The notes below the pieces were generated by a model, which was not told the origin of the DNA, ran no database searches, and saw only the letters and a program-made list of their open reading frames with translations. Both the position numbers and the translations under genes were made by a program. Shown here one piece after another: positions 1 through 64,000 of a stretch of 64,000 nt of DNA. The DNA is taken from the NCBI RefSeq assembly GCF_000263735.1, contig NC_017946.1:537348-601347 (forward strand). Reading direction: 5' to 3'. This DNA comes from Pyrococcus sp. ST04 (GTDB lineage Archaea > Methanobacteriota_B > Thermococci > Thermococcales > Thermococcaceae). Within the stretch, counting starts at the first letter, position 1. Every line of letters starts with the position of its first letter.

Positions 1-583
1 TGCTGGAGTTAGGGGTATACTTCTGAACGTTCCTTCCGTAATAGAATATCCCAATGGAACAGCATTAACTAGCTCTGTATCTATGCTGGGAAGAAACTTT
101 AAGGAGTACCCAATTCTCGTGACGTTGAAGTATGGAAATGGTAATATCGTGTTATTCTCAGATCCAAGCGTCTTTACAAATGAGATGATAAAATACAACA
201 GAAGGTTTGTTGAGAACTTCATAAAGGCATATGTTAAGTATCCCGTTTATATAGATGAGGCTCACCACTCAAACTTTAATCTTGTCCAGATGGGAACCGT
301 AGTGATAAGGAGGAACGTTAACAAGATAACAATATTTTATATTATAGCTTCGATATCTTTTCTAGCCCTTTTCATAGAGTCTGGTTTGGCATATAAAATC
401 CTTGCAAAAGCTTTATCACTGGTATTTGGATGGCTCTTTAAGAAGGAAAAGGAAGATATTAGGAGTATAGTTGGGAGACTTAAGAAGGAGGGCTATGACG
501 AAAATGTGCTCCTTAGAATAATCAATGGAATAGAGAAAGCCAGAAGGTTGGGTGGTGGATATGGACGGAAAGAAGTTTCTTAA
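1..583 (+). CDS. DUF4350-like membrane protein, C-terminal part (5' end outside window)
   Basis: The frame is open from base 2, so the gene starts before the window; 193 residues are visible. The first ~75 residues look like the end of a glutamine-amidotransferase-like fold, with the segment GNIVLFSDPSVF followed by a conserved DEAHHSNF stretch. One membrane helix follows (FYIIASISFLALFIESGL), then a charged cytoplasmic tail. This arrangement fits DUF4350 proteins, which typically sit next to MoxR and DUF58 genes, as here. The stop overlaps the start of the MoxR gene by about 23 bases, so the genes are co-transcribed. Biochemical role unknown. The family call rests mainly on context and the DEAHHS segment. 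Confidence 0.6.
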   Translation, partial: AGVRGILLNVPSVIEYPNGTALTSSVSMLGRNFKEYPILVTLKYGNGNIVLFSDPSVFTNEMIKYNRRFVENFIKAYVKYPVYIDEAHHSNFNLVQMGTVVIRRNVNKITIFYIIASISFLALFIESGLAYKILAKALSLVFGWLFKKEKEDIRSIVGRLKKEGYDENVLLRIINGIEKARRLGGGYGRKEVS

Positions 584-1490
584 TATGCTAAAGAGGGAAA
601 TTCATAAGGCCGTCGTTGGAAAGGATGATGTTATAGAACTCTTGGCGGTTGCTTTACTTGCTGAAGGTCACGTTATAATAGAGGGAATCCCTGGGGTAGC
701 AAAGACAACAATAGCCAAGAGTTTTGCTCAAGTTCTGGGCCTTAAATTTTCTAGAATCCAACTAACTCCCGACTTACTACCAGCTGATATTCTTGGAACA
801 GTATACTATGACCAAGTCGAAGGGGTTTGGAAGATCAAGAAGGGGCCAATATTTGCGAACATAGTTCTTGCCGATGAGATTAACAGAGCCCAGCCCAAGA
901 CCCAGTCCGCGCTATTAGAGGCAATGCAGGAGGTTCAGGTAACGATTGAGGGAAAGACATTTCAGCTCGAAAGGCCTTTCCTTGTAATAGCAACTAAGAA
1001 TCCCTTAGAGTTTGAAGGTGTTTACAATCTTCCAGAGGCTCAGATAGATAGATTCCTTCTTGAGATAAAGATAGGGTATCCTAGTGAGGATGAGGAAATC
1101 GAGATGCTGAAGAGGAAGGATAGGGGAGAGTTCTCTGAAGTTAAGAGAATATTTTCCAGGGAGCAGATACTGGCACTAATAAAGAGTGTAAAAAAAGTTA
1201 AAACGAGTGAAGAAGTTATCAAGTATCTCCACTCCATAATAAAGGAGACGAGAATAGACGATAGGCTTTTAATAGGAGCTTCCCCGAGAGCAGCAGAACA
1301 CCTCCTATATGCGGCAAAGGCAAAGGCCTTTCTTGAAGGTAGGGATTACGTCATTCCTGACGACGTAAAACAACTAGCAATCCCCGTTTTGGCTCATAGA
1401 CTTATAGTTAAGCCCGAATATGAGGTGGAAGGTGTAAAGGGAGAGAGCGTTGTCAAGGATATCATTGAAAAAGTTGAGGTGCCGATATGA
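561..1490 (+). CDS. MoxR-family AAA+ ATPase
   Basis: Cytoplasmic AAA+ ATPase of the MoxR group, thought to act as a chaperone-like factor for maturation of the vWA/DUF58 partner encoded next to it. Walker A is GIPGVAKTT (residues 42-50), Walker B is VLADEINR (102-109), sensor 1 is IATKNP and an AAA lid follows. About 309 residues, normal for the family. ATG at 561 is preferred over an upstream GTG at 552 because a GGTGGT ribosome-binding stretch lies just before it. The gene overlaps its upstream neighbour, and its stop overlaps the ATGA of the DUF58 gene. Substrate unknown. Confidence 0.93.
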   Translation: MDGKKFLNMLKREIHKAVVGKDDVIELLAVALLAEGHVIIEGIPGVAKTTIAKSFAQVLGLKFSRIQLTPDLLPADILGTVYYDQVEGVWKIKKGPIFANIVLADEINRAQPKTQSALLEAMQEVQVTIEGKTFQLERPFLVIATKNPLEFEGVYNLPEAQIDRFLLEIKIGYPSEDEEIEMLKRKDRGEFSEVKRIFSREQILALIKSVKKVKTSEEVIKYLHSIIKETRIDDRLLIGASPRAAEHLLYAAKAKAFLEGRDYVIPDDVKQLAIPVLAHRLIVKPEYEVEGVKGESVVKDIIEKVEVPI

Positions 1491-2749
1491 AAAGAGAGGA
1501 CGTCCTCATTATCCTTGCAGTTATGGGGATAGTGCATGGCTTCCTCTCGGGTAGTGTGAGTGGGCCTATTTTTAGCATTGGAGTACTCTCATATTTGATG
1601 CTGGCTAGGAACAGTTTTCTTCCAGATTTAACGGTGAAAGTTGAAGGACATACTGAGATGGAAGAGGAGAAAGAGTACGAGTTTACACTTTTCTTAAAAA
1701 ATAAGGGTTCTGCAGCTTTAGTAAAGCCTAGGGTAGAAGGGCCCCCTGAGCTAACAGTTAAAAAGCCTAGAGTTGTTCTTATCCCCCACAATGGAGAAAA
1801 GGTCGTTAGAATAAAAATTAAGCCCATAGCAAAAGGAGAGTACACTGTAAAGCTCTTTCTAGATGTGGAGGATATTTTTGGAATAAACTCAACTACGATA
1901 CCCGTGAGTACGATGAAGCTAAGTGTTGTGCCTTCGGTAGATTCAATCAGAGAGGCTATGGAAAATGTAAGGAACATTAGGCTCAAAGAGGCCTATAAGA
2001 AATCTTTGTTTGGTCTTGAGAGCTTGGAATTTTATGGATTGAGAGAATATTTCCCTGGAGATGATGTAAGGAGAATTGACTGGAAGGCGAGTGCGAGGCT
2101 TAGGAAGCTTATAGTTAGGGAACTTCTCAAAGAGAGGGAGAGTGACGTTTATATAGTTTTAGACGAGAGTAGGGAAATGAGGAAAGCGAAGATAGATTAC
2201 GTTTCAACACTTGCCCTTTATCTAGCTTCTATCCTCATAAAAAATGGATATAGCGTTGGTCTAATAAAATACTGGGAAGGCGGATACAAGATCATTAGCC
2301 CGGGGAAAGGTGGAGAACAACTTGAAAAAATTAGGAATTCTTTAAAGTTTAGAAGAGAGAGGGGAATGTTTTCTCTAAAGATGGATGTTAGTGGTTTCAG
2401 TGAGAAGGCTAGGAGATTCCTTAGTAAGATATTTCCGAAAAGAAAGGGAGTGTTTGAAGCCCTACTTTCCATAAGGACACCATCGTATCTTGTGATAATC
2501 TCCGATCTAACGAGTAACACGTCTATGCTATACTCCCTGGCCGTTATGCTCAAGAAAAAGCATAAAATAATAATACTTTCTCCAAATCCAGTATTATTCT
2601 ATCCCCATGAGCTAGATGAGGGTACTCTTAAGTTCCTATATAGAAAATACAAGGAAAGGGAATCTGTGTTAAGGAAGTTCTCTTCAGTAGTCCCAGTAAT
2701 AGACCTTGACCCATATGACTACGAAGAAGTTTTGAGGGGATTAGAATGA
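1487..2749 (+). CDS. DUF58 domain protein (vWA-like partner of MoxR)
   Basis: 420 residues. Two short hydrophobic N-terminal helices (about residues 6-40) suggest a membrane anchor. A beta-rich domain follows (50-150), then the hallmark DUF58 motif EYFPGDDVRRIDWKASAR (187-204), and a C-terminal vWA-like Rossmann region with VYIVLDESREM. DUF58 proteins pair with MoxR ATPases; the molecular target is unknown in archaea. Start ATG overlaps the MoxR stop in an ATGA, and the stop overlaps the next gene the same way, so these genes are translationally coupled. Confidence 0.9.
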   Translation: MKREDVLIILAVMGIVHGFLSGSVSGPIFSIGVLSYLMLARNSFLPDLTVKVEGHTEMEEEKEYEFTLFLKNKGSAALVKPRVEGPPELTVKKPRVVLIPHNGEKVVRIKIKPIAKGEYTVKLFLDVEDIFGINSTTIPVSTMKLSVVPSVDSIREAMENVRNIRLKEAYKKSLFGLESLEFYGLREYFPGDDVRRIDWKASARLRKLIVRELLKERESDVYIVLDESREMRKAKIDYVSTLALYLASILIKNGYSVGLIKYWEGGYKIISPGKGGEQLEKIRNSLKFRRERGMFSLKMDVSGFSEKARRFLSKIFPKRKGVFEALLSIRTPSYLVIISDLTSNTSMLYSLAVMLKKKHKIIILSPNPVLFYPHELDEGTLKFLYRKYKERESVLRKFSSVVPVIDLDPYDYEEVLRGLE

Positions 2750-3279
2750 TTGGGCTGATCTCCACAATAATTGGTGGAGCGATATTGAAGGTATGGGCCA
2801 CAGTGCTAGTTCCTCTCATGTATCTAGCTGGAAGAAAAAGTAAAGATTTTGCATACCTAACATTCTTCGCCTTTGTTCTAATTGCAATGAACGAGATCAC
2901 CGTGAAGTCCCTATTTTCTTATGATTCCATTAGGGTTTTCCTTTTACTAGTGTTGCCATCTTTAATTGCCCTTTCAGAAAGCGTGTCTCTCCAGGAATTT
3001 AAACTTAGGAAAGTTGATTTAATACCAATATCCTTGTTCGTGTTGGGACTCTTGCACGAAGGCTTCTTTTACTTGGGCCTATTTTACTTGGCTTTTGAGG
3101 CATATGAACCTAGGAGATTAAAGTTAATGAGACTCCCCCTCCTACTAGCATTCATTCCAGTTGCCACGGTTCTAGTGGCCAAGCTCTTTCTGAAGGAGAT
3201 GTTGGCTCCTGAATATGAAGCCCTCATAATCGGAGGATCCCTCCTGATAGTATACTTAACAATGGAGGTGAAAGCATGA
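2746..3279 (+). CDS. Polytopic membrane protein of the MoxR/DUF58 operon, unknown function
   Basis: 177 residues, nearly all hydrophobic, with five or six predicted membrane helices (for example VFLLLVLPSLIALSESV and LPLLLAFIPVATVLVAKLF). There is no recognisable catalytic motif. It overlaps the DUF58 gene by four bases at the start and the epimerase gene by four bases at the end, which places it firmly in the operon. I do not recognise the family. It may be the membrane partner of the MoxR/DUF58 module. Confidence 0.75.
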   Translation: MIGLISTIIGGAILKVWATVLVPLMYLAGRKSKDFAYLTFFAFVLIAMNEITVKSLFSYDSIRVFLLLVLPSLIALSESVSLQEFKLRKVDLIPISLFVLGLLHEGFFYLGLFYLAFEAYEPRRLKLMRLPLLLAFIPVATVLVAKLFLKEMLAPEYEALIIGGSLLIVYLTMEVKA

Positions 3280-4220
3280 TACTTGTTACAGGTGGAGCGG
3301 GCTTTATAGGTTCTCACCTAGTTGATGCCTTGGTTGAGAAGGGATACAAAGTTAGAGTGCTGGACGACTTGAGTGCGGGAAGTCTTGACAACCTAAAAAA
3401 CAGCATCGACAGGATCGAGTTTATTAAGGGGGACATGAGGAACTTTGAGACTGTTAAGGAAGCTGTTGAAGGTGTGGAAGTCGTCTTTCACCTCGCTGCA
3501 AACCCAGAGGTTAGAATAAGCTCCCAAAGTCCCGAATTGCTTTATGAAACCAACGTTCTCATAACGTACAACCTGCTCCAAGCCATTAAGGATTCCAGTG
3601 TTGATTACCTCATTTTCACATCTTCCTCGACGGTATACGGTGATGCGAAGAAGATACCTACACCGGAGGATTACGCACCTCTCGAACCAATAAGCGTTTA
3701 CGGCGGGGCAAAACTGGCTGCTGAGGCCTTGATAAGTGGTTATGCTCACATATTCGGCTTTAGAGCCCTGATTTTCAGGCTGGCGAACATAATCGGGAAG
3801 AGGTCAAACCATGGAGTTATATACGACTTCATAAACAAACTCAGGAGGAACCCGGAGGAGCTCGAAATACTTGGGGACGGAACCCAGAGGAAGAGCTACC
3901 TCCACGTGAGCGACACCGTCGAGGGAATCCTCCACATCTTTGAGCACTTTAAGGGTGAAGGCAAGATCTACGATGTTTACAATCTGGGGAGTGAAGATTG
4001 GATAACGGTGAGGGAGATAGCTGAGATAGTGAGTGAAGAAATGGGCCTAAACCCGAGGTTCAAGTTCACCGGAGGCGTTGATGGGGGAAGGGGATGGAAG
4101 GGAGATGTTAAGCTGATGCTCCTTGATATATCGAAGGCAAAGTCAACTGGATGGAGGCCGAGGATGAACAGCTATGAAGCCGTGAGGAAAACTGTGAGAG
4201 AGCTTTTGGAGGAACATTAG
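3276..4220 (+). CDS. NAD-dependent sugar-nucleotide epimerase/dehydratase (GalE-like)
   Basis: 314-residue extended short-chain dehydrogenase. The NAD-binding GGAGFIG is at residues 6-12, D30-D31 ends strand beta2, the catalytic Ser lies in FTSSSTVYG (about 115-122), and the Tyr-Lys pair is Y142 and K146 in VYGGAK. The length matches archaeal UDP-glucose 4-epimerase homologs. The likely substrate is a UDP-hexose for glycan synthesis, but the exact sugar cannot be read from the sequence. It overlaps the preceding membrane-protein gene by four bases, although it has no obvious functional link to MoxR/DUF58. The second half is visibly richer in G+C than the first. Confidence 0.88.
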   Translation: MILVTGGAGFIGSHLVDALVEKGYKVRVLDDLSAGSLDNLKNSIDRIEFIKGDMRNFETVKEAVEGVEVVFHLAANPEVRISSQSPELLYETNVLITYNLLQAIKDSSVDYLIFTSSSTVYGDAKKIPTPEDYAPLEPISVYGGAKLAAEALISGYAHIFGFRALIFRLANIIGKRSNHGVIYDFINKLRRNPEELEILGDGTQRKSYLHVSDTVEGILHIFEHFKGEGKIYDVYNLGSEDWITVREIAEIVSEEMGLNPRFKFTGGVDGGRGWKGDVKLMLLDISKAKSTGWRPRMNSYEAVRKTVRELLEEH

Positions 4221-4259
4221 TACTTTTACCTTATTCTTTGAAAAGCAAAATCCTGAGGC

Positions 4260-5228
4260 TCAACTCGGAGTAGTTGTTACAATAAGAATTGGTAATCTCT
4301 CTGCGGCATATCTATAAATTGGATCTGAGAATTTATAAACTCCAATCTCATCCTTAACTACGATGAATAACTCTTTAGTCAAGGCATCTAGGAGTCTGCT
4401 AAGGGTGTCTTTTGGAATTCCTGTCTTTTCTAATTCTCCCCATGTAGCGCCGTAAACCAGTCTCTTAATAACTTCTCGGGCTTTGGGGCTTCTCCCTTCT
4501 AAGAAGTGCTCCAACTCCTTTAAAGCCTCGTTCACAGCCTTCTCAAATACCCTTTGCAAGGACTCTTCATGACTTGTCCTGAGGCAACGTCTGAGTCCAT
4601 AGAGGTTCAACCAGCCAGGCAGAGTTCCAAGCCTCCAAATTGTCTCCTGAATTTCCCTCTGAGTGACATTAACATCACACTGCTCAAACCCTTTCCTTAG
4701 GAATTCCGCTGCTACCCATTCGGGCCAGGGTGAGAGAAGTATCTCAATTGGTGGCCTTCCGTAAAGACTGTCTTTGTGAGTGGCTTCGAACAGCTTTTTA
4801 ACAACACCAGCATAGGAACCTGTAAATATCACCAATAGGGAATCATTTTCATTAAATGCCGTGGCTAGGGCTTTTAGGAAGTTGTTCACGCCTTGTTTCA
4901 CGTTTTGAACTTCATCAAGAATTAGTATTGTGTCCTTTAGGGCAAAAAGAGCATCTTCCAAAGCGTTTTTAGCAGCTGCATTTTCTCTAAGTTTTACACT
5001 AGCACTAACGTCTCTGGCAGAAAAAGAGACTTCTGCAATGTATTTTGATAGTGCATCAAGAATTGACTTTGGTAATCTGCTGAGTATCTTCTCTGTGGCT
5101 TGCCGAGAAGTTTCAGCATTCCGTAAGTCAACAAAGATTACATTATACTTCATTTCTTCTGCAAAAGCATTGGCACCTGCCCATGCTAAGCTGGTCTTTC
5201 CCGCCATTCTTGGCCCAAGAACTGCCAC
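4260..5228 (-). CDS. Archaeal AAA-type ATPase (pfam01637-like), N-terminus uncertain
   Basis: P-loop ATPase of the large archaeal family often found in mobile or defence-like regions. Walker A is GPRMAGKTSL, Walker B is LILDEVQN, and the C-terminal part contains a winged helix (SPKAREVIKRLVYGATWGEL) and an end like KFSDPIYRY. The only conventional start in frame is GTG at 5228, which sits inside strand 1 just before the P-loop. The frame stays open upstream to about 5430 and encodes the family's usual lead-in (FDQRPRKDKESLFGRSEEL) without any ATG, GTG or TTG. Either a non-standard start is used or the 5' end has decayed. Function unknown. Confidence 0.75.
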   Translation of the reverse strand: MAVLGPRMAGKTSLAWAGANAFAEEMKYNVIFVDLRNAETSRQATEKILSRLPKSILDALSKYIAEVSFSARDVSASVKLRENAAAKNALEDALFALKDTILILDEVQNVKQGVNNFLKALATAFNENDSLLVIFTGSYAGVVKKLFEATHKDSLYGRPPIEILLSPWPEWVAAEFLRKGFEQCDVNVTQREIQETIWRLGTLPGWLNLYGLRRCLRTSHEESLQRVFEKAVNEALKELEHFLEGRSPKAREVIKRLVYGATWGELEKTGIPKDTLSRLLDALTKELFIVVKDEIGVYKFSDPIYRYAAERLPILIVTTTPS

Positions 5229-5362
5229 CCAGCTTTTAGCATGAAGAGCGTTTATTAGCTTATTTAACTCCTCAGAACGTCCAAATAAGCTTTCTTTATC
5301 TTTTCTTGGCCTCTGATCAAAAATGAGATGCCTCTTCTGGACTTTCTCCTTCTCATTAAGGG

Positions 5363-5388
5363 TACTCCCCGAACCAGTTCGGGGGGTA
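5363..5388. promoter_or_regulatory. Long palindrome in the ATPase promoter region
   Basis: Two 12-base arms around a CA centre: TACTCCCCGAAC and GTTCGGGGGGTA, with one mismatch. The inner 18 bases are a perfect inverted repeat. On the minus strand it lies immediately downstream of a TATA-like TTATAAAG, between this box and the ATPase coding frame. That is where an archaeal repressor would block transcription. A hairpin in the 5' leader is the alternative. Confidence 0.5.
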
Positions 5389-5440
5389 GTCTTTATAACA
5401 TTTGTGTAGTTCAGTAAAAGGCTTAAATTTGATTAACCAC

Positions 5441-5876
5441 TTAGCTCGCTTGGTAAATTTCCCTTGACTCTGCACGCGGAATAATGTAATGAACTTCAAA
5501 GCCTAAATCTTCTTCATCGAGAGTTTTTACTTCATTTGGAATGATTTTCTTGGCTCTAGGTGACTCTTGTCCGGGCCTGTAGAAGAATGATGTAGCTTTC
5601 TGAGTCCTTGGTCTTTTCTGGAGCGAGGTCTTTTGGGATTAAGTCTCTGCGGTAAATGTTGAGTTTTGGAATTAGGTTGAGTTTCCACAGGTCGTAGATT
5701 CCTCTTGAGGTTCTTTCGCCAAGGTACCCTTCATATAAGGGGGATATCTTGCGAAGTTCATTCCAAAGTCCAAGAAAGCCCATTTCTGTTTCCTCAGTCA
5801 CTTTTTCATTTCCTCCAAACCTTTTCTTGCAATATTTATTGAGGCGGCGGAGGGTGTTCCCTGTGGGAACCCCCAC
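5441..5876 (-). pseudogene. Frameshifted gene of unknown function
   Basis: Read on the minus strand, a first frame runs from 5876 to a stop at 5556 (106 codons; better start candidates are internal, such as the Met before GFLGLWNEL). Near 5590 the coding signal switches by one base to a second frame, which continues FFYRPGQESPRAKKIIP and ends ...EIYQAS at 5441. The second frame has no start and has coding-like composition, so I read the pair as one gene broken by a one-base frameshift of about 140 codons. Its apparent 5' end runs into the transposon-end-like repeat. Product not recognised. It lies between an ATPase and an HsdR_N-type nuclease, so it may have belonged to a restriction-like system. 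Confidence 0.55.
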
Positions 5877-5900
5877 CCTCCAGGGCGGGGAGGAGGTCAG
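5853..5900 (+). repeat. TnpB/IS605 right-end-like hairpin element, copy A
   Basis: Two successive hairpins, GGGTGTTCCC/GGGAACCCC and then CCCCACCCT/AGGGCGGGG, followed by AGGAGGTCAG. The second hairpin plus GGAGGTCAG is the signature I associate with the 3' end of tnpB genes in Thermococcales (IS200/IS605 right end, also the scaffold end of the TnpB guide RNA). No transposase gene is present. A second copy lies at 6985-7015 in the same orientation. Confidence 0.55.
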
Positions 5901-5904
5901 TTGT

Positions 5905-6936
5905 TTATCTCTTGGAGGAGTACACTTCTATGGCCACGTCAATTCCTGTTCGCTGTTTGATTTCCTTGAGAAATTGCACAGTGGAATTTCCATCACCAGG
6001 CATTATTACACCAAAGCCATTCCCTATTTCAATAACTCCAGCATCTTTAGGAAGAAGCTTCTCCAAACGGTCAATCTTAGCGGGAATACGCAAGTTACTA
6101 ATGTCAATTCCCTTCTGCAGGAGAAATACAACTACAGCTGGTAATAAGGTGCTCCAAGTGAGCCTTGGAGATCTTCCCCATCTTTTTCCACCAACAATCT
6201 CGAGCTTCCACCACGTTTCGTCGAGTTTCACATACACACTTAATGGACGCTTACCTTTCAAGTCCACATAAAGAAGCTCATCGATTGTTGGAGCATTAAG
6301 TGTACTTACTGGTATCCCAATAACCTCTAGAGTTTTTATTCTCCCTGGGGGCTCATTTATTGGTAGTGTTGAGCCTGTGTTATCTTCTTTCTGTTTAGGA
6401 CCTTTCTCTAGAGGAATTTCAACAAGTCTCTCTTGGAGATTGGTTACGCTTAGGATTCTCTCCTTGGATAACCACGACAGTCTTTTGATACCTTCTTCTA
6501 AAGGAAGGCGTTCTAGGTCTATGATAATGAGAAGTCTGTCTCTTAACTTCTTCTTTGGCTCGAATGCATTAATCACAACCCACTGGATGCCATTGGTGAG
6601 TATTCCAAGCTGGACACCATCGCTGAAGCAGTATTTCCCAAGTTGGTTAAGTGCATTGTAGTCTGATATTACATTTACGCCTAGACTTTTGGCTTCAACA
6701 TATGCTACACAATCACCATTGATATAGAGAGCATAATCAACTCTACCTCCATCTTCAGTACTCACCTCTGGAATCACGTCTTCGGGGTTGAAGATATCCC
6801 ACCCCAATGCACTTAAAATTGGAAGTATAAGGTGTTGTTTTGTGGCTTCTTCATTAGAATGATAAAGACTAGTCCGAGAATGTGCTATATCCAGAACCTT
6901 TTTAATTGTCCTCTCTACTGGGATTTTTTCACGCAT
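5905..6936 (-). CDS. Orphan HsdR N-terminal-type (PD-(D/E)xK) nuclease protein
   Basis: 343 residues from ATG 6936, which follows GGGGGTGG at ideal spacing; a TTG at 6984 is the only other candidate. The N-terminal half matches the type I restriction HsdR_N nuclease fold: E30 in SNEEATKQHL, D68 in GGRVDYAL, E81 and K83 in YVEAKS, then NQLGKY. There is no helicase motor and no hsdM or hsdS nearby. The C-terminal half (about 205-343) is not recognised. It may be a DNA-binding or regulatory nuclease of a mobile region. Identical-orientation transposon-end-like repeats lie immediately on both sides. Function in the cell is unknown. Confidence 0.75.
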   Translation of the reverse strand: MREKIPVERTIKKVLDIAHSRTSLYHSNEEATKQHLILPILSALGWDIFNPEDVIPEVSTEDGGRVDYALYINGDCVAYVEAKSLGVNVISDYNALNQLGKYCFSDGVQLGILTNGIQWVVINAFEPKKKLRDRLLIIIDLERLPLEEGIKRLSWLSKERILSVTNLQERLVEIPLEKGPKQKEDNTGSTLPINEPPGRIKTLEVIGIPVSTLNAPTIDELLYVDLKGKRPLSVYVKLDETWWKLEIVGGKRWGRSPRLTWSTLLPAVVVFLLQKGIDISNLRIPAKIDRLEKLLPKDAGVIEIGNGFGVIMPGDGNSTVQFLKEIKQRTGIDVAIEVYSSKR

Positions 6937-6984
6937 GATGAACCACCCCCTAAACCCTAATTTCTTTGACTTTTCTTTTTTCAA

Positions 6985-7015
6985 GTCTCGCCCTTCAGGG
7001 CAGGGAGGAGGTCAG
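6985..7015 (+). repeat. TnpB/IS605 right-end-like hairpin element, copy B
   Basis: CGCCCTTCAGGGC hairpin followed by AGGGAGGAGGTCAG, sharing the last 16 bases with copy A except for one position. It lies 48 bases upstream of the nuclease ATG, so it overlaps that gene's promoter region, and just before a decapitated reading frame on the plus strand. Confidence 0.55.
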
Positions 7016-7021
7016 ATTTGA

Positions 7022-7210
7022 GTAAGTATTCCTATCGAATATAACATTGGTGTTCTCGAGCAAGGGAACAAGTTAGATGAGCTGAAAACTATCTTGTATG
7101 AAGTCTTTGAGTTTTACCTTGAAAAATATTTTGGGCTTTCTCATGAAATCGCTCATCAATTAGCTCTTGATCTTGAGAAGATTGTTGAGAACTTATTGAG
7201 GAAAGTGTAA
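7022..7210 (+). pseudogene. C-terminal remnant of an unknown gene
   Basis: A 62-codon open frame with no ATG, GTG or TTG at its beginning. It is preceded directly by an in-frame TGA and by repeat copy B, and ends at TAA 7208-7210. The encoded helix-rich stretch (YEVFEFYLEKYFGLSHEIAH) looks like real protein. I read it as the tail of a gene whose 5' part was lost when the repeat/nuclease segment arrived. Family not recognised. Confidence 0.45.
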
Positions 7211-7280
7211 TAATTTTGCATTATGGTGATTTTAAGTTATCAAATGGAGAGTAATCATTGTACAGTGGCCAGGAACTTGC

Positions 7281-7288
7281 TATATATT
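7281..7288 (+). promoter_or_regulatory. Candidate TATA box for the TFB gene
   Basis: TATATATT about 70 bases before the TTG start of the TFB gene, in an otherwise non-coding AT-rich stretch. This implies a leader of roughly 45 bases that contains GGGGGTGA as ribosome binding site. Confidence 0.45.
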
Positions 7289-7357
7289 TTGCTTGAGAAT
7301 TTCTAATGCCAAGATTTCAAGGAATCCTGGTTTCAAGAGCTTCATGGGGGTGATTGT

Positions 7358-8266
7358 TTGCATTTTGAGGAAGTTGTTGGTAGGTGTCCATATTGCGGTT
7401 CTTCCAAGCTGATTTATGACTATGAACGTGGTGAGATCTTCTGCGCAGTTTGTGGAAGCGTTGTAACACAGGACATTATTGATCTTGGCCAGGAGTGGCG
7501 TGCTTTTGATGTTTCTCAGAGGAATAAGCGTTCTAGAACTGGTGCTCCTGAAAGCATTCTTATCCACGATAAGGGTCTCTCCACGAACATTGGGAGTGAT
7601 AAGAATGTTAGTGGCTTAATGAGAGAGAAGATGTATCGCTTAAGGAAGTGGCAGTCCCGGTTGAGAGTTGGCGATGCTACCGACCGTAACCTTGCCTTCG
7701 CCCTTACCGAGCTTGACAGGATTACTTCACAGCTTAAGCTTCCAAGATACGTTAAAGAAGAAGCCGCTCGTCTCTATAGGGAGGCGGTGAGAAAGGGTTT
7801 GATTAGAGGACGTTCGATTGAGAGCGTTATCGCTGCTTGTGTCTATGCTGCCTGTAGACTTTTAAAAATACCTAGAACTCTTGACGAGATTGCTGACATT
7901 GCAAGGGTTGACAAGAAAGAGATTGGAAGGAGCTTTAGGTTTATTGCAAGGAATCTTAACTTGACTCCAAAGAAGCTCTTTGTCAAGCCAACGGATTATG
8001 TCACCAAGTTTGCTGACGAGCTTGGCTTAAGCGAGAAAACTAGGAGAAGGGCTGTTGAAATTCTCGAAATGGCTTACAAGTTAGGCATTACAAGTGGTAA
8101 GAGCCCTGCTGGGCTTGTTGCTGCCGCATTGTACATTGCTTCCCTTCTTGAGGGTGAGAAGAGAACGCAGAGAGAAGTTGCAGAAGTTGCGAGGGTTACT
8201 GAAGTGACCGTCAGAAACAGGTACAAGGAATTAGTGGAAAAGCTTGGCCTAAAGATAATGATCTGA
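7358..8266 (+). CDS. tfb: Transcription initiation factor B (TFB)
   Basis: 302-residue archaeal TFIIB. The N-terminal zinc ribbon is CPYCGSSKLIYD plus CAVCG (about residues 10-34). The B-reader/linker has RSRTGAPESILIHDKG, then two cyclin-like repeats follow, ending with the BRE-reading helix VTEVTVRNRYKEL. It recruits RNA polymerase to TBP-bound promoters. The start is TTG at 7358 (no ATG in frame upstream), supported by GGGGGTGA at 7347-7353. From memory it is very close to P. furiosus TFB1. Unusually for a core factor, it sits in an accessory region beside remnants and a tRNA, so it may be one of two TFB paralogs. Confidence 0.95.
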   Translation: MHFEEVVGRCPYCGSSKLIYDYERGEIFCAVCGSVVTQDIIDLGQEWRAFDVSQRNKRSRTGAPESILIHDKGLSTNIGSDKNVSGLMREKMYRLRKWQSRLRVGDATDRNLAFALTELDRITSQLKLPRYVKEEAARLYREAVRKGLIRGRSIESVIAACVYAACRLLKIPRTLDEIADIARVDKKEIGRSFRFIARNLNLTPKKLFVKPTDYVTKFADELGLSEKTRRRAVEILEMAYKLGITSGKSPAGLVAAALYIASLLEGEKRTQREVAEVARVTEVTVRNRYKELVEKLGLKIMI

Positions 8267-8288
8267 CTTTTCTTTATTATGTTTATGG

Positions 8289-8465
8289 ATGAAAATAGTG
8301 TTCTACGCTTCACGCGCAGATCAAGGCTTTCATGGTGACGCGGAAGTTGAGTCTATCGAGTATTTCACTAACGTGGACGAGATTCTTAAAAAGTACAGTA
8401 CTGAGTTGTTTCTTACTCCAGAGGAGCTAAGGAAATATGAGCGCGACAGACAAAAATGGCACTCA
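8289..8465 (+). pseudogene. Truncated DUF365-like gene fragment
   Basis: About 59 codons (from MKIVFYASRADQGFHG to ERDRQKWHS) resemble the middle of archaeal DUF365 proteins, which are roughly twice this length and have residues before and after this part. The frame carries on without a stop straight through tRNA-Gln to 8783, which cannot be a real protein end. The homologous part therefore looks cut at both ends, lying between the TFB gene and tRNA-Gln. The DUF365 identity is from memory of the family pattern. Confidence 0.5.
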
Positions 8466-8560
8466 GTTCAAGAGTCCTTTCCAGCTGGCAGTCTTGAGTT
8501 CTTTATGGAATTGTTTGGCAGGGCAATGGGAGCTGTGTTTAAAGAAATTGCGGGGTTGTA

Positions 8561-8636
8561 TGGTAGCCCCGCCGGGATTCGAACCCGGGTCGCGGGATCC
8601 AAAGTCCCGCATGCTTGGCCGCTACACCACGGGGCT
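8561..8636 (-). tRNA. tRNA-Gln (UUG), CCA encoded
   Basis: Minus-strand cloverleaf: acceptor stem AGCCCCG/CGGGGCT, anticodon stem CGGGA/TCCCG with loop CUUUGGA (anticodon UUG), T-arm GGGTTCGAATCCC, discriminator A and encoded CCA at 8563-8561. A promoter TATA (TTTAAAAACC on the minus strand, 8663-8673) lies about 30 bases upstream. No intron is seen. Its 3' side faces the accessory island. Confidence 0.96.
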
Positions 8637-8690
8637 ACTCCCATTCAGACCTCCTTAATCTGGGTTTTTAAACTTAACTTCTGGCGCACT

Positions 8691-9365
8691 TCAGAAGGAG
8701 AACTCTTCGGCCTCGAACTCCTCAACAACCCTCTCAAACGTGTTCTCAGGGGTGAATATGAACCCGCAGTTGTCGCAAACTAAGGCTCCTTTCTCCTCTC
8801 TCAACGGGGAGAAGCATATTGGGCACCTATACTCTTCCCTGTACAACTTATCAAACACATCATCTATCATAACGAGGATCTTCAGGTCTTCCTCCCAGTC
8901 TTCGTGGAGCATTCCCCAGTAGGGGAGGGATATCAGGTTGCCCTCCTCTATTATGAGGGGGTTTATCCCAATGCTTCTTATCCCATGGGGTAACCTCTGT
9001 GCTGGTTCTATGGAAACTACATCTTGTCCATAGAATTCTATCCTCTCGCTCCTAATTGTAACTCCCTTTGATATTCTCCCTCTTAGCGGGAAGATGTTTA
9101 TGAACAACTTATCATTCTCTATATCCCAGCTCGCACTTAGGCCAAGGTTCTTTTTTGTATAGAACATCGTGAAGGTATTCTCTTCGTAACTCTCGGAGGA
9201 GTAAGTAAAGCCCAGCTTTGAAAGTGCTCTCCTAATGAATTTTGGCTTTGGGAGTGAAGAATAGCTTAGGATGTACTCACCTATCCATCCGGCTAGTGCC
9301 ATAGAATACCCTATGTAAACCTGCCTCTGAACCCTTAGGTAAGCCACACTGGGGATGAGTTTCAT
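8691..9365 (-). CDS. Conserved protein with C-terminal zinc ribbon, unknown function
   Basis: 224 residues. The first ~175 residues are not recognised. The C-terminus holds a zinc ribbon of the form CPIC-x12-CDNC (about residues 180-200), followed by an acidic tail. The gene begins 12 bases after the end of the cation exchanger gene on the same strand, so the two form an operon. The zinc ribbon suggests a nucleic-acid or protein interaction, but nothing in the main domain points to an activity. Confidence 0.75.
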   Translation of the reverse strand: MKLIPSVAYLRVQRQVYIGYSMALAGWIGEYILSYSSLPKPKFIRRALSKLGFTYSSESYEENTFTMFYTKKNLGLSASWDIENDKLFINIFPLRGRISKGVTIRSERIEFYGQDVVSIEPAQRLPHGIRSIGINPLIIEEGNLISLPYWGMLHEDWEEDLKILVMIDDVFDKLYREEYRCPICFSPLREEKGALVCDNCGFIFTPENTFERVVEEFEAEEFSF

Positions 9366-9377
9366 CGGATTAAGTTC

Positions 9378-10325
9378 TCATCCTGGTATATACACTTTTC
9401 CCTGGATGATTAGGTATAGGAAGTATGAGTATATCCCTAGTAGCACTACCGCCGTTTTCCTTCCGACTTTGTTGTTCCTGAAGAGAGATATTGTGAGTAC
9501 GAGCATAACCGCCAAGGTCATGGGCATTACCGTCTTCATGATGGATGGGTCAACGTGTATGGGTCTTATCATTGCCGCTATCCCTATAACCATCAGTATG
9601 TCCAGGATGTTGGCACCTATTATGTTCCCAACGCTTATGTTTGGGATTTTCTTTAGGGTGGCCGTTAGGGAGTTTGCAAGTTCTGGGAGTGATGTTCCAA
9701 TTGAGACGAGGGTAACTCCGATTATAACTTCAGGCACTCCTAAAGCCCTCGCTATCTTCACGGCGCTGTCAACGACGAGTTCGGCCCCGACTATGACCAT
9801 TCCACCGGATAGGAAGAGTATTGCAACCTCCCTTCCTATGCTTCCATTCCCTTCCCCTTCAAGCTCTTCGAGGGTGATGTGCCTTTTGTATAGGTAGGTC
9901 AAGAAGAGCAGGTAGATTATTATTAGGCTTATTCCCTCGATTCTGCTTATCTCTCCATCCATCATGAGGAGCCATGCGTATGTTGTTGCCCCAAGCATTA
10001 TCAGGGAGTTCTCGCTGGCTATCTTATCAACCTTCAGTGGCATTATCATGGCGGAGATAGCTAGGATTATCCCTATGTTGGCTAGGGCACTTCCTACGGC
10101 ATTTCCCAGGGCAATTCCGCTGTTTCCCTTGTATGAGGATATTGCAGAAACAGTTACTTCTGGCAAGGTGGTTGCTATGCTTGCTAGAACAAGTGCTATG
10201 AGAAACTCGCTGACTCCAAAAGACCTTGCTATTCTGCTCGCTGCCTCGACAAATATGTCGCTTCCCTTTATTAAGAGTACGAGACCGAGGATGAAGATTG
10301 TGGCATCAATGATTCCTGCTTCCAC
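9378..10325 (-). CDS. CaCA-family cation (Na+/Ca2+ type) antiporter
   Basis: 315 residues with about ten membrane helices and the internal duplication of the family: alpha-repeat ends GNAVGSALANIGIILAIS in the first half and GNIIGANILDILMVIGIA in the second, with TTLPEV and TSLPEL preceding them. It exchanges Ca2+ or another cation for Na+ or H+ across the membrane; the actual ions cannot be read from sequence. The start is GTG at 10325. It is the first gene of a two-gene operon with the zinc-ribbon protein. Confidence 0.92.
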   Translation of the reverse strand: MEAGIIDATIFILGLVLLIKGSDIFVEAASRIARSFGVSEFLIALVLASIATTLPEVTVSAISSYKGNSGIALGNAVGSALANIGIILAISAMIMPLKVDKIASENSLIMLGATTYAWLLMMDGEISRIEGISLIIIYLLFLTYLYKRHITLEELEGEGNGSIGREVAILFLSGGMVIVGAELVVDSAVKIARALGVPEVIIGVTLVSIGTSLPELANSLTATLKKIPNISVGNIIGANILDILMVIGIAAMIRPIHVDPSIMKTVMPMTLAVMLVLTISLFRNNKVGRKTAVVLLGIYSYFLYLIIQGKVYIPG

Positions 10326-10372
10326 CCTTGACCCCGATGTAGATTTTGGTCACTCTTTTAAGGATTTGCTCT

Positions 10373-11446
10373 TTAAACTCCAAGGTCTTTGAGTATTTTC
10401 TCTATGTCCTTGAGCTTGTCCTCCTCTTTTTCCTCCTCAACCTCTATGTTTCCGAGGGTCGTTATTAGTTCTTGAACTTGTTTCTCTAACCTCTTGAGCT
10501 CTTCGAACTGTAGTCTGAGTTTCTCATAAAACTCCTTTTCTATGGGGGTTACCGGTATTGGGCTCTCTATCTTTTCAGCTATCTCATCCAGCTTCCCTGT
10601 TAGTTCATAGATTGCCCTGTGGATTCTTATAAAGCTCTTCTCTGGGCTCAGCTCTTTCCCATCTTCGTTCATTGGAAGCTTGAGCCTTTTTATTCCAACT
10701 ATGACGGATGTTAGCGAGGAGTACACTTCATCCTCTGGTACCGAGATAACTGCCAGCTTTCTCAGATCTTTGAGAAGCTCTATTAGGGTTTCCTTCAGCT
10801 TTTCAAACTCTTCAACTCCCTTCCCTGTTAGGACGTAGACCTTCGAAAGATCCCTAAGTGAAAGTAGAGCCCTTTTTGCTTGGAGAAGGCCGTCCTTTAT
10901 CCTCTCTGGGGGGAGGTCAATGGTCATAGTTAGTAGATCCAAGAATTCTTTAAGTTCTTGCTCTTTTCTTTCTTCGAGTGTCTGCTCGAATTTCTCTATC
11001 TCTTCCTGGAGTTCTTTTAGGACTTCCTCCTTTAGCGAGTCTTTTACTTGGTTTCTCAGGGTTTCTGGATCAAGCTCTTTGAGTTTTTCAAGAATTTCGT
11101 CAATTTTTGAGGGGAGTGGTTCAAGAACGAGAACTTTGGATTTTAGCTCTTTGTATTCCTTTTCTAGTGAGGATATTTTATCCTGGATTCCCTTAAGCTT
11201 CCAGGATATTATCTCGTCTATGGACTTTTCTTCTTTTTTCTTCTCCTCTATAAGCTTGTCCTTGAATTTACTCAACTCATCCTGGACCCAGGATTTTATC
11301 TTGTCTAACTCCTTTTCCTGCTCATTTAGAAAATCTTTAAGCTCGAAGTACTTTGAGGTGAGTTTATTGGTTAGGTTATTCACATAATACACCAAGAAAC
11401 CGGCTATAGCTATGAGTATGCCGATCACTAGTATGTCCCCTAGCAT
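10373..11446 (-). CDS. Membrane-anchored coiled-coil protein of the che locus (paralog 1)
   Basis: 357 residues: one N-terminal membrane helix (residues 4-24, DILVIGILIAIAGFLVYYVNN), a long charged coiled coil (about 30-170), a helical domain (170-300) and a final coiled coil. Residues 266-330 align with 189-250 of the protein at 22065-22826: LSPEKSFIRIHRAI against LSPDEALIRITSNI, and PVTPIE against AVTPLE, followed by heptads. It lies downstream of cheW in the minus-strand che operon. The topology (helix, then cytoplasmic coil) suggests a scaffold at the receptor array, but this is inference; no family is recognised. Confidence 0.75.
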   Translation of the reverse strand: MLGDILVIGILIAIAGFLVYYVNNLTNKLTSKYFELKDFLNEQEKELDKIKSWVQDELSKFKDKLIEEKKKEEKSIDEIISWKLKGIQDKISSLEKEYKELKSKVLVLEPLPSKIDEILEKLKELDPETLRNQVKDSLKEEVLKELQEEIEKFEQTLEERKEQELKEFLDLLTMTIDLPPERIKDGLLQAKRALLSLRDLSKVYVLTGKGVEEFEKLKETLIELLKDLRKLAVISVPEDEVYSSLTSVIVGIKRLKLPMNEDGKELSPEKSFIRIHRAIYELTGKLDEIAEKIESPIPVTPIEKEFYEKLRLQFEELKRLEKQVQELITTLGNIEVEEEKEEDKLKDIEKILKDLGV

Positions 11447-11501
11447 GCTTGCGGGTCCTCCAAAGGAATAAGGGGTGAAATGTAAATTAAAATTTATGCC
11501 T

Positions 11502-11939
11502 TTAGATGCTCTCGCCGAGCAACTTGTCTAGGTCGAGCATTATCAGTAGTCTCTCTCCGTTGTTTATCTTTGCTATTCCCTTGATGAATCTCATGTCAAC
11601 TTTTGAGGCGAGGGTCTTTGGTGGCTGTTCTATCTGATCTTCTGTTAGCGTTAAAACGTCGGAGACGGCATCTACTATCACACCCACTATCTCTCCGTTG
11701 ACTTCTGCGATTATTATCTTCTTGTTGCTTAGGTCTCCATCGTCGTAGTAACCTAGTAGCTTCTTCAGGTTCACTACCGTTGTTATTTGTCCTCTGAGGT
11801 TTATAACTCCCTCTACGAAGTCTGGGGCGTTTGGTACCCTTGTTATTGGCATCATTTCCTTTATTTCCCTAACCTTCGAGATGTCCAAACAAAACTCCTC
11901 ATTTCCTAACCTGAATGCTACAACCTGTATCTCGGTCAC
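11502..11939 (-). CDS. cheW: Chemotaxis coupling protein CheW
   Basis: 145 residues, a single CheW domain that couples methyl-accepting chemotaxis receptors to the CheA kinase. Typical motifs are [18 protein letters not shown] at the start, the [16 protein letters not shown] turn in the middle and a C-terminal ILDLDKLL-like strand. It starts with GTG at 11939, overlapping the stop of the MCP gene by three bases, with GGGGTGGTAGGAA as ribosome binding region. Cytoplasmic face of the membrane. Confidence 0.95.
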
Positions 11940-13126
11940 TTCCTACCACCCCTAACATTTTCTATTTCGGTGAGAGCTTTGTCTAGGTCTTCTTTAAGCT
12001 TCATAGTCTTTTCTTTAATTGAATCTAGGGTATCAAGGGAGGTCTTTATTGTCTCCACGAGCTGAGTTGCGAAGTTTAGGTTGTCGGAAACGTCTTTTGA
12101 TATTGAATCTATCTTTTCAACGAGCATCTGTACTGAATTTGCCTGCTCGTCGATTCCTTCTGATAGCTCTTTTACCATTGAAGCAGTCTCGTTGGCTCTT
12201 CTTGCTATGTCATCAAAGGCGGCTATAAGCTCTTGAATTGCATCCTTCACTTCCTGGGTTACCCTAGTGTTTTCCTGTATTGATTCTATAACCCTGTTGA
12301 TGTTTTCTTGCATCTCCTTGATTAAGTCCCTAATCTGTTCAGCCGATCTTCTAGATCTGTCGGCCAACTCTCTTATATTCTCTGCAACTACTGCGAACCC
12401 TTTTCCGGCCTCTCCGGCTCTTGCCGCTTCTATGGCTGCGTTCAATGCTAGGAGGTTTGTTTGCCCCGCTATTGATGTTATGACGTAAACTATCTCGTCA
12501 ATTTTCTTTGAGTAGTCCGCAAGGATGTTTACTGCGTTTCCCATTTCTTCACTAACTTCGCTTATCCTTGCAACCTTCATAGCTGCGTTGTCTGATATCT
12601 CCTTACCTTTTTCCGCCATTGACGCTGATTCTAGTGCGAATTCTGAAAGCTGCTGGGCTTGGACGTTCATCTCTTCAATCCCGGCGGAGAGTGTTTGGAT
12701 GTAGTCATTGACCTCCGCTATCTTCATGCTTTCATTCTCTAATCTTGAGACGAGTTCGTTTGTTCTGTCCAGATCGCCTACCTGTATACCTTCTATATCT
12801 GTTTCCAGTTCGGTTGCTGTTTCTTTAGCCCTTTTAATGTGCTCTTCTACGGTTTCTAAGGCTTGGGAAATTTTTCTAGGAGCATATACTGCTGGTCTCT
12901 GTCTTATTCTCTTTTTAACTTCCTCAAGAACCTTTATATCTTCTTCAAAAAGTCCTATTGGGGGAGATACATCTTTTCCTTCGAGAACATCTTTCAGATA
13001 TTGGATGATTTCTCTTGCCAAGGTGTAATCTTCTTTCCTTTTTCCTCCCTGAACTAGAAACAGGCCTACCCCTATTATAAGGAATATGGGGAGAACGTTG
13101 ACTCCTGAGATTGCAGTGAGGATCAA
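11936..13126 (-). CDS. Methyl-accepting chemotaxis protein without an extracellular sensor
   Basis: 396 residues. One N-terminal membrane helix (about 5-25), a short linker without a clear HAMP or Cache domain, then the cytoplasmic signalling coiled coil, whose tip is [17 protein letters not shown]-like (here [20 protein letters not shown]). With no outside domain it probably senses an internal or membrane state, or a partner protein. The start is TTG, supported by AAGGAGG eight bases upstream. It heads the minus-strand operon with cheW and the coiled-coil protein, divergent from cheR. Confidence 0.92.
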
Positions 13127-13421
13127 TTTTCTCGCCTCCTTGGAAAGTTTTTAATTTAGCTGCATGAATAGTTAAGGGTGGCATAATTTGAGCGATTACG
13201 TGTATTATTTGGCCAAAATCTGATAAAAAGTTTTCGTTTTGTCATATTCATGAATCTGAGTAGTTTACTGCCTTCATTTTGAAGTTAAAAAGACCTACAA
13301 GGGTACCTACACAACTACGTGCATAAAAATATTTTTATTAAAGGTCAACGAGTATTGTATAAGGAACGAGAAGCTCTTTAAACTGTTGGATATAAACCAA
13401 CAACCCAGAGAGGGGCTGATT
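13127..13421. promoter_or_regulatory. Divergent promoter region between the two che operons
   Basis: About 295 non-coding bases, AT-rich. On the plus strand, TATA-like stretches are TTTTTATTAAAG near 13333 and CTTTAAAC near 13375, ahead of GAGAGGGG and the cheR ATG. On the minus strand a TTAAAAACTTT-like box precedes the MCP ribosome site. No convincing palindrome is seen. Confidence 0.45.
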
Positions 13422-14261
13422 ATGCAATCCCAGAAAGGATATGAGCTTATTAAGGCCGAGATTTTTAAGAGGTTAGGGGTTAGTGTAGACGCCTACAAGG
13501 ATTCCTACCTGCAGAGGAGGATAAGAGCCAGAATGAGGAAGCTTGGAATAACTGACTACATGGAATACTACAGGTTGCTCAAGACAAATAAGGATGAATT
13601 TGAGGAGCTCTTGTTTACCATAGCAATTAACGTTACGGAATTTTTCAGAGATCCAATAGTTTGGAAGACTTTCCAAAATAAGGTCCTTCCTGAGCTGATA
13701 GAGTTTAAAAAGCAAAAGGGTGTGCGGTCGATAAAGATATGGAGTGCTGCATGTTCCACTGGTCAGGAACCTTACTCGATAGCGATGACACTCTATGAGG
13801 TTCTTGGTCAAAACCTTGGGGGTTTTAGGGTTTCTATACTCGCCACAGATATAGATAGAGAAGCTCTCCAAGCTGCCGTTAGGGGAGAATATCCTGTAGA
13901 TGCCGTTGAAAAGCAGGTTCCAAAGCATATGATTCCAAAATACTTCGATAGAATAAGTGAGGAGAGGTATAGAATAAAGCCCTTCGTAAAAAGGTTGGTA
14001 ACATTTAGGTGGTTAAATCTGCTTTCCTCTCCTTACCCGAAGGGATTTGACGTTATATTCATCCGAAACGTTCTCATTTATATGAACAGGGAGGCCCAGG
14101 AGGAGATATTTAAAAAGCTCTATGACTCTCTCGAGGATCACGGTTATCTCATCCTTGGTAAAACCGAAACAATCCTTGGAAATGCAGCCAAGTTGTTCAA
14201 GTTGTATGATCTTGTCGCTAGGATCTATAAAAAGAATTTGGAGGTGAAGAGGCATGGCTAG
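13422..14261 (+). CDS. cheR: Chemotaxis protein methyltransferase CheR
   Basis: 279 residues. The all-helical N-terminal domain (about 1-75) is followed by an SAM-dependent methyltransferase fold with IWSAACSTGQEPYSIAM as motif I and FDVIFIRNVLIYM as the next acidic/aromatic strand. It methylates glutamates on the cytoplasmic helices of the MCPs. ATG at 13422 follows GAGAGGGGCTGATT; an in-frame TTG at 13386 lacks such a site. First gene of the plus-strand che operon; its end overlaps cheY by eight bases. Confidence 0.95.
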   Translation: MQSQKGYELIKAEIFKRLGVSVDAYKDSYLQRRIRARMRKLGITDYMEYYRLLKTNKDEFEELLFTIAINVTEFFRDPIVWKTFQNKVLPELIEFKKQKGVRSIKIWSAACSTGQEPYSIAMTLYEVLGQNLGGFRVSILATDIDREALQAAVRGEYPVDAVEKQVPKHMIPKYFDRISEERYRIKPFVKRLVTFRWLNLLSSPYPKGFDVIFIRNVLIYMNREAQEEIFKKLYDSLEDHGYLILGKTETILGNAAKLFKLYDLVARIYKKNLEVKRHG

Positions 14262-14616
14262 GATATTGATAGTTGACGATGCAGCGTTTATGAGGATGCT
14301 ACTGAAGAAAATCCTAACGCAGGCCGGCCACCAGGTTGTTGGGGAAGCAAGCAATGGAAAAGAAGCTGTTGAGAAGTACAAGCAACTGAAGCCCGATTTG
14401 GTGACCATGGATATAGTAATGCCAGAGATGGACGGAATTACAGCGGTTAAGGAAATTATGAAGATCGATCCAAATGCCAAGATAATTATGATCACTGCAG
14501 TCGGTCAAGAGGCTAAGGTTATGGAAGCACTCAAGAGTGGAGCCAAGGGATACATAGTGAAGCCATTCCAAGCTCAGAAAGTCATAGAGGAAGTGAACAG
14601 GGTTCTATCGTCTTAA
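14254..14616 (+). CDS. cheY: Chemotaxis response regulator CheY
   Basis: 120 residues, a stand-alone receiver domain. The acidic pocket is D8-D9 and the phosphorylation site D53 (VTMDIVMPEMDG), with T81 and K103 as the switch residues. Phosphorylated by CheA; in archaea the output to the archaellum goes through CheF, encoded at the end of the same operon. Start ATG overlaps the end of cheR. Confidence 0.97.
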   Translation: MARILIVDDAAFMRMLLKKILTQAGHQVVGEASNGKEAVEKYKQLKPDLVTMDIVMPEMDGITAVKEIMKIDPNAKIIMITAVGQEAKVMEALKSGAKGYIVKPFQAQKVIEEVNRVLSS

Positions 14617-14638
14617 TCAAGAATAAAACGGTGATAAC

Positions 14639-15745
14639 ATGCCCCTGCTCAACAAAAAGATTAGGGTACTCGTCGTTGATGACTCTGCATTCATGAGGAA
14701 AATCTTGAAGGACATCATAAACTCTGATCCAGAACTTGAAGTCTGTTGCGAAGCCAGGGATGGGGTTGAGGCTATTGAGATGGTTCAAAAACATAGGCCC
14801 GATGTTATAACCTTAGATATTGAGATGCCTCGAATGAATGGTCTAGATGCTCTTAGGGTTATAATGAAGAAATATCCGACTCCCGTTATCATGATAAGCG
14901 CTCTCACCCAGGAGGGGGCTGAGGCTACAATAAAGGCACTTGAGTATGGTGCGATAGATTTCATACCCAAGCCTTCCTCTTCAATATCAATAAACATGCG
15001 AGAGATGAAGGATGAAATAATAGCGAAGATAAAGGAGGCTGCAAAAGTTCCAAGGAGATTCCTTGAACTTAAGAGAATAAGATTGCTTAGAGCCCAGAAG
15101 GCAAAGAAAACAAAACCCTCAGTCCCTGCAAGGATAGCTGTTGCAATAGCGGCTTCGACAGGTGGCCCGCAGTCATTGCTCAAGATATTCCCAAAGTTTC
15201 CAGAGGATTTAAAGGCTGGGATATTGCTGGTTCAGCACATGCCTCCAGGCTTTACCCGTTCATTCGCAAAGAGGCTTGACAGCGTGTCTAAAATTGACGT
15301 GAAGGAGGCTGAGGAGGGTGACGTAGTAGAGGAGGGCAAAGCATACGTTGCCCCTGGAGACTACCACATGGAGGTTACGCTTAGGAACGGCAAGCCAACG
15401 ATAACGCTCAACAAGAAGCCCAAGATTCACGGTGTAAGACCTGCTGCAGACCCAATGATGATAACTGCAGCCCAGGTGTTTGGAAGGAGGACAGTTGGAG
15501 TAGTTATGACTGGAATGGGAAGAGATGGGGCTCAAGGAATTGTGGAAATAAAGAAGAGGGGTGGAATAACGATTGCTCAAGATAAAGAAACTTCGATAAT
15601 CTTCGGAATGCCAAAAGCCGCAATTGAAACTGGAATGGTTGACTACGTGGTTCCCCTGGATAAAATCCCCGAGACAGTGGTTAAGGCTGTGAACACAATA
15701 CGAGGGGGTGGTGTCATTGGAAGACCTTTCACAGTACCTAGATGA
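14639..15745 (+). CDS. cheB: Protein-glutamate methylesterase/deamidase CheB
   Basis: 368 residues: an N-terminal receiver (D14-D15, phosphosite D60) joined by a basic linker to the C-terminal methylesterase, with the catalytic triad segments [10 protein letters not shown] (Ser), QHMPPGF (His) and [11 protein letters not shown] (Asp). It removes methyl groups from MCPs and may deamidate them. The end overlaps the start of cheA by about 35 bases. Confidence 0.96.
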
Positions 15746-18035
15746 ATTCCTTGCGGATGCGAGGGATAGGATAGATAGCCTGAGCAATGCAATACTAACC
15801 CTTGAAAAGATCGTCAAAGAGGGAGGCAGTGAAGAGGAGAAGATGGAACTAATAAACCAGATATTCAGAGATGCTCACACCTTAAAGGGTACAGCCGCTA
15901 CCATGGGTTTCATGAAGCTCAGTGAGACGGCGCACAAGATGGAAAACTTGTTTGATGCAATCAGAAACGGTCAGGTCGAGCTAACACCAGAATTAGTTGA
16001 TTTAGTTCTTGAGTTCCTTGATGCCATAGAAGCAATGGTTGACAACATAGAGGAGAATGGCAATGAGGGAGACGTAGACGTTTCTGAGCTTTTTGAGAGA
16101 GCTGATGAATTTATGGGGGGTAAAGCTCCAGAAAAAGAAGAGAAAAAGGAAGAAAAGCCTCCAGAAGAAAAGAAAGAGGCTGAGGAGAAAGTAGAGGAAG
16201 TTAAGGTTCCAGAGGGTGGGAAGGTATATCACATAAAAGTGTACTTCCAAAAGGATGCTCCCTTGAAAGGCGTGAGAGCTTTCCTGATTCTTTCGGATCT
16301 TGAAGAGAGGGGTGAAGTTCTCTGGACTAATCCCGAGAGAAAGGTAATCGAAGATGGTAACGCTGATCAAGATGTGATAGAGTTTAAGGTATCATCTAAC
16401 GTTCCCAAAGAGGAACTTGAGAAGGTTATAAAGAGACATCCGGAAGTTGAGAAAGTTGAGATCTTTGAGGAAGGAAAGGGCGAGGAGAAGAAGCCTGAAG
16501 GTGAGAAGGAATACTTAATAAGGGTTTACTTCCAGCCTGATGCTCCTCTTAAGGGTCCAAGAGGATTCTTGATTCTTCAGGATCTTGAGAAGATTGGAGA
16601 GATAGTTGAAACAAATCCGAGTAGGCAAGACATAGAGAATGGAAAGTTTCTTGAGGATAAGTACTTCGAGGTTAAGCTTAGAACGTCAGCTAACGAGAAC
16701 GAGATAAGGGAGATTTTAAAGAAGCATCCGGATGTAGTTAACTTCACGATTTCATCTGTCACTGAAGAGAAGAGGGAAGAAAAGAAAGAGGAAAAAGAAG
16801 AGAAAAAAGAAGTAAAGGCTCCACAACCACCTAAACCACCAAAGAAGCCTCAGAGGATAGAGACTCCTAAAGTGAAAGTTTCAAGGATAATAAAGATAGA
16901 TGTCAGCCACCTCGACAAGCTCATGAACCTAGTTGGAGAGCTCGTGATAACTAAGGGTAGGCTTGAACAGATAGCCGAGAGACTCGGAGACAGAGAACTT
17001 CTTGAAACACTATCAACTCTCTCAAGACTTCTCACAGAGCTACAGGATGAGATAATGGAGATGAGGCTAACCCCAATTGCTGAGGTCTTCAATAAGTTCC
17101 CGAGGATGGTCAGGGAGCTCGCTAGAAAGATGGGTAAGGAAGTTGAGTTCGTTATGGAGGGTGCCGATATAGAGGTTGACAGAACGATCCTTGAAAAGCT
17201 CGGTGATGCTCTAGTCCACCTGCTCAGAAATGCTATTGACCACGGTATAGAACCTCCAGAGGAGAGAGAAGCCAAGGGCAAGCCCAGAGTTGGTAGGGTT
17301 GAGCTGATTGCAAAGAGAGAGAGGAATCACGTTGTGATTATCGTTAGAGATGATGGTAGGGGTATAGACCCAGAGAAAGTTAAGAAGAAGGCCATAGAGA
17401 GAGGTTTAATAACACCTGAAGAGGCCGCAAGCCTGAGTGATGAGGAGGCGATAAACTTAATCTTCCTGCCAGGATTCAGCACTGCAGAGAAAGTCACTGA
17501 CGTTTCTGGAAGAGGAGTTGGAATGGACGTCGTTAAAGAAGTAGTGAAGTCGATGAACGGTTCAATAACAGTTCAAACGGAAGTTGGTAAAGGAACGACC
17601 TTCATACTCAAGCTACCGATTAGTATGGCGATAATCCAGGCATTGCTCATTAGGGTTCAGGATGAAGTCTATGCAATTCCAATTAACAACATACTTGAAA
17701 CAATCGAGGTTGACCCATCGATTCTTAAAACAATCGGTGGTAGGCATGTGATAGTTCTTAGGGGCGAGATAATACCTGTTGTGATGTTACATGAGCTATT
17801 TGGGCTTCCAATACCAGAGGTCGAGAGATTCCCAGCAATAATAGTCGATTATGGTGCCCAGAAAGTTGCAATAGGTGTGGACGAGTTACTTCACAAGAGG
17901 GACATAGTCATCAAGAGCCTGGGCAAGTTCCTCTCCAACATTAGGGGCTTTGCTGGAGCTACAATACTTGGAGACGGTAGCGTAGTTCTTATCATTGACA
18001 TTGGTGGTCTACTTGGAGGTGGATATCATGGCTGA
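15711..18035 (+). CDS. cheA: Chemotaxis histidine kinase CheA with two P2-like domains
   Basis: About 774 residues. P1 phosphotransfer domain with the histidine in [10 protein letters not shown] (about residue 56). Two consecutive, clearly homologous P2-like modules follow at about 172-255 and 266-350 ([18 protein letters not shown] and [18 protein letters not shown]), each flanked by charged Lys/Glu linkers. Next are P3 ([19 protein letters not shown]), the P4 ATPase ([25 protein letters not shown]) and the CheW-like P5. The start is one of two adjacent GTGs (15708/15711) after GAGGGGG, inside the end of cheB. Doubled P2 would give two docking sites for CheY or CheB. Confidence 0.96.
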
Positions 18036-18657
18036 GAGTTTTGAAGAATATATCAAGAATTTGGATGAATTTGCTAAGAGTGCCTTGGTTGAGACTTTCA
18101 ACATAGGCGCATCCCATGCGGCAACAGCATTAAGTCAGATGACTGGAAAAGAGGTCAACATCACGGTTCCAAATCTCAAGATTGTGGCAATAAAGCATGT
18201 ACCTGAGGTCGTTGGTGAGGATGTTAAGGTTGCCGTTTACATTGAACTTGGGAGAGATTTCAGTAGTCATGCCTTCTTCATAGCAGATTACGACGATGCT
18301 CTAAGGATGTTCGACATAATAATGGGTAATCCCCCCGGAACTACGACTGAAATGGATGATATGGTTAAGTCTTCCTTCATGGAAGTTGGTAATATCCTAA
18401 TCTCAGCATTTGCGAATGCATTGAGCGAGTTCTTGGGCATTACCATAGAGCAAAGCCCACCAAGCATGGCAATAGACTTCCTTCCTGCGATACTTGACTT
18501 CGCCCTGGCTGATATTGGTAAGTACTGTGACTACACGATAATACTTGAGACGAAAATAACTATAAGTGGCGTGGAGTTTGAAGAGCACTTTCTCTTATTC
18601 CCGAAGCCAGAGGATATGAAGAAGATTTTGGACAAGCTAATGGGGGGATTCGCATGA
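18028..18657 (+). CDS. cheC: CheY phosphatase CheC (copy 1)
   Basis: 209 residues. Two pseudo-symmetric ExxN phosphatase sites are visible: ETFNIGASHAATALSQM near the start and EVGNILISAFANAL in the second half. It dephosphorylates CheY-P and binds CheD to regulate receptor deamidation. ATG at 18028 lies inside the last codons of cheA and follows GGAGGTGG. Followed by a second cheC-like gene with a four-base overlap. Confidence 0.94.
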   Translation: MAESFEEYIKNLDEFAKSALVETFNIGASHAATALSQMTGKEVNITVPNLKIVAIKHVPEVVGEDVKVAVYIELGRDFSSHAFFIADYDDALRMFDIIMGNPPGTTTEMDDMVKSSFMEVGNILISAFANALSEFLGITIEQSPPSMAIDFLPAILDFALADIGKYCDYTIILETKITISGVEFEEHFLLFPKPEDMKKILDKLMGGFA

Positions 18658-19280
18658 AGAGGAGTGAGTGGTATAAGGACATATTTAAGGAGGCCTCTAA
18701 CATAGCAATATCCCACGCATTAACAGCTCTCTCCCAGATGATAGGTGGTCCTATAGACATGGAACCCCCCGAGGTTGAGATAGTTTCGAGAGTCGAGTTC
18801 CTAAAGAGACTTGCAGAGAGAGGAGTTTCTAACGGTTTCACTGTCATGTTTGACATAACCGAGGGTTTATCAGGTTTAACGATACTTCAGTTCCCTAAAC
18901 AGAGTGCCCTCAACATAACTGCTGTTCTCATGGGAATGGAGCCTGGCAGTGTAACTGAACTCGATGATATGGGAAAGTCAGCTATAATGGAAGTCGGTAA
19001 CATCTTGATCTCAGTATATACAGATATACTTTCGAATCTCATCGGTGAACCCGTCTCATTAAGTCCACCAAAGCCTGCTGAGTCGCTATATGACATAGAG
19101 AAGGAACTTGGCAGACCTGACCTTAGAAATGTTGAAAGTATAATAATATTCAAATCTCGCTTCCACAAGGAAGATATTGGTGTTGAAAGCTTCTTTTACA
19201 TAGTTCCTACTCCTGAGTCATTTACTAAGCTTGTTAAAAGACTAGAAAGTCAAGTAGTTGAAGAGGGAGAGTTTCAATGA
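18654..19280 (+). CDS. CheC-family protein (copy 2)
   Basis: 208 residues, a paralog of the preceding CheC. Both ExxN motifs are kept (EASNIAISHALTALSQM and EVGNILISVYTDIL), so phosphatase activity is plausible. The sequence between the motifs differs considerably, suggesting another partner: another receiver, or the two CheC proteins may share CheD. Overlaps its neighbours on both sides in ATGA-type junctions. Confidence 0.9.
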   Translation: MKRSEWYKDIFKEASNIAISHALTALSQMIGGPIDMEPPEVEIVSRVEFLKRLAERGVSNGFTVMFDITEGLSGLTILQFPKQSALNITAVLMGMEPGSVTELDDMGKSAIMEVGNILISVYTDILSNLIGEPVSLSPPKPAESLYDIEKELGRPDLRNVESIIIFKSRFHKEDIGVESFFYIVPTPESFTKLVKRLESQVVEEGEFQ

Positions 19281-19771
19281 TGACCCAGGAAATTAAGGTT
19301 GGAATAGGCGACTATGCCGTTGGGAAAGGTCGGGGAATAATTAGCACGTATGGGTTAGGGAGCTGTGTAGGCATTACCCTGTACGATAGAGTTACCAAGG
19401 TTGGTGGATTGTTGCATGCTCTATTGCCTGAGGCATCGAGGTATGGAAGTCGAGGGAATCCAGCGAAATACGTTGATACCGGGTTACAATTACTCCTTAG
19501 GGATCTACTAAAGCTCGGTGCCTCTAAAATCAGGCTCGAAGCTAAACTCTTTGGCGGAGCTCACATGTTTGAGAATGTAAAGAGCCAGGATCTAATGATA
19601 GGGAAGAGGAATGTTGAAGTCGCAAAAAGAGAACTCAAAAAGCTGGGAATAAGGCTAGTAGCTGAAGATACTGGGGGCAAGGGGGGTAGAACAATTTACC
19701 TGGATCTATCTACTGGGAAAGTGCGAATGAGAAAGGTTTCGGGAGGGAAGGTTATCGAAAAAATATACTAG
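19277..19771 (+). CDS. cheD: Chemoreceptor glutamine deamidase CheD
   Basis: 164 residues. Catalytic Cys30 in GLGSCVGITLYD and His47 in GGLLHALLPE, plus LFGGAHMF in the second half, are the family signature. It deamidates specific receptor glutamines and is controlled by binding CheC. Two adjacent ATGs (19277, 19280) are possible; the stop of the preceding gene lies between them. Confidence 0.96.
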   Translation: MMTQEIKVGIGDYAVGKGRGIISTYGLGSCVGITLYDRVTKVGGLLHALLPEASRYGSRGNPAKYVDTGLQLLLRDLLKLGASKIRLEAKLFGGAHMFENVKSQDLMIGKRNVEVAKRELKKLGIRLVAEDTGGKGGRTIYLDLSTGKVRMRKVSGGKVIEKIY

Positions 19772-19784
19772 GAGGTGAGGGCAG

Positions 19785-22031
19785 ATGGAGTTTAAGAAGA
19801 AAGTAGCAGGGACTGTCATAATAGGAATGCTACTATTAGCAACAATAGCAGGCGTACTAATGATATATGGTTCCAAGAAAGCTGCTTCGTCAGCAAAAGC
19901 GAGAGTATTACCTGTTATGGAGAAGTTTGCAGAAAACGAAGTAATGGCTGAAGTGAACAGAATTGGCGGAGAATTTGATGCATTCTTTGAGGAAATTATA
20001 GTGCTTGGAGAAGTAGCCCAGGGGGCGGTATTAGAGTCCCTCCAGGATATGCATGATGTATATAGGGTAAACTTTGGAGATCCTGGTTATGAAAAGTTAC
20101 TTCGTGTTTTCCTACTTAAGAAGTTTAAGGTAATTAAAGACGCTGAATCAAGGGTTTACTACGTTTACTTTGGCGACATAAATGGAAACATGTACATGTA
20201 TCCAGAAGAAGAACTTCCTGAAGGATATGACCCTAGGGTTAGACCATGGTATAAACAGGCTGCCGAAGCAGGTCATCCAGTATTTACTGAGCCATACCCA
20301 GATGCAACAACTGGGAAGTGGGTTATAACTTACGCTGTTCCAGTTTACCAAAATGGGAAGCTAATTGGTGTCGTTGGTCTTGATGTGTTCATAGACACTC
20401 TTGTTAAGGCGATAAAAGAGTCAAAAGTTGGTAAGACGGGTTACGCGTTTATCCTGAATAAGAATGGACTTACAATAGTTCATCCAAATGAAGAGTACAT
20501 AATGAAACTCAATGTAAACGATTATCCCCAGTTAAAACCCATAGCTGATTTTCTCAAGAGTGGAAAAGAAGAAGGAATAGTTAAGTATGAGTGGCAGGGT
20601 GTCAAGGTTATAGCAGCTGGGAGGAGGATTAAGGGAACTGACTGGTATGTATTTGCAAGGGCTCCTGAAGAGGAGATTACAGGCCCTGCAATTGAAGCAA
20701 TCCATCTAATGGAGTCAGATATGAGAAAGAGTGCAACAATAACTGTAGTATTCTTAGTGGTTCTTTCCCTTGTATTCATAGCAATAATGTACAAGATAAT
20801 CGCCTCATCATTAAGGCCTTTAGTTGGACTTGCAGAGGCTGCAAGGGCCCTTGCAGAGGGTAGGCTAAGTGAGGTAAGAGAGAAGCTTGCTAAGATAAGA
20901 TACTTGGAGAACGACGAGATTGGAGCGTTGATAAGGGCTTTTGAGGCTGTAGGAAAAGACATGATAGGAACTTTACAAGCAATAAGCAAGAGGCTTGAGA
21001 GGTTAGCCGAGGGAGACCTAAGCAATGGTCTTACGGTTGAAGCGAAAGGTGAGCTTAGAGATGTAATAGAGGACGTTAAGACGGTTACCCAGAGGCTTAA
21101 GGAGACCATGGGCATGCTAATTGACATGACAAATGAACTTGAGAAGAAGGCAAATGTCCTCGCACAAGTTGCGAATAATGTTACTGAGTCAATCAACCAG
21201 GTTACGGAGGCAATCCAGCAGGTTAGTACGGAGGCCCAGAGACAGCAAGAGACCATCAACGAAATTACCGAGGGTGTTAGGCTAGTGTCACAAGTCAGTG
21301 AAGAGAGCGTAAGGGCAATGGACGAGTTTGAGGCTGCGGTCAACGAAGTCGTCAACATAGCCAACGAAGGTAGCCAGAAGGGAGATGAGGCCCTCCAGAG
21401 AATCAGTGACATTCAAGAGATGATGAATGCCATCGAAGAGTCCGTTAGTAAAGTGGCAGAGATGAGCAGGAACATAGAGGAGATAACAAATGTTATTACA
21501 AATATTGCAGAGCAGACGAACTTGCTGGCACTTAATGCAGCTATAGAGGCGGCAAGAGCTGGAGAAGCTGGAAGAGGATTCGCGGTAGTTGCTCAAGAGA
21601 TCAGAAAGCTTGCAGAGGAGAGCAAGCAGGCTGCTGACAACATAAAGAGCATAATTGATCAGATAACCGACGAGATCCAGGAGGCAGTAGAAACAACGAA
21701 GAAAGGAGTCCAGGTAATCGGAGAATCATCGGATACCCTCAGGGATTCTATAGCTTACTTGGGCAACATAGCTGAGTTGCTCAGAGAAACGAGTGACAGG
21801 ATGGGCAATGTTAAGTCTCAGATCCTTAAGACGCAGGAAGAAATCGAGAATGCTCTCAGAGCCCTTGAAAACCTTGCAGCGAGTGCTGAAGAAACGACGG
21901 CGAGTGCTGAAGAAGTCAGCTCTGCAATGGAGGAGCAGACTGCTGCAATTGAAGAACTTAGGAGAGCCTCACAAGATCTCAAAGAAATTGTTGAAAAGCT
22001 TAGGGGGGTTATATCAAGATTCAAGCTTTAG
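19785..22031 (+). CDS. Methyl-accepting chemotaxis protein with dCache sensor
   Basis: 748 residues. First membrane helix about 8-28; outside sensor domain about 35-305 with dCache features ([49 protein letters not shown]); second membrane helix about 318-338; HAMP ([18 protein letters not shown]); then a long signalling coil with the tip [20 protein letters not shown]. The DPRxRPWY motif is typical of Cache domains that bind amino acids or carboxylates, but the ligand is not predictable. ATG follows GGAGGTGAGGGCAG. Confidence 0.94.
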
Positions 22032-22064
22032 TTTCCTTTCACAAATTTTTAGGAGGTGAGTAAG

Positions 22065-22826
22065 ATGGACGTGTTCAGCCTCATAGTAATCCTCGTGGCA
22101 ATAATCCTGGCAGTACTGCTCTCTAACATTATGGTGTCTAAGATGATGTCTCAGCAAATGAAAAATATACAGGCACTTATAGCATCGGCGACCTTAGAGG
22201 CCCCAACTGGATATGAAAGACCATCTAGGCAAGTGCCTGAATCTAAGCCGGCAGAGAAAGCTAAGGAGGCTAAGACTCAGGTTCAACCAACAACTCCAGG
22301 TGTAAATGAGGAGGAAATACTCAAGAAACTTAGGCAGGTAATCAATGAAAAAGTCCAAAACGTGTTGGAGGAAGCAAAGAAGAAGAAAGAGAGGTTACTA
22401 ATGCTCTTAGATGTTGCAAGGGGTTATGCCCTTGGATTCATAAGTGAAGACGAGTACAACGCATTCCTGATGAAAGTGCTTTCAGAGCTTGATGAGTTCA
22501 AGAGGTTATGGCTTGCTAGGTTCCCATCTCAGAGTGACAGGGATAGGCTGAACCAAATGATAAACTATGTACTAAGAACGAAGTTGCCAATAGAGGTTAG
22601 GGAGAAAGGAAAGGAGGGCACGGTTAGGCTATCGCCGGATGAGGCATTGATAAGGATTACTTCCAACATAAATAGTGCAATATCAATATTAGATGACCTT
22701 ATAAAGAAGAGAGGAGAAAACCCAGCCGTAACACCACTTGAGATCCAACTCTCCCAAGAGGTTGAGAAGTTAAGGAGAAAAGTTGAACAACTTGAGGCGA
22801 GGCTCCAAGAGCTAGAGGCCCTCTAA
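22065..22826 (+). CDS. Membrane-anchored coiled-coil protein of the che operon (paralog 2)
   Basis: 253 residues from ATG 22065, which follows AGGAGGTGAGTAAG; a GTG at 22056 is inside that site. One N-terminal membrane helix (4-24), a Pro/Ala/Lys-rich linker (45-80), a helical domain (82-220) and a C-terminal coiled coil. Residues 189-250 align with 266-330 of the protein at 10373-11446. Position between a transmembrane receptor and cheF suggests a structural or adaptor role in the archaeal chemosensory array. I know no named family for it. Confidence 0.75.
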   Translation: MDVFSLIVILVAIILAVLLSNIMVSKMMSQQMKNIQALIASATLEAPTGYERPSRQVPESKPAEKAKEAKTQVQPTTPGVNEEEILKKLRQVINEKVQNVLEEAKKKKERLLMLLDVARGYALGFISEDEYNAFLMKVLSELDEFKRLWLARFPSQSDRDRLNQMINYVLRTKLPIEVREKGKEGTVRLSPDEALIRITSNINSAISILDDLIKKRGENPAVTPLEIQLSQEVEKLRRKVEQLEARLQELEAL

Positions 22827-22839
22827 TGGGGGCACAGAA

Positions 22840-23865
22840 ATGGCGATCGCTGAGACTAGAGTTAAAGTGGCTATTCAGTCATCTTGGAAAAGTATGAGGG
22901 GAGTTAATTGGAGAGATGCAATAGCCCAGTTAGATTCGGATAGGTTGGTTATTAAATACCTTAAAATGGGCGAAGTTGTTAGTGAGGATAGTTTTCCGTT
23001 TTCTTCGTTAAGTGATATTAGCGTGAGAATTCCAGATGAACTAAAACTTAATCCTGAGAAGGAGCACTTTGGAATGAAATTTTACATTCCCACTAGGGGA
23101 GAGGTTCTTCTAATTTTGACCATTGAGGAAAACCTCCTGATATATGATGAGAAGAAGTTTCTCGAGTTCATACACAAGATCTTTGAGACTCTCATAAATG
23201 GAAAACCTGCGATGATTCAACTTGCGAGAATAGTTGGTGGGGCAATAAATATGGAGTCAAAATGGCAACAAGGTTGGTTGAGAGTTGTGAAGGTTAAATC
23301 AGCCAGAACTCAAAAAACTGAGAGAAGTGTTGTTGTCATCACAGAAGAAAAGAAGCCAATATCGATATTCTCTGACATCGAAGATATAGAGATTGAAGAA
23401 GTCGATATGAATGGGAAAAAAGTGAGGGCTTGGAAGATAAGGCACTTCCACATAAATCAGAGTGTAACCTCCTACCTTTACATCCCTGAGAAGCAAACTC
23501 AACTGTTCGTCTTAAGGTACCTTCTCAAGTACAACCCAGCTACCATGGAGTTCATAATGAAGATTGCGGATGACTTCCCAAGCCTTAAGGCAGAGTTCCA
23601 GGAATTCATGGAAAGGGAACTTAGGGAACTCGAGGCGCTTGATGAGATGGAGAAGCAGATATTAGTTGCACTATACTCCGGAATCGACCCTCTTGAACTT
23701 CATCAATTCCTTGGAATAACTGAAAAGGAGATCGAGGAAATCTATGATAGGATGATAGATAAGGGATTGCTAAAAATAATCATGATAAGGAAGGTTGTCG
23801 ATTTAACAAATGAAGGAAGGAGATTAGTGAATAAGCTCCTCAAGTATGGGCTTGTTTCAATGTGA
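22840..23865 (+). CDS. cheF: CheF, adaptor between Che system and archaellum (DUF439)
   Basis: 341 residues. N-terminal region with SWKSMRGVNWRDA and a pleckstrin-like beta-rich domain, a repeated half around VVKVKSARTQKTERSVVVI, then a C-terminal winged helix (LDEMEKQILVALYSGIDP). This matches archaeal DUF439/CheF, which binds CheY-P and the archaellum motor. It is the last gene of the che operon. Its 3' end overlaps the convergent DUF257 gene by 26 bases. Confidence 0.88.
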   Translation: MAIAETRVKVAIQSSWKSMRGVNWRDAIAQLDSDRLVIKYLKMGEVVSEDSFPFSSLSDISVRIPDELKLNPEKEHFGMKFYIPTRGEVLLILTIEENLLIYDEKKFLEFIHKIFETLINGKPAMIQLARIVGGAINMESKWQQGWLRVVKVKSARTQKTERSVVVITEEKKPISIFSDIEDIEIEEVDMNGKKVRAWKIRHFHINQSVTSYLYIPEKQTQLFVLRYLLKYNPATMEFIMKIADDFPSLKAEFQEFMERELRELEALDEMEKQILVALYSGIDPLELHQFLGITEKEIEEIYDRMIDKGLLKIIMIRKVVDLTNEGRRLVNKLLKYGLVSM

Positions 23866-24544
23866 GGAGGAGGCTCATCAGGGTTGGTGTTACTATCTCT
23901 ATAGTTCTCTTCATTACTCCGATGGTTGGCATTTTTTCAATTCTAAGGACACTTGAGCCCTCTTTTGGTATCGCTTCAACGACCGTTGTTGCTATCCTTT
24001 CAAGCTCCGGGATAGGATCTATTGAAAGGTTCCTCGTTATTGTCGTGTCTATTACTGAAATAGTTATCAGCTTGGGATGGCCCAATAGCTTTTGAGTCTC
24101 AATTATCATCTGATAGAATTCGGAGTATTTTGAGAGTAGTGCCATAAGTCTTTCTCCGCCAATCACAAGTGCCATTATCTCTCCTTCTTCTTCATTCAGG
24201 TAACCGTCCAGTAACTCCTTATACTTCTTCACATAAAGAACGTGCTCTCCCGCTATGCTGATTCTCTTTATAACGTTCCCTACAGCTAAGGTTCCTCCTA
24301 TCTTTATCACTGGAACATCTGCAAAAGCATCTGGAAATCCAAGAACTTTCAGGTGCTCCGAGATGACATGAAGCGTGTCTAGCATATCCACTATTATCAA
24401 TTTTCTTCCTCTCATGTTGGCATACTTTTTCAGGAGTATTGCAAAGAACTCTGGTCCATACGATGTTGACTCTGCTTTCATAAGAACCAGTTCCCCACTT
24501 TTCAAGGAGTCCAAGAGATTGAAAAGCTCATTTATGGACTCCAT
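23840..24544 (-). CDS. DUF257 family protein
   Basis: 234 residues, a RecA/KaiC-like alternation of strands and helices (ELVLMKAESTSYGPEFFAIL, RKLIIVDMLDTLHVI) with no Walker A motif, as in the Thermococcales-restricted DUF257 family. Probably a non-ATP-binding relative of KaiC-like proteins; function unknown. Start ATG has GGAGGTTGATGAT before it, and a TATA-like ATTATATAAAATT lies just upstream on the minus strand. It overlaps cheF tail to tail, so transcription of one could affect the other. Confidence 0.7.
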   Translation of the reverse strand: MESINELFNLLDSLKSGELVLMKAESTSYGPEFFAILLKKYANMRGRKLIIVDMLDTLHVISEHLKVLGFPDAFADVPVIKIGGTLAVGNVIKRISIAGEHVLYVKKYKELLDGYLNEEEGEIMALVIGGERLMALLSKYSEFYQMIIETQKLLGHPKLITISVIDTTITRNLSIDPIPELERIATTVVEAIPKEGSSVLRIEKMPTIGVMKRTIEIVTPTLMSLLLTLKQAHT

Positions 24545-24702
24545 ATCATCAACCTCCAGGCTAATTTTATATAATCAGGTTATGTATTTAATATTATCGT
24601 TTCCATAACTGGTTGTACTTAGTATAAATGTGCAATTGTATCATTGTTTTATAATAACAGCTACTATCTGCAATCTTCTGGAATAATTAAAAGTAGAAAA
24701 TT

Positions 24703-26007
24703 TCAATCTGTGGAGGTTTTCTTGACTATAACTATAACTATTGAGTTTACATTAGTTCCAGTTGGGCCTGTGAATAGCAAAGCTCCCACTTTTTTTAAGG
24801 CCTCATAGGCATTGTGTTCAAAGAGAGTCTTTTCGACATCTATTCCAGCTTCCCTAAGCTTATCATAGGTATATCCATCAACTATACCTCCAGCGGCATC
24901 GGTTGGTCCATCGGTTCCGTCAGTGTCGAATGCTACTATAACGGCTTCCATACCTCTTATCTTCCTGGAGGCACTTAGTGCTATTTCCTGGTTTGGTCCG
25001 CCTCTTCCTCCTTTGCCTTTAATGGTTACGGTAGTTTCGCCTCCAAAGACCAAAACTACTGGTGGTTTAAACGGTCTTTCTCTCTCCCAGATCTCCCTAG
25101 CTATTGAGCCAATGAATATGCCTGCCTCCCTAGCTTCTCCTTCCAAGACGGTTGTCATTATATATGCATCAAACCCCATTTTCCTGGCTTTCTCTACTAT
25201 GGCCTCGCATGATTTTGTGTTGCTAGCTATCAAGAAGTTGTAGATATTTGGGAGATCTTCTTTTAATGTCTCTTCAATTTCCCCTCTCAATCCCTTTTCT
25301 ATTATATTTCTCACACTTTCTGGAACTTCGTTCCAGATTCCATAGATCTCAAGTATCCTTTTGGCATCTTCAAACGTTGTTGGATCTTTTACTGTTGGTC
25401 CTGAAGCTATTGCCTCCAGGTTGTCCCCTACGACGTCCGATATTATCAATGCTATGCCGGTTCCCTTGATTCTTTTGGCCAACTTTCCTCCCTTGACCTT
25501 TGATATATGCTTCCTCACGGTGTTTATCTCGTGTATTGTGGCTCCACTCTTTATCAGCAGATCATTGGTCTTCTTAAGGTCTTCTAGAGATATTCCATCC
25601 TCCGGAACTTCAAAAAGAGCTGATCCCCCACCTGAAATTAGGATAAACACTATGTCCTTTTCTCCAACCTTTTCTAGGAGTTTTAGTCCCTCTTCCCCGC
25701 CCTTTATCGAATTTTCGTCAGGTATTGGATGCCCTGCTTCTATGACCTTAATCTTTTTTAGAGGCTTTCCATAGCCATACTTAGTCACGGCAATGCCATC
25801 TTTAACATCTACGATCTCTTCTATTGCCCTAGCCATTTCACATGCAGCTTTTCCAAAGGCAAGGACGTAAATGTCCCCTTCTATCGGGAACTCTTTCCCT
25901 TCAACTATGATCTTATTTTCCAAAACCTTTACTGAGTTTCTAACTGCCTTGTAAGGGTCTGCGACGACTAAAGCTTCCTTAACCAACGTTAGAGCAACAT
26001 CCTTCAT
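24703..26007 (-). CDS. Glycerate 2-kinase (MOFRL family)
   Basis: 434 residues. Family features: AFGKAACEMARAIEE, EAGHPIPDENSIKGG, ILISGGGSALFEVPEDG, and the C-terminal MOFRL domain with VVLVFGGETTVTIKGKGRGG-like and FDTDGTDGPTDAAGG segments. It phosphorylates D-glycerate at C2 with ATP, giving 2-phosphoglycerate for glycolysis/gluconeogenesis. I recall that the P. horikoshii homolog has a solved structure. The gene begins ten bases after the end of the RNA ligase gene on the same strand, so they share a transcript. Confidence 0.93.
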   Translation of the reverse strand: MKDVALTLVKEALVVADPYKAVRNSVKVLENKIIVEGKEFPIEGDIYVLAFGKAACEMARAIEEIVDVKDGIAVTKYGYGKPLKKIKVIEAGHPIPDENSIKGGEEGLKLLEKVGEKDIVFILISGGGSALFEVPEDGISLEDLKKTNDLLIKSGATIHEINTVRKHISKVKGGKLAKRIKGTGIALIISDVVGDNLEAIASGPTVKDPTTFEDAKRILEIYGIWNEVPESVRNIIEKGLRGEIEETLKEDLPNIYNFLIASNTKSCEAIVEKARKMGFDAYIMTTVLEGEAREAGIFIGSIAREIWERERPFKPPVVLVFGGETTVTIKGKGGRGGPNQEIALSASRKIRGMEAVIVAFDTDGTDGPTDAAGGIVDGYTYDKLREAGIDVEKTLFEHNAYEALKKVGALLFTGPTGTNVNSIVIVIVKKTSTD

Positions 26008-26017
26008 ACTTCATCCC

Positions 26018-27166
26018 TCAGTCAACGAAGGCTTTTCCACCAACGAGCTCCTTAATCTTCTCGGTTGCGTCAGAGTACACTCTCTTGAACGTAATCCTCC
26101 AAAGTCCATCCATCTCTTCTATATCTACTATTTCTATGTTTAAACCGAGCTTCTCAAAGTGGGTAACCATCTTGTATGCAGTTTCTATCTTCTTAACTCT
26201 TATCTTGAACGTTTCGGCGATTTCTTCTCCCTGTTCAACATCTAAGATTCCCTCGACAAAAGGTTGAAGCAGGGCCTTTCCTAGATCTTCCGCTAGTTTT
26301 CTCAATTCTTCATCTCTGATTTTTCTCTCTGCTATATAGAAGGCTAGCCTAGATATTCTGCTTGTGAAGTACCCAGGGGGTAGTTCGTAAAATACTCTCG
26401 CTCCAATTTTGATATCATTTATATTCGCATATGGAGTGACATACTTGACTATCTTCTTCATATCTGGGCTTTTCATAACTATCCCTTCTCTCCCCTCTTC
26501 ACTGAGCTTCTCTATTAAGGCGTAAAGTTCTCCTATATCATCTCTTGTGTACTTTCCGAACACTTCAACGTGAGGAATTCCATACTCTTCGGCAAGTTTA
26601 AGTCTTTCCTCTACTGGCAAGCTTTTTCCAGTGTTAATTTCTTGCACGTCGAATAAGAAGAATTTTATGTCCTCTTTAACATATGGAGGGCCTTCAACGA
26701 GATAAGGGCTTTCTGGTCCTGCCATTTCCCCAACTAGCACTAAATTTGGATTGTCCTTGAAGAATTCCTCTGGAACAAAGTCAGTTATTCTCTCTGTTGT
26801 GAATGGGCAGATAAACCCACCGCGGGTTATTGCCAATATTCTCTCTCCAACTTTAGTGACTCTGACGTTGTACCCATCAACTTTTTCTTCTACGTAGAAT
26901 TCTCCCCTTTTGAAGATCCTCCTTATCCCCTTTTCAAGGTTCACGACCCTCTTAATGTGGGGAAATCCGAGAATTATCTTATCAAAGTCGAAGACTACTG
27001 TTCCACGTCTTAGTTTTCCTGCAGAGTCCTTGAATCTTAAGTACCTTAGCCCCTCGTATTCGTCTTCTACTATCCCTCCCTTGGCCTCGAGAATTTCTAT
27101 TCTTTCTTCCGAGATCCCAAGGCTCGTTAGAATATCCTTAAATCTGCTACTTACCACCCTTTCCAC
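26018..27166 (-). CDS. ATP-dependent RNA ligase, Rnl3 family
   Basis: 382 residues. Nucleotidyltransferase motif I is KVDG with lysine K95 (EEKVDGYNV); motif III FFLFDVQEI, motif IV EGIVMKSP and motif V IVKYVTP follow. An N-terminal and a long C-terminal helical dimerisation domain are as in Pab1020-type ligases, which circularise single-stranded RNA. Physiological substrates in Pyrococcus are probably small RNAs such as box C/D RNAs. First gene of the minus-strand pair with glycerate kinase. Promoter lies in 27167-27275, shared with the divergent deacetylase. Confidence 0.92.
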   Translation of the reverse strand: MERVVSSRFKDILTSLGISEERIEILEAKGGIVEDEYEGLRYLRFKDSAGKLRRGTVVFDFDKIILGFPHIKRVVNLEKGIRRIFKRGEFYVEEKVDGYNVRVTKVGERILAITRGGFICPFTTERITDFVPEEFFKDNPNLVLVGEMAGPESPYLVEGPPYVKEDIKFFLFDVQEINTGKSLPVEERLKLAEEYGIPHVEVFGKYTRDDIGELYALIEKLSEEGREGIVMKSPDMKKIVKYVTPYANINDIKIGARVFYELPPGYFTSRISRLAFYIAERKIRDEELRKLAEDLGKALLQPFVEGILDVEQGEEIAETFKIRVKKIETAYKMVTHFEKLGLNIEIVDIEEMDGLWRITFKRVYSDATEKIKELVGGKAFVD

Positions 27167-27261
27167 CAGATAAATTTTGGGCTTTGAAGTTTTTAAATTA
27201 AAGTTATAATTTCCAAAACTTTTATTAAATATTCAGCATTTATAAATTTGTGAAAATTGCA

Positions 27262-27268
27262 GGAGGTG
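27262..27268 (+). promoter_or_regulatory. Ribosome binding site deciding the GTG start of the deacetylase
   Basis: GGAGGTG lies seven bases before GTG 27276. No ATG is available in frame nearby, so this site fixes the start. TATA-like CATTTATAAATTTG is found at 27238-27250. Confidence 0.6.
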
Positions 27269-27275
27269 TGTCGAA

Positions 27276-28079
27276 GTGTTCGAAGAAATAAACAGCTTTG
27301 AAGTTGCCTTTAAGAAGTTACTTGAAGATGTCCTCGAATTTGATGTGAAAAAGGCCTTGGAAGACGTTGATAAAGTTATCTGTATAGAGCCTCACCCTGA
27401 CGATTGTGTAATTGGGATGGGGGGGACGATAAGGAAGTTAACTGAGAGAGGTGTCGAGGTAGTTTACCTCTGTATGACCGATGGCTATATGGGAACCATG
27501 GATGAGGGATTAACTGGCCACGAGCTCGCTACAATAAGGAGAAGAGAGGAAGAGGAAAGCGCGAGAATGCTTGGAGTCAAGAAAATATACTGGCTGAATT
27601 ACAGGGATACTGAGTTGCCTTATACGAGGGAAGTTAGAAAGGACATTGTTAAGATAATCAGGAAGGAAAAGCCTGATGGGGTGTTCCTTCCAGATCCTTG
27701 GCTTCCATATGAGGCCCATCCAGATCACAGAACTACGGGTTTCTTGGCCTTAGATGCAGTTGCTTTCTCTCCACTACCAAACTTCTCAAACGTTGATTTA
27801 GATATAGGCCTAAAACCTCATACTGTATCTTTCGTTGCGTTGTACTACACAAACAAGCCGAATTACTTTGTTGACATAACAGATGTTATGGAGCTGAAGC
27901 TCAAGGCTATAAGAGCTCATAGAAGTCAGTTCCCCGACGATATTTGGGAGACTTGGGAACCCTTCCTTAGAACAGTGGCCCTCTTCTATGGACAAAAGGC
28001 GGGAGTTAAATATGCAGAAGGGTTTAGGGTAATGCCAGGTTTATTCTACCATATCACGCCTTTTGCTGATCTCATATGA
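27276..28079 (+). CDS. N,N'-diacetylchitobiose deacetylase (LmbE/PIG-L type)
   Basis: 267 residues. Zinc-binding motif PHPDD (H40, D43) near the start and AHPDH (H148, H151) in the middle define the LmbE/PIG-L deacetylase fold. In Thermococcales this enzyme removes the acetyl group from the non-reducing GlcNAc of diacetylchitobiose and from free GlcNAc. GTG start with a strong ribosome site. It stands at one edge of the sugar locus with the transporter, GlmD and GlmA, all consistent with chitin-oligosaccharide use. The stop overlaps the convergent PIN-domain gene by eight bases. Confidence 0.92.
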
Positions 28080-28521
28080 GTTCTTTTTCTATCATCAACT
28101 CTACTTCTTTTGTGAATTTTTCTAGTGGCATGGTGTCCAATCCAAATCTCCTTATTGGCTCGTACCTCTTGGGTTCGTCCGTTATGAGTAGACTTCCAGT
28201 ATAAATCGCCGTTGCTGCTGTCAAGACATCTTCCATGTCGAGCATTATTCCCTTTCTCAGTAAGTTGGCCTCAATTTGTGATGCTTTAATTATTATCTCC
28301 TCGTTCAGGGGGATTACTGTGTAAATATCTTTCAAAACTTCGAACTCAAGCTCAATATTCTTTTTTAGATATGCACGGGCGGTAAGGTACCTGTATAGTG
28401 TAATTATTGATAGGTTTACTGTGAACTTCGCTAGAGTTATCTCAAGTAGTCTCTTTCTACTTTTCGAATGCATTTTTAGCAAAGCCGAGCTGTCAAATGT
28501 TATGTCTGGGGGGAGTGGCAT
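28072..28521 (-). CDS. vapC: PIN-domain toxin VapC
   Basis: 149 residues. The PIN nuclease acidic residues can be placed as the D in [10 protein letters not shown] in the central helix region ([14 protein letters not shown]), D in [13 protein letters not shown] and D in [11 protein letters not shown] Mg-dependent ribonuclease, presumably neutralised by the small protein encoded just upstream. It begins four bases after the antitoxin gene. I recall that the P. horikoshii homolog has a crystal structure. Confidence 0.88.
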
Positions 28522-28524
28522 TTT

Positions 28525-28734
28525 TCAACTCTCCTTCTTCTTTTTTATGATGTTAATGAGGGTTTCTGCTTCATCATCGTTCATAACAACCTTATCTACT
28601 TTCTTGTCAAGTTCAACTAAGTGCCAGGTTTCTATGAGCTTCTGAAGTACCTCATCGTAGGATCTTGCCTCCAGTTTGTCCTTTAGCATTTTAATTTTCT
28701 TCCACGTGCTTTCATCAACGGCAATGGTTTTCAT
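28525..28734 (-). CDS. vapB: VapB-type antitoxin
   Basis: 69 residues. The N-terminal ribbon-helix-helix type segment TIAVDESTWKKIKMLKDKL is followed by SYDEVLQKLIETW, the usual pattern of archaeal VapB antitoxins, then a charged tail rich in Asp/Glu/Lys for toxin binding. The start ATG overlaps the stop of the GH1 gene (GAATGA), so this toxin-antitoxin pair is translationally coupled to a sugar hydrolase. Confidence 0.85.
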   Translation of the reverse strand: MKTIAVDESTWKKIKMLKDKLEARSYDEVLQKLIETWHLVELDKKVDKVVMNDDEAETLINIIKKKKES

Positions 28735-30182
28735 TCTATCCCCTCCTCAACAACCTTTTTGTATGTTTCAACACTCTTCCTTCTCGGGATTCTTTCCTTG
28801 GTTATTAGGTCGACCTCATAAAGGCCGAACCTGATCTTAAACCCCATTGCCCACTCATAATTGTCAGTCAGAGCCCAGTGGAAGTACCCGCCGACCTTTA
28901 TTCCGTTCTCTATTAACCTCTTAACTTCTTTTACATGGTCAATTATGTATCTCGGCCTTAGAATATCCTTGGAGTCTGCTATCCCATTCTCCGTTATAAA
29001 GACGTTCTTGTTGTATTCATAAGCCTCAGCCGTTGAATCGTACAGCCCTTGAGGGAACACCTCCCATCCGAAGTCACTTGTTGGATTGTTATCTGGAGAA
29101 ACACTATTTGGATTTCCAGAGTAGCCGTATCCCTCGACTCCAACGAACGTGACTAGGGGTAATTCTTCATATTTTGGTTCAATGTACCTAACGACTTCTC
29201 TAGTGTAGTAGTTATTCCCGATCCAATCGTTCCTTTTTATATGTGGGACCTTAATATATTCACCCGATATGTCTATGTCAAGCCTTCCCCTGTTAACGGC
29301 CTCTAAGAATAGCCTGTTGTGGAACAAATCATAATTCTCAGCGGCCCTTACATGTCTTGGATCCCTTGGATTTAATGGATAGGTGGGGATTATATTTAGT
29401 ATTATGCCTACGGGCTTATCTGAGAACTTCTTTATTGAATCATATGCCCTAGCATGGGCTACAACTTGGTTTAGGATAACTTTCTTTGCAGCCTTTGGAT
29501 TTAAAATTCCTGGAGGCCATCCAACGTAAGGGGCTAGGTAACCTAATTCTGCGGTAACCATTGGTTCGTCAAACGTTGCCCAGAAGTCGACATATTTATC
29601 GAACTTCCAAGCAACGTAAGCAACGAATTTTGAGAATTCTATGATAGTTTTTTCGTCTACCCAGCCTTTTGCCTTTGCCTTATCTATATTTGCCCTAACT
29701 TCTATTGGGTCATGGATCCAGATGGGATTTGTTTGATGGTTCAACGTTACAAATGTTGTGAATCCAAGCTTTTTCAGGTTTCTAAGGACGTTTAAATAGT
29801 GTTCAACTTCTCTCTTGTTTGCGATTTCATCGAGTTGTTCTAGGTGTTCTTTCTTTATTTTAACCTTTTTGATAAATCCATATCCGTCTTGCTCAATACT
29901 AACTTCAACATTAAATGTTGGGCATGGGAATATTCTACTCCACTCGATTGTTAGTTGATAGGCGTTTAGGCCGAGATCTTTGGCAAGTCTGTGATCTATT
30001 TCATAGAGATCGTAGTTATTTATTCCTTCTTCGGGAAGATCGCCACTCACTAACTCGTTCTTTATGTTATAGGGATCACGAACCCATATCCACCAATCGC
30101 TTCTAGGGTCAATATTCCTCCTATATGGATCCCCCATTTCAAACTGAAACGCGGACTGAACGACTCCCCAGTAGAATTCCAT
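28731..30182 (-). CDS. GH1 beta-glycosidase with DEP instead of NEP
   Basis: 483 residues from the ATG at 30182, which follows GGGGAGGAAT and gives the usual GH1 beginning MEFYWGVVQSAFQFEMG; an ATG 33 bases upstream lacks such a site. TIM-barrel glycosidase. The acid/base glutamate is E206 in TFDEPMV and the nucleophile E398 in FITENG. The family's Asn before the acid/base Glu, which binds the sugar 2-hydroxyl, is Asp205 here. From memory the P. horikoshii gene at this place was studied as a beta-mannosidase. Divergent from the transporter operon; co-transcribed with vapBC. Substrate could include 2-amino sugars (inference). Confidence 0.9.
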   Translation of the reverse strand: MEFYWGVVQSAFQFEMGDPYRRNIDPRSDWWIWVRDPYNIKNELVSGDLPEEGINNYDLYEIDHRLAKDLGLNAYQLTIEWSRIFPCPTFNVEVSIEQDGYGFIKKVKIKKEHLEQLDEIANKREVEHYLNVLRNLKKLGFTTFVTLNHQTNPIWIHDPIEVRANIDKAKAKGWVDEKTIIEFSKFVAYVAWKFDKYVDFWATFDEPMVTAELGYLAPYVGWPPGILNPKAAKKVILNQVVAHARAYDSIKKFSDKPVGIILNIIPTYPLNPRDPRHVRAAENYDLFHNRLFLEAVNRGRLDIDISGEYIKVPHIKRNDWIGNNYYTREVVRYIEPKYEELPLVTFVGVEGYGYSGNPNSVSPDNNPTSDFGWEVFPQGLYDSTAEAYEYNKNVFITENGIADSKDILRPRYIIDHVKEVKRLIENGIKVGGYFHWALTDNYEWAMGFKIRFGLYEVDLITKERIPRRKSVETYKKVVEEGIE

Positions 30183-30403
30183 ATTCCTCCCCAATCCAAC
30201 TTTATAGAATACCATGTTTTTATAATTTTCTTAGATAACTCCAACATGTTGAAGTACCCCCTTCTCTATGCCGAGAATTCTTCAGAAAATTGGTGTTCAA
30301 TGTAAATAATCCTCCATTAATGTTTCAACAGTTCCACCAAAAATCTTATATACATCACCGCTTCTTTACAAATTTGAAAGAAATTATAATGAGGTGGTCT
30401 CCT
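30183..30403. promoter_or_regulatory. Divergent promoter region, GH1 gene / sugar transporter operon
   Basis: For the transporter the TATA box is TTATATA at 30346-30352, about 52 bases before the ATG. For the GH1 gene an AT-rich box (minus-strand AAATTATAAAAAC, about 30215-30227) lies close to the start. A perfect palindrome CAACATGTTG is at 30242-30251, and its half TGTTGAA recurs inverted as TTCAACA at 30324-30330. These could bind a sugar-responsive repressor. Confidence 0.5.
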
Positions 30404-32308
30404 ATGAAAAAGTACTTAGCCACAATATTGGTGGCTCTGTTCTTCCTTAGTACAGTAGGTGTTGTTGCTGCCCAGGAGGAGCTTCCAAGAGAACAAACCT
30501 TGTATACAGCAAACTCAGCACCACCAACAAACGCTAATCCTCTCGCTGGAAGCAACATAATACCAATAGCCGGTCTCGTTTTTGAGCCACTGTTCATGCT
30601 CAACTTCATGAAGACCGAGCTTGTTCCATGGCTTGCAGACTATGGAAAGTGGGTTAAGCCAAATGTGTTCGAGGTTAAACTCAGGGAAGGAACAACCTGG
30701 CAGGATGGAAAGCCACTTACAGCTGAGGATGTAAAGTTCTCATTCGAATACTACCAGAAGGTTGGTCTCAAGGACTGGTCAAAGTATGGCCTCAAGGAGA
30801 TAAAGGTTGTTGACGACAGGACGGTTCAGTTCATTTTTGAGGGCACTCCAAACGTTTGGGCCTGGAGAAATGAGCTTTACAGTGTCCTAATTCTACCAGA
30901 ACACATCTTCAAGAACATCGACCCACAGAAAGTTAGGACAATGACATTCCTTGGTGATCAGCAGAAGTACCTCGTCGGTTCAGGACCATACAAGCTCTAC
31001 AAGGTTGTGCAGCAACAGAAGGCGATCTTCGTAAGGAACGATAACTGGTGGGGTGCAAAGTACTTCGGCCTCCCAGCTCCCAAGTACATCGTCCAGCTCT
31101 ATGTCGGTTCAAACGACCAGGCAGCAAACATGTTCCTCAAGGGAGACCTTGACGTCGGTACCTACTATGTTGACATAGTCGAGCTTAAGAAGAAGAACCC
31201 ACACATTGTCAGCTGGCTTGACAGGCCACCATACTTCCCACCAGTTGTTCCAGTTATAATGTACTTCAACACCAAGCACAAGCCACTTGACAACCCACTC
31301 GTAAGGAAGGCAATTGCCGAGGCCATCTGTCCAGCCCAGATCGTCAAGCAAGGACCAATAAGCGACCTCCCAGACCAGACCCCACTTGGAAACGTCATGA
31401 AGCCATGGAAGGAGAAGATCGGAGTTAGCCAACTAATTAATGAGTACGGCTGGAAGTACTGTGACCCACAGGATGCTGCAAAGCTCCTTGATGAGGCCGG
31501 AATTAAGGATACCGATGGAGATGGCTGGAGAGAGTACAACGGTAAGGATCTCGTTCTAACCTTCGCTGCCTGTGGTCCATGTAGCGACTGGATGCAGGCA
31601 GTTGAAATTGTCGTTAACCAGCTCAAAGCTATAGGAATCAAGGTTGATGTCAAGAAGTACGATTGGGGTACAATGGTCAGCAAGCAGCAGGCTGGAGAGT
31701 TTGACCTCACAATGCACTGGGCCGGAACCTTCAAGCCTGATCCATACAGCGTCTACTATGACCTAATGTACTACAAGAGTGATGAAGAGAAGGGAGGAGC
31801 CAACTTCGGAAACTACTACAACCCAGAGGCCAACAAGCTCTTAGACGAGCTTGCAAAAACACCTGATGAGGCCAAGCAGGTTGAACTCCTCAGAGAGCTA
31901 ACCAAGATCTGGCTCAAGGACGTTCCTGCAGTTCCACTCTACATGGGTACGCTGTTCTATGAGGCAAACACCCAGTACTGGGCCAACTGGCCAAACGAGG
32001 AGAACCCATACGGTGTCCCAATCTTCTGGCCAGGATTCGGTACATGGGGTACAGCACTAGCATTCCTCGGTGTTAGGCCAGCCAAGGCCGTTGGTCCAGA
32101 GACGGTGACCCAGACAGTAGAGAAGACCCAGACCGTCGAAAAGACTCAGACAGTCGAGAAGACGCAAACAGTAGAGAAGACCCAGACTGTTGAGAAGACT
32201 GTGACTGTTACGCAGACTCAGACTGCTACTGGTGGAGGCATTTGTGGTCCAGCGGCAATAATTGCCCTAGCAGCAGTCCCACTCCTCCTAAGAAGGAGGA
32301 GGCGCTGA
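30404..32308 (+). CDS. Sugar ABC transporter substrate-binding protein, CGP-CTERM anchored
   Basis: 634 residues from ATG 30404 (GAGGTGGT at 30391-30398). Signal peptide KKYLATILVALFFLSTVG, then a large solute-binding domain of the dipeptide/oligopeptide (SBP_bac_5) type with QDGKPLTAEDVKFSFEYY. A TVEKTQ-repeat linker and the C-terminus ICGPAAIIALAAVPLLL plus five Arg follow: the CGP-CTERM signal of Thermococcales, where Cys is probably lipid-modified. It lies outside the membrane. In this family such transporters often carry oligosaccharides; the locus points to chitobiose-type sugars. Confidence 0.92.
   Translation: MKKYLATILVALFFLSTVGVVAAQEELPREQTLYTANSAPPTNANPLAGSNIIPIAGLVFEPLFMLNFMKTELVPWLADYGKWVKPNVFEVKLREGTTWQDGKPLTAEDVKFSFEYYQKVGLKDWSKYGLKEIKVVDDRTVQFIFEGTPNVWAWRNELYSVLILPEHIFKNIDPQKVRTMTFLGDQQKYLVGSGPYKLYKVVQQQKAIFVRNDNWWGAKYFGLPAPKYIVQLYVGSNDQAANMFLKGDLDVGTYYVDIVELKKKNPHIVSWLDRPPYFPPVVPVIMYFNTKHKPLDNPLVRKAIAEAICPAQIVKQGPISDLPDQTPLGNVMKPWKEKIGVSQLINEYGWKYCDPQDAAKLLDEAGIKDTDGDGWREYNGKDLVLTFAACGPCSDWMQAVEIVVNQLKAIGIKVDVKKYDWGTMVSKQQAGEFDLTMHWAGTFKPDPYSVYYDLMYYKSDEEKGGANFGNYYNPEANKLLDELAKTPDEAKQVELLRELTKIWLKDVPAVPLYMGTLFYEANTQYWANWPNEENPYGVPIFWPGFGTWGTALAFLGVRPAKAVGPETVTQTVEKTQTVEKTQTVEKTQTVEKTQTVEKTVTVTQTQTATGGGICGPAAIIALAAVPLLLRRRRR
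32114..32200 (+). repeat. 18-base tandem repeat encoding TVEKTQ linker
   Basis: Nearly five copies of an 18-base unit encoding Thr-Val-Glu-Lys-Thr-Gln. Synonymous differences between copies show they are not a recent expansion. It forms an extended charged, Thr-rich stalk between the binding domain and the membrane anchor, possibly glycosylated. Confidence 0.85.
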
Positions 32309-32330
32309 CCTCTCTATCCTATATTTTTTT
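32282..32330 (+). terminator. Hairpin plus T-run after the binding-protein gene (attenuator)
   Basis: CTCCTCCT and AGGAGGAG pair around AAGA (32282-32301), overlapping the Arg codons at the gene's end, and a run of seven T follows at 32324-32330. In archaea the T-run alone can terminate. Partial read-through would give more binding protein than permease and ATPase. Confidence 0.5.
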
Positions 32331-32370
32331 GCTCAAAGATCTGGGGAGGTAAAATTTAGGAGGGAGAAGA

Positions 32371-33363
32371 ATGGGATTCAAAGACTATCTTAAGAGGAAA
32401 ATTGTGATTTATCTTCTGACATTTCTGTTTGCCGTTACCCTAAATTGGCTGTTACCAAGGTTAATGCCGGGTAATCCTATTGAAATTATGATAAATTCGG
32501 CATTAGGATTATCCCCTCAAGAGAGACAGACTCTGTTACAATTTTATGAGAACCTTTATGGGTTAAATAAGCCACTTTACGTTCAGTTCATAAGCTTTTG
32601 GAAGTCCCTATTAACCGGAAACCTCGGATATAGTATCCTTTATAGAGCCCCCGTATCTGAGCTTATTAAGCATGCATTACCATATGACATAGCTATATTA
32701 TTTCCTGCAATAGTCCTCAGTTGGATAGTGGGTAATTGGCTTGGGGCACTGGCAGGAAAGAACAAGAAATATGACAAATATGTGATGCCCTTGTTCTACT
32801 TCCTAGCAAGCATTCCCTACTTTTGGTTTGCCATGTTGCTCGTTTATGTAGTGGGTGTTAAGCTAGAGTGGCTTCCCTATCAAGGTGCTTACAGCCCTGA
32901 CCTTGTGCCATCATTGAGCATAGGGTTTATAGTAGACTTCCTAAAGCATTGGATACTTCCCTTCCTAAGCCTGTTCATAGTAATGATTGGAAGCTGGGCT
33001 ATCGGAATGAGGAATATGATAATCTACGAACTCGAGGCTGACTATGTGAGATACTTAGAAGCTCTAGGTGCTAGTGAAAAACTCATGACAAAGCACGCTT
33101 ACAGGAATGCCATACTCCCACAGGTTACAGGATTGGCTTTACAGTTGGGTCTGATGGTTGCTGGGGCGATTGCGACTGAGATAGTGTTCAATTATCCTGG
33201 AGTCGGTGTTCTCCTAATGCGTGCGGCCCTTAGTCAGGACTACTTCCTTCTCCAGGGAGGATTCCTAATGATAGTCATAGCAGTCCTCGTTGCAAACTTC
33301 GTGATAGACATAGTCTACGCACTAATCGATCCACGTGTTAGAGTTAGCTACACGGAGGGATGA
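32371..33363 (+). CDS. ABC transporter permease, OppB type
   Basis: 330 residues with six membrane helices. The N-terminus has the OppB-type LNWLLPRLMPGNPIEIMI, and the cytoplasmic EAA loop is YLEALGASEKLMTKHAYRNA. Forms a heterodimeric channel with the next gene's product in the cytoplasmic membrane. AGGAGGGAGAAG precedes the ATG. Overlaps the next gene by four bases. Confidence 0.93.
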   Translation: MGFKDYLKRKIVIYLLTFLFAVTLNWLLPRLMPGNPIEIMINSALGLSPQERQTLLQFYENLYGLNKPLYVQFISFWKSLLTGNLGYSILYRAPVSELIKHALPYDIAILFPAIVLSWIVGNWLGALAGKNKKYDKYVMPLFYFLASIPYFWFAMLLVYVVGVKLEWLPYQGAYSPDLVPSLSIGFIVDFLKHWILPFLSLFIVMIGSWAIGMRNMIIYELEADYVRYLEALGASEKLMTKHAYRNAILPQVTGLALQLGLMVAGAIATEIVFNYPGVGVLLMRAALSQDYFLLQGGFLMIVIAVLVANFVIDIVYALIDPRVRVSYTEG

Positions 33364-34280
33364 AAATGGAGCTTGTAAAGCTTGCATTCAAGAACAACAA
33401 GTTCAAATTTGGATTTGGTATGCTCGTATTTTTCATACTCTTTGGTTTAATAGGACCGCTCTTTACTCCCTTTGCCAGCGATGGATTGTATTATGAACAG
33501 GTGGGTAAAATCAAGCTGGCCTCATATTCAACAAAGACTCTTCCCCCAATGACCAGGGAGAACATAACGACATATACGGGAAAAACCGTTGAGGTTCTTC
33601 ACATACTCGGGACTGACAAGGAGGGTAGGGACGTCTATACTGAAATCGTGTATGGCCTTAGAACATCACTCTGGATAGCCTTCTTGGCGGCAATAATAGG
33701 AACAACACTAGGAATTACGATAGGTTTCATCTCCGGTTACAAGGGAGGAATCGTCGATGAGTTGCTGATGATGTTTGTGAACATAATGCTCGTTATACCT
33801 TCAATAGTTCTGCTTATCTTGGTGGCTGCCTACCTTGAAGCAAGGAGCCCAGCGGTGCAGGCCCTCATCATAGGATTAACTAATTGGCCCTGGGTTGCTA
33901 GGTCGGTTAGAGCTCAGACCCTCTCACTAAAGAATAGAGAGTTCGTTAACCTCGCCAGAATAGTTGGGCTCAGCGATCTCAGAATTATATTTGAGGAAAT
34001 AATGCCCAACATGGTGTCATATATATTCATGGTTGGAATCCTTCAAATCAGCGGTGCTATTCTCGCGTCAGCAACATTAGACTTCATAGGGCTGGGACCA
34101 ACGACGATGATATCACTAGGAACGATACTTCAGAAAGCTATAATGCACAATGCGCTTCAGTTCGGCTGGTGGTGGTGGTTTATCCCACCAGGGCTGATAA
34201 TCACCCTGATAATTACGGCATTGTTCTTCATAAACCTGGGTATGGAAGAAGTTTTCAACCCGAGACTTAGGAGGGAGTGA
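33360..34280 (+). CDS. ABC transporter permease, OppC type
   Basis: 306 residues. An N-terminal helix, a short outside region, then a five-helix permease core with the EAA motif FVNLARIVGLSDLRIIFEEI. LGTDKEGRDV is the typical OppC pre-core motif. Pairs with the OppB-type permease. ATG lies within the previous stop; an alternative ATG six bases further on is possible. Confidence 0.93.
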   Translation: MKMELVKLAFKNNKFKFGFGMLVFFILFGLIGPLFTPFASDGLYYEQVGKIKLASYSTKTLPPMTRENITTYTGKTVEVLHILGTDKEGRDVYTEIVYGLRTSLWIAFLAAIIGTTLGITIGFISGYKGGIVDELLMMFVNIMLVIPSIVLLILVAAYLEARSPAVQALIIGLTNWPWVARSVRAQTLSLKNREFVNLARIVGLSDLRIIFEEIMPNMVSYIFMVGILQISGAILASATLDFIGLGPTTMISLGTILQKAIMHNALQFGWWWWFIPPGLIITLIITALFFINLGMEEVFNPRLRRE

Positions 34281-34281
34281 T

Positions 34282-35247
34282 ATGGTTATGCTTAAAGTTG
34301 AGGGTCTCAAAATTTATTACGCTACTCCCGTGGGTTATGTGAAGGCTGTTGACGATGTAAGCTTTGAAGTAAAAGAGGGGGAAGTCTTTGGAATTGCTGG
34401 AGAGAGTGGGTGTGGTAAGTCAACCCTCGTCCACTCCCTAATCCTCAGAAAACCCCCAATGAAGCACATGGGTGGCAAGGCACTCTTCAAAGGGAGGGAT
34501 TTGATGAAACTCAGTAGGGAAGAGGCTAGGAAAATCCAATACACCCAACTCTCAATAATCCCCCAATACGCAATGAACGCACTAAACCCAACAAAGAAGA
34601 TTAAGGACATAGTCTGGGACTTGGCAAGAGAACACGGTTACGAGGATAGGGAAGAAGTCGAAAAACTCCTAAGAGAGAGGCTCGCAATGGTCAAGCTGAG
34701 TCCAAAAGTTGCTGACATGTATCCTGTGGAATTAAGTGGTGGCATGAGGCAGAGGGCCACAATGGTAGTCTCAACTCTCCTCAACCCAGACCTCCTCATT
34801 GCTGATGAAATCACCTCAGCCCTCGACGTGACTACCCAGAGGGTTGTTATTGAACTACTCCACCACTTCATGGAAGAGGGTATCGTCAAGTCGATAATCT
34901 TCGTGACTCATGACTTGGCATTGCTTAAGCAGATTGCTGACACGGTAATGGTCATGTATGCGGGGAAGGTTGTGGAAATTGGCCCAATGGAGGATGTCAT
35001 TAACGACCCAGCCCACCCGTACACGCAAATGCTCTTGAACTCCCTCCCGAGAATGGGCGTGCATTATAAGAGGCAGAAGCTTCACGGGATTTCTGGTTAT
35101 CCAATCAGCCTCCTCAATCCGCCCAAGGGTTGTCGCTTCTACACTCGTTGTCCTTATGCAATGGATATCTGCCCAGAAGTTGAGCCTAGGATGGTTGAGG
35201 TTAATAGGAATCACTTCGCGGCTTGTCATATGCTTGGGGGTGAGTGA
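34282..35247 (+). CDS. ABC transporter ATPase, OppD type
   Basis: 321 residues. Walker A GESGCGKST, Q-loop in SIIPQYAMNALNP, ABC signature LSGGMRQRA, Walker B LLIADEITSALD and H-loop VTHDLA. The C-terminal extension has the Cys-rich oligopeptide-family motif GCRFYTRCPYAMDICP, which in related archaeal ATPases may hold an Fe-S cluster. Works with the following ATPase as a heterodimer. The stop overlaps the next start region. Confidence 0.94.
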   Translation: MVMLKVEGLKIYYATPVGYVKAVDDVSFEVKEGEVFGIAGESGCGKSTLVHSLILRKPPMKHMGGKALFKGRDLMKLSREEARKIQYTQLSIIPQYAMNALNPTKKIKDIVWDLAREHGYEDREEVEKLLRERLAMVKLSPKVADMYPVELSGGMRQRATMVVSTLLNPDLLIADEITSALDVTTQRVVIELLHHFMEEGIVKSIIFVTHDLALLKQIADTVMVMYAGKVVEIGPMEDVINDPAHPYTQMLLNSLPRMGVHYKRQKLHGISGYPISLLNPPKGCRFYTRCPYAMDICPEVEPRMVEVNRNHFAACHMLGGE

Positions 35248-35249
35248 TG

Positions 35250-36221
35250 ATGCCTGGAGGGGAGTTGCTTAAGGTTGAGCATCTTACGAAGGTATTCACC
35301 TCGGGATTGATTGGGGGGTTTGAAATTAGGGCTGTTGATGATGTTAGCTTCACAGTGAATGAGGGTGAGATTGTCTCGTTGGTTGGGGAGAGTGGTAGTG
35401 GTAAGACTACTGTTGGGAAGTTGATTCTTAGGCTTTTGACGCCGACTTCGGGGAGGATTCTCTTCAAGGGAGAAGACATCATGGAATTCAAGAAGGATAG
35501 GTTGAAGAATTATTATTATAGGCAGGTTCAGGCAGTGTTCCAGGATCCTTTTGCTTCTTTCAATCCGCTTCACAAGATTGATAGGGCTTTTGATCTGGTC
35601 TTCAGGACGTTCCTTAAGGATGTTTCGGAAGAGGAGAGGGGGGAGCTAGTGGAGAAAGCCTTGGAGAGTGTTGGTTTGAATCCTAGGGAGGTTCTTGGGA
35701 AGTTTCCTCATCAGTTGTCTGGGGGGCAGTTGCAGAGGGTTTTGATTGCTAGGGCTCTCTTAGTTAAGCCCTCCTTGTTGATTGCTGATGAGGCTGTGTC
35801 AATGCTTGATGCATCGACTAGGATTGATATTCTTAACCTTCTGGGAGAGTTTAGGGACAAGTATGGGACTTCAGTTATTTTCGTGACTCATGATTTGGCC
35901 CTCGGGTACTACATTAGTGATAAGACAATAATAATGTATAGGGGAACCATTGTTGAGTGGGGTGATACTGAAAAGGTGTTCCGTAATCCTCTCCATCCTT
36001 ATACTCAGATGTTGCTTGAGAGTGTCCCCGATCTCAATGTAAAATGGGAGTTTAAGGGCATTGAGCCTGAGAGGGAGGAGGGGAGGGTTTATGGGATTAC
36101 TGGATGTAGGTACGCGCCAAGATGTGAAAGAGCAATGGATAAGTGTTGGAAGGTTAGGCCACCATTGATTGAGGTTGAAAAAGATCACTGGGTAGCATGC
36201 TGGCTCTATTCCAAAGCTTAA
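35250..36221 (+). CDS. ABC transporter ATPase, OppF type
   Basis: 324 residues from the second of two adjacent ATGs (35247, 35250), chosen for its spacing from GGGGGTGA. Walker A GESGSGKTT, Q-loop VFQDPFASFNP, signature LSGGQLQRV, Walker B LLIADEAVSMLD and H-loop THDLALG; C-terminal Cys motif GCRYAPRCERAMDKC. The codon usage of this gene is richer in T-ending codons than the preceding ATPase gene. Second ATPase of the sugar importer. Confidence 0.93.
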   Translation: MPGGELLKVEHLTKVFTSGLIGGFEIRAVDDVSFTVNEGEIVSLVGESGSGKTTVGKLILRLLTPTSGRILFKGEDIMEFKKDRLKNYYYRQVQAVFQDPFASFNPLHKIDRAFDLVFRTFLKDVSEEERGELVEKALESVGLNPREVLGKFPHQLSGGQLQRVLIARALLVKPSLLIADEAVSMLDASTRIDILNLLGEFRDKYGTSVIFVTHDLALGYYISDKTIIMYRGTIVEWGDTEKVFRNPLHPYTQMLLESVPDLNVKWEFKGIEPEREEGRVYGITGCRYAPRCERAMDKCWKVRPPLIEVEKDHWVACWLYSKA

Positions 36222-36237
36222 ATAAGGGGGGTTTGAA

Positions 36238-37209
36238 ATGCACGCAACGTTAAATGAGATTAGGAGAACTCCCGAAGGAATATTAAAGGCTCAGGAAGCA
36301 TTTGAAAAAGTGAAAGATGTAAAGCTCCCAAGGAAGATCTTGTATACAGGTTGTGGATCTTCTCACTTCCTTTCTCAATTATTGGCAATGGCCACGAACA
36401 AACTGGGAGGAAGAGGGTTTGCCCTCCCCTGCTCTGAGCTGATGTATGCAAGGGACTATTATCCGATAGAGCAACCTGGACTTCTAGTTGCAATATCGAG
36501 ATCCGGAGAAACAACCGAGGTTCTCAAGGCAATGGATATGCTCGATGTTAGAAAGATGGGTATAACTGCATATGAAAGCAGCCTCTCCAAGAAAGCTGAC
36601 TATGCCTTGGTGGTTGAAACTCCTGAGGACAGCGTTGTAATGACTCATTCTTTCCAGGCGTTTTATTTTGCCTACATACAGCTCCTTCGAAAGTCCTATG
36701 ATCTTGAGACCTTTAATGCAGAGCATGTTTCAGAATTAACGAAGGATGTTCTTGGGAATGAAAGCTATATCAGAGACATCATCGAGGAGTTTGAATTTTC
36801 GAATGTAATATTCCTTGGCTCCGGAATTTTATATCCAGTAGCATTAGAAGCGATGCTGAAGATGAAAGAGATGGCCATTTTCTGGAGCGAGGCTTATCCG
36901 ATGTTCGAAGTTAGGCACGGATTCAAGTCAATAGCAGATTCAAACTCACTTGTTGTGATGTTTGTTCCCTCTCCATTTGACTGGCACGAAAAACTTGTTA
37001 AGGAATTTCAGGGCCAGGGTGCTAAGGTATTCGTGATTGGGAAGGAGGAGCTTGGGGCAGATTATTTCATAAAGTTGCTAGAAGTTGATGAACTGTTGCA
37101 ACCGGTGATAGTGCTCCCTCTAATTCAGCTCTTGGCATACTATAAGGCGGTAAAGAGGGGAATGAATCCAGACAATCCTAGATTCTTGGACAAAGTGGTT
37201 AGGTGGTGA
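36238..37209 (+). CDS. glmD: GlmD, glucosamine-6-phosphate deaminase of SIS type
   Basis: 323 residues, two SIS domains without the glutaminase domain of GlmS: first site [17 protein letters not shown] with [14 protein letters not shown], second [19 protein letters not shown]. In Thermococcales, GlmD converts glucosamine-6-phosphate (or the corresponding amino sugar phosphate) to fructose-6-phosphate and ammonia. Start ATG lies 17 bases after the transporter ATPase gene and follows GGGGGGTTTGAA. Placed directly before glmA, so the locus covers hydrolysis and deamination. Confidence 0.92.
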
Positions 37210-37213
37210 GAAT

Positions 37214-39568
37214 ATGAGGGTTACTCACAATGGAAAGGTATACGTTATTGATGGCGAGGAAGTTGTCATCTATGGGGGAACTCTTCAATTCTTTAGAGTT
37301 CCCAGGGATGTTTGGAAGGATAGATTAGAGAAAATGAAGTCACATGGCCTAAATACCGTTGATACGTATGTAGCATGGAACTGGCATGAACCTGAAGAGG
37401 GCAACTTCGACTTCACAGGTGAAACGCATCCTCAGAGAGATCTAGTAGGGTTCCTTGAACTGGCACAGGAATTGGGGTTATACGTAATAATAAGGCCTGG
37501 GCCATATATATGTGGTGAATGGAAAAATGGAGGCATTCCTCAGTGGCTGATCAACAAACATCCAGAAATACTCGCCAAAGGTCCTGAAGGTTCTCTGCCC
37601 AACGATATATACTATCCACCTATAACGTATCTCCATCCTACCTATCTCGAATATGTAATGAGATGGTACGATAGGGTTTTCCCAATAATAAAGGATTACC
37701 TCTACACGAATGGGGGGCCGATAATAAATATTACAATTGATGACGAGCCATCATATTGGGAAACGATATTTCAGGCTTTCCTAACTGACTATAATGACAT
37801 TATAGTTAAGGAAAATGGCGTTTGGCATCAGTGGCTTAGGGAGAACTTCAGCATAGATCAGCTTGAGGACAGGTACAAGGTTAAAATTTCAGACTATGTT
37901 GAAGTTGAACCTCCCAAGAGCTTCTCAGAACCTCTACCGAAAATAATCGATTGGCACCACTTTAAGGTATGGATGATAAATGAATATGTTAAGAGACTTT
38001 ATGAGAAAATTAGGGAGTACGTTGATGTACCAATCAGTATACTTGATCCTTACCTCCTCCTAGCTGCCTGGAGGCACTTCTACAACTATGTGAAGAAGAA
38101 CTCCTTGGACATCCATCTCTGGACCGAGTTCTGGTACTCATTCTACAGGAGCTTTGACTTTAAAGAGGACAGACTTGGTCATATCTACTACAAAACAGGA
38201 ATATACAGGAACTACATAAGGAAACTTAGGACTCCTCCTTTGAGCATTGAAACTCAAACATCTCTGGCCAACGTGATAGAGCCTGATGAGGCTGAGTTAT
38301 TATATGGCCTGTTGCCTTCCCTCGGAATACATAATATAAATTATTATCTATACGTTGGTGGAGAGAATCCAAGGGGTTATGAGTCACATAATGGAGTAAC
38401 CTGGGATGTGTACTCACCGATAAGCTTAGATGGAAAGGAGAGGCAGCATGTTGAGCCTATAAAGTGGATTGGAGAGTTCCTTAAGAGCAACAAAGAGTTC
38501 GTTTACGCCCCGTTCCAGGCAGAAGTTGCCTTTGGAACTTATGAACCCTATGAACCGCTGAACCTTTGGGGGTATAGGCCAGAAAACTTCAAGGAAACCG
38601 TTAACTTGGACGAGTACCTTTATGGAGAAAGGGGGCTCTTGACGTTACTAGCTATGAGCAATGTTGTATTTGACGTGATAGACCTTGAAAATGCGACAGT
38701 TGAGGAAATGCTTAACTACAAGCAACTTTGGGTTTACAGCCTAGACTTCATGGCCAGGGAAGTTCAGGACAAGCTCGTGGAGTACGTGGAAAGAGGTGGG
38801 AACCTAGTCATAATGCCCATGCTTCCTTACTTAGATGAGAACATGAATGAGTACAGAAGGCTTGAGGAGTTCCTAGGAGTCAAAGTAGAAGAGAAATCTG
38901 CCAGAGATAATTTCAGGCTGATACCCTTCGTAAGCATCGATGCTGAGGGAATTGACAGGATGATAACTAGGAATGTTGCGAGAGAGGTGCGTGGTGGAAC
39001 TCCAATTGCTTGGGCCAATGGGAAGCCAGTTGCTGCTCTAGTCAGGAAGGGTAAGGGCTCGGCAATAATCCTTGGCTTCAGGCTTCAGTACTTTTCAAGC
39101 TATCATGATATGCACAGAAAGTTTGTTGATAAGTTGCTTAAGCTTCAGGGAGTTGAGAGGAGATTTGAGGTCACGGATAGGGATATGATAGTCATTCCGA
39201 GGGGTAATTATCTTGCATTGATAAATCCAAGGGGCCACAGAGTCTTTGGGAAGATAAAGTACAGGGGAATAGAAATGCCAAAGCTACTTGAGGGCATTGA
39301 GATGAAGACTAGAGGAGTTCTATTCCTGCCAGTGGGTGTAAGGTATGGACGCTTTGAAGTCGTTTACTCAACGGCAACTGTTGTGGGAAGTGATGGGGAT
39401 AGCATAAGCTTTAGGAACCACCTGAGCAACAAGAGCGAGGTTGCCCTAAGAGGTGTTAACTCGGTTGAGATTAAGGGAGGCAGAATAATCGAGGAGAAGA
39501 TCGATGGAGATACTAGGATAATTGCAGTTGAACACGGAGACAAGGAGTTCACTCTTCTCCTTCGCTAG
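37214..39568 (+). CDS. glmA: GlmA, exo-beta-D-glucosaminidase (GH35-related)
   Basis: 784 residues. N-terminal TIM barrel of GH35 type with FFRVPRDVWKDRLEKMK, GPYICGEWKNGGIPQWL, acid/base E178 in ITIDDEPSYWE and nucleophile E346 in LSIETQTS; GH42-like middle domain (TLLAMSNVVFDVI) and beta-rich C-terminus. In related Thermococcales the enzyme splits GlcN from GlcN-GlcNAc formed by the deacetylase. The enzyme has no signal peptide, so it acts in the cytoplasm after uptake. Starts five bases after glmD; its last 20 bases overlap the convergent RIO2 gene. Confidence 0.94.
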   Translation: MRVTHNGKVYVIDGEEVVIYGGTLQFFRVPRDVWKDRLEKMKSHGLNTVDTYVAWNWHEPEEGNFDFTGETHPQRDLVGFLELAQELGLYVIIRPGPYICGEWKNGGIPQWLINKHPEILAKGPEGSLPNDIYYPPITYLHPTYLEYVMRWYDRVFPIIKDYLYTNGGPIINITIDDEPSYWETIFQAFLTDYNDIIVKENGVWHQWLRENFSIDQLEDRYKVKISDYVEVEPPKSFSEPLPKIIDWHHFKVWMINEYVKRLYEKIREYVDVPISILDPYLLLAAWRHFYNYVKKNSLDIHLWTEFWYSFYRSFDFKEDRLGHIYYKTGIYRNYIRKLRTPPLSIETQTSLANVIEPDEAELLYGLLPSLGIHNINYYLYVGGENPRGYESHNGVTWDVYSPISLDGKERQHVEPIKWIGEFLKSNKEFVYAPFQAEVAFGTYEPYEPLNLWGYRPENFKETVNLDEYLYGERGLLTLLAMSNVVFDVIDLENATVEEMLNYKQLWVYSLDFMAREVQDKLVEYVERGGNLVIMPMLPYLDENMNEYRRLEEFLGVKVEEKSARDNFRLIPFVSIDAEGIDRMITRNVAREVRGGTPIAWANGKPVAALVRKGKGSAIILGFRLQYFSSYHDMHRKFVDKLLKLQGVERRFEVTDRDMIVIPRGNYLALINPRGHRVFGKIKYRGIEMPKLLEGIEMKTRGVLFLPVGVRYGRFEVVYSTATVVGSDGDSISFRNHLSNKSEVALRGVNSVEIKGGRIIEEKIDGDTRIIAVEHGDKEFTLLLR

Positions 39569-40490
39569 TCTCTTTTCTTCCTATTAGCCATGCCTCGTAG
39601 AATCTTTTCCACTCCTCTTCAAAGTCCCTTTTAACTCCCCATCTCCTCCTGAATGCATTTAGCAGGACTGTTATGTCTCTTTTCAAAAGATTTAGGCTCT
39701 CCGGATTCGCACAGCTTAGGTACTGGGCCCAATCAATTATTAGAATGTCATTTTTATCGGTAAGCACTATGTTGAACTCGCTCATATCTCCATGAACTAT
39801 TCCAAACTTGACTATTTTCTCATACTCATCGAGAACCTTTCCGAGTATCTCCTCCGCCTCCTCTTTTGTTAAATCAGTGTCCCTAAGCTCGGCAAGCTCT
39901 ACCCCGCTTATGAACTCCATGACTATAGCGTGTCTGTTCCATGCTATTGGCTTTGGAACCTTTGCGAATGGGCTTAATAAAACTAAAGCTTCATGTTCTT
40001 TCTTGGCTATCAGCCTAGAAACGTAAAGCCAGCTCTTGTGATGCTTATCTGCAAAGACGTCGCTGTGGTAGCCGGCCCTTCTTGCGCTTGTTCTCTCACC
40101 TATCCTGTTGAACTTAACTGCAACCTTCTCGCCAGATGGAGTCAGCGCAACGTAAACGTCTGCATCCTTTCCAACGCCAATTTGAGTTGTTGAAATTGCC
40201 TCTATGATTCCTTTCTTTGCAAAGGCCCTTATGGCAAGTGCGTCGTAACCATGAATTGTTAATTGGTATCCTATATACCCCATGTCGCTCCTCCTTATAA
40301 CAAGCCCCCAGTTGTCCAGTCTTCCAAGTCTATGACTTGCGCTTTCCACGTCCATTCTAGCAAATTTTGCTATTTCCTCAAGCGGAACCCATTTATAGTA
40401 CCTCATGTTAAGCTCTACAGCCCTGAGTAGCCTGAAGTCTATGTCCTTGAGCTTTGGATAGGCTTCCAGTGCTAGTAATTTGCTGACCAT
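39549..40490 (-). CDS. rio2: RIO2 family protein kinase
   Basis: 313 residues. The N-terminal winged helix (KLKDIDFRLLRAVELNM ... ASHRLGRLDNWGLV) is the RIO2 hallmark. Kinase part: nucleotide loop GVGKDADVYVAL, lysine in VAVKFNR, catalytic HGDMSEFN and metal-binding IIDWAQ. In archaea and eukaryotes it acts in maturation of the small ribosomal subunit. Monocistronic; tail-to-tail overlap with glmA. Confidence 0.96.
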   Translation of the reverse strand: MVSKLLALEAYPKLKDIDFRLLRAVELNMRYYKWVPLEEIAKFARMDVESASHRLGRLDNWGLVIRRSDMGYIGYQLTIHGYDALAIRAFAKKGIIEAISTTQIGVGKDADVYVALTPSGEKVAVKFNRIGERTSARRAGYHSDVFADKHHKSWLYVSRLIAKKEHEALVLLSPFAKVPKPIAWNRHAIVMEFISGVELAELRDTDLTKEEAEEILGKVLDEYEKIVKFGIVHGDMSEFNIVLTDKNDILIIDWAQYLSCANPESLNLLKRDITVLLNAFRRRWGVKRDFEEEWKRFYEAWLIGRKETSEGEE

Positions 40491-40568
40491 CGATAAGAGG
40501 TTGGGTCACTAATATTTAATCTTAATTGATTAGCACAAAATGCGTGGTAGAAACAAATAATAATTCTT

Positions 40569-40580
40569 ATATTGCAATAT
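40569..40580. promoter_or_regulatory. Palindromic TATA region before the DUF835 gene
   Basis: ATATTGCAATAT is a perfect 12-base palindrome, overlapping the TTATATT that would be the TATA element of the gene starting at 40633. It is either a coincidence of AT-rich sequence or an operator on the core promoter. Confidence 0.3.
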
Positions 40581-40632
40581 TTGATTAGTAATCTTCTAGA
40601 ATCCTATCAAAAATTGTGTATAGGGTGGTAGT

Positions 40633-41691
40633 ATGGATGCCCTAACATTGGCTAGAATAATGACCCTGGTGGTAAAGCTTGTGGGCTTCTCCTGGTTGTT
40701 AATGCTATACGTTAAAGTTCGAAGGAAATCCGCCTTAGTCCTTAGCTTAGCGGTTCTCGCTTACTCCTTCCACACCCTCAGCGACATACTCAGTAACGTT
40801 CTAATGAACGAAATTGCCATTGCTATAACCTCTACACTCTTCATGCTGACCGCTAGTATTCTTGTGATTGAGGAAGAAGGAAAAGTTCCATCGATGTTTG
40901 TTTATGTTCTTTTCTCATTGACGCCTCTAATTCTCGTCCTATACACGATCGCAATTGGTCACCTTTTTTCATCAAAAGCTTGGGTAATTCTTGGAGTTGT
41001 TTATGGGATTTCTGGATTTTTCATAGCGTTTTCTGGGGTTATGATACAGGAACTCAGGGAAGTTTTTGGAAGAAAAACGCTTTGGTTGTCCCTATCGCTT
41101 ATCTTCATAGGGCTACACCAAATGGACTATCCTTTTCTTAGGCCAGTAAAATGGTTTGCTCCGATTGGCTTTACAATAGCTTCGTTCCTTACTTTGACGT
41201 TGCTCTATGGAATAGTGCTCGTCTTTAAGAGCGAGGCCTACTTTAGATATAAGCCCCACGTTGCCTCAGAGCTTAAACCCGGTACAATGATAGTCTCCCT
41301 AGAAGACTTCAAGAGGAACATTTATCCAAAGCTTGAGGACTTTCCGGTCTTAGCGTTTGTAAGGAACATCCAGACCCCTGAAACATGGTATAGGTATTTC
41401 ATAACAAGGGCTATAACGAACTATGAGAGGGATATTAGTCCAACGGATCTCCCCAGGATGCTTGAGCTTTCGAAAAGGTATCTACAGGCTTCAGAGGGAG
41501 GTGTCATAGTGATAGACTGTCCTGAGTACCTTTCCTTGTACAATGGTTTTGATGCCGTTATAAAGTTCTTTGCGACGCTTAGGGACATGGTTATACTGAG
41601 CAAAGGAACGTTAATCGTGATAACGGAGAAGAGCGTTTGGGATGAGAAGCAATGGATACTCCTCAATAGAATACTCAAAGGAGAGGCTTGA
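40633..41691 (+). CDS. Membrane protein with C-terminal DUF835 domain
   Basis: 352 residues. Seven predicted membrane helices in the first ~205 residues, followed by a cytoplasmic domain (about 215-350) matching DUF835 in pattern: GTMIVSLEDFKRNIYPKL and GGVIVIDCPEYLSLYNGFD, ending VWDEKQWILLNR. DUF835 resembles a degenerate KaiC-like fold and is common in Thermococcales membrane proteins; it may be a signalling domain. GGGTGGT precedes ATG. Its 3' end overlaps the convergent kinase gene by 17 bases. Confidence 0.8.
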   Translation: MDALTLARIMTLVVKLVGFSWLLMLYVKVRRKSALVLSLAVLAYSFHTLSDILSNVLMNEIAIAITSTLFMLTASILVIEEEGKVPSMFVYVLFSLTPLILVLYTIAIGHLFSSKAWVILGVVYGISGFFIAFSGVMIQELREVFGRKTLWLSLSLIFIGLHQMDYPFLRPVKWFAPIGFTIASFLTLTLLYGIVLVFKSEAYFRYKPHVASELKPGTMIVSLEDFKRNIYPKLEDFPVLAFVRNIQTPETWYRYFITRAITNYERDISPTDLPRMLELSKRYLQASEGGVIVIDCPEYLSLYNGFDAVIKFFATLRDMVILSKGTLIVITEKSVWDEKQWILLNRILKGEA

Positions 41692-42262
41692 TTATTTTCT
41701 TTACTTCCTCTCTTAAGTCCTCCAACCCCTTCTCGTTCACAATTACGAAGTCGGCGAACTCTTTTAGCTTAGAAGTTTTGTACAGCCTCTCCTCCCACTC
41801 GTCGAACTTGATTAAATCTTCAATTGTTTTTATCCCCCTGTCCTTGCCTGCGTTCCTTGCCTTCAGTCTCTCGAACCTTATCCTTGGGTTTGCCTCCACG
41901 TAAATCACGATTCCACCCATGTCCTTTATTGCCTTGGCTTCTCCAAGGGATCTTACGCCATCTATGGCGATGTTTTTGCAATTCCTTCTCTTATCAATGG
42001 CCAGCCTTATTAGAATATCCTCCCCGTACCTTTCCTTTAAGATTCTTCCGAGCTCTATTAGGTTTTCTCTGGTTGGTTCCCCTTCAAACTCGACATCGGG
42101 GATCCAGGAGTATTCTTCAGTGTTGCCGGTGAGAATGTCCACTAGTGGCTCGCTACAGCTTATCCTACAGAATCCAAACTCTTCCTCAAGGAATTTAGCT
42201 ACAGTAGTCTTTCCTGCAGCTATTTTTCCCGATATTCCAACTATCACCTTTTCCACCCCCAC
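41675..42262 (-). CDS. P-loop nucleotide kinase-like protein (dephospho-CoA kinase/UPF0200-like)
   Basis: 195 residues. P-loop GISGKIAAGKTT at the start, then a kinase-like lid region GIKTIEDLIKFDEWEERLY and a strand AIDGVRSLGEAKAI. It belongs to the adenylate-kinase/dephospho-CoA-kinase-like group. Whether the substrate is dephospho-CoA or a nucleotide cannot be decided. Two GTG starts (42262 and 42256) are possible; both overlap the end of the upstream gene, whose last codons contain the AGGTGGGG ribosome site. Confidence 0.75.
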   Translation of the reverse strand: MGVEKVIVGISGKIAAGKTTVAKFLEEEFGFCRISCSEPLVDILTGNTEEYSWIPDVEFEGEPTRENLIELGRILKERYGEDILIRLAIDKRRNCKNIAIDGVRSLGEAKAIKDMGGIVIYVEANPRIRFERLKARNAGKDRGIKTIEDLIKFDEWEERLYKTSKLKEFADFVIVNEKGLEDLREEVKKIIKPLL

Positions 42263-43041
42263 CTTATAATCCTCGCCCCATCCGTGGCTTCCATCAGCCC
42301 TTCGCCAACCATCTCTACAACGTAATCTAAGAGGTCATGCTTGTTGAATACGGCGGGCCTCGACTCGCCAAAGAGGTACTTCAGTTCGAAGTATCCTATC
42401 CTGAGGAATCTTATTGGATTCAGCATCACGACGTCATCATACTTTGCGGGAAACTCGAATTCTGACAGCACTATTTCGGTGCCAGATTCCTTTGCCAACC
42501 TTTTTAGAAAATCTTCATTTGGAAAGAATATTTCCCTCCAGGGCCTATCGAGTGGGTTAAAGGGTAGCTTTGGGAAGGAGTATCTAACACCGTAGGCCTC
42601 AGCATTAATCCCGAAAGCCTTGGCAAATTCAAGAAGTGCAACTGCATTGAACGTTAGAAAAACTATACCCTCCCTATTTCCAGGAACTTTGGGCCACTTC
42701 CTTGGTGGAAAGTTGAGCTCTGCCTCTATTATTGGAATGAGGAATTCTAAGCCGTGCTCCTCTGCAAACTCCAGGCTTTTTTCTAGTTGCATCCTTTTTA
42801 GTTCCAGATCAAGCTTCGTGTAGACGCTGACCAACTTTACGCCAAGCATCTCTTTTAGCTTCCCTATAACTAAGCTACTCCCAATGATAACGCTCTTGTC
42901 CGTCCTATCGTGGGCTATGATGAACAGCTTTTCCTCCTCTTCGTCGAATCTGATCTCATCTATCTCAAAAGGTGAAATTGGGAGCCCGTGCTCCTTCCTG
43001 ATCTCTATGACAAGTTCTTTGACTTCCTCTGGAGTTATCAT
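42244..43041 (-). CDS. Archaeal protein of unknown function with KH-like N-terminus
   Basis: 265 residues. The first ~90 residues (IIAHDRTDKSVIIGSSLVIG then KLKEMLGVKLVSVYT) are reminiscent of the small KH-like domain that precedes PP-loop ATPase domains in archaeal proteins. The following region lacks an obvious SGGxDS PP-loop, so it could be a degenerate or different domain. An RNA-modification role would fit but is not shown. It overlaps the downstream kinase gene by 13-19 bases and starts nine bases after the TauE-like gene. Confidence 0.6.
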   Translation of the reverse strand: MITPEEVKELVIEIRKEHGLPISPFEIDEIRFDEEEEKLFIIAHDRTDKSVIIGSSLVIGKLKEMLGVKLVSVYTKLDLELKRMQLEKSLEFAEEHGLEFLIPIIEAELNFPPRKWPKVPGNREGIVFLTFNAVALLEFAKAFGINAEAYGVRYSFPKLPFNPLDRPWREIFFPNEDFLKRLAKESGTEIVLSEFEFPAKYDDVVMLNPIRFLRIGYFELKYLFGESRPAVFNKHDLLDYVVEMVGEGLMEATDGARIIRWGWKR

Positions 43042-43050
43042 CGCATCACC

Positions 43051-43815
43051 TCACGGGACTGGAAGGTTAAGGGCCTTGAGTATCATCCTGAATGCTAAGA
43101 TGACCATTACAACTGCGAAAGCGTTCTTTAAGCTTTTGGCCCTTGTTTTCTTTGCGATTTTGGCACCTATTTGGGCTCCTATTATAAGCCCTGGCACAAG
43201 TAACGGCAACCACTGCACCTCAACGTTGCCGAGTAAGTAGTGCTTTATTGCACTACTTGTTGAGGTAAATACTATTGCAAAACTTGAGGTTGCAACGGCG
43301 TAGTGAATTGGCATTCCCAGCCAGGTGAGGAGGGGAACGTTGATTATTCCACCACCAACTCCCAGCAATCCGCTTGCAATTCCTGAGAAAAATCCTCCGA
43401 GTGGGACTATTTTTTCATTTACCTTGACGTCCTCAAGCTTTATCTCAGTTGGCTCCACGGGCTTTTTCTTGTAGATTCTGTAGGCCACGAATATCAAAGT
43501 TATTCCGAAGATTATTTTTAGCTCCCTGGCTGGGATATAGGAAGTCATCCATGCCCCTATGTAAGCCCCGACTATGGCAGTGCTCGCGAGGAGGAGGCCG
43601 ACTCTGTAGTGTATTCTCCTTTGCCTATGGTAGGCATAGGAAGAGCTTAGTGCCGTGAACACTATGCTTGCACTTGATGTCCCAACTGCGTGGTGAATTT
43701 CAACTCCTACTATGTTGAGCACTGGTACAAGGAGAAACCCTCCCCCAAGGCCGAAAAGCGCCGCCAGTGTGCCAACAATTATTCCAACGAAAAATGATTG
43801 GATAAAGGAGAGCAT
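43051..43815 (-). CDS. TauE/SafE-family membrane transporter
   Basis: 254 residues, about eight membrane helices in two homologous halves, with GLGGGFLLVPVLNIVG in the first and GVGGGIINVPLLTWLG in the second; both halves also carry HAVGTSSASI/YAVATSSFAI. This is the TauE/SafE permease signature, used for export of sulfite, sulfonates or similar anions; substrate unknown. AGGAGGGATAAA precedes the ATG. Part of a minus-strand run from the dehydrogenase to the kinase-like gene. Confidence 0.9.
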   Translation of the reverse strand: MLSFIQSFFVGIIVGTLAALFGLGGGFLLVPVLNIVGVEIHHAVGTSSASIVFTALSSSYAYHRQRRIHYRVGLLLASTAIVGAYIGAWMTSYIPARELKIIFGITLIFVAYRIYKKKPVEPTEIKLEDVKVNEKIVPLGGFFSGIASGLLGVGGGIINVPLLTWLGMPIHYAVATSSFAIVFTSTSSAIKHYLLGNVEVQWLPLLVPGLIIGAQIGAKIAKKTRAKSLKNAFAVVMVILAFRMILKALNLPVP

Positions 43816-43826
43816 TTTATCCCTCC

Positions 43827-44819
43827 TTAAAGCTCAAAGGTTATGGCCTCTATAAGCCTTACTAGCTTTTCTAAGTCTCTCAAATGCAGCATTTCAACCT
43901 CGCTGTGAAGGTACTTTATTGGAACGCTCAGTGCGAGAACCTTTGACTTGTGCTGAAATGCTGAAGCATCGGTTCCTCCTCCTGTCACACCAACCTGAAT
44001 CGGGATGTTATTCCTCTCAGCTACCCCAAGAACTCTTTTGGCCAGGTCCCTAGAGTAAATTGCTGAGTTGTCAACTGCCCTAATGACGGGGCCTTCTCCA
44101 AGCTTTACGTCTCCTGTTAACTCATTGCAGCATGCGAAAGAATCTATAGCAAACGCGTATTTTGGAGTGTATGTGTTTGCTAAGAACTTTGCTCCCTTGA
44201 GTCCTATCTCCTCTTGAACTGTGAATGCGAACACTACCTTTCTGTCGAGATCGTGGTCAACTAGAGCCTTTATCGCCTCAATCAGCGCGGCAACTCCGAA
44301 CCTATCGTCGAGGCTCCTTGTGCTCACATACTTGCCATTCAATACCGCGAAGTGCTTCTTGAAGACGGCATAGTCGAGTACCTTTATTCCCAGTTCCTCT
44401 ACTTCCTCCCTGCTATCTGCACCAACATCGATTACAAGAGAGTGCCAGGGAACTACTGAGCTTTCTCCCTTTATGTTCAAATGTGGGGGTATCGCTCCAA
44501 TTACACCATCCACCTTCTCTTCTTCAGTAATTACATCAACGTGTCTTCCGTAGAGTAACCTATCATCGATTCCACCAACTTTTCTGAATCTCAACTTCCC
44601 GTCTTTCGTTATCCCTGTTATTATCATACCTATCTCGTCCATGTGTGCCATGAACAGTATCTCCTCCTTCCCCTCTCCCAGCTCGACTATTAGGTTTCCG
44701 ATGGCATCAATCTTATAATCTACGAAATCCTTGATCTCCTCGATTACCACGTTTCTAATTTTCTCTTCGTATCCAGAAATTCCAGGGGTCTGCGTCAGTT
44801 TTCTTAAAAGATCCTTCAT
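43827..44819 (-). CDS. M42-family aminopeptidase (TET/endoglucanase-like)
   Basis: 330 residues from the ATG of GTGATG, one codon after the GTG. Metal-binding residues are visible in MAHMDEIGM (H59), RSLDDRFG, QEEIGLKGA, AIDSFA and near the end LHSEVEML. Such enzymes form dodecameric tetrahedral (TET) aminopeptidases; older annotations call them endoglucanase. Peptide specificity cannot be derived. Starts immediately after the dehydrogenase gene stop (GGGTGAGTGATG). Confidence 0.92.
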   Translation of the reverse strand: MKDLLRKLTQTPGISGYEEKIRNVVIEEIKDFVDYKIDAIGNLIVELGEGKEEILFMAHMDEIGMIITGITKDGKLRFRKVGGIDDRLLYGRHVDVITEEEKVDGVIGAIPPHLNIKGESSVVPWHSLVIDVGADSREEVEELGIKVLDYAVFKKHFAVLNGKYVSTRSLDDRFGVAALIEAIKALVDHDLDRKVVFAFTVQEEIGLKGAKFLANTYTPKYAFAIDSFACCNELTGDVKLGEGPVIRAVDNSAIYSRDLAKRVLGVAERNNIPIQVGVTGGGTDASAFQHKSKVLALSVPIKYLHSEVEMLHLRDLEKLVRLIEAITFEL

Positions 44820-44822
44820 CAC

Positions 44823-45830
44823 TCACCCCTCCAGCATTTTAACCTCGTCGATTGGCCTAACTTTCAAAACCTCCTTGTTGACTAAATCTTCAGGAATTTC
44901 ACCTCTAAAGACCTTTAGCAGGTTTTCAACTGCCCTGAATCCCATATCTTCGAGGGCCTCTTTAGCGAGGCCTGCATAATGGGGAGTTAAAACGGTTTCC
45001 CACTCAAGCTGGAAGAGCTCGTGCTCTTTAATGGGCTCTTCCTCGAAGACGTCCGTTGCATAACCCTTAATTTTCCCCTCTTTTAGGGCCTTAGTGAGTG
45101 CTTTCTCATCTACCAAGGCACCCCTTCCGATGTTGACTAGGTACTTCCCTTCGAGTCTTCTCACCCTCTCCTCGTTTATTATGTGGTACGTTTCCTTTGT
45201 GAGGGGGAGTGCTAGAATTACCACGTCCGAGTTCTCTATGAGGTCATCAATGTCCATGAACTTGGCACCAGTAGCTCTCTCTATATCCTCCTTCCTGTGT
45301 CTTGACCAGTAGTAGAGCTTCACTCCAAAGGGTAGAAGTCTCTTGGCGATGGCCTTTCCTATAGCTCCCATGCCGATAATTCCAACTTTCTTTCCGTAGA
45401 GAGTTTCTATTTCCTTAAAACCGCTCCATACAGTTCTGTGGCTCTCCCATTTTCCCTCCCTTATGAACTTGTCGGCATAGTGTATTTTTCTCATGAGGTT
45501 TATGAGTAACCCTATCGTGAACTCCGCAACGGCTTCGCTCAGAACACCAGAGACTTTCGTCACGTATATCCCCCTTTTGGTGGCTTCCTCCACGTCAACG
45601 TTGTCGTAACCTGCCGAATGGCAGCTTATAACCTTCAGCTTCTTCGCGTTTTCAAGGACTTTCTTCGTTATCTTGTTGAGGGGTGAAACTATCACTCCGT
45701 CAAATTCCCCGATTTTACTGGCAAGTTCTTCTTCGCTTGGATACAAGATAACTTCAACGTCAGCAAACTTTTTGAGTTCCTCTAGGGGTTTGCTTTTCAT
45801 TTTAAAGAGCACCGCGACCCTTGGTCGCAT
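44823..45830 (-). CDS. D-2-hydroxyacid dehydrogenase (NAD(P)-dependent)
   Basis: 335 residues from ATG 45830 (GGTGATCC before it); the open frame extends 30 codons further but into the divergent MoaB region. Rossmann motif GIIGMGAIGKAIAKRL, catalytic Arg in NIGRGALVD, Glu in TDVFEEEP and His in LTPHYAG. Likely a glyoxylate/hydroxypyruvate or phosphoglycerate-type dehydrogenase; the catalytic domain does not reveal which. It could supply glycerate to the glycerate kinase encoded elsewhere in the window (inference). Confidence 0.92.
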   Translation of the reverse strand: MRPRVAVLFKMKSKPLEELKKFADVEVILYPSEEELASKIGEFDGVIVSPLNKITKKVLENAKKLKVISCHSAGYDNVDVEEATKRGIYVTKVSGVLSEAVAEFTIGLLINLMRKIHYADKFIREGKWESHRTVWSGFKEIETLYGKKVGIIGMGAIGKAIAKRLLPFGVKLYYWSRHRKEDIERATGAKFMDIDDLIENSDVVILALPLTKETYHIINEERVRRLEGKYLVNIGRGALVDEKALTKALKEGKIKGYATDVFEEEPIKEHELFQLEWETVLTPHYAGLAKEALEDMGFRAVENLLKVFRGEIPEDLVNKEVLKVRPIDEVKMLEG

Positions 45831-45902
45831 TGGATCACCGTTCAGATGATTATCGAAAAGAGATATAATAACCTTTCCATGAATGATTTCTGGGGTGAGT
45901 TC

Positions 45903-46412
45903 ATGGGTGTGGAGGAACACAAGAAGGAGGCTCCTAGAACGTTTAAGTTCGGGGTGATAACAGTAAGCGATAAGGGCTCGAAAGGAGAAAGAAAGGACGA
46001 GGCTGGTCCCCTCATAGTTGAAGAGCTCTCAAAGTTGGGCGAAAACGTGTACTACAAGATAGTTCCGGATGATAAGCTTGAGATTCTCCTATCCCTCTTC
46101 GACGCTGTGAAGGCCGGGGCAGATGTCATTGTGACGACGGGTGGTACGGGAATAACCTCTAGGGACGTAACCATCGAAAGCCTGAGACCCTTATTTGATA
46201 AGGAGCTAAGCTTTGGGGAGGTTTTCAGAGTTAAGAGTTATGAGGAGGTAGGATACGCTGCTATACTAACGAGAGCAACGGCTGGGGTTATTAGAGGTAG
46301 AGAAAGAGTGGTTGTAGTATTTTCCCTCCCTGGGAGCGTCAACGCCGTGAAAACTGGGGTTGAGATAATAAAGAGTGAGGTCTTTCATGTCCTCAAGCAT
46401 GCTAGGGAATAG
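45903..46412 (+). CDS. moaB: Molybdenum/tungsten cofactor biosynthesis protein MoaB
   Basis: 169 residues from ATG 45903, which follows GGGGTGAGTTC; earlier in-frame starts overlap the divergent dehydrogenase promoter. Features: FGVITVSDKGSKGERKDEAG, VIVTTGGTGITSRDV, and FSLPGSVNAVKTG. It adenylylates molybdopterin before metal insertion; in Pyrococcus the metal is mainly tungsten. Monocistronic or followed by the metal-binding protein gene. Confidence 0.94.
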   Translation: MGVEEHKKEAPRTFKFGVITVSDKGSKGERKDEAGPLIVEELSKLGENVYYKIVPDDKLEILLSLFDAVKAGADVIVTTGGTGITSRDVTIESLRPLFDKELSFGEVFRVKSYEEVGYAAILTRATAGVIRGRERVVVVFSLPGSVNAVKTGVEIIKSEVFHVLKHARE

Positions 46413-46421
46413 CGAAAGGTC

Positions 46422-46445
46422 AATATACTCATTAGGTTGACCTAA
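46422..46445 (+). promoter_or_regulatory. TATA element and DtxR/MntR-like palindromic operator
   Basis: AATATACT (46422-46429) resembles a TATA element and is followed three bases later by the perfect palindrome TTAGGT-TG-ACCTAA (46432-46445), between TATA and the ATG at 46462. The half-site TTAGG/CCTAA matches the DtxR/MntR family of metal-dependent repressors. Position after TATA fits repression when metal is sufficient. Confidence 0.6.
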
Positions 46446-46461
46446 CTCTAGGGGTGAGGAA

Positions 46462-47433
46462 ATGAGGAGGTTAATCCCACTACTTCTCATTGTACTCCTC
46501 CTTCATCCGGTGGCCGCCCAAGAGAAAAAACCCCTAGTAGTTACGAGTCTCCCCCCACTAGCTTCGATAATAAAGGAAGCCCTTGGAGATTATGTTCAAG
46601 TAGTTTATCTAGTCCCCCCAGGAGTTGAGCCCCATCAGTACCAGCTTTCTCCTGACCAGATAAGGGTTCTAAAGGAGGCCGATGTAATAGTCACTACAGG
46701 ACACCTACCGGCTGAGATGAAGATAATTGAGCTAAAGAAGGAAGGAGAAATAGCCGGAACAGTCCTGACGATAGATGACTACAGGAAGTACGGGTTTAGG
46801 TATTTGCCGGAAAGGTGGTATACGGGGAAGAACAACCCTCACGGTATATGGCTTGATCCGACCAATGCAGTAGCGATAGCTGAAGCAACCGCTGAGGCCA
46901 TTGCAGAGAGAAACCCGGGGATAAGATCTGGAGTTGAGGAGAGCGTTTCAAAGTTTAAGGAGAGGGTAAACTCCATAGTGCTAGCGTACTCTGGAGTCCT
47001 TAAGGGAAAGAAAGCTGTAATCGAGTTGCCTTCTCAACAGTATGCCCTTGAATGGCTTGGAGTTGAGGTTGTGGCATCTATAAAGCCCGAAGCAGAGGTT
47101 CCGGCAAAGAGCGTTGATGAGCTCTCTAATGTCAATGCCGACGTCATAGTGTATGACGAAGGAACTCCTCAGACATTGAAGAATGCTGCTATAAAGCTTT
47201 CCCAGAGGCTCGGAATTCCGGTTGCAAATATAACAGTCCTTTGGACTGAAAAGCCCTATACTAAGGTTCTCCTTGACAACACTAGATCCATTATATCCTC
47301 ACTAACGAAGGAGAGGAAGGTTGTCATTAAGGAGGGAGGGTTTGGATACCAGTACTCCATATTGGCCCTAATAATAGGGCTAGTAGTGGGAATTTCAATC
47401 GGCGTGGTCATAAGGAGGTGTCCCGTTCTTTAG
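46462..47433 (+). CDS. Zinc/manganese-type metal-binding protein (ZnuA-like), membrane anchored
   Basis: 323 residues. Signal sequence (RRLIPLLLIVLLLHPVAAQ), then a cluster A-I metal-binding protein with metal ligands visible in GVEPHQYQLSP and NNPHGIWLDPTNA, and a Glu/Asp at YDEGTP. Unlike bacterial ZnuA it ends in a membrane helix (ILALIIGLVVGISIGVVI) and short basic tail. No permease or ATPase gene is adjacent, so it would serve a transporter encoded elsewhere. A palindromic operator lies in its promoter. Confidence 0.85.
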   Translation: MRRLIPLLLIVLLLHPVAAQEKKPLVVTSLPPLASIIKEALGDYVQVVYLVPPGVEPHQYQLSPDQIRVLKEADVIVTTGHLPAEMKIIELKKEGEIAGTVLTIDDYRKYGFRYLPERWYTGKNNPHGIWLDPTNAVAIAEATAEAIAERNPGIRSGVEESVSKFKERVNSIVLAYSGVLKGKKAVIELPSQQYALEWLGVEVVASIKPEAEVPAKSVDELSNVNADVIVYDEGTPQTLKNAAIKLSQRLGIPVANITVLWTEKPYTKVLLDNTRSIISSLTKERKVVIKEGGFGYQYSILALIIGLVVGISIGVVIRRCPVL

Positions 47434-47476
47434 AAGCCTTTATATTTCTTCACTTCCATGCCCCTAGGGGGTTAAA

Positions 47477-48673
47477 ATGGAGATAGGTGTTGTGGGAAAG
47501 CCAAACGTTGGGAAATCAACTTTCTTTTCAGCCGCAACCCTGGTTGATGTTGACATAGCGAACTATCCCTTCACGACGATAGACGCGAATGTAGGCGTTA
47601 CCTATGCCATAGCCGAACATCCCTGCAAGGAGCTCGGTTGCACACCAAACCCTCAGAACTATGAGTATAGGAATGGATTGGCCCTGATCCCAGTGAAGAT
47701 GATAGATGTTGCTGGGCTCGTTCCCGGGGCTCATGAGGGAAGAGGATTGGGAAATAAGTTCCTTGATGATCTCAGGATGGCCTCGGCGTTGATTCACGTC
47801 GTTGATGCCACTGGAAAGACGGATGCAGAGGGTCAGCCAACTGAATTCCACGACCCAATTGAGGATATAGAATTCTTGGAGAAGGAGATAGACTACTGGA
47901 TATATGGAATACTAAGCAAGGGATGGGACAAGTTCGCCAAGAGGATAAAATTGCAAAGGATGAAGCTTGAGCTCGCGATAGCCGAGCACCTCAGCGGAAT
48001 TGGAGTAACTGAGAACGACGTGTGGGAGGCTATGCACAGGCTTGGTCTTCCGGATGATCCAACGAAGTGGAGCGATGAGGATTTGTTGACCTTTGCCTCT
48101 GAGATAAGAAAGATAAACAAGCCGATGATAATAGCGGCGAACAAGGCGGATGCCACAACGGATGAGCAAATTGAAAGGCTTAAGAAGGAGGGGGAAAAGA
48201 GAGGTTATATCGTCATACCTACGAGTGCCGCCGCCGAGCTGACATTGAGAAAGGCTGCAAAAGCTGGCTTTATAGACTACATACCTGGGGCTGGGGATTT
48301 CAAAATACTGAAGGACATGAGTGAGAAGCAGAAAAGGGCCTTGATGATAATCAAAGAGAGGGTTTTGGATAGGTTTGGCTCTACTGGGGTTCAGGAGGTC
48401 ATAAACAGGGCGGTCTTTGAGTTGCTGAACTTAATCCCAGTGTATCCGATCCAGGATGAGAATAAGATGACGGATCAGTTTGGCAATGTTCTCCCGCATG
48501 TTTATCTGATGAAAAAAGGATCGACGCCCAGGGATCTCGCCTACAAAGTTCATACGGATCTCGGTGAGGGTTTCTTGTATGCAGTTAATGCTAAAACCAA
48601 GAGAAGGGTTGGTGAGGACTACGAGTTGCAGTTCAATGATATAATCAAAATAGTGGCCGTGACGAGGGGTTGA
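47477..48673 (+). CDS. ychF: YchF/OLA1-family GTP/ATP-binding protein
   Basis: 398 residues. G1 GKPNVGKS (7-14), switch region IANYPFTTIDANVG, G3 DVAGLVPGAHEG, G4-type ANKADA, and a C-terminal TGS domain (LVYPIQDENKM ... TPRDLAYKVHTDLGEGF). It is a translation-associated P-loop NTPase; the archaeal member resembles the Drg/Obg relatives. TATA TTTATATTT at 47439-47447 is about 30 bases before ATG, so the leader is very short. I recall a P. horikoshii structure of this protein. Confidence 0.95.
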   Translation: MEIGVVGKPNVGKSTFFSAATLVDVDIANYPFTTIDANVGVTYAIAEHPCKELGCTPNPQNYEYRNGLALIPVKMIDVAGLVPGAHEGRGLGNKFLDDLRMASALIHVVDATGKTDAEGQPTEFHDPIEDIEFLEKEIDYWIYGILSKGWDKFAKRIKLQRMKLELAIAEHLSGIGVTENDVWEAMHRLGLPDDPTKWSDEDLLTFASEIRKINKPMIIAANKADATTDEQIERLKKEGEKRGYIVIPTSAAAELTLRKAAKAGFIDYIPGAGDFKILKDMSEKQKRALMIIKERVLDRFGSTGVQEVINRAVFELLNLIPVYPIQDENKMTDQFGNVLPHVYLMKKGSTPRDLAYKVHTDLGEGFLYAVNAKTKRRVGEDYELQFNDIIKIVAVTRG

Positions 48674-48701
48674 TGCCAAATTTTAGAAAAAGGCTGGGGA
48701 T

Positions 48702-49139
48702 TCACTTCTTAAGTTGGAAGCTCATTGCCTGCTTTTTCTGAATTTCTTGTGCCTTCTTTGCCACCTCACCGACCTTCTTCTCTATCTCTGCTAGAGCTTC
48801 TTGGGTCTTTTTAATGGCCTCGTCATACTCTTTAAGCCTCTCCTCGAGAAACGCTATTGCCTCATTAATGTTCTTCTCAACCGCGTAACCCGAGCCCACG
48901 CTCACTATTGCATTCTCCTTATCCACTATAACCCCCTTCAAGAATGAGCCCGCACCTATTGGGACGAGGATTTCTGGTTTTTCCTCCTCAACTTTTTTAA
49001 GATTCTCGAGCGTCTCCTTAACGGTCTGAACTTCTGCCCTGGCAAGGTTTAACAGCTCGAGGTTTTGGGCCAAAAGTTGTGCCTGTGCCTGCAGAACCTG
49101 ATACTCATAAGCGAGTTTTTCCAACTCCTTCTCCGCCAT
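48702..49139 (-). CDS. pfdA: Prefoldin alpha subunit
   Basis: 145 residues, two long coiled coils around a beta hairpin ([13 protein letters not shown] ... [14 protein letters not shown]), the pattern of archaeal prefoldin alpha. Two alpha with four beta subunits form the hexameric chaperone that delivers unfolded proteins to the thermosome. Last gene of the ribosomal-protein/eIF6 operon. The beta subunit is encoded at 53691. Confidence 0.95.
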
Positions 49140-49161
49140 TTATACCACCAAAAAATAAATT

Positions 49162-49395
49162 TTAGAGCTCGAGGCTGAGCCTCCTAACGATTACGTCCTC
49201 CGCTTCCTCGGGCTTTATCTCCTTGATTTCCTTGATGAATATCTTGTTCCTTTTAACCTTATGCTTGCTTCCTATCTCTGAGTAAACAAGTTCCTTTACG
49301 TGCTCTTCCTTTACAGCCCTGTACTCCTTGGTGAACTTGAACTTCTTCCCACCCTTTTCGAAGTACCCAAGGACGCGAAAGACCTTTACGTTCAT
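49162..49395 (-). CDS. rplX: Ribosomal protein LX (L18a/L20a-like)
   Basis: 77 residues, small basic archaeal large-subunit protein: [20 protein letters not shown] at the start and [16 protein letters not shown] in the second half. The N-terminal half is equivalent to eukaryotic L18a. Between eIF6 and prefoldin alpha on the same strand, the usual archaeal gene order. GGGGGTGA precedes ATG. The gene symbol follows common archaeal usage. Confidence 0.93.
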
Positions 49396-49408
49396 GGGCT
49401 CACCCCCT

Positions 49409-50092
49409 TCATATTAATCCAAGGGCTTCTTCAATCTTAACTATCTCAGGACCAGTAGTAAGGCTTCCAACAACAACTCCATTAGAGTTCGCCAACATGC
49501 ATGAACCTACGTATGGAACTCCCATATTAGCTGTTCCAACATAAACATCAACCTTAAAGAGCTCGCTCAACCACTTGAGCTCTTCGTCGCTAGTTTCTGG
49601 ATGTACTAAGCCTCCCTTATTTGTAACGACTCCCGCACTCCCCACGGCATGGAGACCAGCTATGACACCCCTCTCGACTTCTACTCCTAGGATATCTCCT
49701 ATTTTCCTGGCCTCTTCCCTTGAAAACTTTGTGCTCACTAGTGCTGCCCTGTCATTTGCCAATATTAGGTTCCCAAGTGCTGTGTACTTGGTTTCAAACG
49801 GCACTATCTCTGTTTCTATCCCTAGCTCTTTGAATTTCCTCTCTATGCTCTCAAGCTCTGTGTCCCATATGTACCAGGGGACTATTATTGCGTTCGAATT
49901 TCCAGCGGCGAGAATGCCTATTATCCTTGATTTCATTATGCTTGCCTCTACAACGGGAACCTTGAGGACTTCCCTAATAACCTCTAACTTCTTTGCCTGG
50001 AGGCCTTCTCTAACCAGGACAACTTTATCTGTGGCTACTCCAAACACACCCAAATATGGTGAGTTCTCAAAGTCGAGCCTCTCTATGTGCAT
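49409..50092 (-). CDS. eif6: Translation initiation factor 6 (aIF6)
   Basis: 227 residues, pentein fold with five repeats; [17 protein letters not shown] at the start and [20 protein letters not shown] near the end are diagnostic. It binds the 50S subunit and blocks joining with 30S. Member of the operon L39e - L31e - aIF6 - LX - prefoldin alpha. It spans the usual archaeal length. Confidence 0.96.
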
Positions 50093-50120
50093 TCCTTCCC
50101 CTCCAAATTAAAGAGGGGAA

Positions 50121-50405
50121 TCAGGCAAGGGTTACGTAGGCTATCCTAACCTTGCCTTCCTCCCTCTCCTCCTCTTCGACCTTCACCTTTACCCTGAGCC
50201 TGCTTGGGGGCTTTTCAATACCCCTTTCCCATATCTTCTCGTTAACCTTTGGGTCTATTATTACTTCCTGAGCCTTTGCGTGCCTTGCCACGAACTCCCT
50301 AACGAACTTAACTGCCCTGGGAGCCCTCTTCCACCTTGGGACTATCTTCTTTATCTTCCTTATTGGGATTGTGAATATAACCTCGCTTCCGGGCTCGATT
50401 GGCAT
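50121..50405 (-). CDS. rpl31e: Ribosomal protein L31e
   Basis: 94 residues. [20 protein letters not shown] and ITIDPKVNE-like strand ([15 protein letters not shown]) followed by PPSRLRVKV are typical of L31e at the exit tunnel of the large subunit. It starts ten bases after the L39e stop. Confidence 0.96.
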
Positions 50406-50415
50406 TTACATCACC

Positions 50416-50571
50416 TCACTCCTTAAGCTTGGTTCTCCTCCAGAATCTCCTCTTGGGGTGCGTCATAACCCTTCTATTCGTTTTAACTATAACCCAAACA
50501 GGAACCCTTCTGTTCTGCTTAAGGGCCTTTGCAAGCCTGAGCTTCTTTGCAAGGGGCTTGTTCCTCGCCAT
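50416..50571 (-). CDS. rpl39e: Ribosomal protein L39e
   Basis: 51 residues, very basic: [20 protein letters not shown] at the start, then [15 protein letters not shown] and ending [11 protein letters not shown]. It lies in the wall of the peptide exit tunnel. Too short for a usual ORF cut-off but unmistakable. First gene of the minus-strand ribosomal operon, with GGAGGGATTAAAA before the ATG. Confidence 0.97.
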
Positions 50572-50630
50572 TTTTAATCCCTCCCTGAGGATTTAGCTTA
50601 ATGAGAATGTCTGTTCACCTTAGCGGTGGG

Positions 50631-50647
50631 CTACTTAAAAGTATTTC
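50631..50647 (-). promoter_or_regulatory. Promoter of the L39e-L31e-aIF6-LX-prefoldin operon
   Basis: On the minus strand, GGCGAAAT (BRE-like) is directly followed by ACTTTTAAGT (TATA-like), about 60 bases before the L39e ATG. A second TATA-like CGTTTTAAAG at 50660-50669 on the plus strand serves the divergent HAD gene. Confidence 0.55.
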
Positions 50648-50688
50648 GCCAAAGTGATTAGCGTTTTAAAGTGAAGGAGAGAACTCCG

Positions 50689-51504
50689 ATGGGGTCGCTT
50701 ATGGTTGGAATAATATTCGATATGGACGGTGTGCTTTACAGGGGTAACAAGCCCATTGAAGGGGCGAGAGAATTAGTTGAGCTGCTGAAGTCTAGCGGCG
50801 TTCCTTTCCTATTCCTAACCAATAATTCTACCAAAACCCCCAGAATGTATAGGGAGAAGCTCGAAAGGATGGGAATTGATGTTTCAGAAGAGCGCATAGT
50901 TACATCGGGACTAGCAACAAGGCTTTATATGGAGAAACACTTCCCTCCGGGCGAGATATTTGTGATAGGTGGCGAGGGGTTAGTGGAGGAAATGGAAAGG
51001 CTAGGCTGGGGAGTTGTTGGCGTTGATGAAGCAAGATCGGGAAGATGGAGGGATGTGAAGTACGTTGTTGTTGGCTTGGATCCTGGGCTTACCTACGAGA
51101 AGCTGAAGTATGGGACGTTAGCCATAAGGAACGGGGCTAAGTTCATAGGAACTAATCCGGACACGACATTTCCAGGAGAGGAAGGAATTTACCCCGGAGC
51201 TGGCTCTATATTGGCTGCCTTAAAAGCGGCAACTGATGTTGAGCCAATGATAATAGGGAAGCCCAATGAACCAATGTTCGAAATAGTCAAGGACAAGATC
51301 GGAGAGGAGGAGCTTTGGATGGTGGGGGATAGGTTGGACACCGACATAGCATTTGCCAAGAGGTTTGGCATGAAGGCGGTGATGGTGTTGACTGGGGTTC
51401 ATTCATTAGATGATGTTGAGAAAATTGGCATAAAGCCAGACCTCGTGTTGCCCAGCGTGAAGGAGCTGATCGAATACTTAAAGGTGAGGGGAGTGATTGA
51501 ATGA
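50689..51504 (+). CDS. HAD-superfamily phosphatase, NagD type
   Basis: 271 residues from ATG 50689 (GGAGAG upstream); GTG 50671 and ATG 50701 are alternatives. Motif I FDMDGVLYRG, motif II TNNSTKTP, lysine in GKPNEPMF and motif IV GDRLDTD; C2-type cap as in NagD / p-nitrophenyl phosphatase. Cytoplasmic phosphatase of uncertain substrate. Overlaps the ferritin-like gene by four bases. Confidence 0.92.
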   Translation: MGSLMVGIIFDMDGVLYRGNKPIEGARELVELLKSSGVPFLFLTNNSTKTPRMYREKLERMGIDVSEERIVTSGLATRLYMEKHFPPGEIFVIGGEGLVEEMERLGWGVVGVDEARSGRWRDVKYVVVGLDPGLTYEKLKYGTLAIRNGAKFIGTNPDTTFPGEEGIYPGAGSILAALKAATDVEPMIIGKPNEPMFEIVKDKIGEEELWMVGDRLDTDIAFAKRFGMKAVMVLTGVHSLDDVEKIGIKPDLVLPSVKELIEYLKVRGVIE

Positions 51505-51875
51505 GGGAAGAGTTGGTTGAGTTTGAGAGGAAGCTTTACAACATCTACAAGCTTGGGGAGCTTTATGCTAGGAATGAAAATCCCAAGCTCGTTGACATAT
51601 TTCAGTTGTTGGCCGAGGAATCTTTGAGGCACGAAAAAACATTGAGAACAGTCAATTTCAAGATTTCCGGAAATATAACCTTCCCAACTATAAAAGATTC
51701 CCCCGAATCTCTGGATGAGCTGATAAGAGAGGCAATAGTTGCCGAGGAGATCCTGGCCAAGGTTTACCTCGAGCTGGCCGCGGGCTTAGACGGTTCTGAG
51801 AGGGACATCTTAAGGATGATGGGAGAAGAGGCTTTGAAACATGTCTATCGTCTGAAGCTTATATATTCTCGTTAG
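51501..51875 (+). CDS. Ferritin-like/rubrerythrin-like di-iron protein
   Basis: 124 residues, four helices. Helix pairs carry EESLRHEKTL and EEALKHVYRL, and REAIVAEEILAKVYLELA lies between, which together give the E..H ligands of a di-iron centre. No rubredoxin domain. It could handle peroxide or iron, but activity is inferred from fold only. Coupled by overlap to the HAD phosphatase gene. Confidence 0.75.
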   Translation: MREELVEFERKLYNIYKLGELYARNENPKLVDIFQLLAEESLRHEKTLRTVNFKISGNITFPTIKDSPESLDELIREAIVAEEILAKVYLELAAGLDGSERDILRMMGEEALKHVYRLKLIYSR

Positions 51876-51955
51876 CAAATGTCCAGTTTGTCCACCCAAA
51901 CCTTTAATACTTTCACAACTTTTATGGATTTGAAATATAGTCAGGGGTGATTAGC

Positions 51956-52684
51956 ATGGGCGTTGAGAAGGTTCCAAAGTATGATATTCCAGTTAAGAAG
52001 GTTGAGTATGTCTTCATAGAGCTTGATAAGATGAAGCCTCATGAGCAACTCGTTCAAAGGGAACTTGAGGACTTCATAGAAAGCGTAACTGGTTCTGGAA
52101 TATTCTGGAAGCCGATGCTACTAGCGAAGATCCCCGGAACGGATGAGTACCTCATTGTTGACGGCCACCACAGATGGGCCGGGCTTCAAAAGCTCGGCGC
52201 CAAGAGGGCTCCCTCAGTCATCCTGGACTACTTCGATGAGGGTGTTAAGGTGTACACATGGTATCCCGCCTTCAAGGGGGACGTCAATAAGGTCATAGAG
52301 AGGCTTAAGGCGGAGGGCCTTGAAGTCGTCGAGGATCCAGAGGCCGAGGAAAAGGCTGAAAAAGGAGAGATAGCCTTTGCACTCGTTGGCGAAAAGAGCT
52401 ATGCGATTCCGGGGAAGCTCGAGGAGCAGAAGAAGGTTAGCAAGGTTCTTGACGAGATGGATCAGGCGGGAGAAATAGAGCTAGTTTACTACGGCCTCAA
52501 AGAGGACGCGAAGGCTGATATGGAGAAAGGTGAGATAGATTACGTCTTTATCAGGAAAGCCCCAAGCAAGGAAGAGGTCATGGAGCTAGTTAAGAGAGGA
52601 GAAGTGTTCTCACCTAAAACGACGAGACACGTGCTTCCTTTCATCCCAGATAAAATAGACGTTAAGCTCGAGGATCTCTTCTAG
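51956..52684 (+). CDS. serK: ADP-dependent L-serine kinase-like protein (ParB/SerK family)
   Basis: 242 residues from ATG 51956, preceded by GGGGTGATTAGC. ParB/sulfiredoxin-like fold with the core motif YLIVDGHHRWAGLQKLGAK. The overall sequence matches, from memory, the SerK enzyme of Thermococcus, which phosphorylates free serine with ADP to O-phosphoserine, a route to cysteine. Other members of the fold are DNA-binding ParB, but no HTH partner is visible here. Monocistronic. Confidence 0.8.
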   Translation: MGVEKVPKYDIPVKKVEYVFIELDKMKPHEQLVQRELEDFIESVTGSGIFWKPMLLAKIPGTDEYLIVDGHHRWAGLQKLGAKRAPSVILDYFDEGVKVYTWYPAFKGDVNKVIERLKAEGLEVVEDPEAEEKAEKGEIAFALVGEKSYAIPGKLEEQKKVSKVLDEMDQAGEIELVYYGLKEDAKADMEKGEIDYVFIRKAPSKEEVMELVKRGEVFSPKTTRHVLPFIPDKIDVKLEDLF

Positions 52685-52732
52685 CGAAACTTGTATATTC
52701 TCCTCAACACTCTTTTTATTTAGGTGATTCGA

Positions 52733-53644
52733 GTGGTGAAAGTTTCGAAGCTTGCCGTTAAGATACTTGAGAATGAGGGGATTGTTTACTATGACCCAAT
52801 ATACCACGGGAGGACACTGAAAATAATTGGAATTGACGATGATCCCATCGAGGCCATGCAAATTCTCCTTTCCCAGTACAGGGAGAAGGGGTACGATATC
52901 GTTGTCTTTGACACTTCTGGGAGGTTTCCTACGGGATTCTTCGAGAGTGTTCTCAGGATAGAAGAGGGAACACCAGCAGGTTTGGATCCTCTAAAAATGG
53001 CGAGGGCCGGGATAATAAAGGATCCCTATTCTGCAGTAACAATAGTTCAAACTATATACGAATTGGACTCCGCCTCCACTGATAAGCTTTACTCGGACTT
53101 CGTTACCGGGAAAGTTGGATCAATACAGGATGCAATAAGGGCAAAAAAGACGTACAGCGAAATAATAATGGAAAGCTATACTGAGCTCGATGACATGCTG
53201 TTCTCGGGAGATCCCCTCAAGGTCCCCGAAAGTGGGCTGATAGATCTGAGCGGCCTCAACAGCGTGACGCTGACTGGAATAGCTTTCTTAATTTTGGCTG
53301 CAGTCTTCGAGGACAAGAGAAGGGTTGTCTATGGGCTTCACGACGTTGCCGTTCTGACATTCACGAACGCTGGAAATGCAGCTCTTCCCCTGCTTACGAG
53401 GCCAGCAAGGAGGAGGGTTGCAATCCTCGGCACTAGGTATCCACTAGATCAAGTCCTTTCAATCCCCGGACCAACTCTCATGCTTTACAACGATCCAGAC
53501 ATTCAATCAGCAATCTATGAGAGCCAAGGAGTTCCGGCTGGTCTGAGGACTTTCATATATAAGGGAGAGGGAGCCTACATCTGGAGGAGCCCCGAAACAA
53601 TAAATATAGAGTTTGGAAAGCTTCCCAGGGAGCAAGGTTCTTAA
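52733..53644 (+). CDS. Unknown archaeal protein, degenerate HerA/VirB4-like
   Basis: About 303 residues from GTG 52733 or 52736 (AGGTGAT at 52722-52728). The segments YDIVVFDTSGRFP, AGLDPLKMARAG, AVTIVQTIYEL and VVYGLHDVAVL recall the order of HerA/VirB4-type ATPases. There is no Walker A (GxGKS), so it would not bind ATP in the usual way. A gene next to prefoldin beta. I do not recognise a named family. Confidence 0.55.
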   Translation: MVKVSKLAVKILENEGIVYYDPIYHGRTLKIIGIDDDPIEAMQILLSQYREKGYDIVVFDTSGRFPTGFFESVLRIEEGTPAGLDPLKMARAGIIKDPYSAVTIVQTIYELDSASTDKLYSDFVTGKVGSIQDAIRAKKTYSEIIMESYTELDDMLFSGDPLKVPESGLIDLSGLNSVTLTGIAFLILAAVFEDKRRVVYGLHDVAVLTFTNAGNAALPLLTRPARRRVAILGTRYPLDQVLSIPGPTLMLYNDPDIQSAIYESQGVPAGLRTFIYKGEGAYIWRSPETINIEFGKLPREQGS

Positions 53645-53690
53645 AGTCCCCTCCTGACCTAATGCCGAAAGTAAGGAAGGAGGTGTGGAG

Positions 53691-54044
53691 ATGCAGAACA
53701 TTCCTCCCCAGGTTCAGGCGATGCTTGGTCAACTCGAAAGCTACCAGCAACAGCTCCAGCTTGTAATCCAGCAGAAGCAAAAGGTTCAGGCTGACTTGAA
53801 TGAGGCGAAAAAAGCTCTTGAGGAGATTGAAAAGCTCCCGGAGGACGCGGTAATATACAAGACCGTTGGGACGCTGATAGTTAGAACGTCAAGAGAAAAG
53901 GCCGTTCAAGAGCTCAGGGAGAAAATAGAAACGCTTGAAGTTAGGCTAAATGCACTCAACAGGCAGGAACAGAAGATAAACGAGAAGGTTAAGGAGCTGA
54001 CTCAAAAGATTCAGGCAGCTTTGAGGCCTCCAACCGCCGGCTGA
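53691..54044 (+). CDS. pfdB: Prefoldin beta subunit
   Basis: 117 residues from ATG 53691 (GGAGGTGTGGAG just before). Two coiled-coil arms around the hairpin DAVIYKTVGTLIVRTS, ending KIQAALRPP. Forms the alpha2-beta4 prefoldin with the subunit at 48702. Followed by DUF3194, its usual archaeal neighbour. Confidence 0.96.
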   Translation: MQNIPPQVQAMLGQLESYQQQLQLVIQQKQKVQADLNEAKKALEEIEKLPEDAVIYKTVGTLIVRTSREKAVQELREKIETLEVRLNALNRQEQKINEKVKELTQKIQAALRPPTAG

Positions 54045-54069
54045 TCTACTTTATTTTTGGTGGAGGGAA

Positions 54070-54411
54070 ATGAAGAAAGTTGTCCATATAGGCTTACCCA
54101 GGCTTAGTGAGGATCAACTTATAGAAGTTGGTAGCATAGCCCAAGAGGTTATTATAGATTACATATTCGACCACCTCGCGAAGAGCGAGGTTAGGGACAT
54201 GGAGGTCACGGCCAGAATAAACCAGGGAGAGACCCTGGATTTGGAAATTGAGGTTTATCTCGAGGTTCCAATATTCGTTAAGGTTGACGTCGAGGCCTTG
54301 ATAGATGAAGCCATAGAGAAGGCCTATGATGCCGTGGAGAAGTACTTGAGAAAGCTCTCATCGGGGGAAAAGAATGAAAGGAGAAAGGAAGCTGAAGAAG
54401 TTCTTGAGTAG
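54070..54411 (+). CDS. DUF3194 family protein
   Basis: 113 residues, beta strands and helices with KKVVHIGLPRLSEDQLIEVG and LEIEVYLEVPIFVKVDVEAL. The family is archaeal, usually adjacent to prefoldin beta; function unknown. Its last 38 bases overlap the DHH gene. Confidence 0.8.
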   Translation: MKKVVHIGLPRLSEDQLIEVGSIAQEVIIDYIFDHLAKSEVRDMEVTARINQGETLDLEIEVYLEVPIFVKVDVEALIDEAIEKAYDAVEKYLRKLSSGEKNERRKEAEEVLE

Positions 54412-55360
54412 CTTGGACAAGGATGAGGGGATAATCCTTCTCTGCCATCACAATGCTGATCCCGATTCTCTCGGTTCTGCAATAGCGTTTTCAAACCTCC
54501 TCTTAAATTTAGGATTCAAAAACGTTAGAATAGGAGTTGCTCAAAGTATTGCAAGCTATTCTAGGAGGCTTTTAAGCTTTTCAAAGGTTCCCGTAGAGAA
54601 GAATCCAGAGATAACTGAGAGCGTTATTTTTATACTTGACACATCATCCCTCGAGCAGCTTGAACCGATTCAAATTCCCAATAATTCTTCAATAATTGTA
54701 ATAGACCACCACGTTGAGAAGGATAATCCTATCCCGGCTGAGATATCCATAGTTGATCCAAGCAGAACCTCTACGGCAGAGATAGTTTGGGAGCTTTTGA
54801 AGAAGTTCAAGTTCGTTGATGAAGATTCGGCAAAAGTCCTTCTCGCTGGAATCGTTTCGGACACATCAAACTTTAGATTTGCAAACTCCAAGACATTTAA
54901 GACTGTCTATGAAATCATGAACCTCTACAGCTTCTCGATTGGAGAGATAATGCAGCTGGTGGCCCCGGTTACCGATGAGAATACTGAGCAGGCAAAGAGG
55001 ATGGCAATACTCAAGGCCTGCCAGAGGATGGAGATACACAAAGTTAAGAAGTTCGTAATAGTCACGTCGAAAGTTTCCGCGTACGAAGCGCTGGCCTGCA
55101 AGGTGTTCCTTCAGCTCGGTGCCGACGTTGCGATAGTTGGAAGCGAGAAGGGAGGAGTTAGGATTTCAGCTAGAGCAAGAGACTACCTAGTCAGGAAGGG
55201 CCTCCACCTTGGCAGGCTGATGGAAAGGGTTGGCCCAATAATCAAGGGCTCGGGAGGAGGCCACGCAGGGGCGGCTGGAGCGAACGGCAGGGAGAACTTA
55301 GATAAGGCTATTAAGTTCCTGGTGAAAGAGGTTGAGAAGTTCCTAAAGGGGGTGGAGTGA
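54374..55360 (+). CDS. DHH/DHHA1 phosphoesterase (RecJ/NrnA-like)
   Basis: 328 residues. DHH domain motifs: CHHNADPDSLGSA, FILDTSS, VIDHHVE, AGIVSDTSNF; DHHA1 domain with GSGGGHAGAAGANG at the end. Mn-dependent phosphodiesterase/exonuclease, perhaps degrading nano-RNAs or cyclic dinucleotide products; too short for a full RecJ. Overlaps DUF3194 and shares one base with the next start (TGATG). Confidence 0.92.
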   Translation: MKGERKLKKFLSSLDKDEGIILLCHHNADPDSLGSAIAFSNLLLNLGFKNVRIGVAQSIASYSRRLLSFSKVPVEKNPEITESVIFILDTSSLEQLEPIQIPNNSSIIVIDHHVEKDNPIPAEISIVDPSRTSTAEIVWELLKKFKFVDEDSAKVLLAGIVSDTSNFRFANSKTFKTVYEIMNLYSFSIGEIMQLVAPVTDENTEQAKRMAILKACQRMEIHKVKKFVIVTSKVSAYEALACKVFLQLGADVAIVGSEKGGVRISARARDYLVRKGLHLGRLMERVGPIIKGSGGGHAGAAGANGRENLDKAIKFLVKEVEKFLKGVE

Positions 55361-55692
55361 TGGCTAAGTGCCCCGTGTGTGGTGCGCCATTAGATTGGCG
55401 GGAGTTAATAGAGCAGATGCTGGATCTGGAGGGGATAGAGGATATATTAAAGGATAAGGATAAGTTTTTGAAAACCCTCGAGGGCTTCTCCTTCAAGTGT
55501 AGCAAATGTGGTGAGGAGTTTTATGGAAAGTATCTCCCGAGAGATGAAGCTGAGAAAGTTTTTGAACTGATAAACGACTTCAAGGGCTCTATAGATTGGG
55601 AGAGCAAGAGGGTTAGGATAAGGCTTAACCAGCTGCTGGCCTTAGATAAGATGCTCGAGGAGTGGGACAAAAGGGTGAAGAGGGGATTGTGA
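55360..55692 (+). CDS. Small zinc-ribbon protein, unknown function
   Basis: 110 residues. Two CxxC pairs: CPVCGAP at the N-terminus and CSKCGEE near residue 50 form a split zinc ribbon; the rest is helical and charged. It overlaps the DHH gene stop and the next gene start (TGATG both times), suggesting tight co-expression. May bind RNA or DNA. Confidence 0.7.
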
Positions 55693-56417
55693 TGTGGGAC
55701 ACTAGTAAGGATTACAGGTTGCTGGTCGCGGAAAAAGCCGTGGAGCTGTTCCTGAGAACGGTTGAAGGGGCGAAATTTAGAGGGCAGTGGGACAAAAAGA
55801 AGGCGATAAAGCTGGCTAAGGAGATGATACCTGAGATACAGGCCATGAGGTACAGCTATATTGATCCAGAGGAGTTGGCGGACACTCCCCAAATGAAGGC
55901 TCTTAAGGAAAAGGCTAGGGAAATAATACAGGCTCTGGGCGGTGAGGATTGGCATCACAAGTTCCTAAGCCAGGCGGGCAAGGAGGAGAGGGAGAAGGTT
56001 GAGGAGCAAGTTGCCAAGGTGAGGTTCTTCCTAAACACGATTCTGGGCCTTGACAGGAGGCTTAAGCTTGGGAAGATAAACGATCCGGTGATAGCCGTTG
56101 ACATAGTGGTTGGAGAGGTTATGAGCGTTGGAAAGCATCCAAACGCTGATAAGTTGCTAGTTACCAACGTGAACATAGGTGAGAGGGCAGTTACCGTGGT
56201 TACAAACGATCTGACCGTAAAGGAGGGCAACAGGGTTGCTGTTGCACTATTGCCTCCAAGGACTTTCTTTGGGATAGTGAGCGAGGGGATGTTCCTTGGG
56301 GCCGGTGAGGGTGTTCTGAAAAACGTTAAGGGAGAGATCGGTGGGCTCCCAAAGGGAATTCCCCTGGAAGCCTTGAATGAGACGAGGAACTTAGTTGAGG
56401 CATTCCTGAAGGGATGA
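55692..56417 (+). CDS. tRNA-binding-domain protein (MetRS C-terminal/CsaA-like)
   Basis: 241 residues from ATG 55692. Helical N-terminal half (about 1-135); the C-terminal half is an EMAP/Trbp OB-fold with [32 protein letters not shown] and GMFLGAGEG. This fold binds the outer corner of tRNA in MetRS beta, Arc1p and CsaA. The N-terminal part is not recognised. Probably an accessory of tRNA or aminoacyl-tRNA synthetase. Confidence 0.85.
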
Positions 56418-56420
56418 TAT

Positions 56421-56762
56421 ATGAAGGCGGAACTTGGCAAGATTATCGACAGGGGGAGCTATTTAAAAATCCCCCTCTTTGAAGGAGAGCTACCTGAGGG
56501 TAGCTACGTCCAAATAGTGGAAATAAAGCCCAGGAGCAGGGTGGGAAGGCACTATCACGAGAGACAGTACGAGCTTTTCTATATAATCTCCGGGACTGCC
56601 AGGCTTGGAATAGGGGATAACGAATACGAGGCAAGTCCCGGGGACATCTTCTTGGTTAAGCCGAAAACTGTTCATTGGGTTGTGAACGAGAGGGATGAGC
56701 CCTTTAAGCTCCTAGTTATAAAGCTGAACTACCTAGGGGAAGATACAGTCTGGCTGGATTAA
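56421..56762 (+). CDS. Cupin-fold protein
   Basis: 113 residues, single cupin. Metal-binding motif GRHYHERQYELFYIISG contains two His and a Glu, and the second motif is KTVHWVVNERDEP with one His. May be a sugar or metal-binding protein or small isomerase; substrate unknown. Begins three bases after the tRNA-binding protein gene. Confidence 0.85.
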   Translation: MKAELGKIIDRGSYLKIPLFEGELPEGSYVQIVEIKPRSRVGRHYHERQYELFYIISGTARLGIGDNEYEASPGDIFLVKPKTVHWVVNERDEPFKLLVIKLNYLGEDTVWLD

Positions 56763-56800
56763 GTTTTTAACTTTCCCGTTTTTTATTTCCTCGAGCTGAA

Positions 56801-58006
56801 ATGGGGGAAAGTTTAAAGCTAAGGCTCATAAAGAATGCCAGTTGGCTTTTCATTGCTGAGGTTTTAGCGAGAGGGCTCGCCTATTTGCTCGTAGTTCTGA
56901 TAGGTCGTTACCTAGGCCCTGAGGGGCTTGGTCAATACTCGTTCATATTCTATTACGTGGGCCTTTTTGCGGTTTTCTCGGACTTTGGAGTTAGCTATTA
57001 CTTTATGAGGGAGGTTGCGAGGGATAGGAGAAACGTGAAATTGTTTCCTTATCTCCTGAGCTTTAAGCTGTTCGTGGCAACCCTCGATTCTCTAATTGCT
57101 ATTGGAATAGCTTTCCTCCTTTCGAAACCCCTTGCTGTTAAAATCCTCATAGCCCTCGTAGCCCTTGAATCGATACTCTACTGGACATCTTGGATATTTA
57201 GGAACGCAATGTATGCGTTTGAAGTTACAAAGTATTCTGCCTTGACTAGAATTGTGGAGAGGGTTTGGGCCTTCACCGTTGGTGGCTTGGTGCTCGCTCT
57301 AACGAGATCATTGACTTGGCTCATAGTTGCCCTAGTCGTGGGTTATGTGATCAGGGATGTTATGATGATAACATTTGCCTTAAGGTTTGTGAGGGTAAGT
57401 TTTAAGGTATCTGGAAAAGTTTGGATTAACACGCTAAAAAGATCCTTTCCCTTCTGGCTAATTGGTCTATTCTCGACCATTTACTATAGAACCGATGTTG
57501 TAATGCTCAACCTACTGACGAACGACTATCAGACTGGCCTTTACAGGGGGGCTCTCATGCTGATTGAAGCTGCAATGTTCATTCCAACAGTGATAGTAAA
57601 CACCGTGATGGCTCCAATGGCGAGGTTGCATGGGAGTGACAGAAAGTTGCTGAAACTGCTCTTCAACAAGGTCTTCTTTGCCCTTTTTGGTGTCGGCATC
57701 CTTGGAGTGATTGGGTACGAGGTGTTCGCAGGCTTTTTGGTTAAGACTTTCTTTGGAAATAAGTTCGTTCCAAGTGCTCCCATTCTCAAGGTTTTAGCCC
57801 TTGCAATGCTCCCAATGTTTCTTAATTCTCTCTTTGGTAGCTACCTCAACGCAACCGGGAGGAAGCTTGAGTTCACGAAGATAACGGGCATTACAGCCCT
57901 TACTAACGTTGTCCTCAACTTTGTCCTAATATCCTACATGGGTGCCAGGGGGGGCAGCATTGGCGACCGTAATAAGTCAGTACCTTGCCTCCCTACTATC
58001 GTTTAG
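56801..58006 (+). CDS. Polysaccharide flippase (Wzx/MATE-like), frameshifted near the 3' end
   Basis: 401 residues as read, with about 12 membrane helices (MOP superfamily; LIGRYLGPEGLGQYSFIFYY near the start). It would flip lipid-linked sugars across the membrane. After VLISYMGARGG the reading becomes non-hydrophobic (SIGDRNKSVP) and stops at 58006. Removing one G from the G7 run at 57948-57954 restores a family-like end (ALATVISQYLASLLSFRII) of 417 residues with stop at 58053-58055. That end comes eight bases before tRNA-Gly. Sequencing error, real mutation or slippage are all possible. Confidence 0.85.
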   Translation: MGESLKLRLIKNASWLFIAEVLARGLAYLLVVLIGRYLGPEGLGQYSFIFYYVGLFAVFSDFGVSYYFMREVARDRRNVKLFPYLLSFKLFVATLDSLIAIGIAFLLSKPLAVKILIALVALESILYWTSWIFRNAMYAFEVTKYSALTRIVERVWAFTVGGLVLALTRSLTWLIVALVVGYVIRDVMMITFALRFVRVSFKVSGKVWINTLKRSFPFWLIGLFSTIYYRTDVVMLNLLTNDYQTGLYRGALMLIEAAMFIPTVIVNTVMAPMARLHGSDRKLLKLLFNKVFFALFGVGILGVIGYEVFAGFLVKTFFGNKFVPSAPILKVLALAMLPMFLNSLFGSYLNATGRKLEFTKITGITALTNVVLNFVLISYMGARGGSIGDRNKSVPCLPTIV

Positions 58007-58016
58007 GATAATACCC

Positions 58017-58033
58017 AACGAAAGTCTTATAAA
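58017..58033 (+). promoter_or_regulatory. tRNA-Gly promoter
   Basis: CGAAAGT (BRE) followed by CTTATAAA (58026-58033), 31 bases before the tRNA. It lies inside the 3' end of the restored flippase frame. Confidence 0.6.
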
Positions 58034-58063
58034 CCCACCAAAATTGACTAAATAACGGCCAGT

Positions 58064-58141
58064 GCGGTGGTAGTCTAGCCTGGCCTAGGACGCCACCCTG
58101 CCAAGGTGGAGACCCGGGTTCAAATCCCGGCCACCGCACCA
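58064..58141 (+). tRNA. tRNA-Gly (GCC), CCA encoded
   Basis: Acceptor GCGGTGG/CCACCGC, anticodon stem CCACC/GGTGG with loop CUGCCAA (anticodon GCC), T-arm CCGGGTTCAAATCCCGG, discriminator A, CCA at 58139-58141. ACAACTTTTC follows as a T-rich termination signal. Confidence 0.97.
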
Positions 58142-58180
58142 CAACTTTTCTTGTGATGTTTGCATGTTTCTGAAGATTAA

Positions 58181-58190
58181 GCTTATAAAT
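58181..58190 (+). promoter_or_regulatory. tRNA-Arg promoter
   Basis: TATA element GCTTATAAAT with GATTAA before it, 26-35 bases upstream of the tRNA-Arg 5' end. Confidence 0.6.
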
Positions 58191-58215
58191 TCGCCCTGAG
58201 ATGAATTCTTGGGTT

Positions 58216-58293
58216 GCCCCGGTGGCCTAGCCTGGATAGGGCGCGAGGCTGCGGACCTCGAGGTCCGGGGTTCAAATCCCCGCCGGGGCGCCA
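58216..58293 (+). tRNA. tRNA-Arg (GCG), CCA encoded
   Basis: Acceptor GCCCCGG/CCGGGGC, anticodon stem CGAGG/CCTCG with loop CUGCGGA (anticodon GCG), T-arm CCGGGGTTCAAATCCCCG, discriminator G, CCA at 58291-58293. A CAACTTTTTT terminator follows. An ATPase-gene remnant lies downstream. Confidence 0.97.
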
Positions 58294-58305
58294 CAACTTT
58301 TTTAG

Positions 58306-58405
58306 CTACCGGGGTGTTAGTTAACTACCAGGGTGGTAGTAGTTGTACTTTGATGAGAGGCCGTTTTAAACTGTTTTTATTTTTGTGGTAGTTTGTAGAA
58401 AACTA
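58306..58405. promoter_or_regulatory. Tandem palindromes downstream of tRNA-Arg
   Basis: CTACCGGGGTGTTAG (58306-58320), then TTAA, then the perfect palindrome CTACCA-GGG-TGGTAG (58325-58339). A third inverted repeat, TAGTTT and AAACTA, is at 58389-58405. Together they look like a pair of operators and a promoter region that once controlled the ATPase-like gene remnant after them. Confidence 0.45.
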
Positions 58406-58429
58406 TAGAAAAAGAACTCCGGGCGGGAG

Positions 58430-58629
58430 GAGGAGAATTCCAGAGAGTGAGATCAAGAGGATTCTTGGAAGAAGCTGAAAAAAGAGAACTTGAAGATTCC
58501 GTTGTCGCGAGGATCTTAAAATCCCTGGTGAAAGCGTCTTTTGTGGATAAGGTCGTTGAAGGGAGAAATGTTAGGTACAAAATTTCAGACCCAGTCCTTA
58601 AATACCTCCTATTATCGCGACGGCTCTAA
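58430..58629 (+). pseudogene. C-terminal remnant of an archaeal ATPase gene
   Basis: From about 58486 the frame encodes SVVARILKSLVKASFVDKVV and then RNVRYKISDPVLKYLLL, the C-terminal winged helix of the archaeal AAA ATPase family. Just upstream another frame reads ESEIKRILGR, the preceding part of the same helix, so a frameshift lies near 58478. The P-loop domain is missing entirely. The frame with GTG 58447 is therefore not a functional 60-residue gene in my reading. Its end overlaps the convergent cyclase gene by 32 bases. Confidence 0.6.
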
Positions 58630-59173
58630 TTGGACTCCCCGATCCTCGCTTAATTTTTAGTGGAAATCCTATAAAGAGGAACTCTTTTCCTAAAAGCTCC
58701 TCAAGGTTGGTTAGCCCTTCAAATATTGGAATCTTGGCAGAAAGAAGTATTTTATGGACTTCCTCGTTCCCAATCGTTAGTGAGTCTGTTCCAACGGCCT
58801 TAACGTTCTCCCTCACCAACCTTTCAGATGCCTCTTTCGATAACTCTCTTCCGTTCGTGAGAAGGAGGACAATCATTCCTCTAATATTTTTCGGAATCTC
58901 CTCTGCCCTTATGTGTCCTTTTCCTCCCCTCACGTCAACTACAACTCCCTCTCCTACGAACTTGTCGAGGGGAAGCCTGTCAATTGTTTCCCCTCCCATG
59001 ATAAAGTGAGCGGGGGCATCTACGTGAGTCCCCGCGTGTTCGCCCATCTTAAGGATGTTCATGTAGTATCCATCTTCCTCTATCTTAGCCCATGGAGAAA
59101 TTTCAATTGGCGGATCACCGGGATAAACTTCGGTCTCCTCACTTATCTCCCTAGACAGGTCAATTATCTTCAT
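58598..59173 (-). CDS. Cyclase-family (kynurenine formamidase-like) hydrolase
   Basis: 191 residues. The zinc-binding motif HAGTHVDAPAHF (about residues 46-57) defines the cyclase/KynB family, with the start DLSREISEETEVYPGDPP. Hydrolyses N-formylkynurenine or another amide/ester; in archaea the substrate is unknown. ATG 59173; the 3' end overlaps the ATPase remnant. Transcribed alone, divergent from ahcY. Confidence 0.9.
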   Translation of the reverse strand: MKIIDLSREISEETEVYPGDPPIEISPWAKIEEDGYYMNILKMGEHAGTHVDAPAHFIMGGETIDRLPLDKFVGEGVVVDVRGGKGHIRAEEIPKNIRGMIVLLLTNGRELSKEASERLVRENVKAVGTDSLTIGNEEVHKILLSAKIPIFEGLTNLEELLGKEFLFIGFPLKIKRGSGSPIRAVAIIGGI

Positions 59174-59253
59174 GAACCACTCTTGTCGTCTAGTCCTTAA
59201 AAACTTCTCCGATTCAGAGGTAGTTCAAAACGTTTTTGAGTGAGGATGATCTT

Positions 59254-60537
59254 ATGCAATTGGTGGTCGATGTGGACTGCACCAAGGATTACTGTGTTAA
59301 GGACATAGGGCTCGCCCCGGAGGGGTGGAAAAAGATAGACTGGGTTTCAAGGTTTATGCCGGTTCTCCAGCTTATAAGGAAGGATTTTGAGAAGAGGAAG
59401 CCGTTTAAGGGGGTTAAGATAGCTGCAACTCTTCACCTTGAGATGAAGACCGCCTTCTTACTGCTAACACTGAAGGCCGCTGGTGCCGAGGTCTCGGCGG
59501 CCGCAAGCAATCCTCTCTCGACCCAGGATGACGTTGTTGCAGCCCTGGCCGAAGCTGGGGTCAAGGTTTACGCCATCAGGGGAGAGAGCAGGGAGGAGTA
59601 CTATGAGAACATGCACAGGGCGCTGGACATAGGGCCGAACATAATAATAGATGACGGAGCGGACATGATAAGCACGGTTCACCGTGAGAGGCAGGAGCTC
59701 ATAGAGAACATATGGGGGGCAAGTGAGGAGACCACGACTGGAGTGATAAGGCTGAGGGCAATGGAGAGGGATGGCGTCCTCAAGTTCCCGGTGATAGCTG
59801 TGAACGACAGCTACACGAAGTACCTCTTCGACAACCGCTACGGCACCGGTCAGTCAACGTGGGATGGGATAATAAGGAGCACCAACCTTCTAATCGCTGG
59901 AAAGAACGTTGTTGTCGTTGGTTACGGCTGGTGTGGGAGAGGGATAGCCATGCGTGCTCGCGGTCTTGGTGCTACGGTTATAGTTGTCGAGGTTGACCCC
60001 ATCAGGGCCTTGGAGGCCAGAATGGACGGGTTCCTTGTCATGGATATGAAGGAAGCAGCAAAGGTTGGGGACATCTTCGTGACTGCGACGGGTAACATCA
60101 AGTGCATCCGGAGGGAACACTTCGAGCTGATGAAGGACGGTGCAATAATGGCGAACGCCGGCCACTTCGACGTTGAGATATGGAAGCCAGACCTCGAGGA
60201 GCTGGCAGTTGAGATAACGAATCCAAGACCAAACATAACTGAGTACAGGCTCAAGGATGGTCGGAGGCTTTACTTATTGGCCGAGGGCAGGCTTGTGAAC
60301 TTAGTTGCCGCTGATGGCCATCCAGCCGAAATAATGGACATGAGCTTTGCCCTTCAGGCTAAGGCCGCCGAGTACATAAAGGAAAACCACGAGAGGCTTG
60401 AGCCTAAGGTTTACCTTCTCCCGAGGGAGATAGACGAGATGGTTGCTAGGATAAAGCTACAGTCCATGGGAATTAAGGTTGAAGAACTCACAGAGGAGCA
60501 GAGAAAGTACCTTGAGAGCTGGGAACACGGAACGTAG
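59254..60537 (+). CDS. ahcY: S-adenosyl-L-homocysteine hydrolase
   Basis: 427 residues from ATG 59254 (GAGGATGATC before it; TTG 59236 is less likely). Substrate domain motifs [49 protein letters not shown] domain [24 protein letters not shown] and [12 protein letters not shown] near the end. It splits SAH into adenosine and homocysteine, keeping methylation going. The archaeal form lacks the long insertion of mammals. Upstream of the TrmO-like gene. Confidence 0.97.
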
Positions 60538-60546
60538 GTGTTTTCT

Positions 60547-61188
60547 ATGTTCTCCCTTATTCCCATAGGCTACATAAGGAAGGAAGGGCCGGAAACTTGG
60601 ATAGAGATACTTCCGGAATTCGAGGAGGGATTGGAGGGCCTCGAGGAAGGTGACTGGATAAAAGTGATAGCCTGGCTTCACGAGAGTGATACCTCAGAGA
60701 AGAGGAAGATCCTCAAGGTTCATCACCATGGTGATCTGAGGAATCCCGTGGTGGGTGTTTTCGCTACTCGTTCTCCCGTGAGGCCTAATCCTCTGGCACT
60801 ATACGCAGTGAGGATAAATAGAATCGAGGGAAGGAAACTGTACATTCCTCCGGTGGATGCATATGATGGGACTCCCGTGGTGGACATTAAGATACTCGTT
60901 GACAGGCTTGATTGTCCCAGGGAGGAGATAGAGCTTGATGAAAATAGTGCCAGGAAGGTTGGTGATTTAACTTTGGTCCCGAGGAGGAGCGAGCATATGG
61001 ACGAGCTTGAGGAGGTTTCACCAGAGGAGTTCGATGCCTTGATCATTAGCGTGAGAGGGAGGAGTACCGTCCTCACAGCTACCGATCTCGTAGAGCTGAT
61101 AAAGGCCTTAGTTGATCTCTACGAGCTCCTTCCAGTCGAGGTTAGGGATAAGCTTGGAATAAAGTTTATCTACTCCGAGGGAGTATAG
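60547..61188 (+). CDS. TrmO-like tRNA N6-methyltransferase (TsaA/YaeB family)
   Basis: 213 residues. The TsaA-like beta-barrel domain (about 1-130) shows the hallmark VHHHGDLRNPVVGVFATRSP then RPNPLALYAVRI and DAYDGTPVVDIK. In bacteria TrmO methylates N6 of t6A at position 37 of threonine tRNAs with SAM. The C-terminal ~80 residues (helical) are an archaeal addition. ATG 60547 follows AGGTG. It starts nine bases after ahcY, which recycles the SAH by-product. Confidence 0.85.
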   Translation: MFSLIPIGYIRKEGPETWIEILPEFEEGLEGLEEGDWIKVIAWLHESDTSEKRKILKVHHHGDLRNPVVGVFATRSPVRPNPLALYAVRINRIEGRKLYIPPVDAYDGTPVVDIKILVDRLDCPREEIELDENSARKVGDLTLVPRRSEHMDELEEVSPEEFDALIISVRGRSTVLTATDLVELIKALVDLYELLPVEVRDKLGIKFIYSEGV

Positions 61189-61200
61189 AGTGTGATAGCC

Positions 61201-61953
61201 ATGGAGGAGGAGATAGACATAAGGGAGGCACTGGCGAACGGGGAAGACTTGGATAAGATACTGATAATGGCAAAGTACGAGGAGGATGTGCTGAAGAAGC
61301 TTATAGAGTTGCTTGACGACGACCTCTGGACGGTGGCCAAGAACGCTTTGGCGATAATAATGGTGATAGCCAAGAGCAGGGATGACCTTTACGAACCGTT
61401 GATCAAGAAGCTCTTCGCGATGATAAAGAAGAGCGAGGCCATCCCGCTAACTCAGGAAATAGCTAGGGCCTTTGGCCAGATCGCAAAGGAAAAGCCAGAG
61501 CTCATTAGATCCCTCATCCCAGTGCTATTCGCCAACTACAGAATAGGGGACGCTAAGACCAAGATAAACGTTGGGTATGCGATAGAGGAGATAGCTAGGG
61601 CAAACCCCGAGCTCATGAAGTCCATAGCTAGGGACTTCGCGGAAATGCTGGTCTCTAAGAGAAAGGAGGACAAACTTGCGGCTCTTAACTTCATAGAGGC
61701 CATGGGGGAAAACAACTTCAGGTTCGTTAGCCCCTATCTTCCCAGAATAATAAACCTCCTCCACGACAAGGACGAGGTCGTGAGGGCCAGTGCCGTTGAG
61801 GCCTTAGTTCACTTAGCCACGCTAAACGATAAGCTCAGGAAGGTCATAATACGCAGGCTGGAAGAGTTTGATGATCCCAGTGACCTTGTTATGAAGGCCG
61901 TCAAGGAGGGCCTCTCGAAGCTCACCCTTCTTGAGAAGTCTCAGCCTCAATGA
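61201..61953 (+). CDS. HEAT-repeat protein
   Basis: 250 residues, all helical, built of about six HEAT-type repeats (for example [20 protein letters not shown] and [20 protein letters not shown]). Such solenoids are protein-interaction platforms. ATG 61201 lies 12 bases after the TrmO-like gene. The last 32 bases overlap the convergent coiled-coil gene. Partner unknown. Confidence 0.8.
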
Positions 61954-62902
61954 TTCCTTCCTCGACCAGCATCTTTACTGCTTGTGTTATCCTCTCGAGC
62001 TCCTTCCTTAGCCTCTCGTTCTCCTTCTTGAGGTCTTCATTCTCCTTCATGAGGGCTTTTACTGTCTTTGCCAGCTCTTCAACCTTGCTCCTTGGGATGT
62101 AGTTCCTCTCTATAATCCTTAGGGCCTCCTTCGGGTCATAGCTACCGGTTATCTTCGCGAGCCTTATCCTTATCTCCTTCATCTCCTCCGCGAGCTTCCC
62201 GTACTCCTCAACTTTCTTCTCTATCTCCTCAACCTTCTTCGTTCCCTCCTGGAGCTTGTTGAGCTTCTCCCTAAGCTCCTTTATCACCCTCTCCCTAGCC
62301 TCGAGCTTCCTCCTGAGCTCCACGTTCTCCCTGACTATGCTGTCGTACCTCTCTATTATCTCCTTCACTAGCTCTGGACTCGCTGAGTTCATCCTTTCCT
62401 CAATTTCCCTAACCTTCTCCCCAACTATCTCCTCGACCCTCTCCTCGATCCTCTCCCTCAACCTCTTCTCAATCCTCTCCGCCACCTCCAGCGGGTAAGA
62501 GAGCATCTTCTCCTCCATCTCAGTTAGCCTCGGGAGTATTCTCTCTACGTTAGATATGAGGAGTGTCCTCCTATCGAGCTCGTCTAAGATCCCCTTTATG
62601 TCACTAATTTCCTTCTCGATCCTCTTGAAGTTGTTCTCAGTGTCTGTCCTCAACCCATCTAGCTTTGAGAAGAGGGAGTATATCTTCTCCCTGAGGTCAT
62701 CTATGTCCTGGCTGAGTTCCCTCTTGGTCGCGACGAGGGCCGCGAGGGCAAGTATTGAATAATCCCCAAGCCTCTCTGAATCGGCCAGGGCACTCTTCAC
62801 GCTCTCCCATTCTCTCAGCTCTTTCAGCCCCTCGACCACTTCAGGATAATGTTCCTGAAAGAAGGCCCAAGTGGCCCTCTCCTCCTTTTTGCCGCCGAAC
62901 AT
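61922..62902 (-). CDS. Large coiled-coil protein, unknown function
   Basis: 326 residues from ATG 62902 (GGGATGGTGGT before it). After a small N-terminal part ([20 protein letters not shown]) nearly the whole protein is heptad-rich coiled coil with high Glu/Lys/Arg, broken by the segment [20 protein letters not shown]. No membrane helix. It may be cytoskeletal, SMC-like or a scaffold. Tail-to-tail overlap with the HEAT-repeat gene. Confidence 0.7.
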
Positions 62903-62987
62903 ACCACCATCCCATAACATAATCAGCATCGTTCTATTTAAGACTTCCTAGGATAGTTGCTAATCCTCCCGCAAATTGGTGATAAAT

Positions 62988-63001
62988 TTTCCAATTGGAA
63001 A
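62988..63001. promoter_or_regulatory. Palindrome in the promoter of the winged-helix gene
   Basis: TTTCCAATTGGAAA, a perfect 14-base palindrome, lies about 25 bases upstream of TATA-like CTTTATTAATTTT (63025-63037). AATTGG also occurs at 62974-62979. It is a possible operator for the DNA-binding protein encoded at 63093. Confidence 0.4.
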
Positions 63002-63092
63002 TTTCACAACACTGTTGCGAAACCTTTATTAATTTTGCAGTCGTTATAATAATTCGGTAGAGATACTACAACAACGGGCACGGTGATGCCCA

Positions 63093-63419
63093 GTGCCGCC
63101 AGTGATAGATCCCCACGTTCTCAGGTCTTTGCACAGGAGCGAGTTGAGGAGGAGGATACTCCAGTATCTTTATGAGATTTACCCTTCTGCAACTTACCTT
63201 AGCGAGATAGCTAGGGTTGTTGGTTCTGATCCCTCAAATGTGAGGGGTGCGTTAGTTGGTTTGGGGAACCGTTACAATGGCGAGAGCTCCCTCGTTTATC
63301 TCGGCTTAGTTGAGGAGATAGTTAATAACGGCTTCAAGTATTACCGCCTCACGGAGTATGGAAAGAAGGTCGTTGAGATGCTTAAGGACTACCAAGCCTA
63401 CTACAGGAAGTTCATGTGA
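63093..63419 (+). CDS. Winged-helix transcriptional regulator
   Basis: 108 residues. HTH with SELRRRILQYLYEIYPSATY, LSEIARVVGSDPSNVRGAL and wing region YLGLVEEIVNNGFKYYRLTE; C-terminal helix. The length and motif match small PF14947-like archaeal regulators. GTG start at 63093, after a leader beginning near 63055. Its gene is followed after nine bases by the methyltransferase gene, so they probably form an operon. Confidence 0.85.
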   Translation: MPPVIDPHVLRSLHRSELRRRILQYLYEIYPSATYLSEIARVVGSDPSNVRGALVGLGNRYNGESSLVYLGLVEEIVNNGFKYYRLTEYGKKVVEMLKDYQAYYRKFM

Positions 63420-63428
63420 GGTGAGAGC

Positions 63429-64000
63429 ATGGGGAGAACCGAGGACCTAATAAGGATCATCGACACGAACATAAAGCACATGATAAGCCTAAGCGTGCTC
63501 AACCTAGCCCAGCTCGGGATAAAGTACGGGATATTCAAGACCGTGGCCTCGAGGCCGAGTTACTCCGAGTTGCTCTCGAGGATATCAGTCCCAAACAAGC
63601 CCCTTCTCAAGAAGTTGATAGATCATCTTAAGGCCCTCGGGATAATTGAAGAAACTCCAACTAGCCTAATCCTCAACGGCTTCTCCTACGAGCTGAAGTT
63701 CCCCAAGGAGGATTACATGTTACTACTCCCCGACTGGATTCCAATGTTCGAGGAAATGTACAAGATGGTTGACTTCGCCCTGATATCTCCAGACCACCCC
63801 TATGTACTCATGGACTTCGACAAGGATGCCGACTTCTGGGACATGAGGCTTTCAACATCGTTCCACGAGGCGTACAGAGAACTCATAATAAGGCTGGCGG
63901 GACTAGGGAATGGAACCTACGTCCTCGACCTCGGCTGTGGCTCCGTTTCGCCCGCGTACTTCGGAAAGTTCGTGGGTGAAGATGGAAAATATGTAGGCGT
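63429..64000 (+). CDS. SAM-dependent methyltransferase with N-terminal winged helix (partial)
   Basis: ATG 63429 follows GAGGTGAGAGC; the gene runs out of the window after 190 codons. An N-terminal winged-helix/dimerisation segment (LAQLGIKYGIFKTVAS, SELLSRISVPNKPLLKKL) is followed by SAM motif I VLDLGCGSVSP near residue 170. This is the layout of small-molecule O-methyltransferases. Substrate unknown. Confidence 0.8.
   Translation, partial: MGRTEDLIRIIDTNIKHMISLSVLNLAQLGIKYGIFKTVASRPSYSELLSRISVPNKPLLKKLIDHLKALGIIEETPTSLILNGFSYELKFPKEDYMLLLPDWIPMFEEMYKMVDFALISPDHPYVLMDFDKDADFWDMRLSTSFHEAYRELIIRLAGLGNGTYVLDLGCGSVSPAYFGKFVGEDGKYVG

Follow-up and report, generated by a model that had tools for sequence, protein, structure and literature searches.

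Two paralogous membrane-anchored proteins of the Thermococcaceae chemotaxis clusters: candidate tethers of the chemotaxis–archaellum system

The window analysed here is a stretch of 64,000 nucleotides of the Pyrococcus sp. ST04 genome (contig NC_017946.1, positions 537,348 to 601,347), and all positions below are counted from its first letter. It carries the chemotaxis (che) genes listed in Table 1 and, among them, two genes that we refer to as P0002 and P0003. The preliminary description of this DNA had placed the first after an mcp–cheW pair and the second between the dCache-type MCP gene and cheF. The gene order agrees, and both reading frames lie where they had been drawn, P0002 on the minus strand. 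The P0003 start codon is preceded by a good ribosome-binding site, AGGAGGTGAG, and its orthologues mostly begin at the equivalent of this ATG (22065) and not at the GTG at 22056. The same description spoke of ‘cheF and DUF439’ as two families; they are one, DUF439 being CheF (PMC2666748). EarA-like boxes of the kind found here in front of cheR occur upstream of that gene in 24 of 26 genomes, a pattern that suggests, as a reading of sequence, joint control of archaella and chemotaxis. No such boxes occur before P0002 (0/16), which in Thermococcus thus lacks the signal that cheR carries.

Table 1. Features of the che region and of P0002 and P0003 in the window
Feature	Position	Strand	Remarks
P0002	10373..11446	-	357 aa; membrane helix at the N-terminus, then long helical stalk, head domain, coil and a 25-residue tail at the C-terminus
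P0002 C-terminal coil, residues 301-332	10451..10546	-	predicted; within invariant PVTPIEKEFYEKL region
P0002 head domain, residues 178-300	10547..10915	-	predicted H180-207, H211-235, H239-253, hairpin, H268-293
P0002 stalk, residues 23-177	10916..11380	-	predicted helical
P0002 membrane helix, ~residues 4-22	11381..11437	-	hydropathy 2.62, second best 0.96
cheW	11502..11939	-	adjoins P0002
short MCP	11936..13126	-	no extracellular sensor domain
tandem EarA-like boxes	13293..13312	+	ACCTACAA and ACCTACAC, 12-bp period; upstream of cheR
cheR, cheY, cheB, cheA, cheC, cheC, cheD, dCache-type MCP	13386..22031	+	cheR/Y/B/A/D named by sequence reading and cluster position
P0003	22065..22826	+	253 aa counted from the ATG; membrane helix, then flexible linker, head domain and a coil at the C-terminus
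P0003 membrane helix	22077..22136	+	hydropathy 3.13, second best 0.98
P0003 flexible linker	22137..22310	+	E/S/K rich; 44-59 aa in orthologues; pLDDT < 50
P0003 head domain	22311..22715	+	predicted H85-126, H131-155, H159-173, beta hairpin, H194-218; pLDDT mostly 86-95
P0003 C-terminal heptad coil	22734..22820	+	predicted model
cheF (PF04283 = DUF439)	22840..23865	+	begins 13 nt past P0003
archaellum-linked HEAT protein	61192..61953		

Each protein has one membrane helix, at its N-terminus, as had been proposed: 19-residue hydropathy reaches 2.6 in P0002 and 3.1 in P0003, and the next segment stays below 1.0. A single N-terminal hydrophobic stretch recurs in 48 of 48 aligned members of the two groups, although four P0002 members score merely 1.5–1.6. 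The C-terminal coil attributed to both proteins is likewise present in both predicted models. The ‘helical middle’, also attributed to both, holds for P0002, whose stalk is predicted to be helical, but not for P0003, in which the corresponding part is a low-complexity linker. The stalk is 146–163 aa long in 23 orthologues and weakly conserved in sequence; if helical, it would measure ~22–24 nm. Confidence in the P0002 model is modest, with a mean pLDDT of 60, and the alignments behind the predicted structures held 5 sequences, from a few Thermococcaceae loci in the genome_contigs scan.

P0002 and P0003 are members of one paralogous family, and their predicted folds match element for element: three helices, a beta hairpin, a helix and the C-terminal coil follow one another in the same order in both models. 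Compared directly (BLASTP of the pair), the two are 30% identical over 159 aa (E 1e-9), and across its own genome P0003 has P0002 as its only second match (1.4e-6). Orthologue searches are reciprocal, each orthologue of either protein finding the orthologues of the other. The preliminary description named profile similarity as the test of its pairing, and alignment of the two families by hhalign gave a probability of 96.4 and an E-value of 1.1e-9 over 147 columns. With the C-terminal coil excluded, the heads alone still match (probability 95.5, E 1.6e-8), whereas the best of 200 column shuffles reached only E 0.004; the similarity is therefore not a coiled-coil artefact. The motif pairs by which the resemblance was first noticed, LSPEKSFIRIH/LSPDEALIRIT and PVTPIE/AVTPLE, are genuine and fall within the most conserved part of the proteins.

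This pair is previously undescribed in the che clusters of the hot-vent archaea Pyrococcus and Thermococcus, and the earlier statement that no named che family covers the two proteins stands for the Pfam and NCBIfam families searched. Sequence searches of Pfam, NCBIfam and PDB returned generic coiled-coil matches or matches below cut-off only. In Pfam, neither protein matches the CheF model PF04283, which the neighbouring cheF does match, and neither contains the MCP signalling domain PF00015. Foldseek searches of PDB (threshold E < 0.001) found generic helical bundles, at best E 0.2 for P0003 and 0.03 for P0002. Homology of the head to ArlDE was considered and ruled out: P0003 gives E 0.024, and the P0002 match (2.6e-5) is confined to the stalk and coil. 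The best of the weak matches outside the family (8e-5) is to a short stretch of an apparent CRISPR effector subunit, so read from its sequence, and we judge it to be due to chance.

Among the sampled genomes, the family is confined to Thermococcaceae; 295 genomes of another archaeal phylum contain no true homologue of either protein. Within Thermococcaceae, linkage to che genes—the co-occurrence that the preliminary description wished to see examined—is close. In 30 of 30 genomes cheF comes directly after P0003, at a distance of -19 to 24 nt and irrespective of whether mcp or cheD lies upstream, and P0003 is restricted to full che clusters (31/31 versus 0/58 without such a cluster, as raw counts uncorrected for phylogeny). 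In each of the 28 che-bearing loci examined, P0002 adjoins cheW, in two different orientations, and many Thermococcus have it between cheW and the arl genes, oriented divergently to earA and the arl operon. Both proteins are lost together with the che cluster, by deletions. One could suppose from this, and from the restriction to one lineage, that they are passengers kept through linkage, with no role in taxis. We regard this as highly improbable: the head is under strong purifying selection (dN/dS 0.03–0.07 where measurable), and the adjacencies survive inversions and changes of gene order.

The P0002–cheW adjacency and the strict association of P0003 with full che clusters might instead signify accessories of the receptor array only, proteins that attach to CheW/CheA or to the tips of the MCPs and, at high temperature, stabilise the array or set its spacing, while playing no part at the archaellum. 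By our own estimate, the P0002 stalk is similar in length to the MCP cytoplasmic hairpin, and both proteins are missing from genomes with small che clusters, among them G036, a genome that has no receptors at all. We nevertheless consider an array-only role rather unlikely. P0003 always neighbours cheF, not cheA or cheW; two Thermococcaceae genomes that have che genes and cheF, G010 and G011, lack both proteins; and P0002 is intact in G026 and G040 (72/75 and 75/75 invariant columns), genomes that have archaella and have lost every che gene and MCP, CheW and CheF included. P0002 lies at the margin of the che deletions in these two genomes, and given this position its survival there may be a recent leftover. 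In a selection test limited by saturated dS, the two orphan genes gave no significant sign of relaxation. The preliminary description left open whether the pair belongs to the array or to the link from the receptors to the CheF/archaellum output; the che linkage is borne out, and the persistence of P0002 beyond the receptors inclines the choice to the CheF/archaellum side. Its broader notion, a part common to archaeal receptor arrays, does not survive the distribution: since G010 and G011 have chemotaxis genes without either protein, the pair is a lineage-specific accessory of Thermococcaceae.

P0002 also tracks the motor, occurring only alongside the long type of ArlDE (30/30 versus 0/31 with short ArlDE, again as raw counts uncorrected for phylogeny). 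ArlCDE binds CheF and has no membrane anchor (PMC8978795). These points, and the position of P0002 against the arl region in many Thermococcus, raise by analogy the idea that P0002 might anchor the ArlCDE switch ring in the membrane or serve as its stator, with P0003 as a CheF-facing version of P0002, supplying the membrane helix that crenarchaeal ArlX (FlaX) has and ArlCDE lacks (PMC8978795). We doubt it strongly. Seven long-ArlDE genomes lack P0002, which is missing from G060 and from long-ArlDE genomes whose che cluster is small and of a different type, and the long-ArlDE motor therefore does not need it. Moreover, archaella without P0002 or P0003 are common within Thermococcaceae. ArlX comprises one membrane helix and a cytosolic ring-forming part. 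As described in the literature, it resembles the pair in that its membrane helix leads into a cytosolic part beside the motor, but it belongs to the arl cluster of Crenarchaeota, which have no chemotaxis, whereas P0002 and P0003 belong to che clusters.

The explanation that we favour, tentatively, is that P0002 and P0003 derive from one ancestral gene and serve the chemotaxis–archaellum system of Thermococcaceae as accessory membrane tethers. Judging from hydropathy and flanking charge, each would be anchored by its single helix with the C-terminal part in the cytoplasm, and both would expose the same helical head and coil. P0003, co-expressed with CheF and held by a flexible leash, probably keeps CheF, and hence the docking site for CheY-P, close to the array and the motor at the membrane. 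The P0002 stalk (~23 nm, conserved in length) probably sets the same head at a fixed depth below the membrane, at the level of the CheW/CheA baseplate, the ArlCDE ring or the polar cap. Heads or coils might then pair mutually or have a partner in common, so that the archaellated pole keeps its receptor patches, CheF and motor in one place. CheF functions in haloarchaea without P0002 or P0003. Together with the existence of G010 and G011, this means that no tether is strictly required. The long-ArlDE genomes without P0002 weigh against the tether reading as well.

Such tethers would act where a polar structure is already known. In T. kodakarensis, a species amenable to both genetics and cryo-ET, arrays and archaella are both fixed to a polar cone (PMC6509185), and cryo-ET of P. 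furiosus shows a polar cap ~35 nm beneath the membrane (PMC5517150). Because the predicted span of P0002, ~23 nm of stalk plus the head, is of the same order as the gap from membrane to cap, the two proteins might themselves be building blocks of the cap or cone. This seems to us very improbable, as polar caps are also known outside Thermococcaceae, where the sampled genomes contain neither protein, and the cap is a sheet that is not continuous with the membrane. A bolder form of the tether proposal makes the pair the missing connectors of arrays, CheF/ArlCDE switch and polar cone, P0002 being a rigid membrane-to-cone ruler and P0003 a flexible CheF leash that pair through a head unmatched in PDB; this we hold to be unlikely.

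Other components of taxis systems share some properties of the pair. CheF, the direct neighbour of P0003, is also specific to Archaea, bound to che clusters and ties Che output to ArlCDE, but it is soluble, built with PH domains and found across che-bearing archaea. The short single-helix MCP encoded in the same operon likewise starts with a membrane helix and continues into a long helical body in the cytoplasm; it differs in possessing the signalling domain. The halobacterial protein OE2401F is, like the pair, a lineage-specific extra between CheF and the archaellum, and H. salinarum cannot switch without it (PMC2666748); OE2401F is composed of HEAT repeats, unlike the P0002/P0003 head. The archaellum-linked HEAT protein encoded in the window (Table 1) is a possible counterpart of OE2401F.

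P0002 and P0003 probably help to join the sensors of these archaea to their swimming motor. They are concrete, genetically tractable candidates for what ties arrays, CheF and the archaellum motor together at the pole, and they bear on the anchoring of ArlCDE, which has no membrane helix of its own. With the EarA-like boxes, the HEAT protein and the small che cluster of a genome that has no receptors, they make the archaellum–taxis module of Thermococcaceae testable as a unit.

P0002 and P0003 are a real, undescribed and lineage-specific pair of proteins within a known system. They match one another by BLASTP (E 1e-9); in the whole genome each finds only the other as a second match, and P0002 orthologues match P0003 orthologues and the reverse. 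When the two family alignments (23 orthologues of P0002 and 25 of P0003) were compared by hhalign, the E-value was 1.1e-9 over 147 columns. For helical proteins the test that counts is the comparison without the C-terminal coil, and this gave 1.6e-8 (probability 95.5), against 0.004 for the best of 200 column-shuffled versions and 0.009 for the P0002 stalk versus P0003. The paralogy claimed in the preliminary description is borne out by these alignments. Both proteins lie where it had placed them, and each has, as it stated, a single N-terminal membrane helix: one hydrophobic helix is present, and a second candidate is absent from both.

The helical domain common to the two proteins, the ‘head’, is separated from the membrane helix by a ‘stalk’ in P0002 and a ‘linker’ in P0003. 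Beyond the membrane helix, the residues of P0002 carry a net positive charge and those of many P0003 proteins are close to neutral, and on the strength of this charge the C termini of both are likely to be cytoplasmic. AlphaFold predicts the P0003 head confidently (pLDDT mostly 86–95, about residue 100 to 220), in the order helices 85–126, 131–155 and 159–173, a beta hairpin, helix 194–218 and coil 227–255; residues 23–83 have pLDDT below 50. The order predicted for P0002 is the same, at lower confidence (180–207, 211–235, 239–253, hairpin, 268–293, coil 301–332), with predicted helices 2–105 and 127–177 ahead of the head. Neither model matched a fold in the PDB. The sequence of the P0002 stalk is weakly conserved, yet its length is 146–163 residues in 23 orthologues, a span of ~22–24 nm if helical; the P0003 linker has 44–59 residues in orthologues. 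From these models, P0002 may be read as a rigid tether and P0003 as a flexible one, carrying a common head.

Features at the chemotaxis (che) and archaellum (arl) loci
Feature	Location	Strand
P0002	window 10373-11446	-
Short chemoreceptor (MCP), one membrane helix, without sensor domain	window 11936-13126	-
EarA-like boxes before cheR	window 13293-13312; also L069, L070, L077, L127-L146	
P0003	window 22065-22826	+
PH0542-type HEAT-repeat protein, adjoins earA/arl	window 61192-61953	+
K361-type coiled-coil protein, adjoins HEAT gene and earA	window 61922-62929	-
ArlDE of the same genome	L103:5179-6435	

In this complete Thermococcaceae genome (1,736,885 bp), assigned to Pyrococcus on its genes and its congeners, two divergent che transcripts originate at 13127–13385: mcp-cheW-P0002 leftward, and cheR-Y-B-A-C-C-D-mcp-P0003-cheF rightward. 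P0003 starts at the ATG at 22065, with a strong ribosome-binding site, and immediately precedes cheF in 30/30 cases (gaps −19 to 24 nt); the gene upstream varies (mcp or cheD), leaving this adjacency unaffected. cheW adjoins P0002 in all 28 che-bearing loci examined, tail-to-tail in Thermococcus and on the same strand in Pyrococcus. In many Thermococcus, earA, the archaellum regulator gene, is divergent from P0002, which places P0002 between the che and arl clusters. The full order in genome G021, where P0002 and cheF are frameshifted, is K361-HEAT-PQQ-cheF-P0003-mcp-cheD-cheC-cheC-cheA-cheB-cheY-cheR / cheW-P0002 / earA-methyltransferase-arl. The short, sensorless MCP was not found there (L071) or at L077, with cheW still present; in G031, two ORFs make up cheA (L069:6312–8689).

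The EarA motif published for Thermococcales arlB0 promoters is A(C/G)(C/G)TACA(T/C) (PMC10665913). Similar boxes (ACCTACAC/T) occur upstream of cheR in 24 of 26 related genomes, at ~−77 to −105, where mononucleotide shuffles predict 1.3; several genomes have them as a 12-bp tandem, and an AT-rich, TATA-like stretch lies downstream. Because of these boxes, placed before cheR as at arlB0, the cheR operon, P0003 included, probably belongs to the EarA regulon. The joint fall of the fla and che operons in a T. kodakarensis histone mutant (PMC8155482) is consistent with this. Before P0002 in Thermococcus, no EarA-like box was found (0/16).

The head profile was searched in 115 genomes of the same phylum, where true members occur only in Thermococcaceae, and in 295 of another archaeal phylum, where no match was convincing. 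Of the Thermococcaceae genomes, 33 have a full che system, and 31 of these carry P0003; the other 58 all lack it. This association is descriptive, since Fisher values for such counts ignore phylogeny. CheW, CheF and MCPs are encoded in G010 and G011, the two full-che genomes that lack P0003. P0002, counted in any state, occurs in 34 of the 91 genomes, four of them che-less. The preliminary description, which saw in the pair a part of the archaeal receptor array or a link to CheF and the archaellum, pointed in the right direction; its scope was too broad, the pair being lineage-specific.

Deletions of che genes have occurred naturally. G026 and G040 yielded no matches to CheW, CheF or MCP, and both retain archaella genes and an intact P0002 (72/75 and 75/75 invariant columns); G026 has a cheF remnant ~30 nt beyond P0002. 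Branch counts gave no sign of relaxed selection on P0002 in che-less genomes, with synonymous sites saturated. G029 has a broken P0002 together with remnants of cheW and mcp. In G070, deletion between P0002 and P0003 has removed the che cluster. At the remaining locus (L065:7160–9193), the protein is P0002 to about residue 324, then ELSTI, the last residues of P0003 in its relative G052, and cheF lies 12 nt downstream. The junction falls in a short stretch common to both paralogues, around GAGGAG(C/T)TGAG, and by its sequence this natural chimera arose through recombination between them there.

ArlDE occurs in two lengths, 266–317 and 373–494 aa, which differ by an acidic low-complexity insert. 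P0002 accompanies long ArlDE in 30/30 classifiable genomes and short ArlDE in 0/31; ArlDE is of the short type in G010 and G011, which carry che genes. The PH0542-type HEAT protein may be the equivalent of OE2401F, the HEAT switch protein of halobacteria; among the genomes searched, almost every one with long ArlDE has it, and none with short ArlDE does. Long ArlDE accompanies P0002/P0003 and the HEAT protein. The K361-type protein lies beside che/arl clusters in other genomes. Seven long-ArlDE genomes lack P0002, a point against a simple motor role for it. Six of these encode a large protein whose CheW-like domain is divergent; in both genomes examined (G036 and G075) this protein is the CheA of a small che cluster beside arl; the seventh, G060, has no recognised che genes. 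The small cluster (L110 and L111, respectively) is divergent from the arl operon and encodes this CheA, CheY, a CheF-like protein and a PQQ propeller, and in G036 also CheC-like and HEAT proteins; a search of the whole G036 genome for MCPs gave no match.

In T. kodakarensis, arrays and archaella occupy one polar cone, according to cryo-ET as quoted in PMC6509185 and PMC8978795, and the P. furiosus cap lies ~35 nm below the membrane (PMC5517150). ArlCDE lacks a membrane helix and binds CheF (PMC8978795), which is thought to dock through its PH domains (PMC9126983). P0003 would be a flexible membrane tether coupled to CheF, and P0002 a tether of fixed length with the same head. We infer the partners and their pairing, and suggest, with somewhat less than even confidence, that the two proteins keep array, CheF and motor together, a role which such tethers would fit.

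Follow-up and report, generated by a model that had tools for sequence, protein, structure and literature searches.

The GH1 gene and its chitin/glucosamine locus

The window, a 64,000-nucleotide stretch of the Pyrococcus sp. ST04 genome, carries a GH1 beta-glycosidase gene among genes of chitin and glucosamine metabolism (Table 1). The order of the locus is dac, PIN, VapB-like and GH1, then, divergently, the SBP gene, four ABC genes, glmD and glmA. A preliminary description of this DNA had spoken of a locus for glucosamine sugars; the GH1 gene lies between dac and the SBP/ABC genes, with glmD-glmA beyond them.

Table 1. Features of the GH1 locus, in window coordinates.
Feature	Position	Strand	Basis
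Dac-type PIG-L deacetylase, diacetylchitobiose deacetylase position	27276..28079	+	PF02585, conserved neighbour
PIN-domain VapC-like protein, orthologue of PH0500 / VapC4	28072..28521	-	PIN domain, neighbourhood
VapB-like antitoxin, 69 aa; ATG overlaps GH1 stop (ATGA)	28525..28734	-	sequence, homologue search
GH1 beta-glycosidase, 483 aa, orthologue of TK1761 / PH0501	28731..30182	-	ORF, NF041004, PF00232
Glu398, nucleophile, FITENG	28989..28991	-	alignment
Glu206, acid/base catalyst; kept in every GH1 compared	29565..29567	-	alignment
Asp205 (GAC); other GH1 have Asn	29568..29570	-	translation, alignments
Gln150 (CAA), next residue after pocket His149; other GH1 have Phe/Trp/Tyr	29733..29735	-	alignment
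Gln76 (CAA); other GH1 have Arg, or Ser in four proteins	29955..29957	-	alignment
Family-5 solute-binding protein (SBP) of ABC transporter, divergent from GH1	30395..32308	+	PF00496
ABC transporter permeases and ATPases, four ORFs	32371..36221	+	ORF list, gene order and sequence
GlmD glucosamine-6-phosphate deaminase	36238..37209	+	NF041128 613.3 bits, cut-off 580
GlmA exo-beta-D-glucosaminidase (GH35)	37214..39568	+	NF041127 1569.2 bits, cut-off 1500
GlmA Asp177 (ITIDDEP), equivalent of TkGlmA Asp178	37742..37744	+	sequence; PMC6566704

The GH1 gene lies within a minus-strand open reading frame at 28731-30215, and the plus strand across 28731-30182 is closed by stops. The encoded protein begins MEFYWGVVQS at the ATG at 30182, which is directly preceded by GGGGAGGAAT, making this start of the 483-residue protein likely. 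Family profiles match it over its whole length, with 495.2 bits against NCBIfam NF041004 BgaS (cut-off 475) and an E-value of 4.6e-63 against Pfam PF00232. Its nearest solved relative is PDB 7f1n (E 7e-145). Only GH1 families were matched, and there was no match to the NF041127 / GH35 profile. The catalytic pair, acid/base E206 and nucleophile E398, is kept within the T-x-N-E-P and I/V-T-E-N-G motifs, the Asn of the first being replaced by Asp. Two usual GH1 residues are missing, namely the Asn before the acid/base Glu (here D205) and the Arg that contacts the nucleophile (here Q76). Neither is needed for GH1 membership, since the active orthologue TK1761 also lacks both. As judged from its sequence, the protein is a catalytically complete retaining beta-glycosidase, predicted to be cytoplasmic, with no apparent signal peptide.

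The same surroundings recur at 28 other loci with an Asp205-bearing (D-type) GH1, where about 650 bp separate dac from the GH1 gene and the SBP gene is on the opposite side, with glmD-glmA, where the contig reaches, about 6-7 kb away. In two genomes (G005 and G080) glmA lies elsewhere, away from the D-type GH1. Neither glmA nor glmD was found near the Asn-bearing (N-type) GH1 paralogues examined with their surroundings. Only one of these paralogues (L117, in G080) is within 10 kb of a dac, and it is so because it shares a 20-kb stretch with the D-type copy and its dac. The intergenic region between the GH1 and SBP genes (30183-30394) contains conserved divergent TATA-like elements, AAAATTATAAAA for GH1 and TATATAA for SBP. 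A conserved stretch with repeated TTATAA adjoins the SBP start in this region and is a candidate shared operator.

Substitutions in the sugar pocket

Residue 205 is read from the plus-strand letters gtc as gac on the minus strand, within WATFDEPMVT, in agreement with the preliminary description. Its further claim that Asp here departs from the usual TxNEP Asn also holds in the set compared. Asp occupies the position in all 32 aligned Thermococcales orthologues (72-100% identity), which rules out chance or sequencing error as its source. Asn is present in every other Thermococcales GH1 protein of the set, comprising sister-group paralogues at 56-61% identity (18/18), CelB-like enzymes (7/7) and BGPh-like enzymes (39/39). 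The preceding NHQTNPIWIHDP, also described earlier as unusual, is so only in part. Gln150 is specific to the clade, with F, Y or W elsewhere, but the surrounding pattern x-H-x-T-x-P-x-W-I-H-D-P is ordinary (PDB 7f1n has LNHFTLPLWIHDP). A third pocket change, absent from the earlier account, is Gln76 in NAYQLTIEWSR, in place of a conserved Arg. Gln76 and Gln150 accompany Asp205 in all informative Thermococcales orthologues, while Gln13, His149, Glu206, Tyr325, Glu398, Trp436, Glu443 and Trp444 are unchanged among the residues checked.

The triad R76Q, aromatic150Q and N205D, in the -1 sugar pocket, is thus fixed in the TK1761 / BmnA clade. With the three columns left out of the tree, the rows bearing it (n=28, full-length) form a single clade with an SH-aLRT of 100, so that the triad arose once. 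A codon-pattern scan for W-x-T-x-D-E-P in 115 genomes of the phylum recovered these 32 orthologues as its only GH1 matches. Across 298 archaeal genomes, no Asp-type GH1 from outside the clade was found among the translated matches, a few further matches with non-Phe codons having been left untranslated. The other translated matches were unrelated to GH1, and among them no case of Asp arising separately in another archaeal GH1 was found. AlphaFold, run on eight sequences, gave a pLDDT of 51, and this model was too poor to keep and was discarded.

Several variants were seen in single enzymes or small groups. Four sister-group GH1 proteins (L120, L121, L123 and L124), which form one supported clade, combine Ser76 (NAYSLNLEWSR) with Tyr150 and Asn205, Ser76 being a second departure from the conserved Arg. 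An archaeal GH1 that is 51% identical (L177, in G139) has Thr (TITEP) for the conserved Asn, and thus the Asn position varies elsewhere too. The orthologue at L033/L097, from a MAG (G009), has the nucleophile motif FITAKG instead of FITENG, reflecting either a real loss or an assembly error.

Known orthologues

Two orthologues could be tied to named proteins through their neighbours. The GlmA of one genome (G023) is identical to PDB 5gsm over 757 residues, which identifies the genome as T. kodakarensis KOD1 and its D-type GH1 as TK1761. Read from the first Met, TK1761 has Gln77 and Asp206, corresponding to Gln76 and Asp205 of the window protein. In another genome (G006), the PIN protein beside the GH1 gene is identical to PH0500, so that the genome is that of P. 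horikoshii and its GH1 is PH0501. We take PH0501 to be the BmnA of Kaper (2002) and TK1761 to be the TkbetaGly of Ezaki (1999) and Hwa (2015). TkbetaGly is about 74% identical to the window GH1 and shares its locus and operon, with sequence differences at the species level only; TK1761-1763 is a known operon. BmnA, 88% identical and adjoining PH0500, has the same triad and no active-site difference among the positions compared.

Hwa (2015) reportedly exchanged active-site residues of the KOD1 enzyme, exactly Gln77 and Asp206, and Kaper (2002) is said to have interchanged the corresponding two residues of P. horikoshii BmnA and P. furiosus CelB. As both studies dealt with these positions, the D205/Q76 substitution is not a discovery; it is already in the literature for orthologues. 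CelB, Thermosphaera BglB and the Sulfolobus beta-glycosidase (PDB 3apg, 1qvb and 1uwq) share with the window GH1 the fold, the catalytic Glu pair, H149, E443 and W444, but have, as aligned, Asn at 205 and Trp at 150. At position 76, where the window enzyme has Gln, CelB-like enzymes and most relatives have Arg.

Regarding activity, the T. kodakarensis orthologue is described as cleaving neutral beta-glycosides, best pNP-beta-fucoside (PMC11376072), and is cited as an exo-mannosidase (PMC8233224). The preliminary description had counted a common Asp among beta-mannosidases of this clade as evidence against an amino-sugar role. Asp is in fact invariant in the clade, whose members are described as beta-glycosidase or mannosidase. 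Literature searches found no report of amino-sugar activity for this clade.

Co-occurrence with GlmA and the VapBC-like genes

GlmA was found in 33 of the 94 Thermococcales genomes. A D-type GH1 is present in 32 of these 33 and in none of the 61 genomes without GlmA (Fisher p = 2.5e-24, uncorrected for relatedness). The sole exception, G045, is 74% complete. This co-occurrence argues strongly that the D-type GH1 has a role in the chitin/glucosamine pathway, and is weak evidence as to its substrate chemistry. Since the triad has one origin, Asp and the locus have not become linked repeatedly and independently.

A VapB-like/PIN pair lies directly downstream of the GH1 gene in 29/29 D-type and 13/14 N-type sister-group genes with room for it (loci L091-L130 and the window). 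No such pair was seen beside CelB-like (0/4) or BGPh-like (0/34) genes. About 50 VapB homologues occur in the 94 genomes and, by coordinates, nearly all adjoin a D-type or sister-group GH1. Two pairs stand without an intact GH1. One, in P. horikoshii (L202, 4880-5237), has a GH1 remnant of about 50 C-terminal residues just upstream. Near the other, in the genome of the window itself (L200, 7277-7884, with L201, 1-96), there are just a GH5-like gene and an incomplete ABC-ATPase-like fragment. These cases suggest that GH1 was lost and the VapBC genes kept. The VapBC pair seems to have accompanied this glycosidase lineage for a long time and to have been duplicated along with it; its function may be regulatory, as opposed to that of a stray toxin-antitoxin system.

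Possible activity on amino sugars

Both GH1 and GH35 are families of clan GH-A, and thus the Asn-Glu pair is structurally equivalent in the two families. The Asn before the acid/base Glu is conserved across the clan and binds the 2-hydroxyl of the sugar. Exo-beta-D-glucosaminidase (EC 3.2.1.165) releases GlcN from non-reducing ends. In the T. kodakarensis GlmA, Asp178 replaces this Asn before acid/base Glu179 and hydrogen-bonds the C2-NH2 of GlcN, and the D178N variant is inactive (PMC6566704). IaSGT, a glucose-acting GH35 relative of GlmA, keeps Asn175 (PMC8861115). The window GlmA carries the equivalent Asp (ITIDDEP). GlmA thus shares with the window GH1 the replacement of Asn by Asp, the gene locus and the intracellular GlcN pathway, but it belongs to another family without family-level homology, has fold extras, is dimeric and shows nearly no glucoside activity.

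The preliminary description had suggested that Asp205 could contact a 2-amino group. By analogy with GlmA, the 2-ammonium group of the substrate would pair with the Asp205 carboxylate as it does with Asp178, and Gln76 in place of Arg would leave no neutralising salt bridge to Asp205 and no repulsion of the substrate. Physiological substrates may then include beta-linked glucosamine, such as the GlcN-GlcNAc or GlcN oligomers that Dac produces. The GH1 would keep its broad activity on neutral beta-glycosides, and so would assist or broaden GlmA, not replace it. On this analogy, together with the triad, the co-occurrence with GlmA and the conserved neighbourhood, we put at close to an even chance that the window GH1 is a cytoplasmic chitin-pathway beta-glycosidase accepting beta-glucosaminides beside neutral beta-glycosides, which makes this the likeliest of the readings considered. 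A point against this is that GlmA already performs the glucosaminidase step, so that no pathway gap demands the GH1. Further, the parallel is incomplete, as GlmA cleaves glucosides very weakly, which sets it apart from this GH1. With an orthologue that works well on neutral sugars, the GH1 would be dual at best.

The enzyme may instead be a broad neutral beta-glycosidase or beta-mannosidase serving as a general disaccharide cleaner in the chitin locus, with Asp205 and Gln76 reshaping the 2-OH site to suit mannose, whose 2-hydroxyl is axial. We regard this as quite possible, if short of expected. It would fit the activity on glucoside, fucoside and mannoside ascribed to the T. kodakarensis enzyme, and also the contact of Asp206 with the axial C2-OH that Hwa (2015) is said to have proposed and the BmnA and CelB comparison at residues 76 and 205 that Kaper (2002) reportedly made. 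Exclusive co-occurrence with GlmA would be unexpected for a general mannosidase, however, and other broad-specificity Thermococcales GH1 enzymes keep Arg and Asn. That the triad mainly alters the catalytic pair in charge and pKa, with an effect on pH optimum or stability and no relation to the 2-substituent, appears improbable. Gln76 does replace an Arg that contacts the nucleophile in GH1, as is established for the family, and the paired N-to-D and R-to-Q changes leave less positive charge in the pocket; but the triad is absent from all other hyperthermophile GH1 enzymes of the set, so that heat or pH by itself does not call for it. Very improbable is a main role of the GH1 in transglycosylation, forming or degrading a glycoside that serves the chitin regulon as inducer or store, although the gene and the transporter operon are divergently arranged, the VapBC pair shares an operon with the GH1, and hyperthermophile GH1 enzymes are generally known to transglycosylate readily.

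Implications

Extended from the window enzyme to the whole TK1761/BmnA clade, the amino-sugar reading would make these proteins GH1 exo-beta-glucosaminidases, an activity that to our knowledge is not listed for GH1. The GH1 and GH35 enzymes of one archaeal chitin locus would then have independently turned a 2-OH-binding Asn into an amino-binding Asp, with GH1 also losing the neighbouring Arg. We advance this wider proposal tentatively, leaning somewhat against it. The new part would be the function, the residue change itself having been published for orthologues. If the proposal is true, a one-residue rule, with Asn for a 2-hydroxyl and Asp for a 2-amino group, would be common to two clan GH-A families, and Thermococcales enzymes annotated as beta-galactosidase or beta-mannosidase may belong to glucosamine catabolism.
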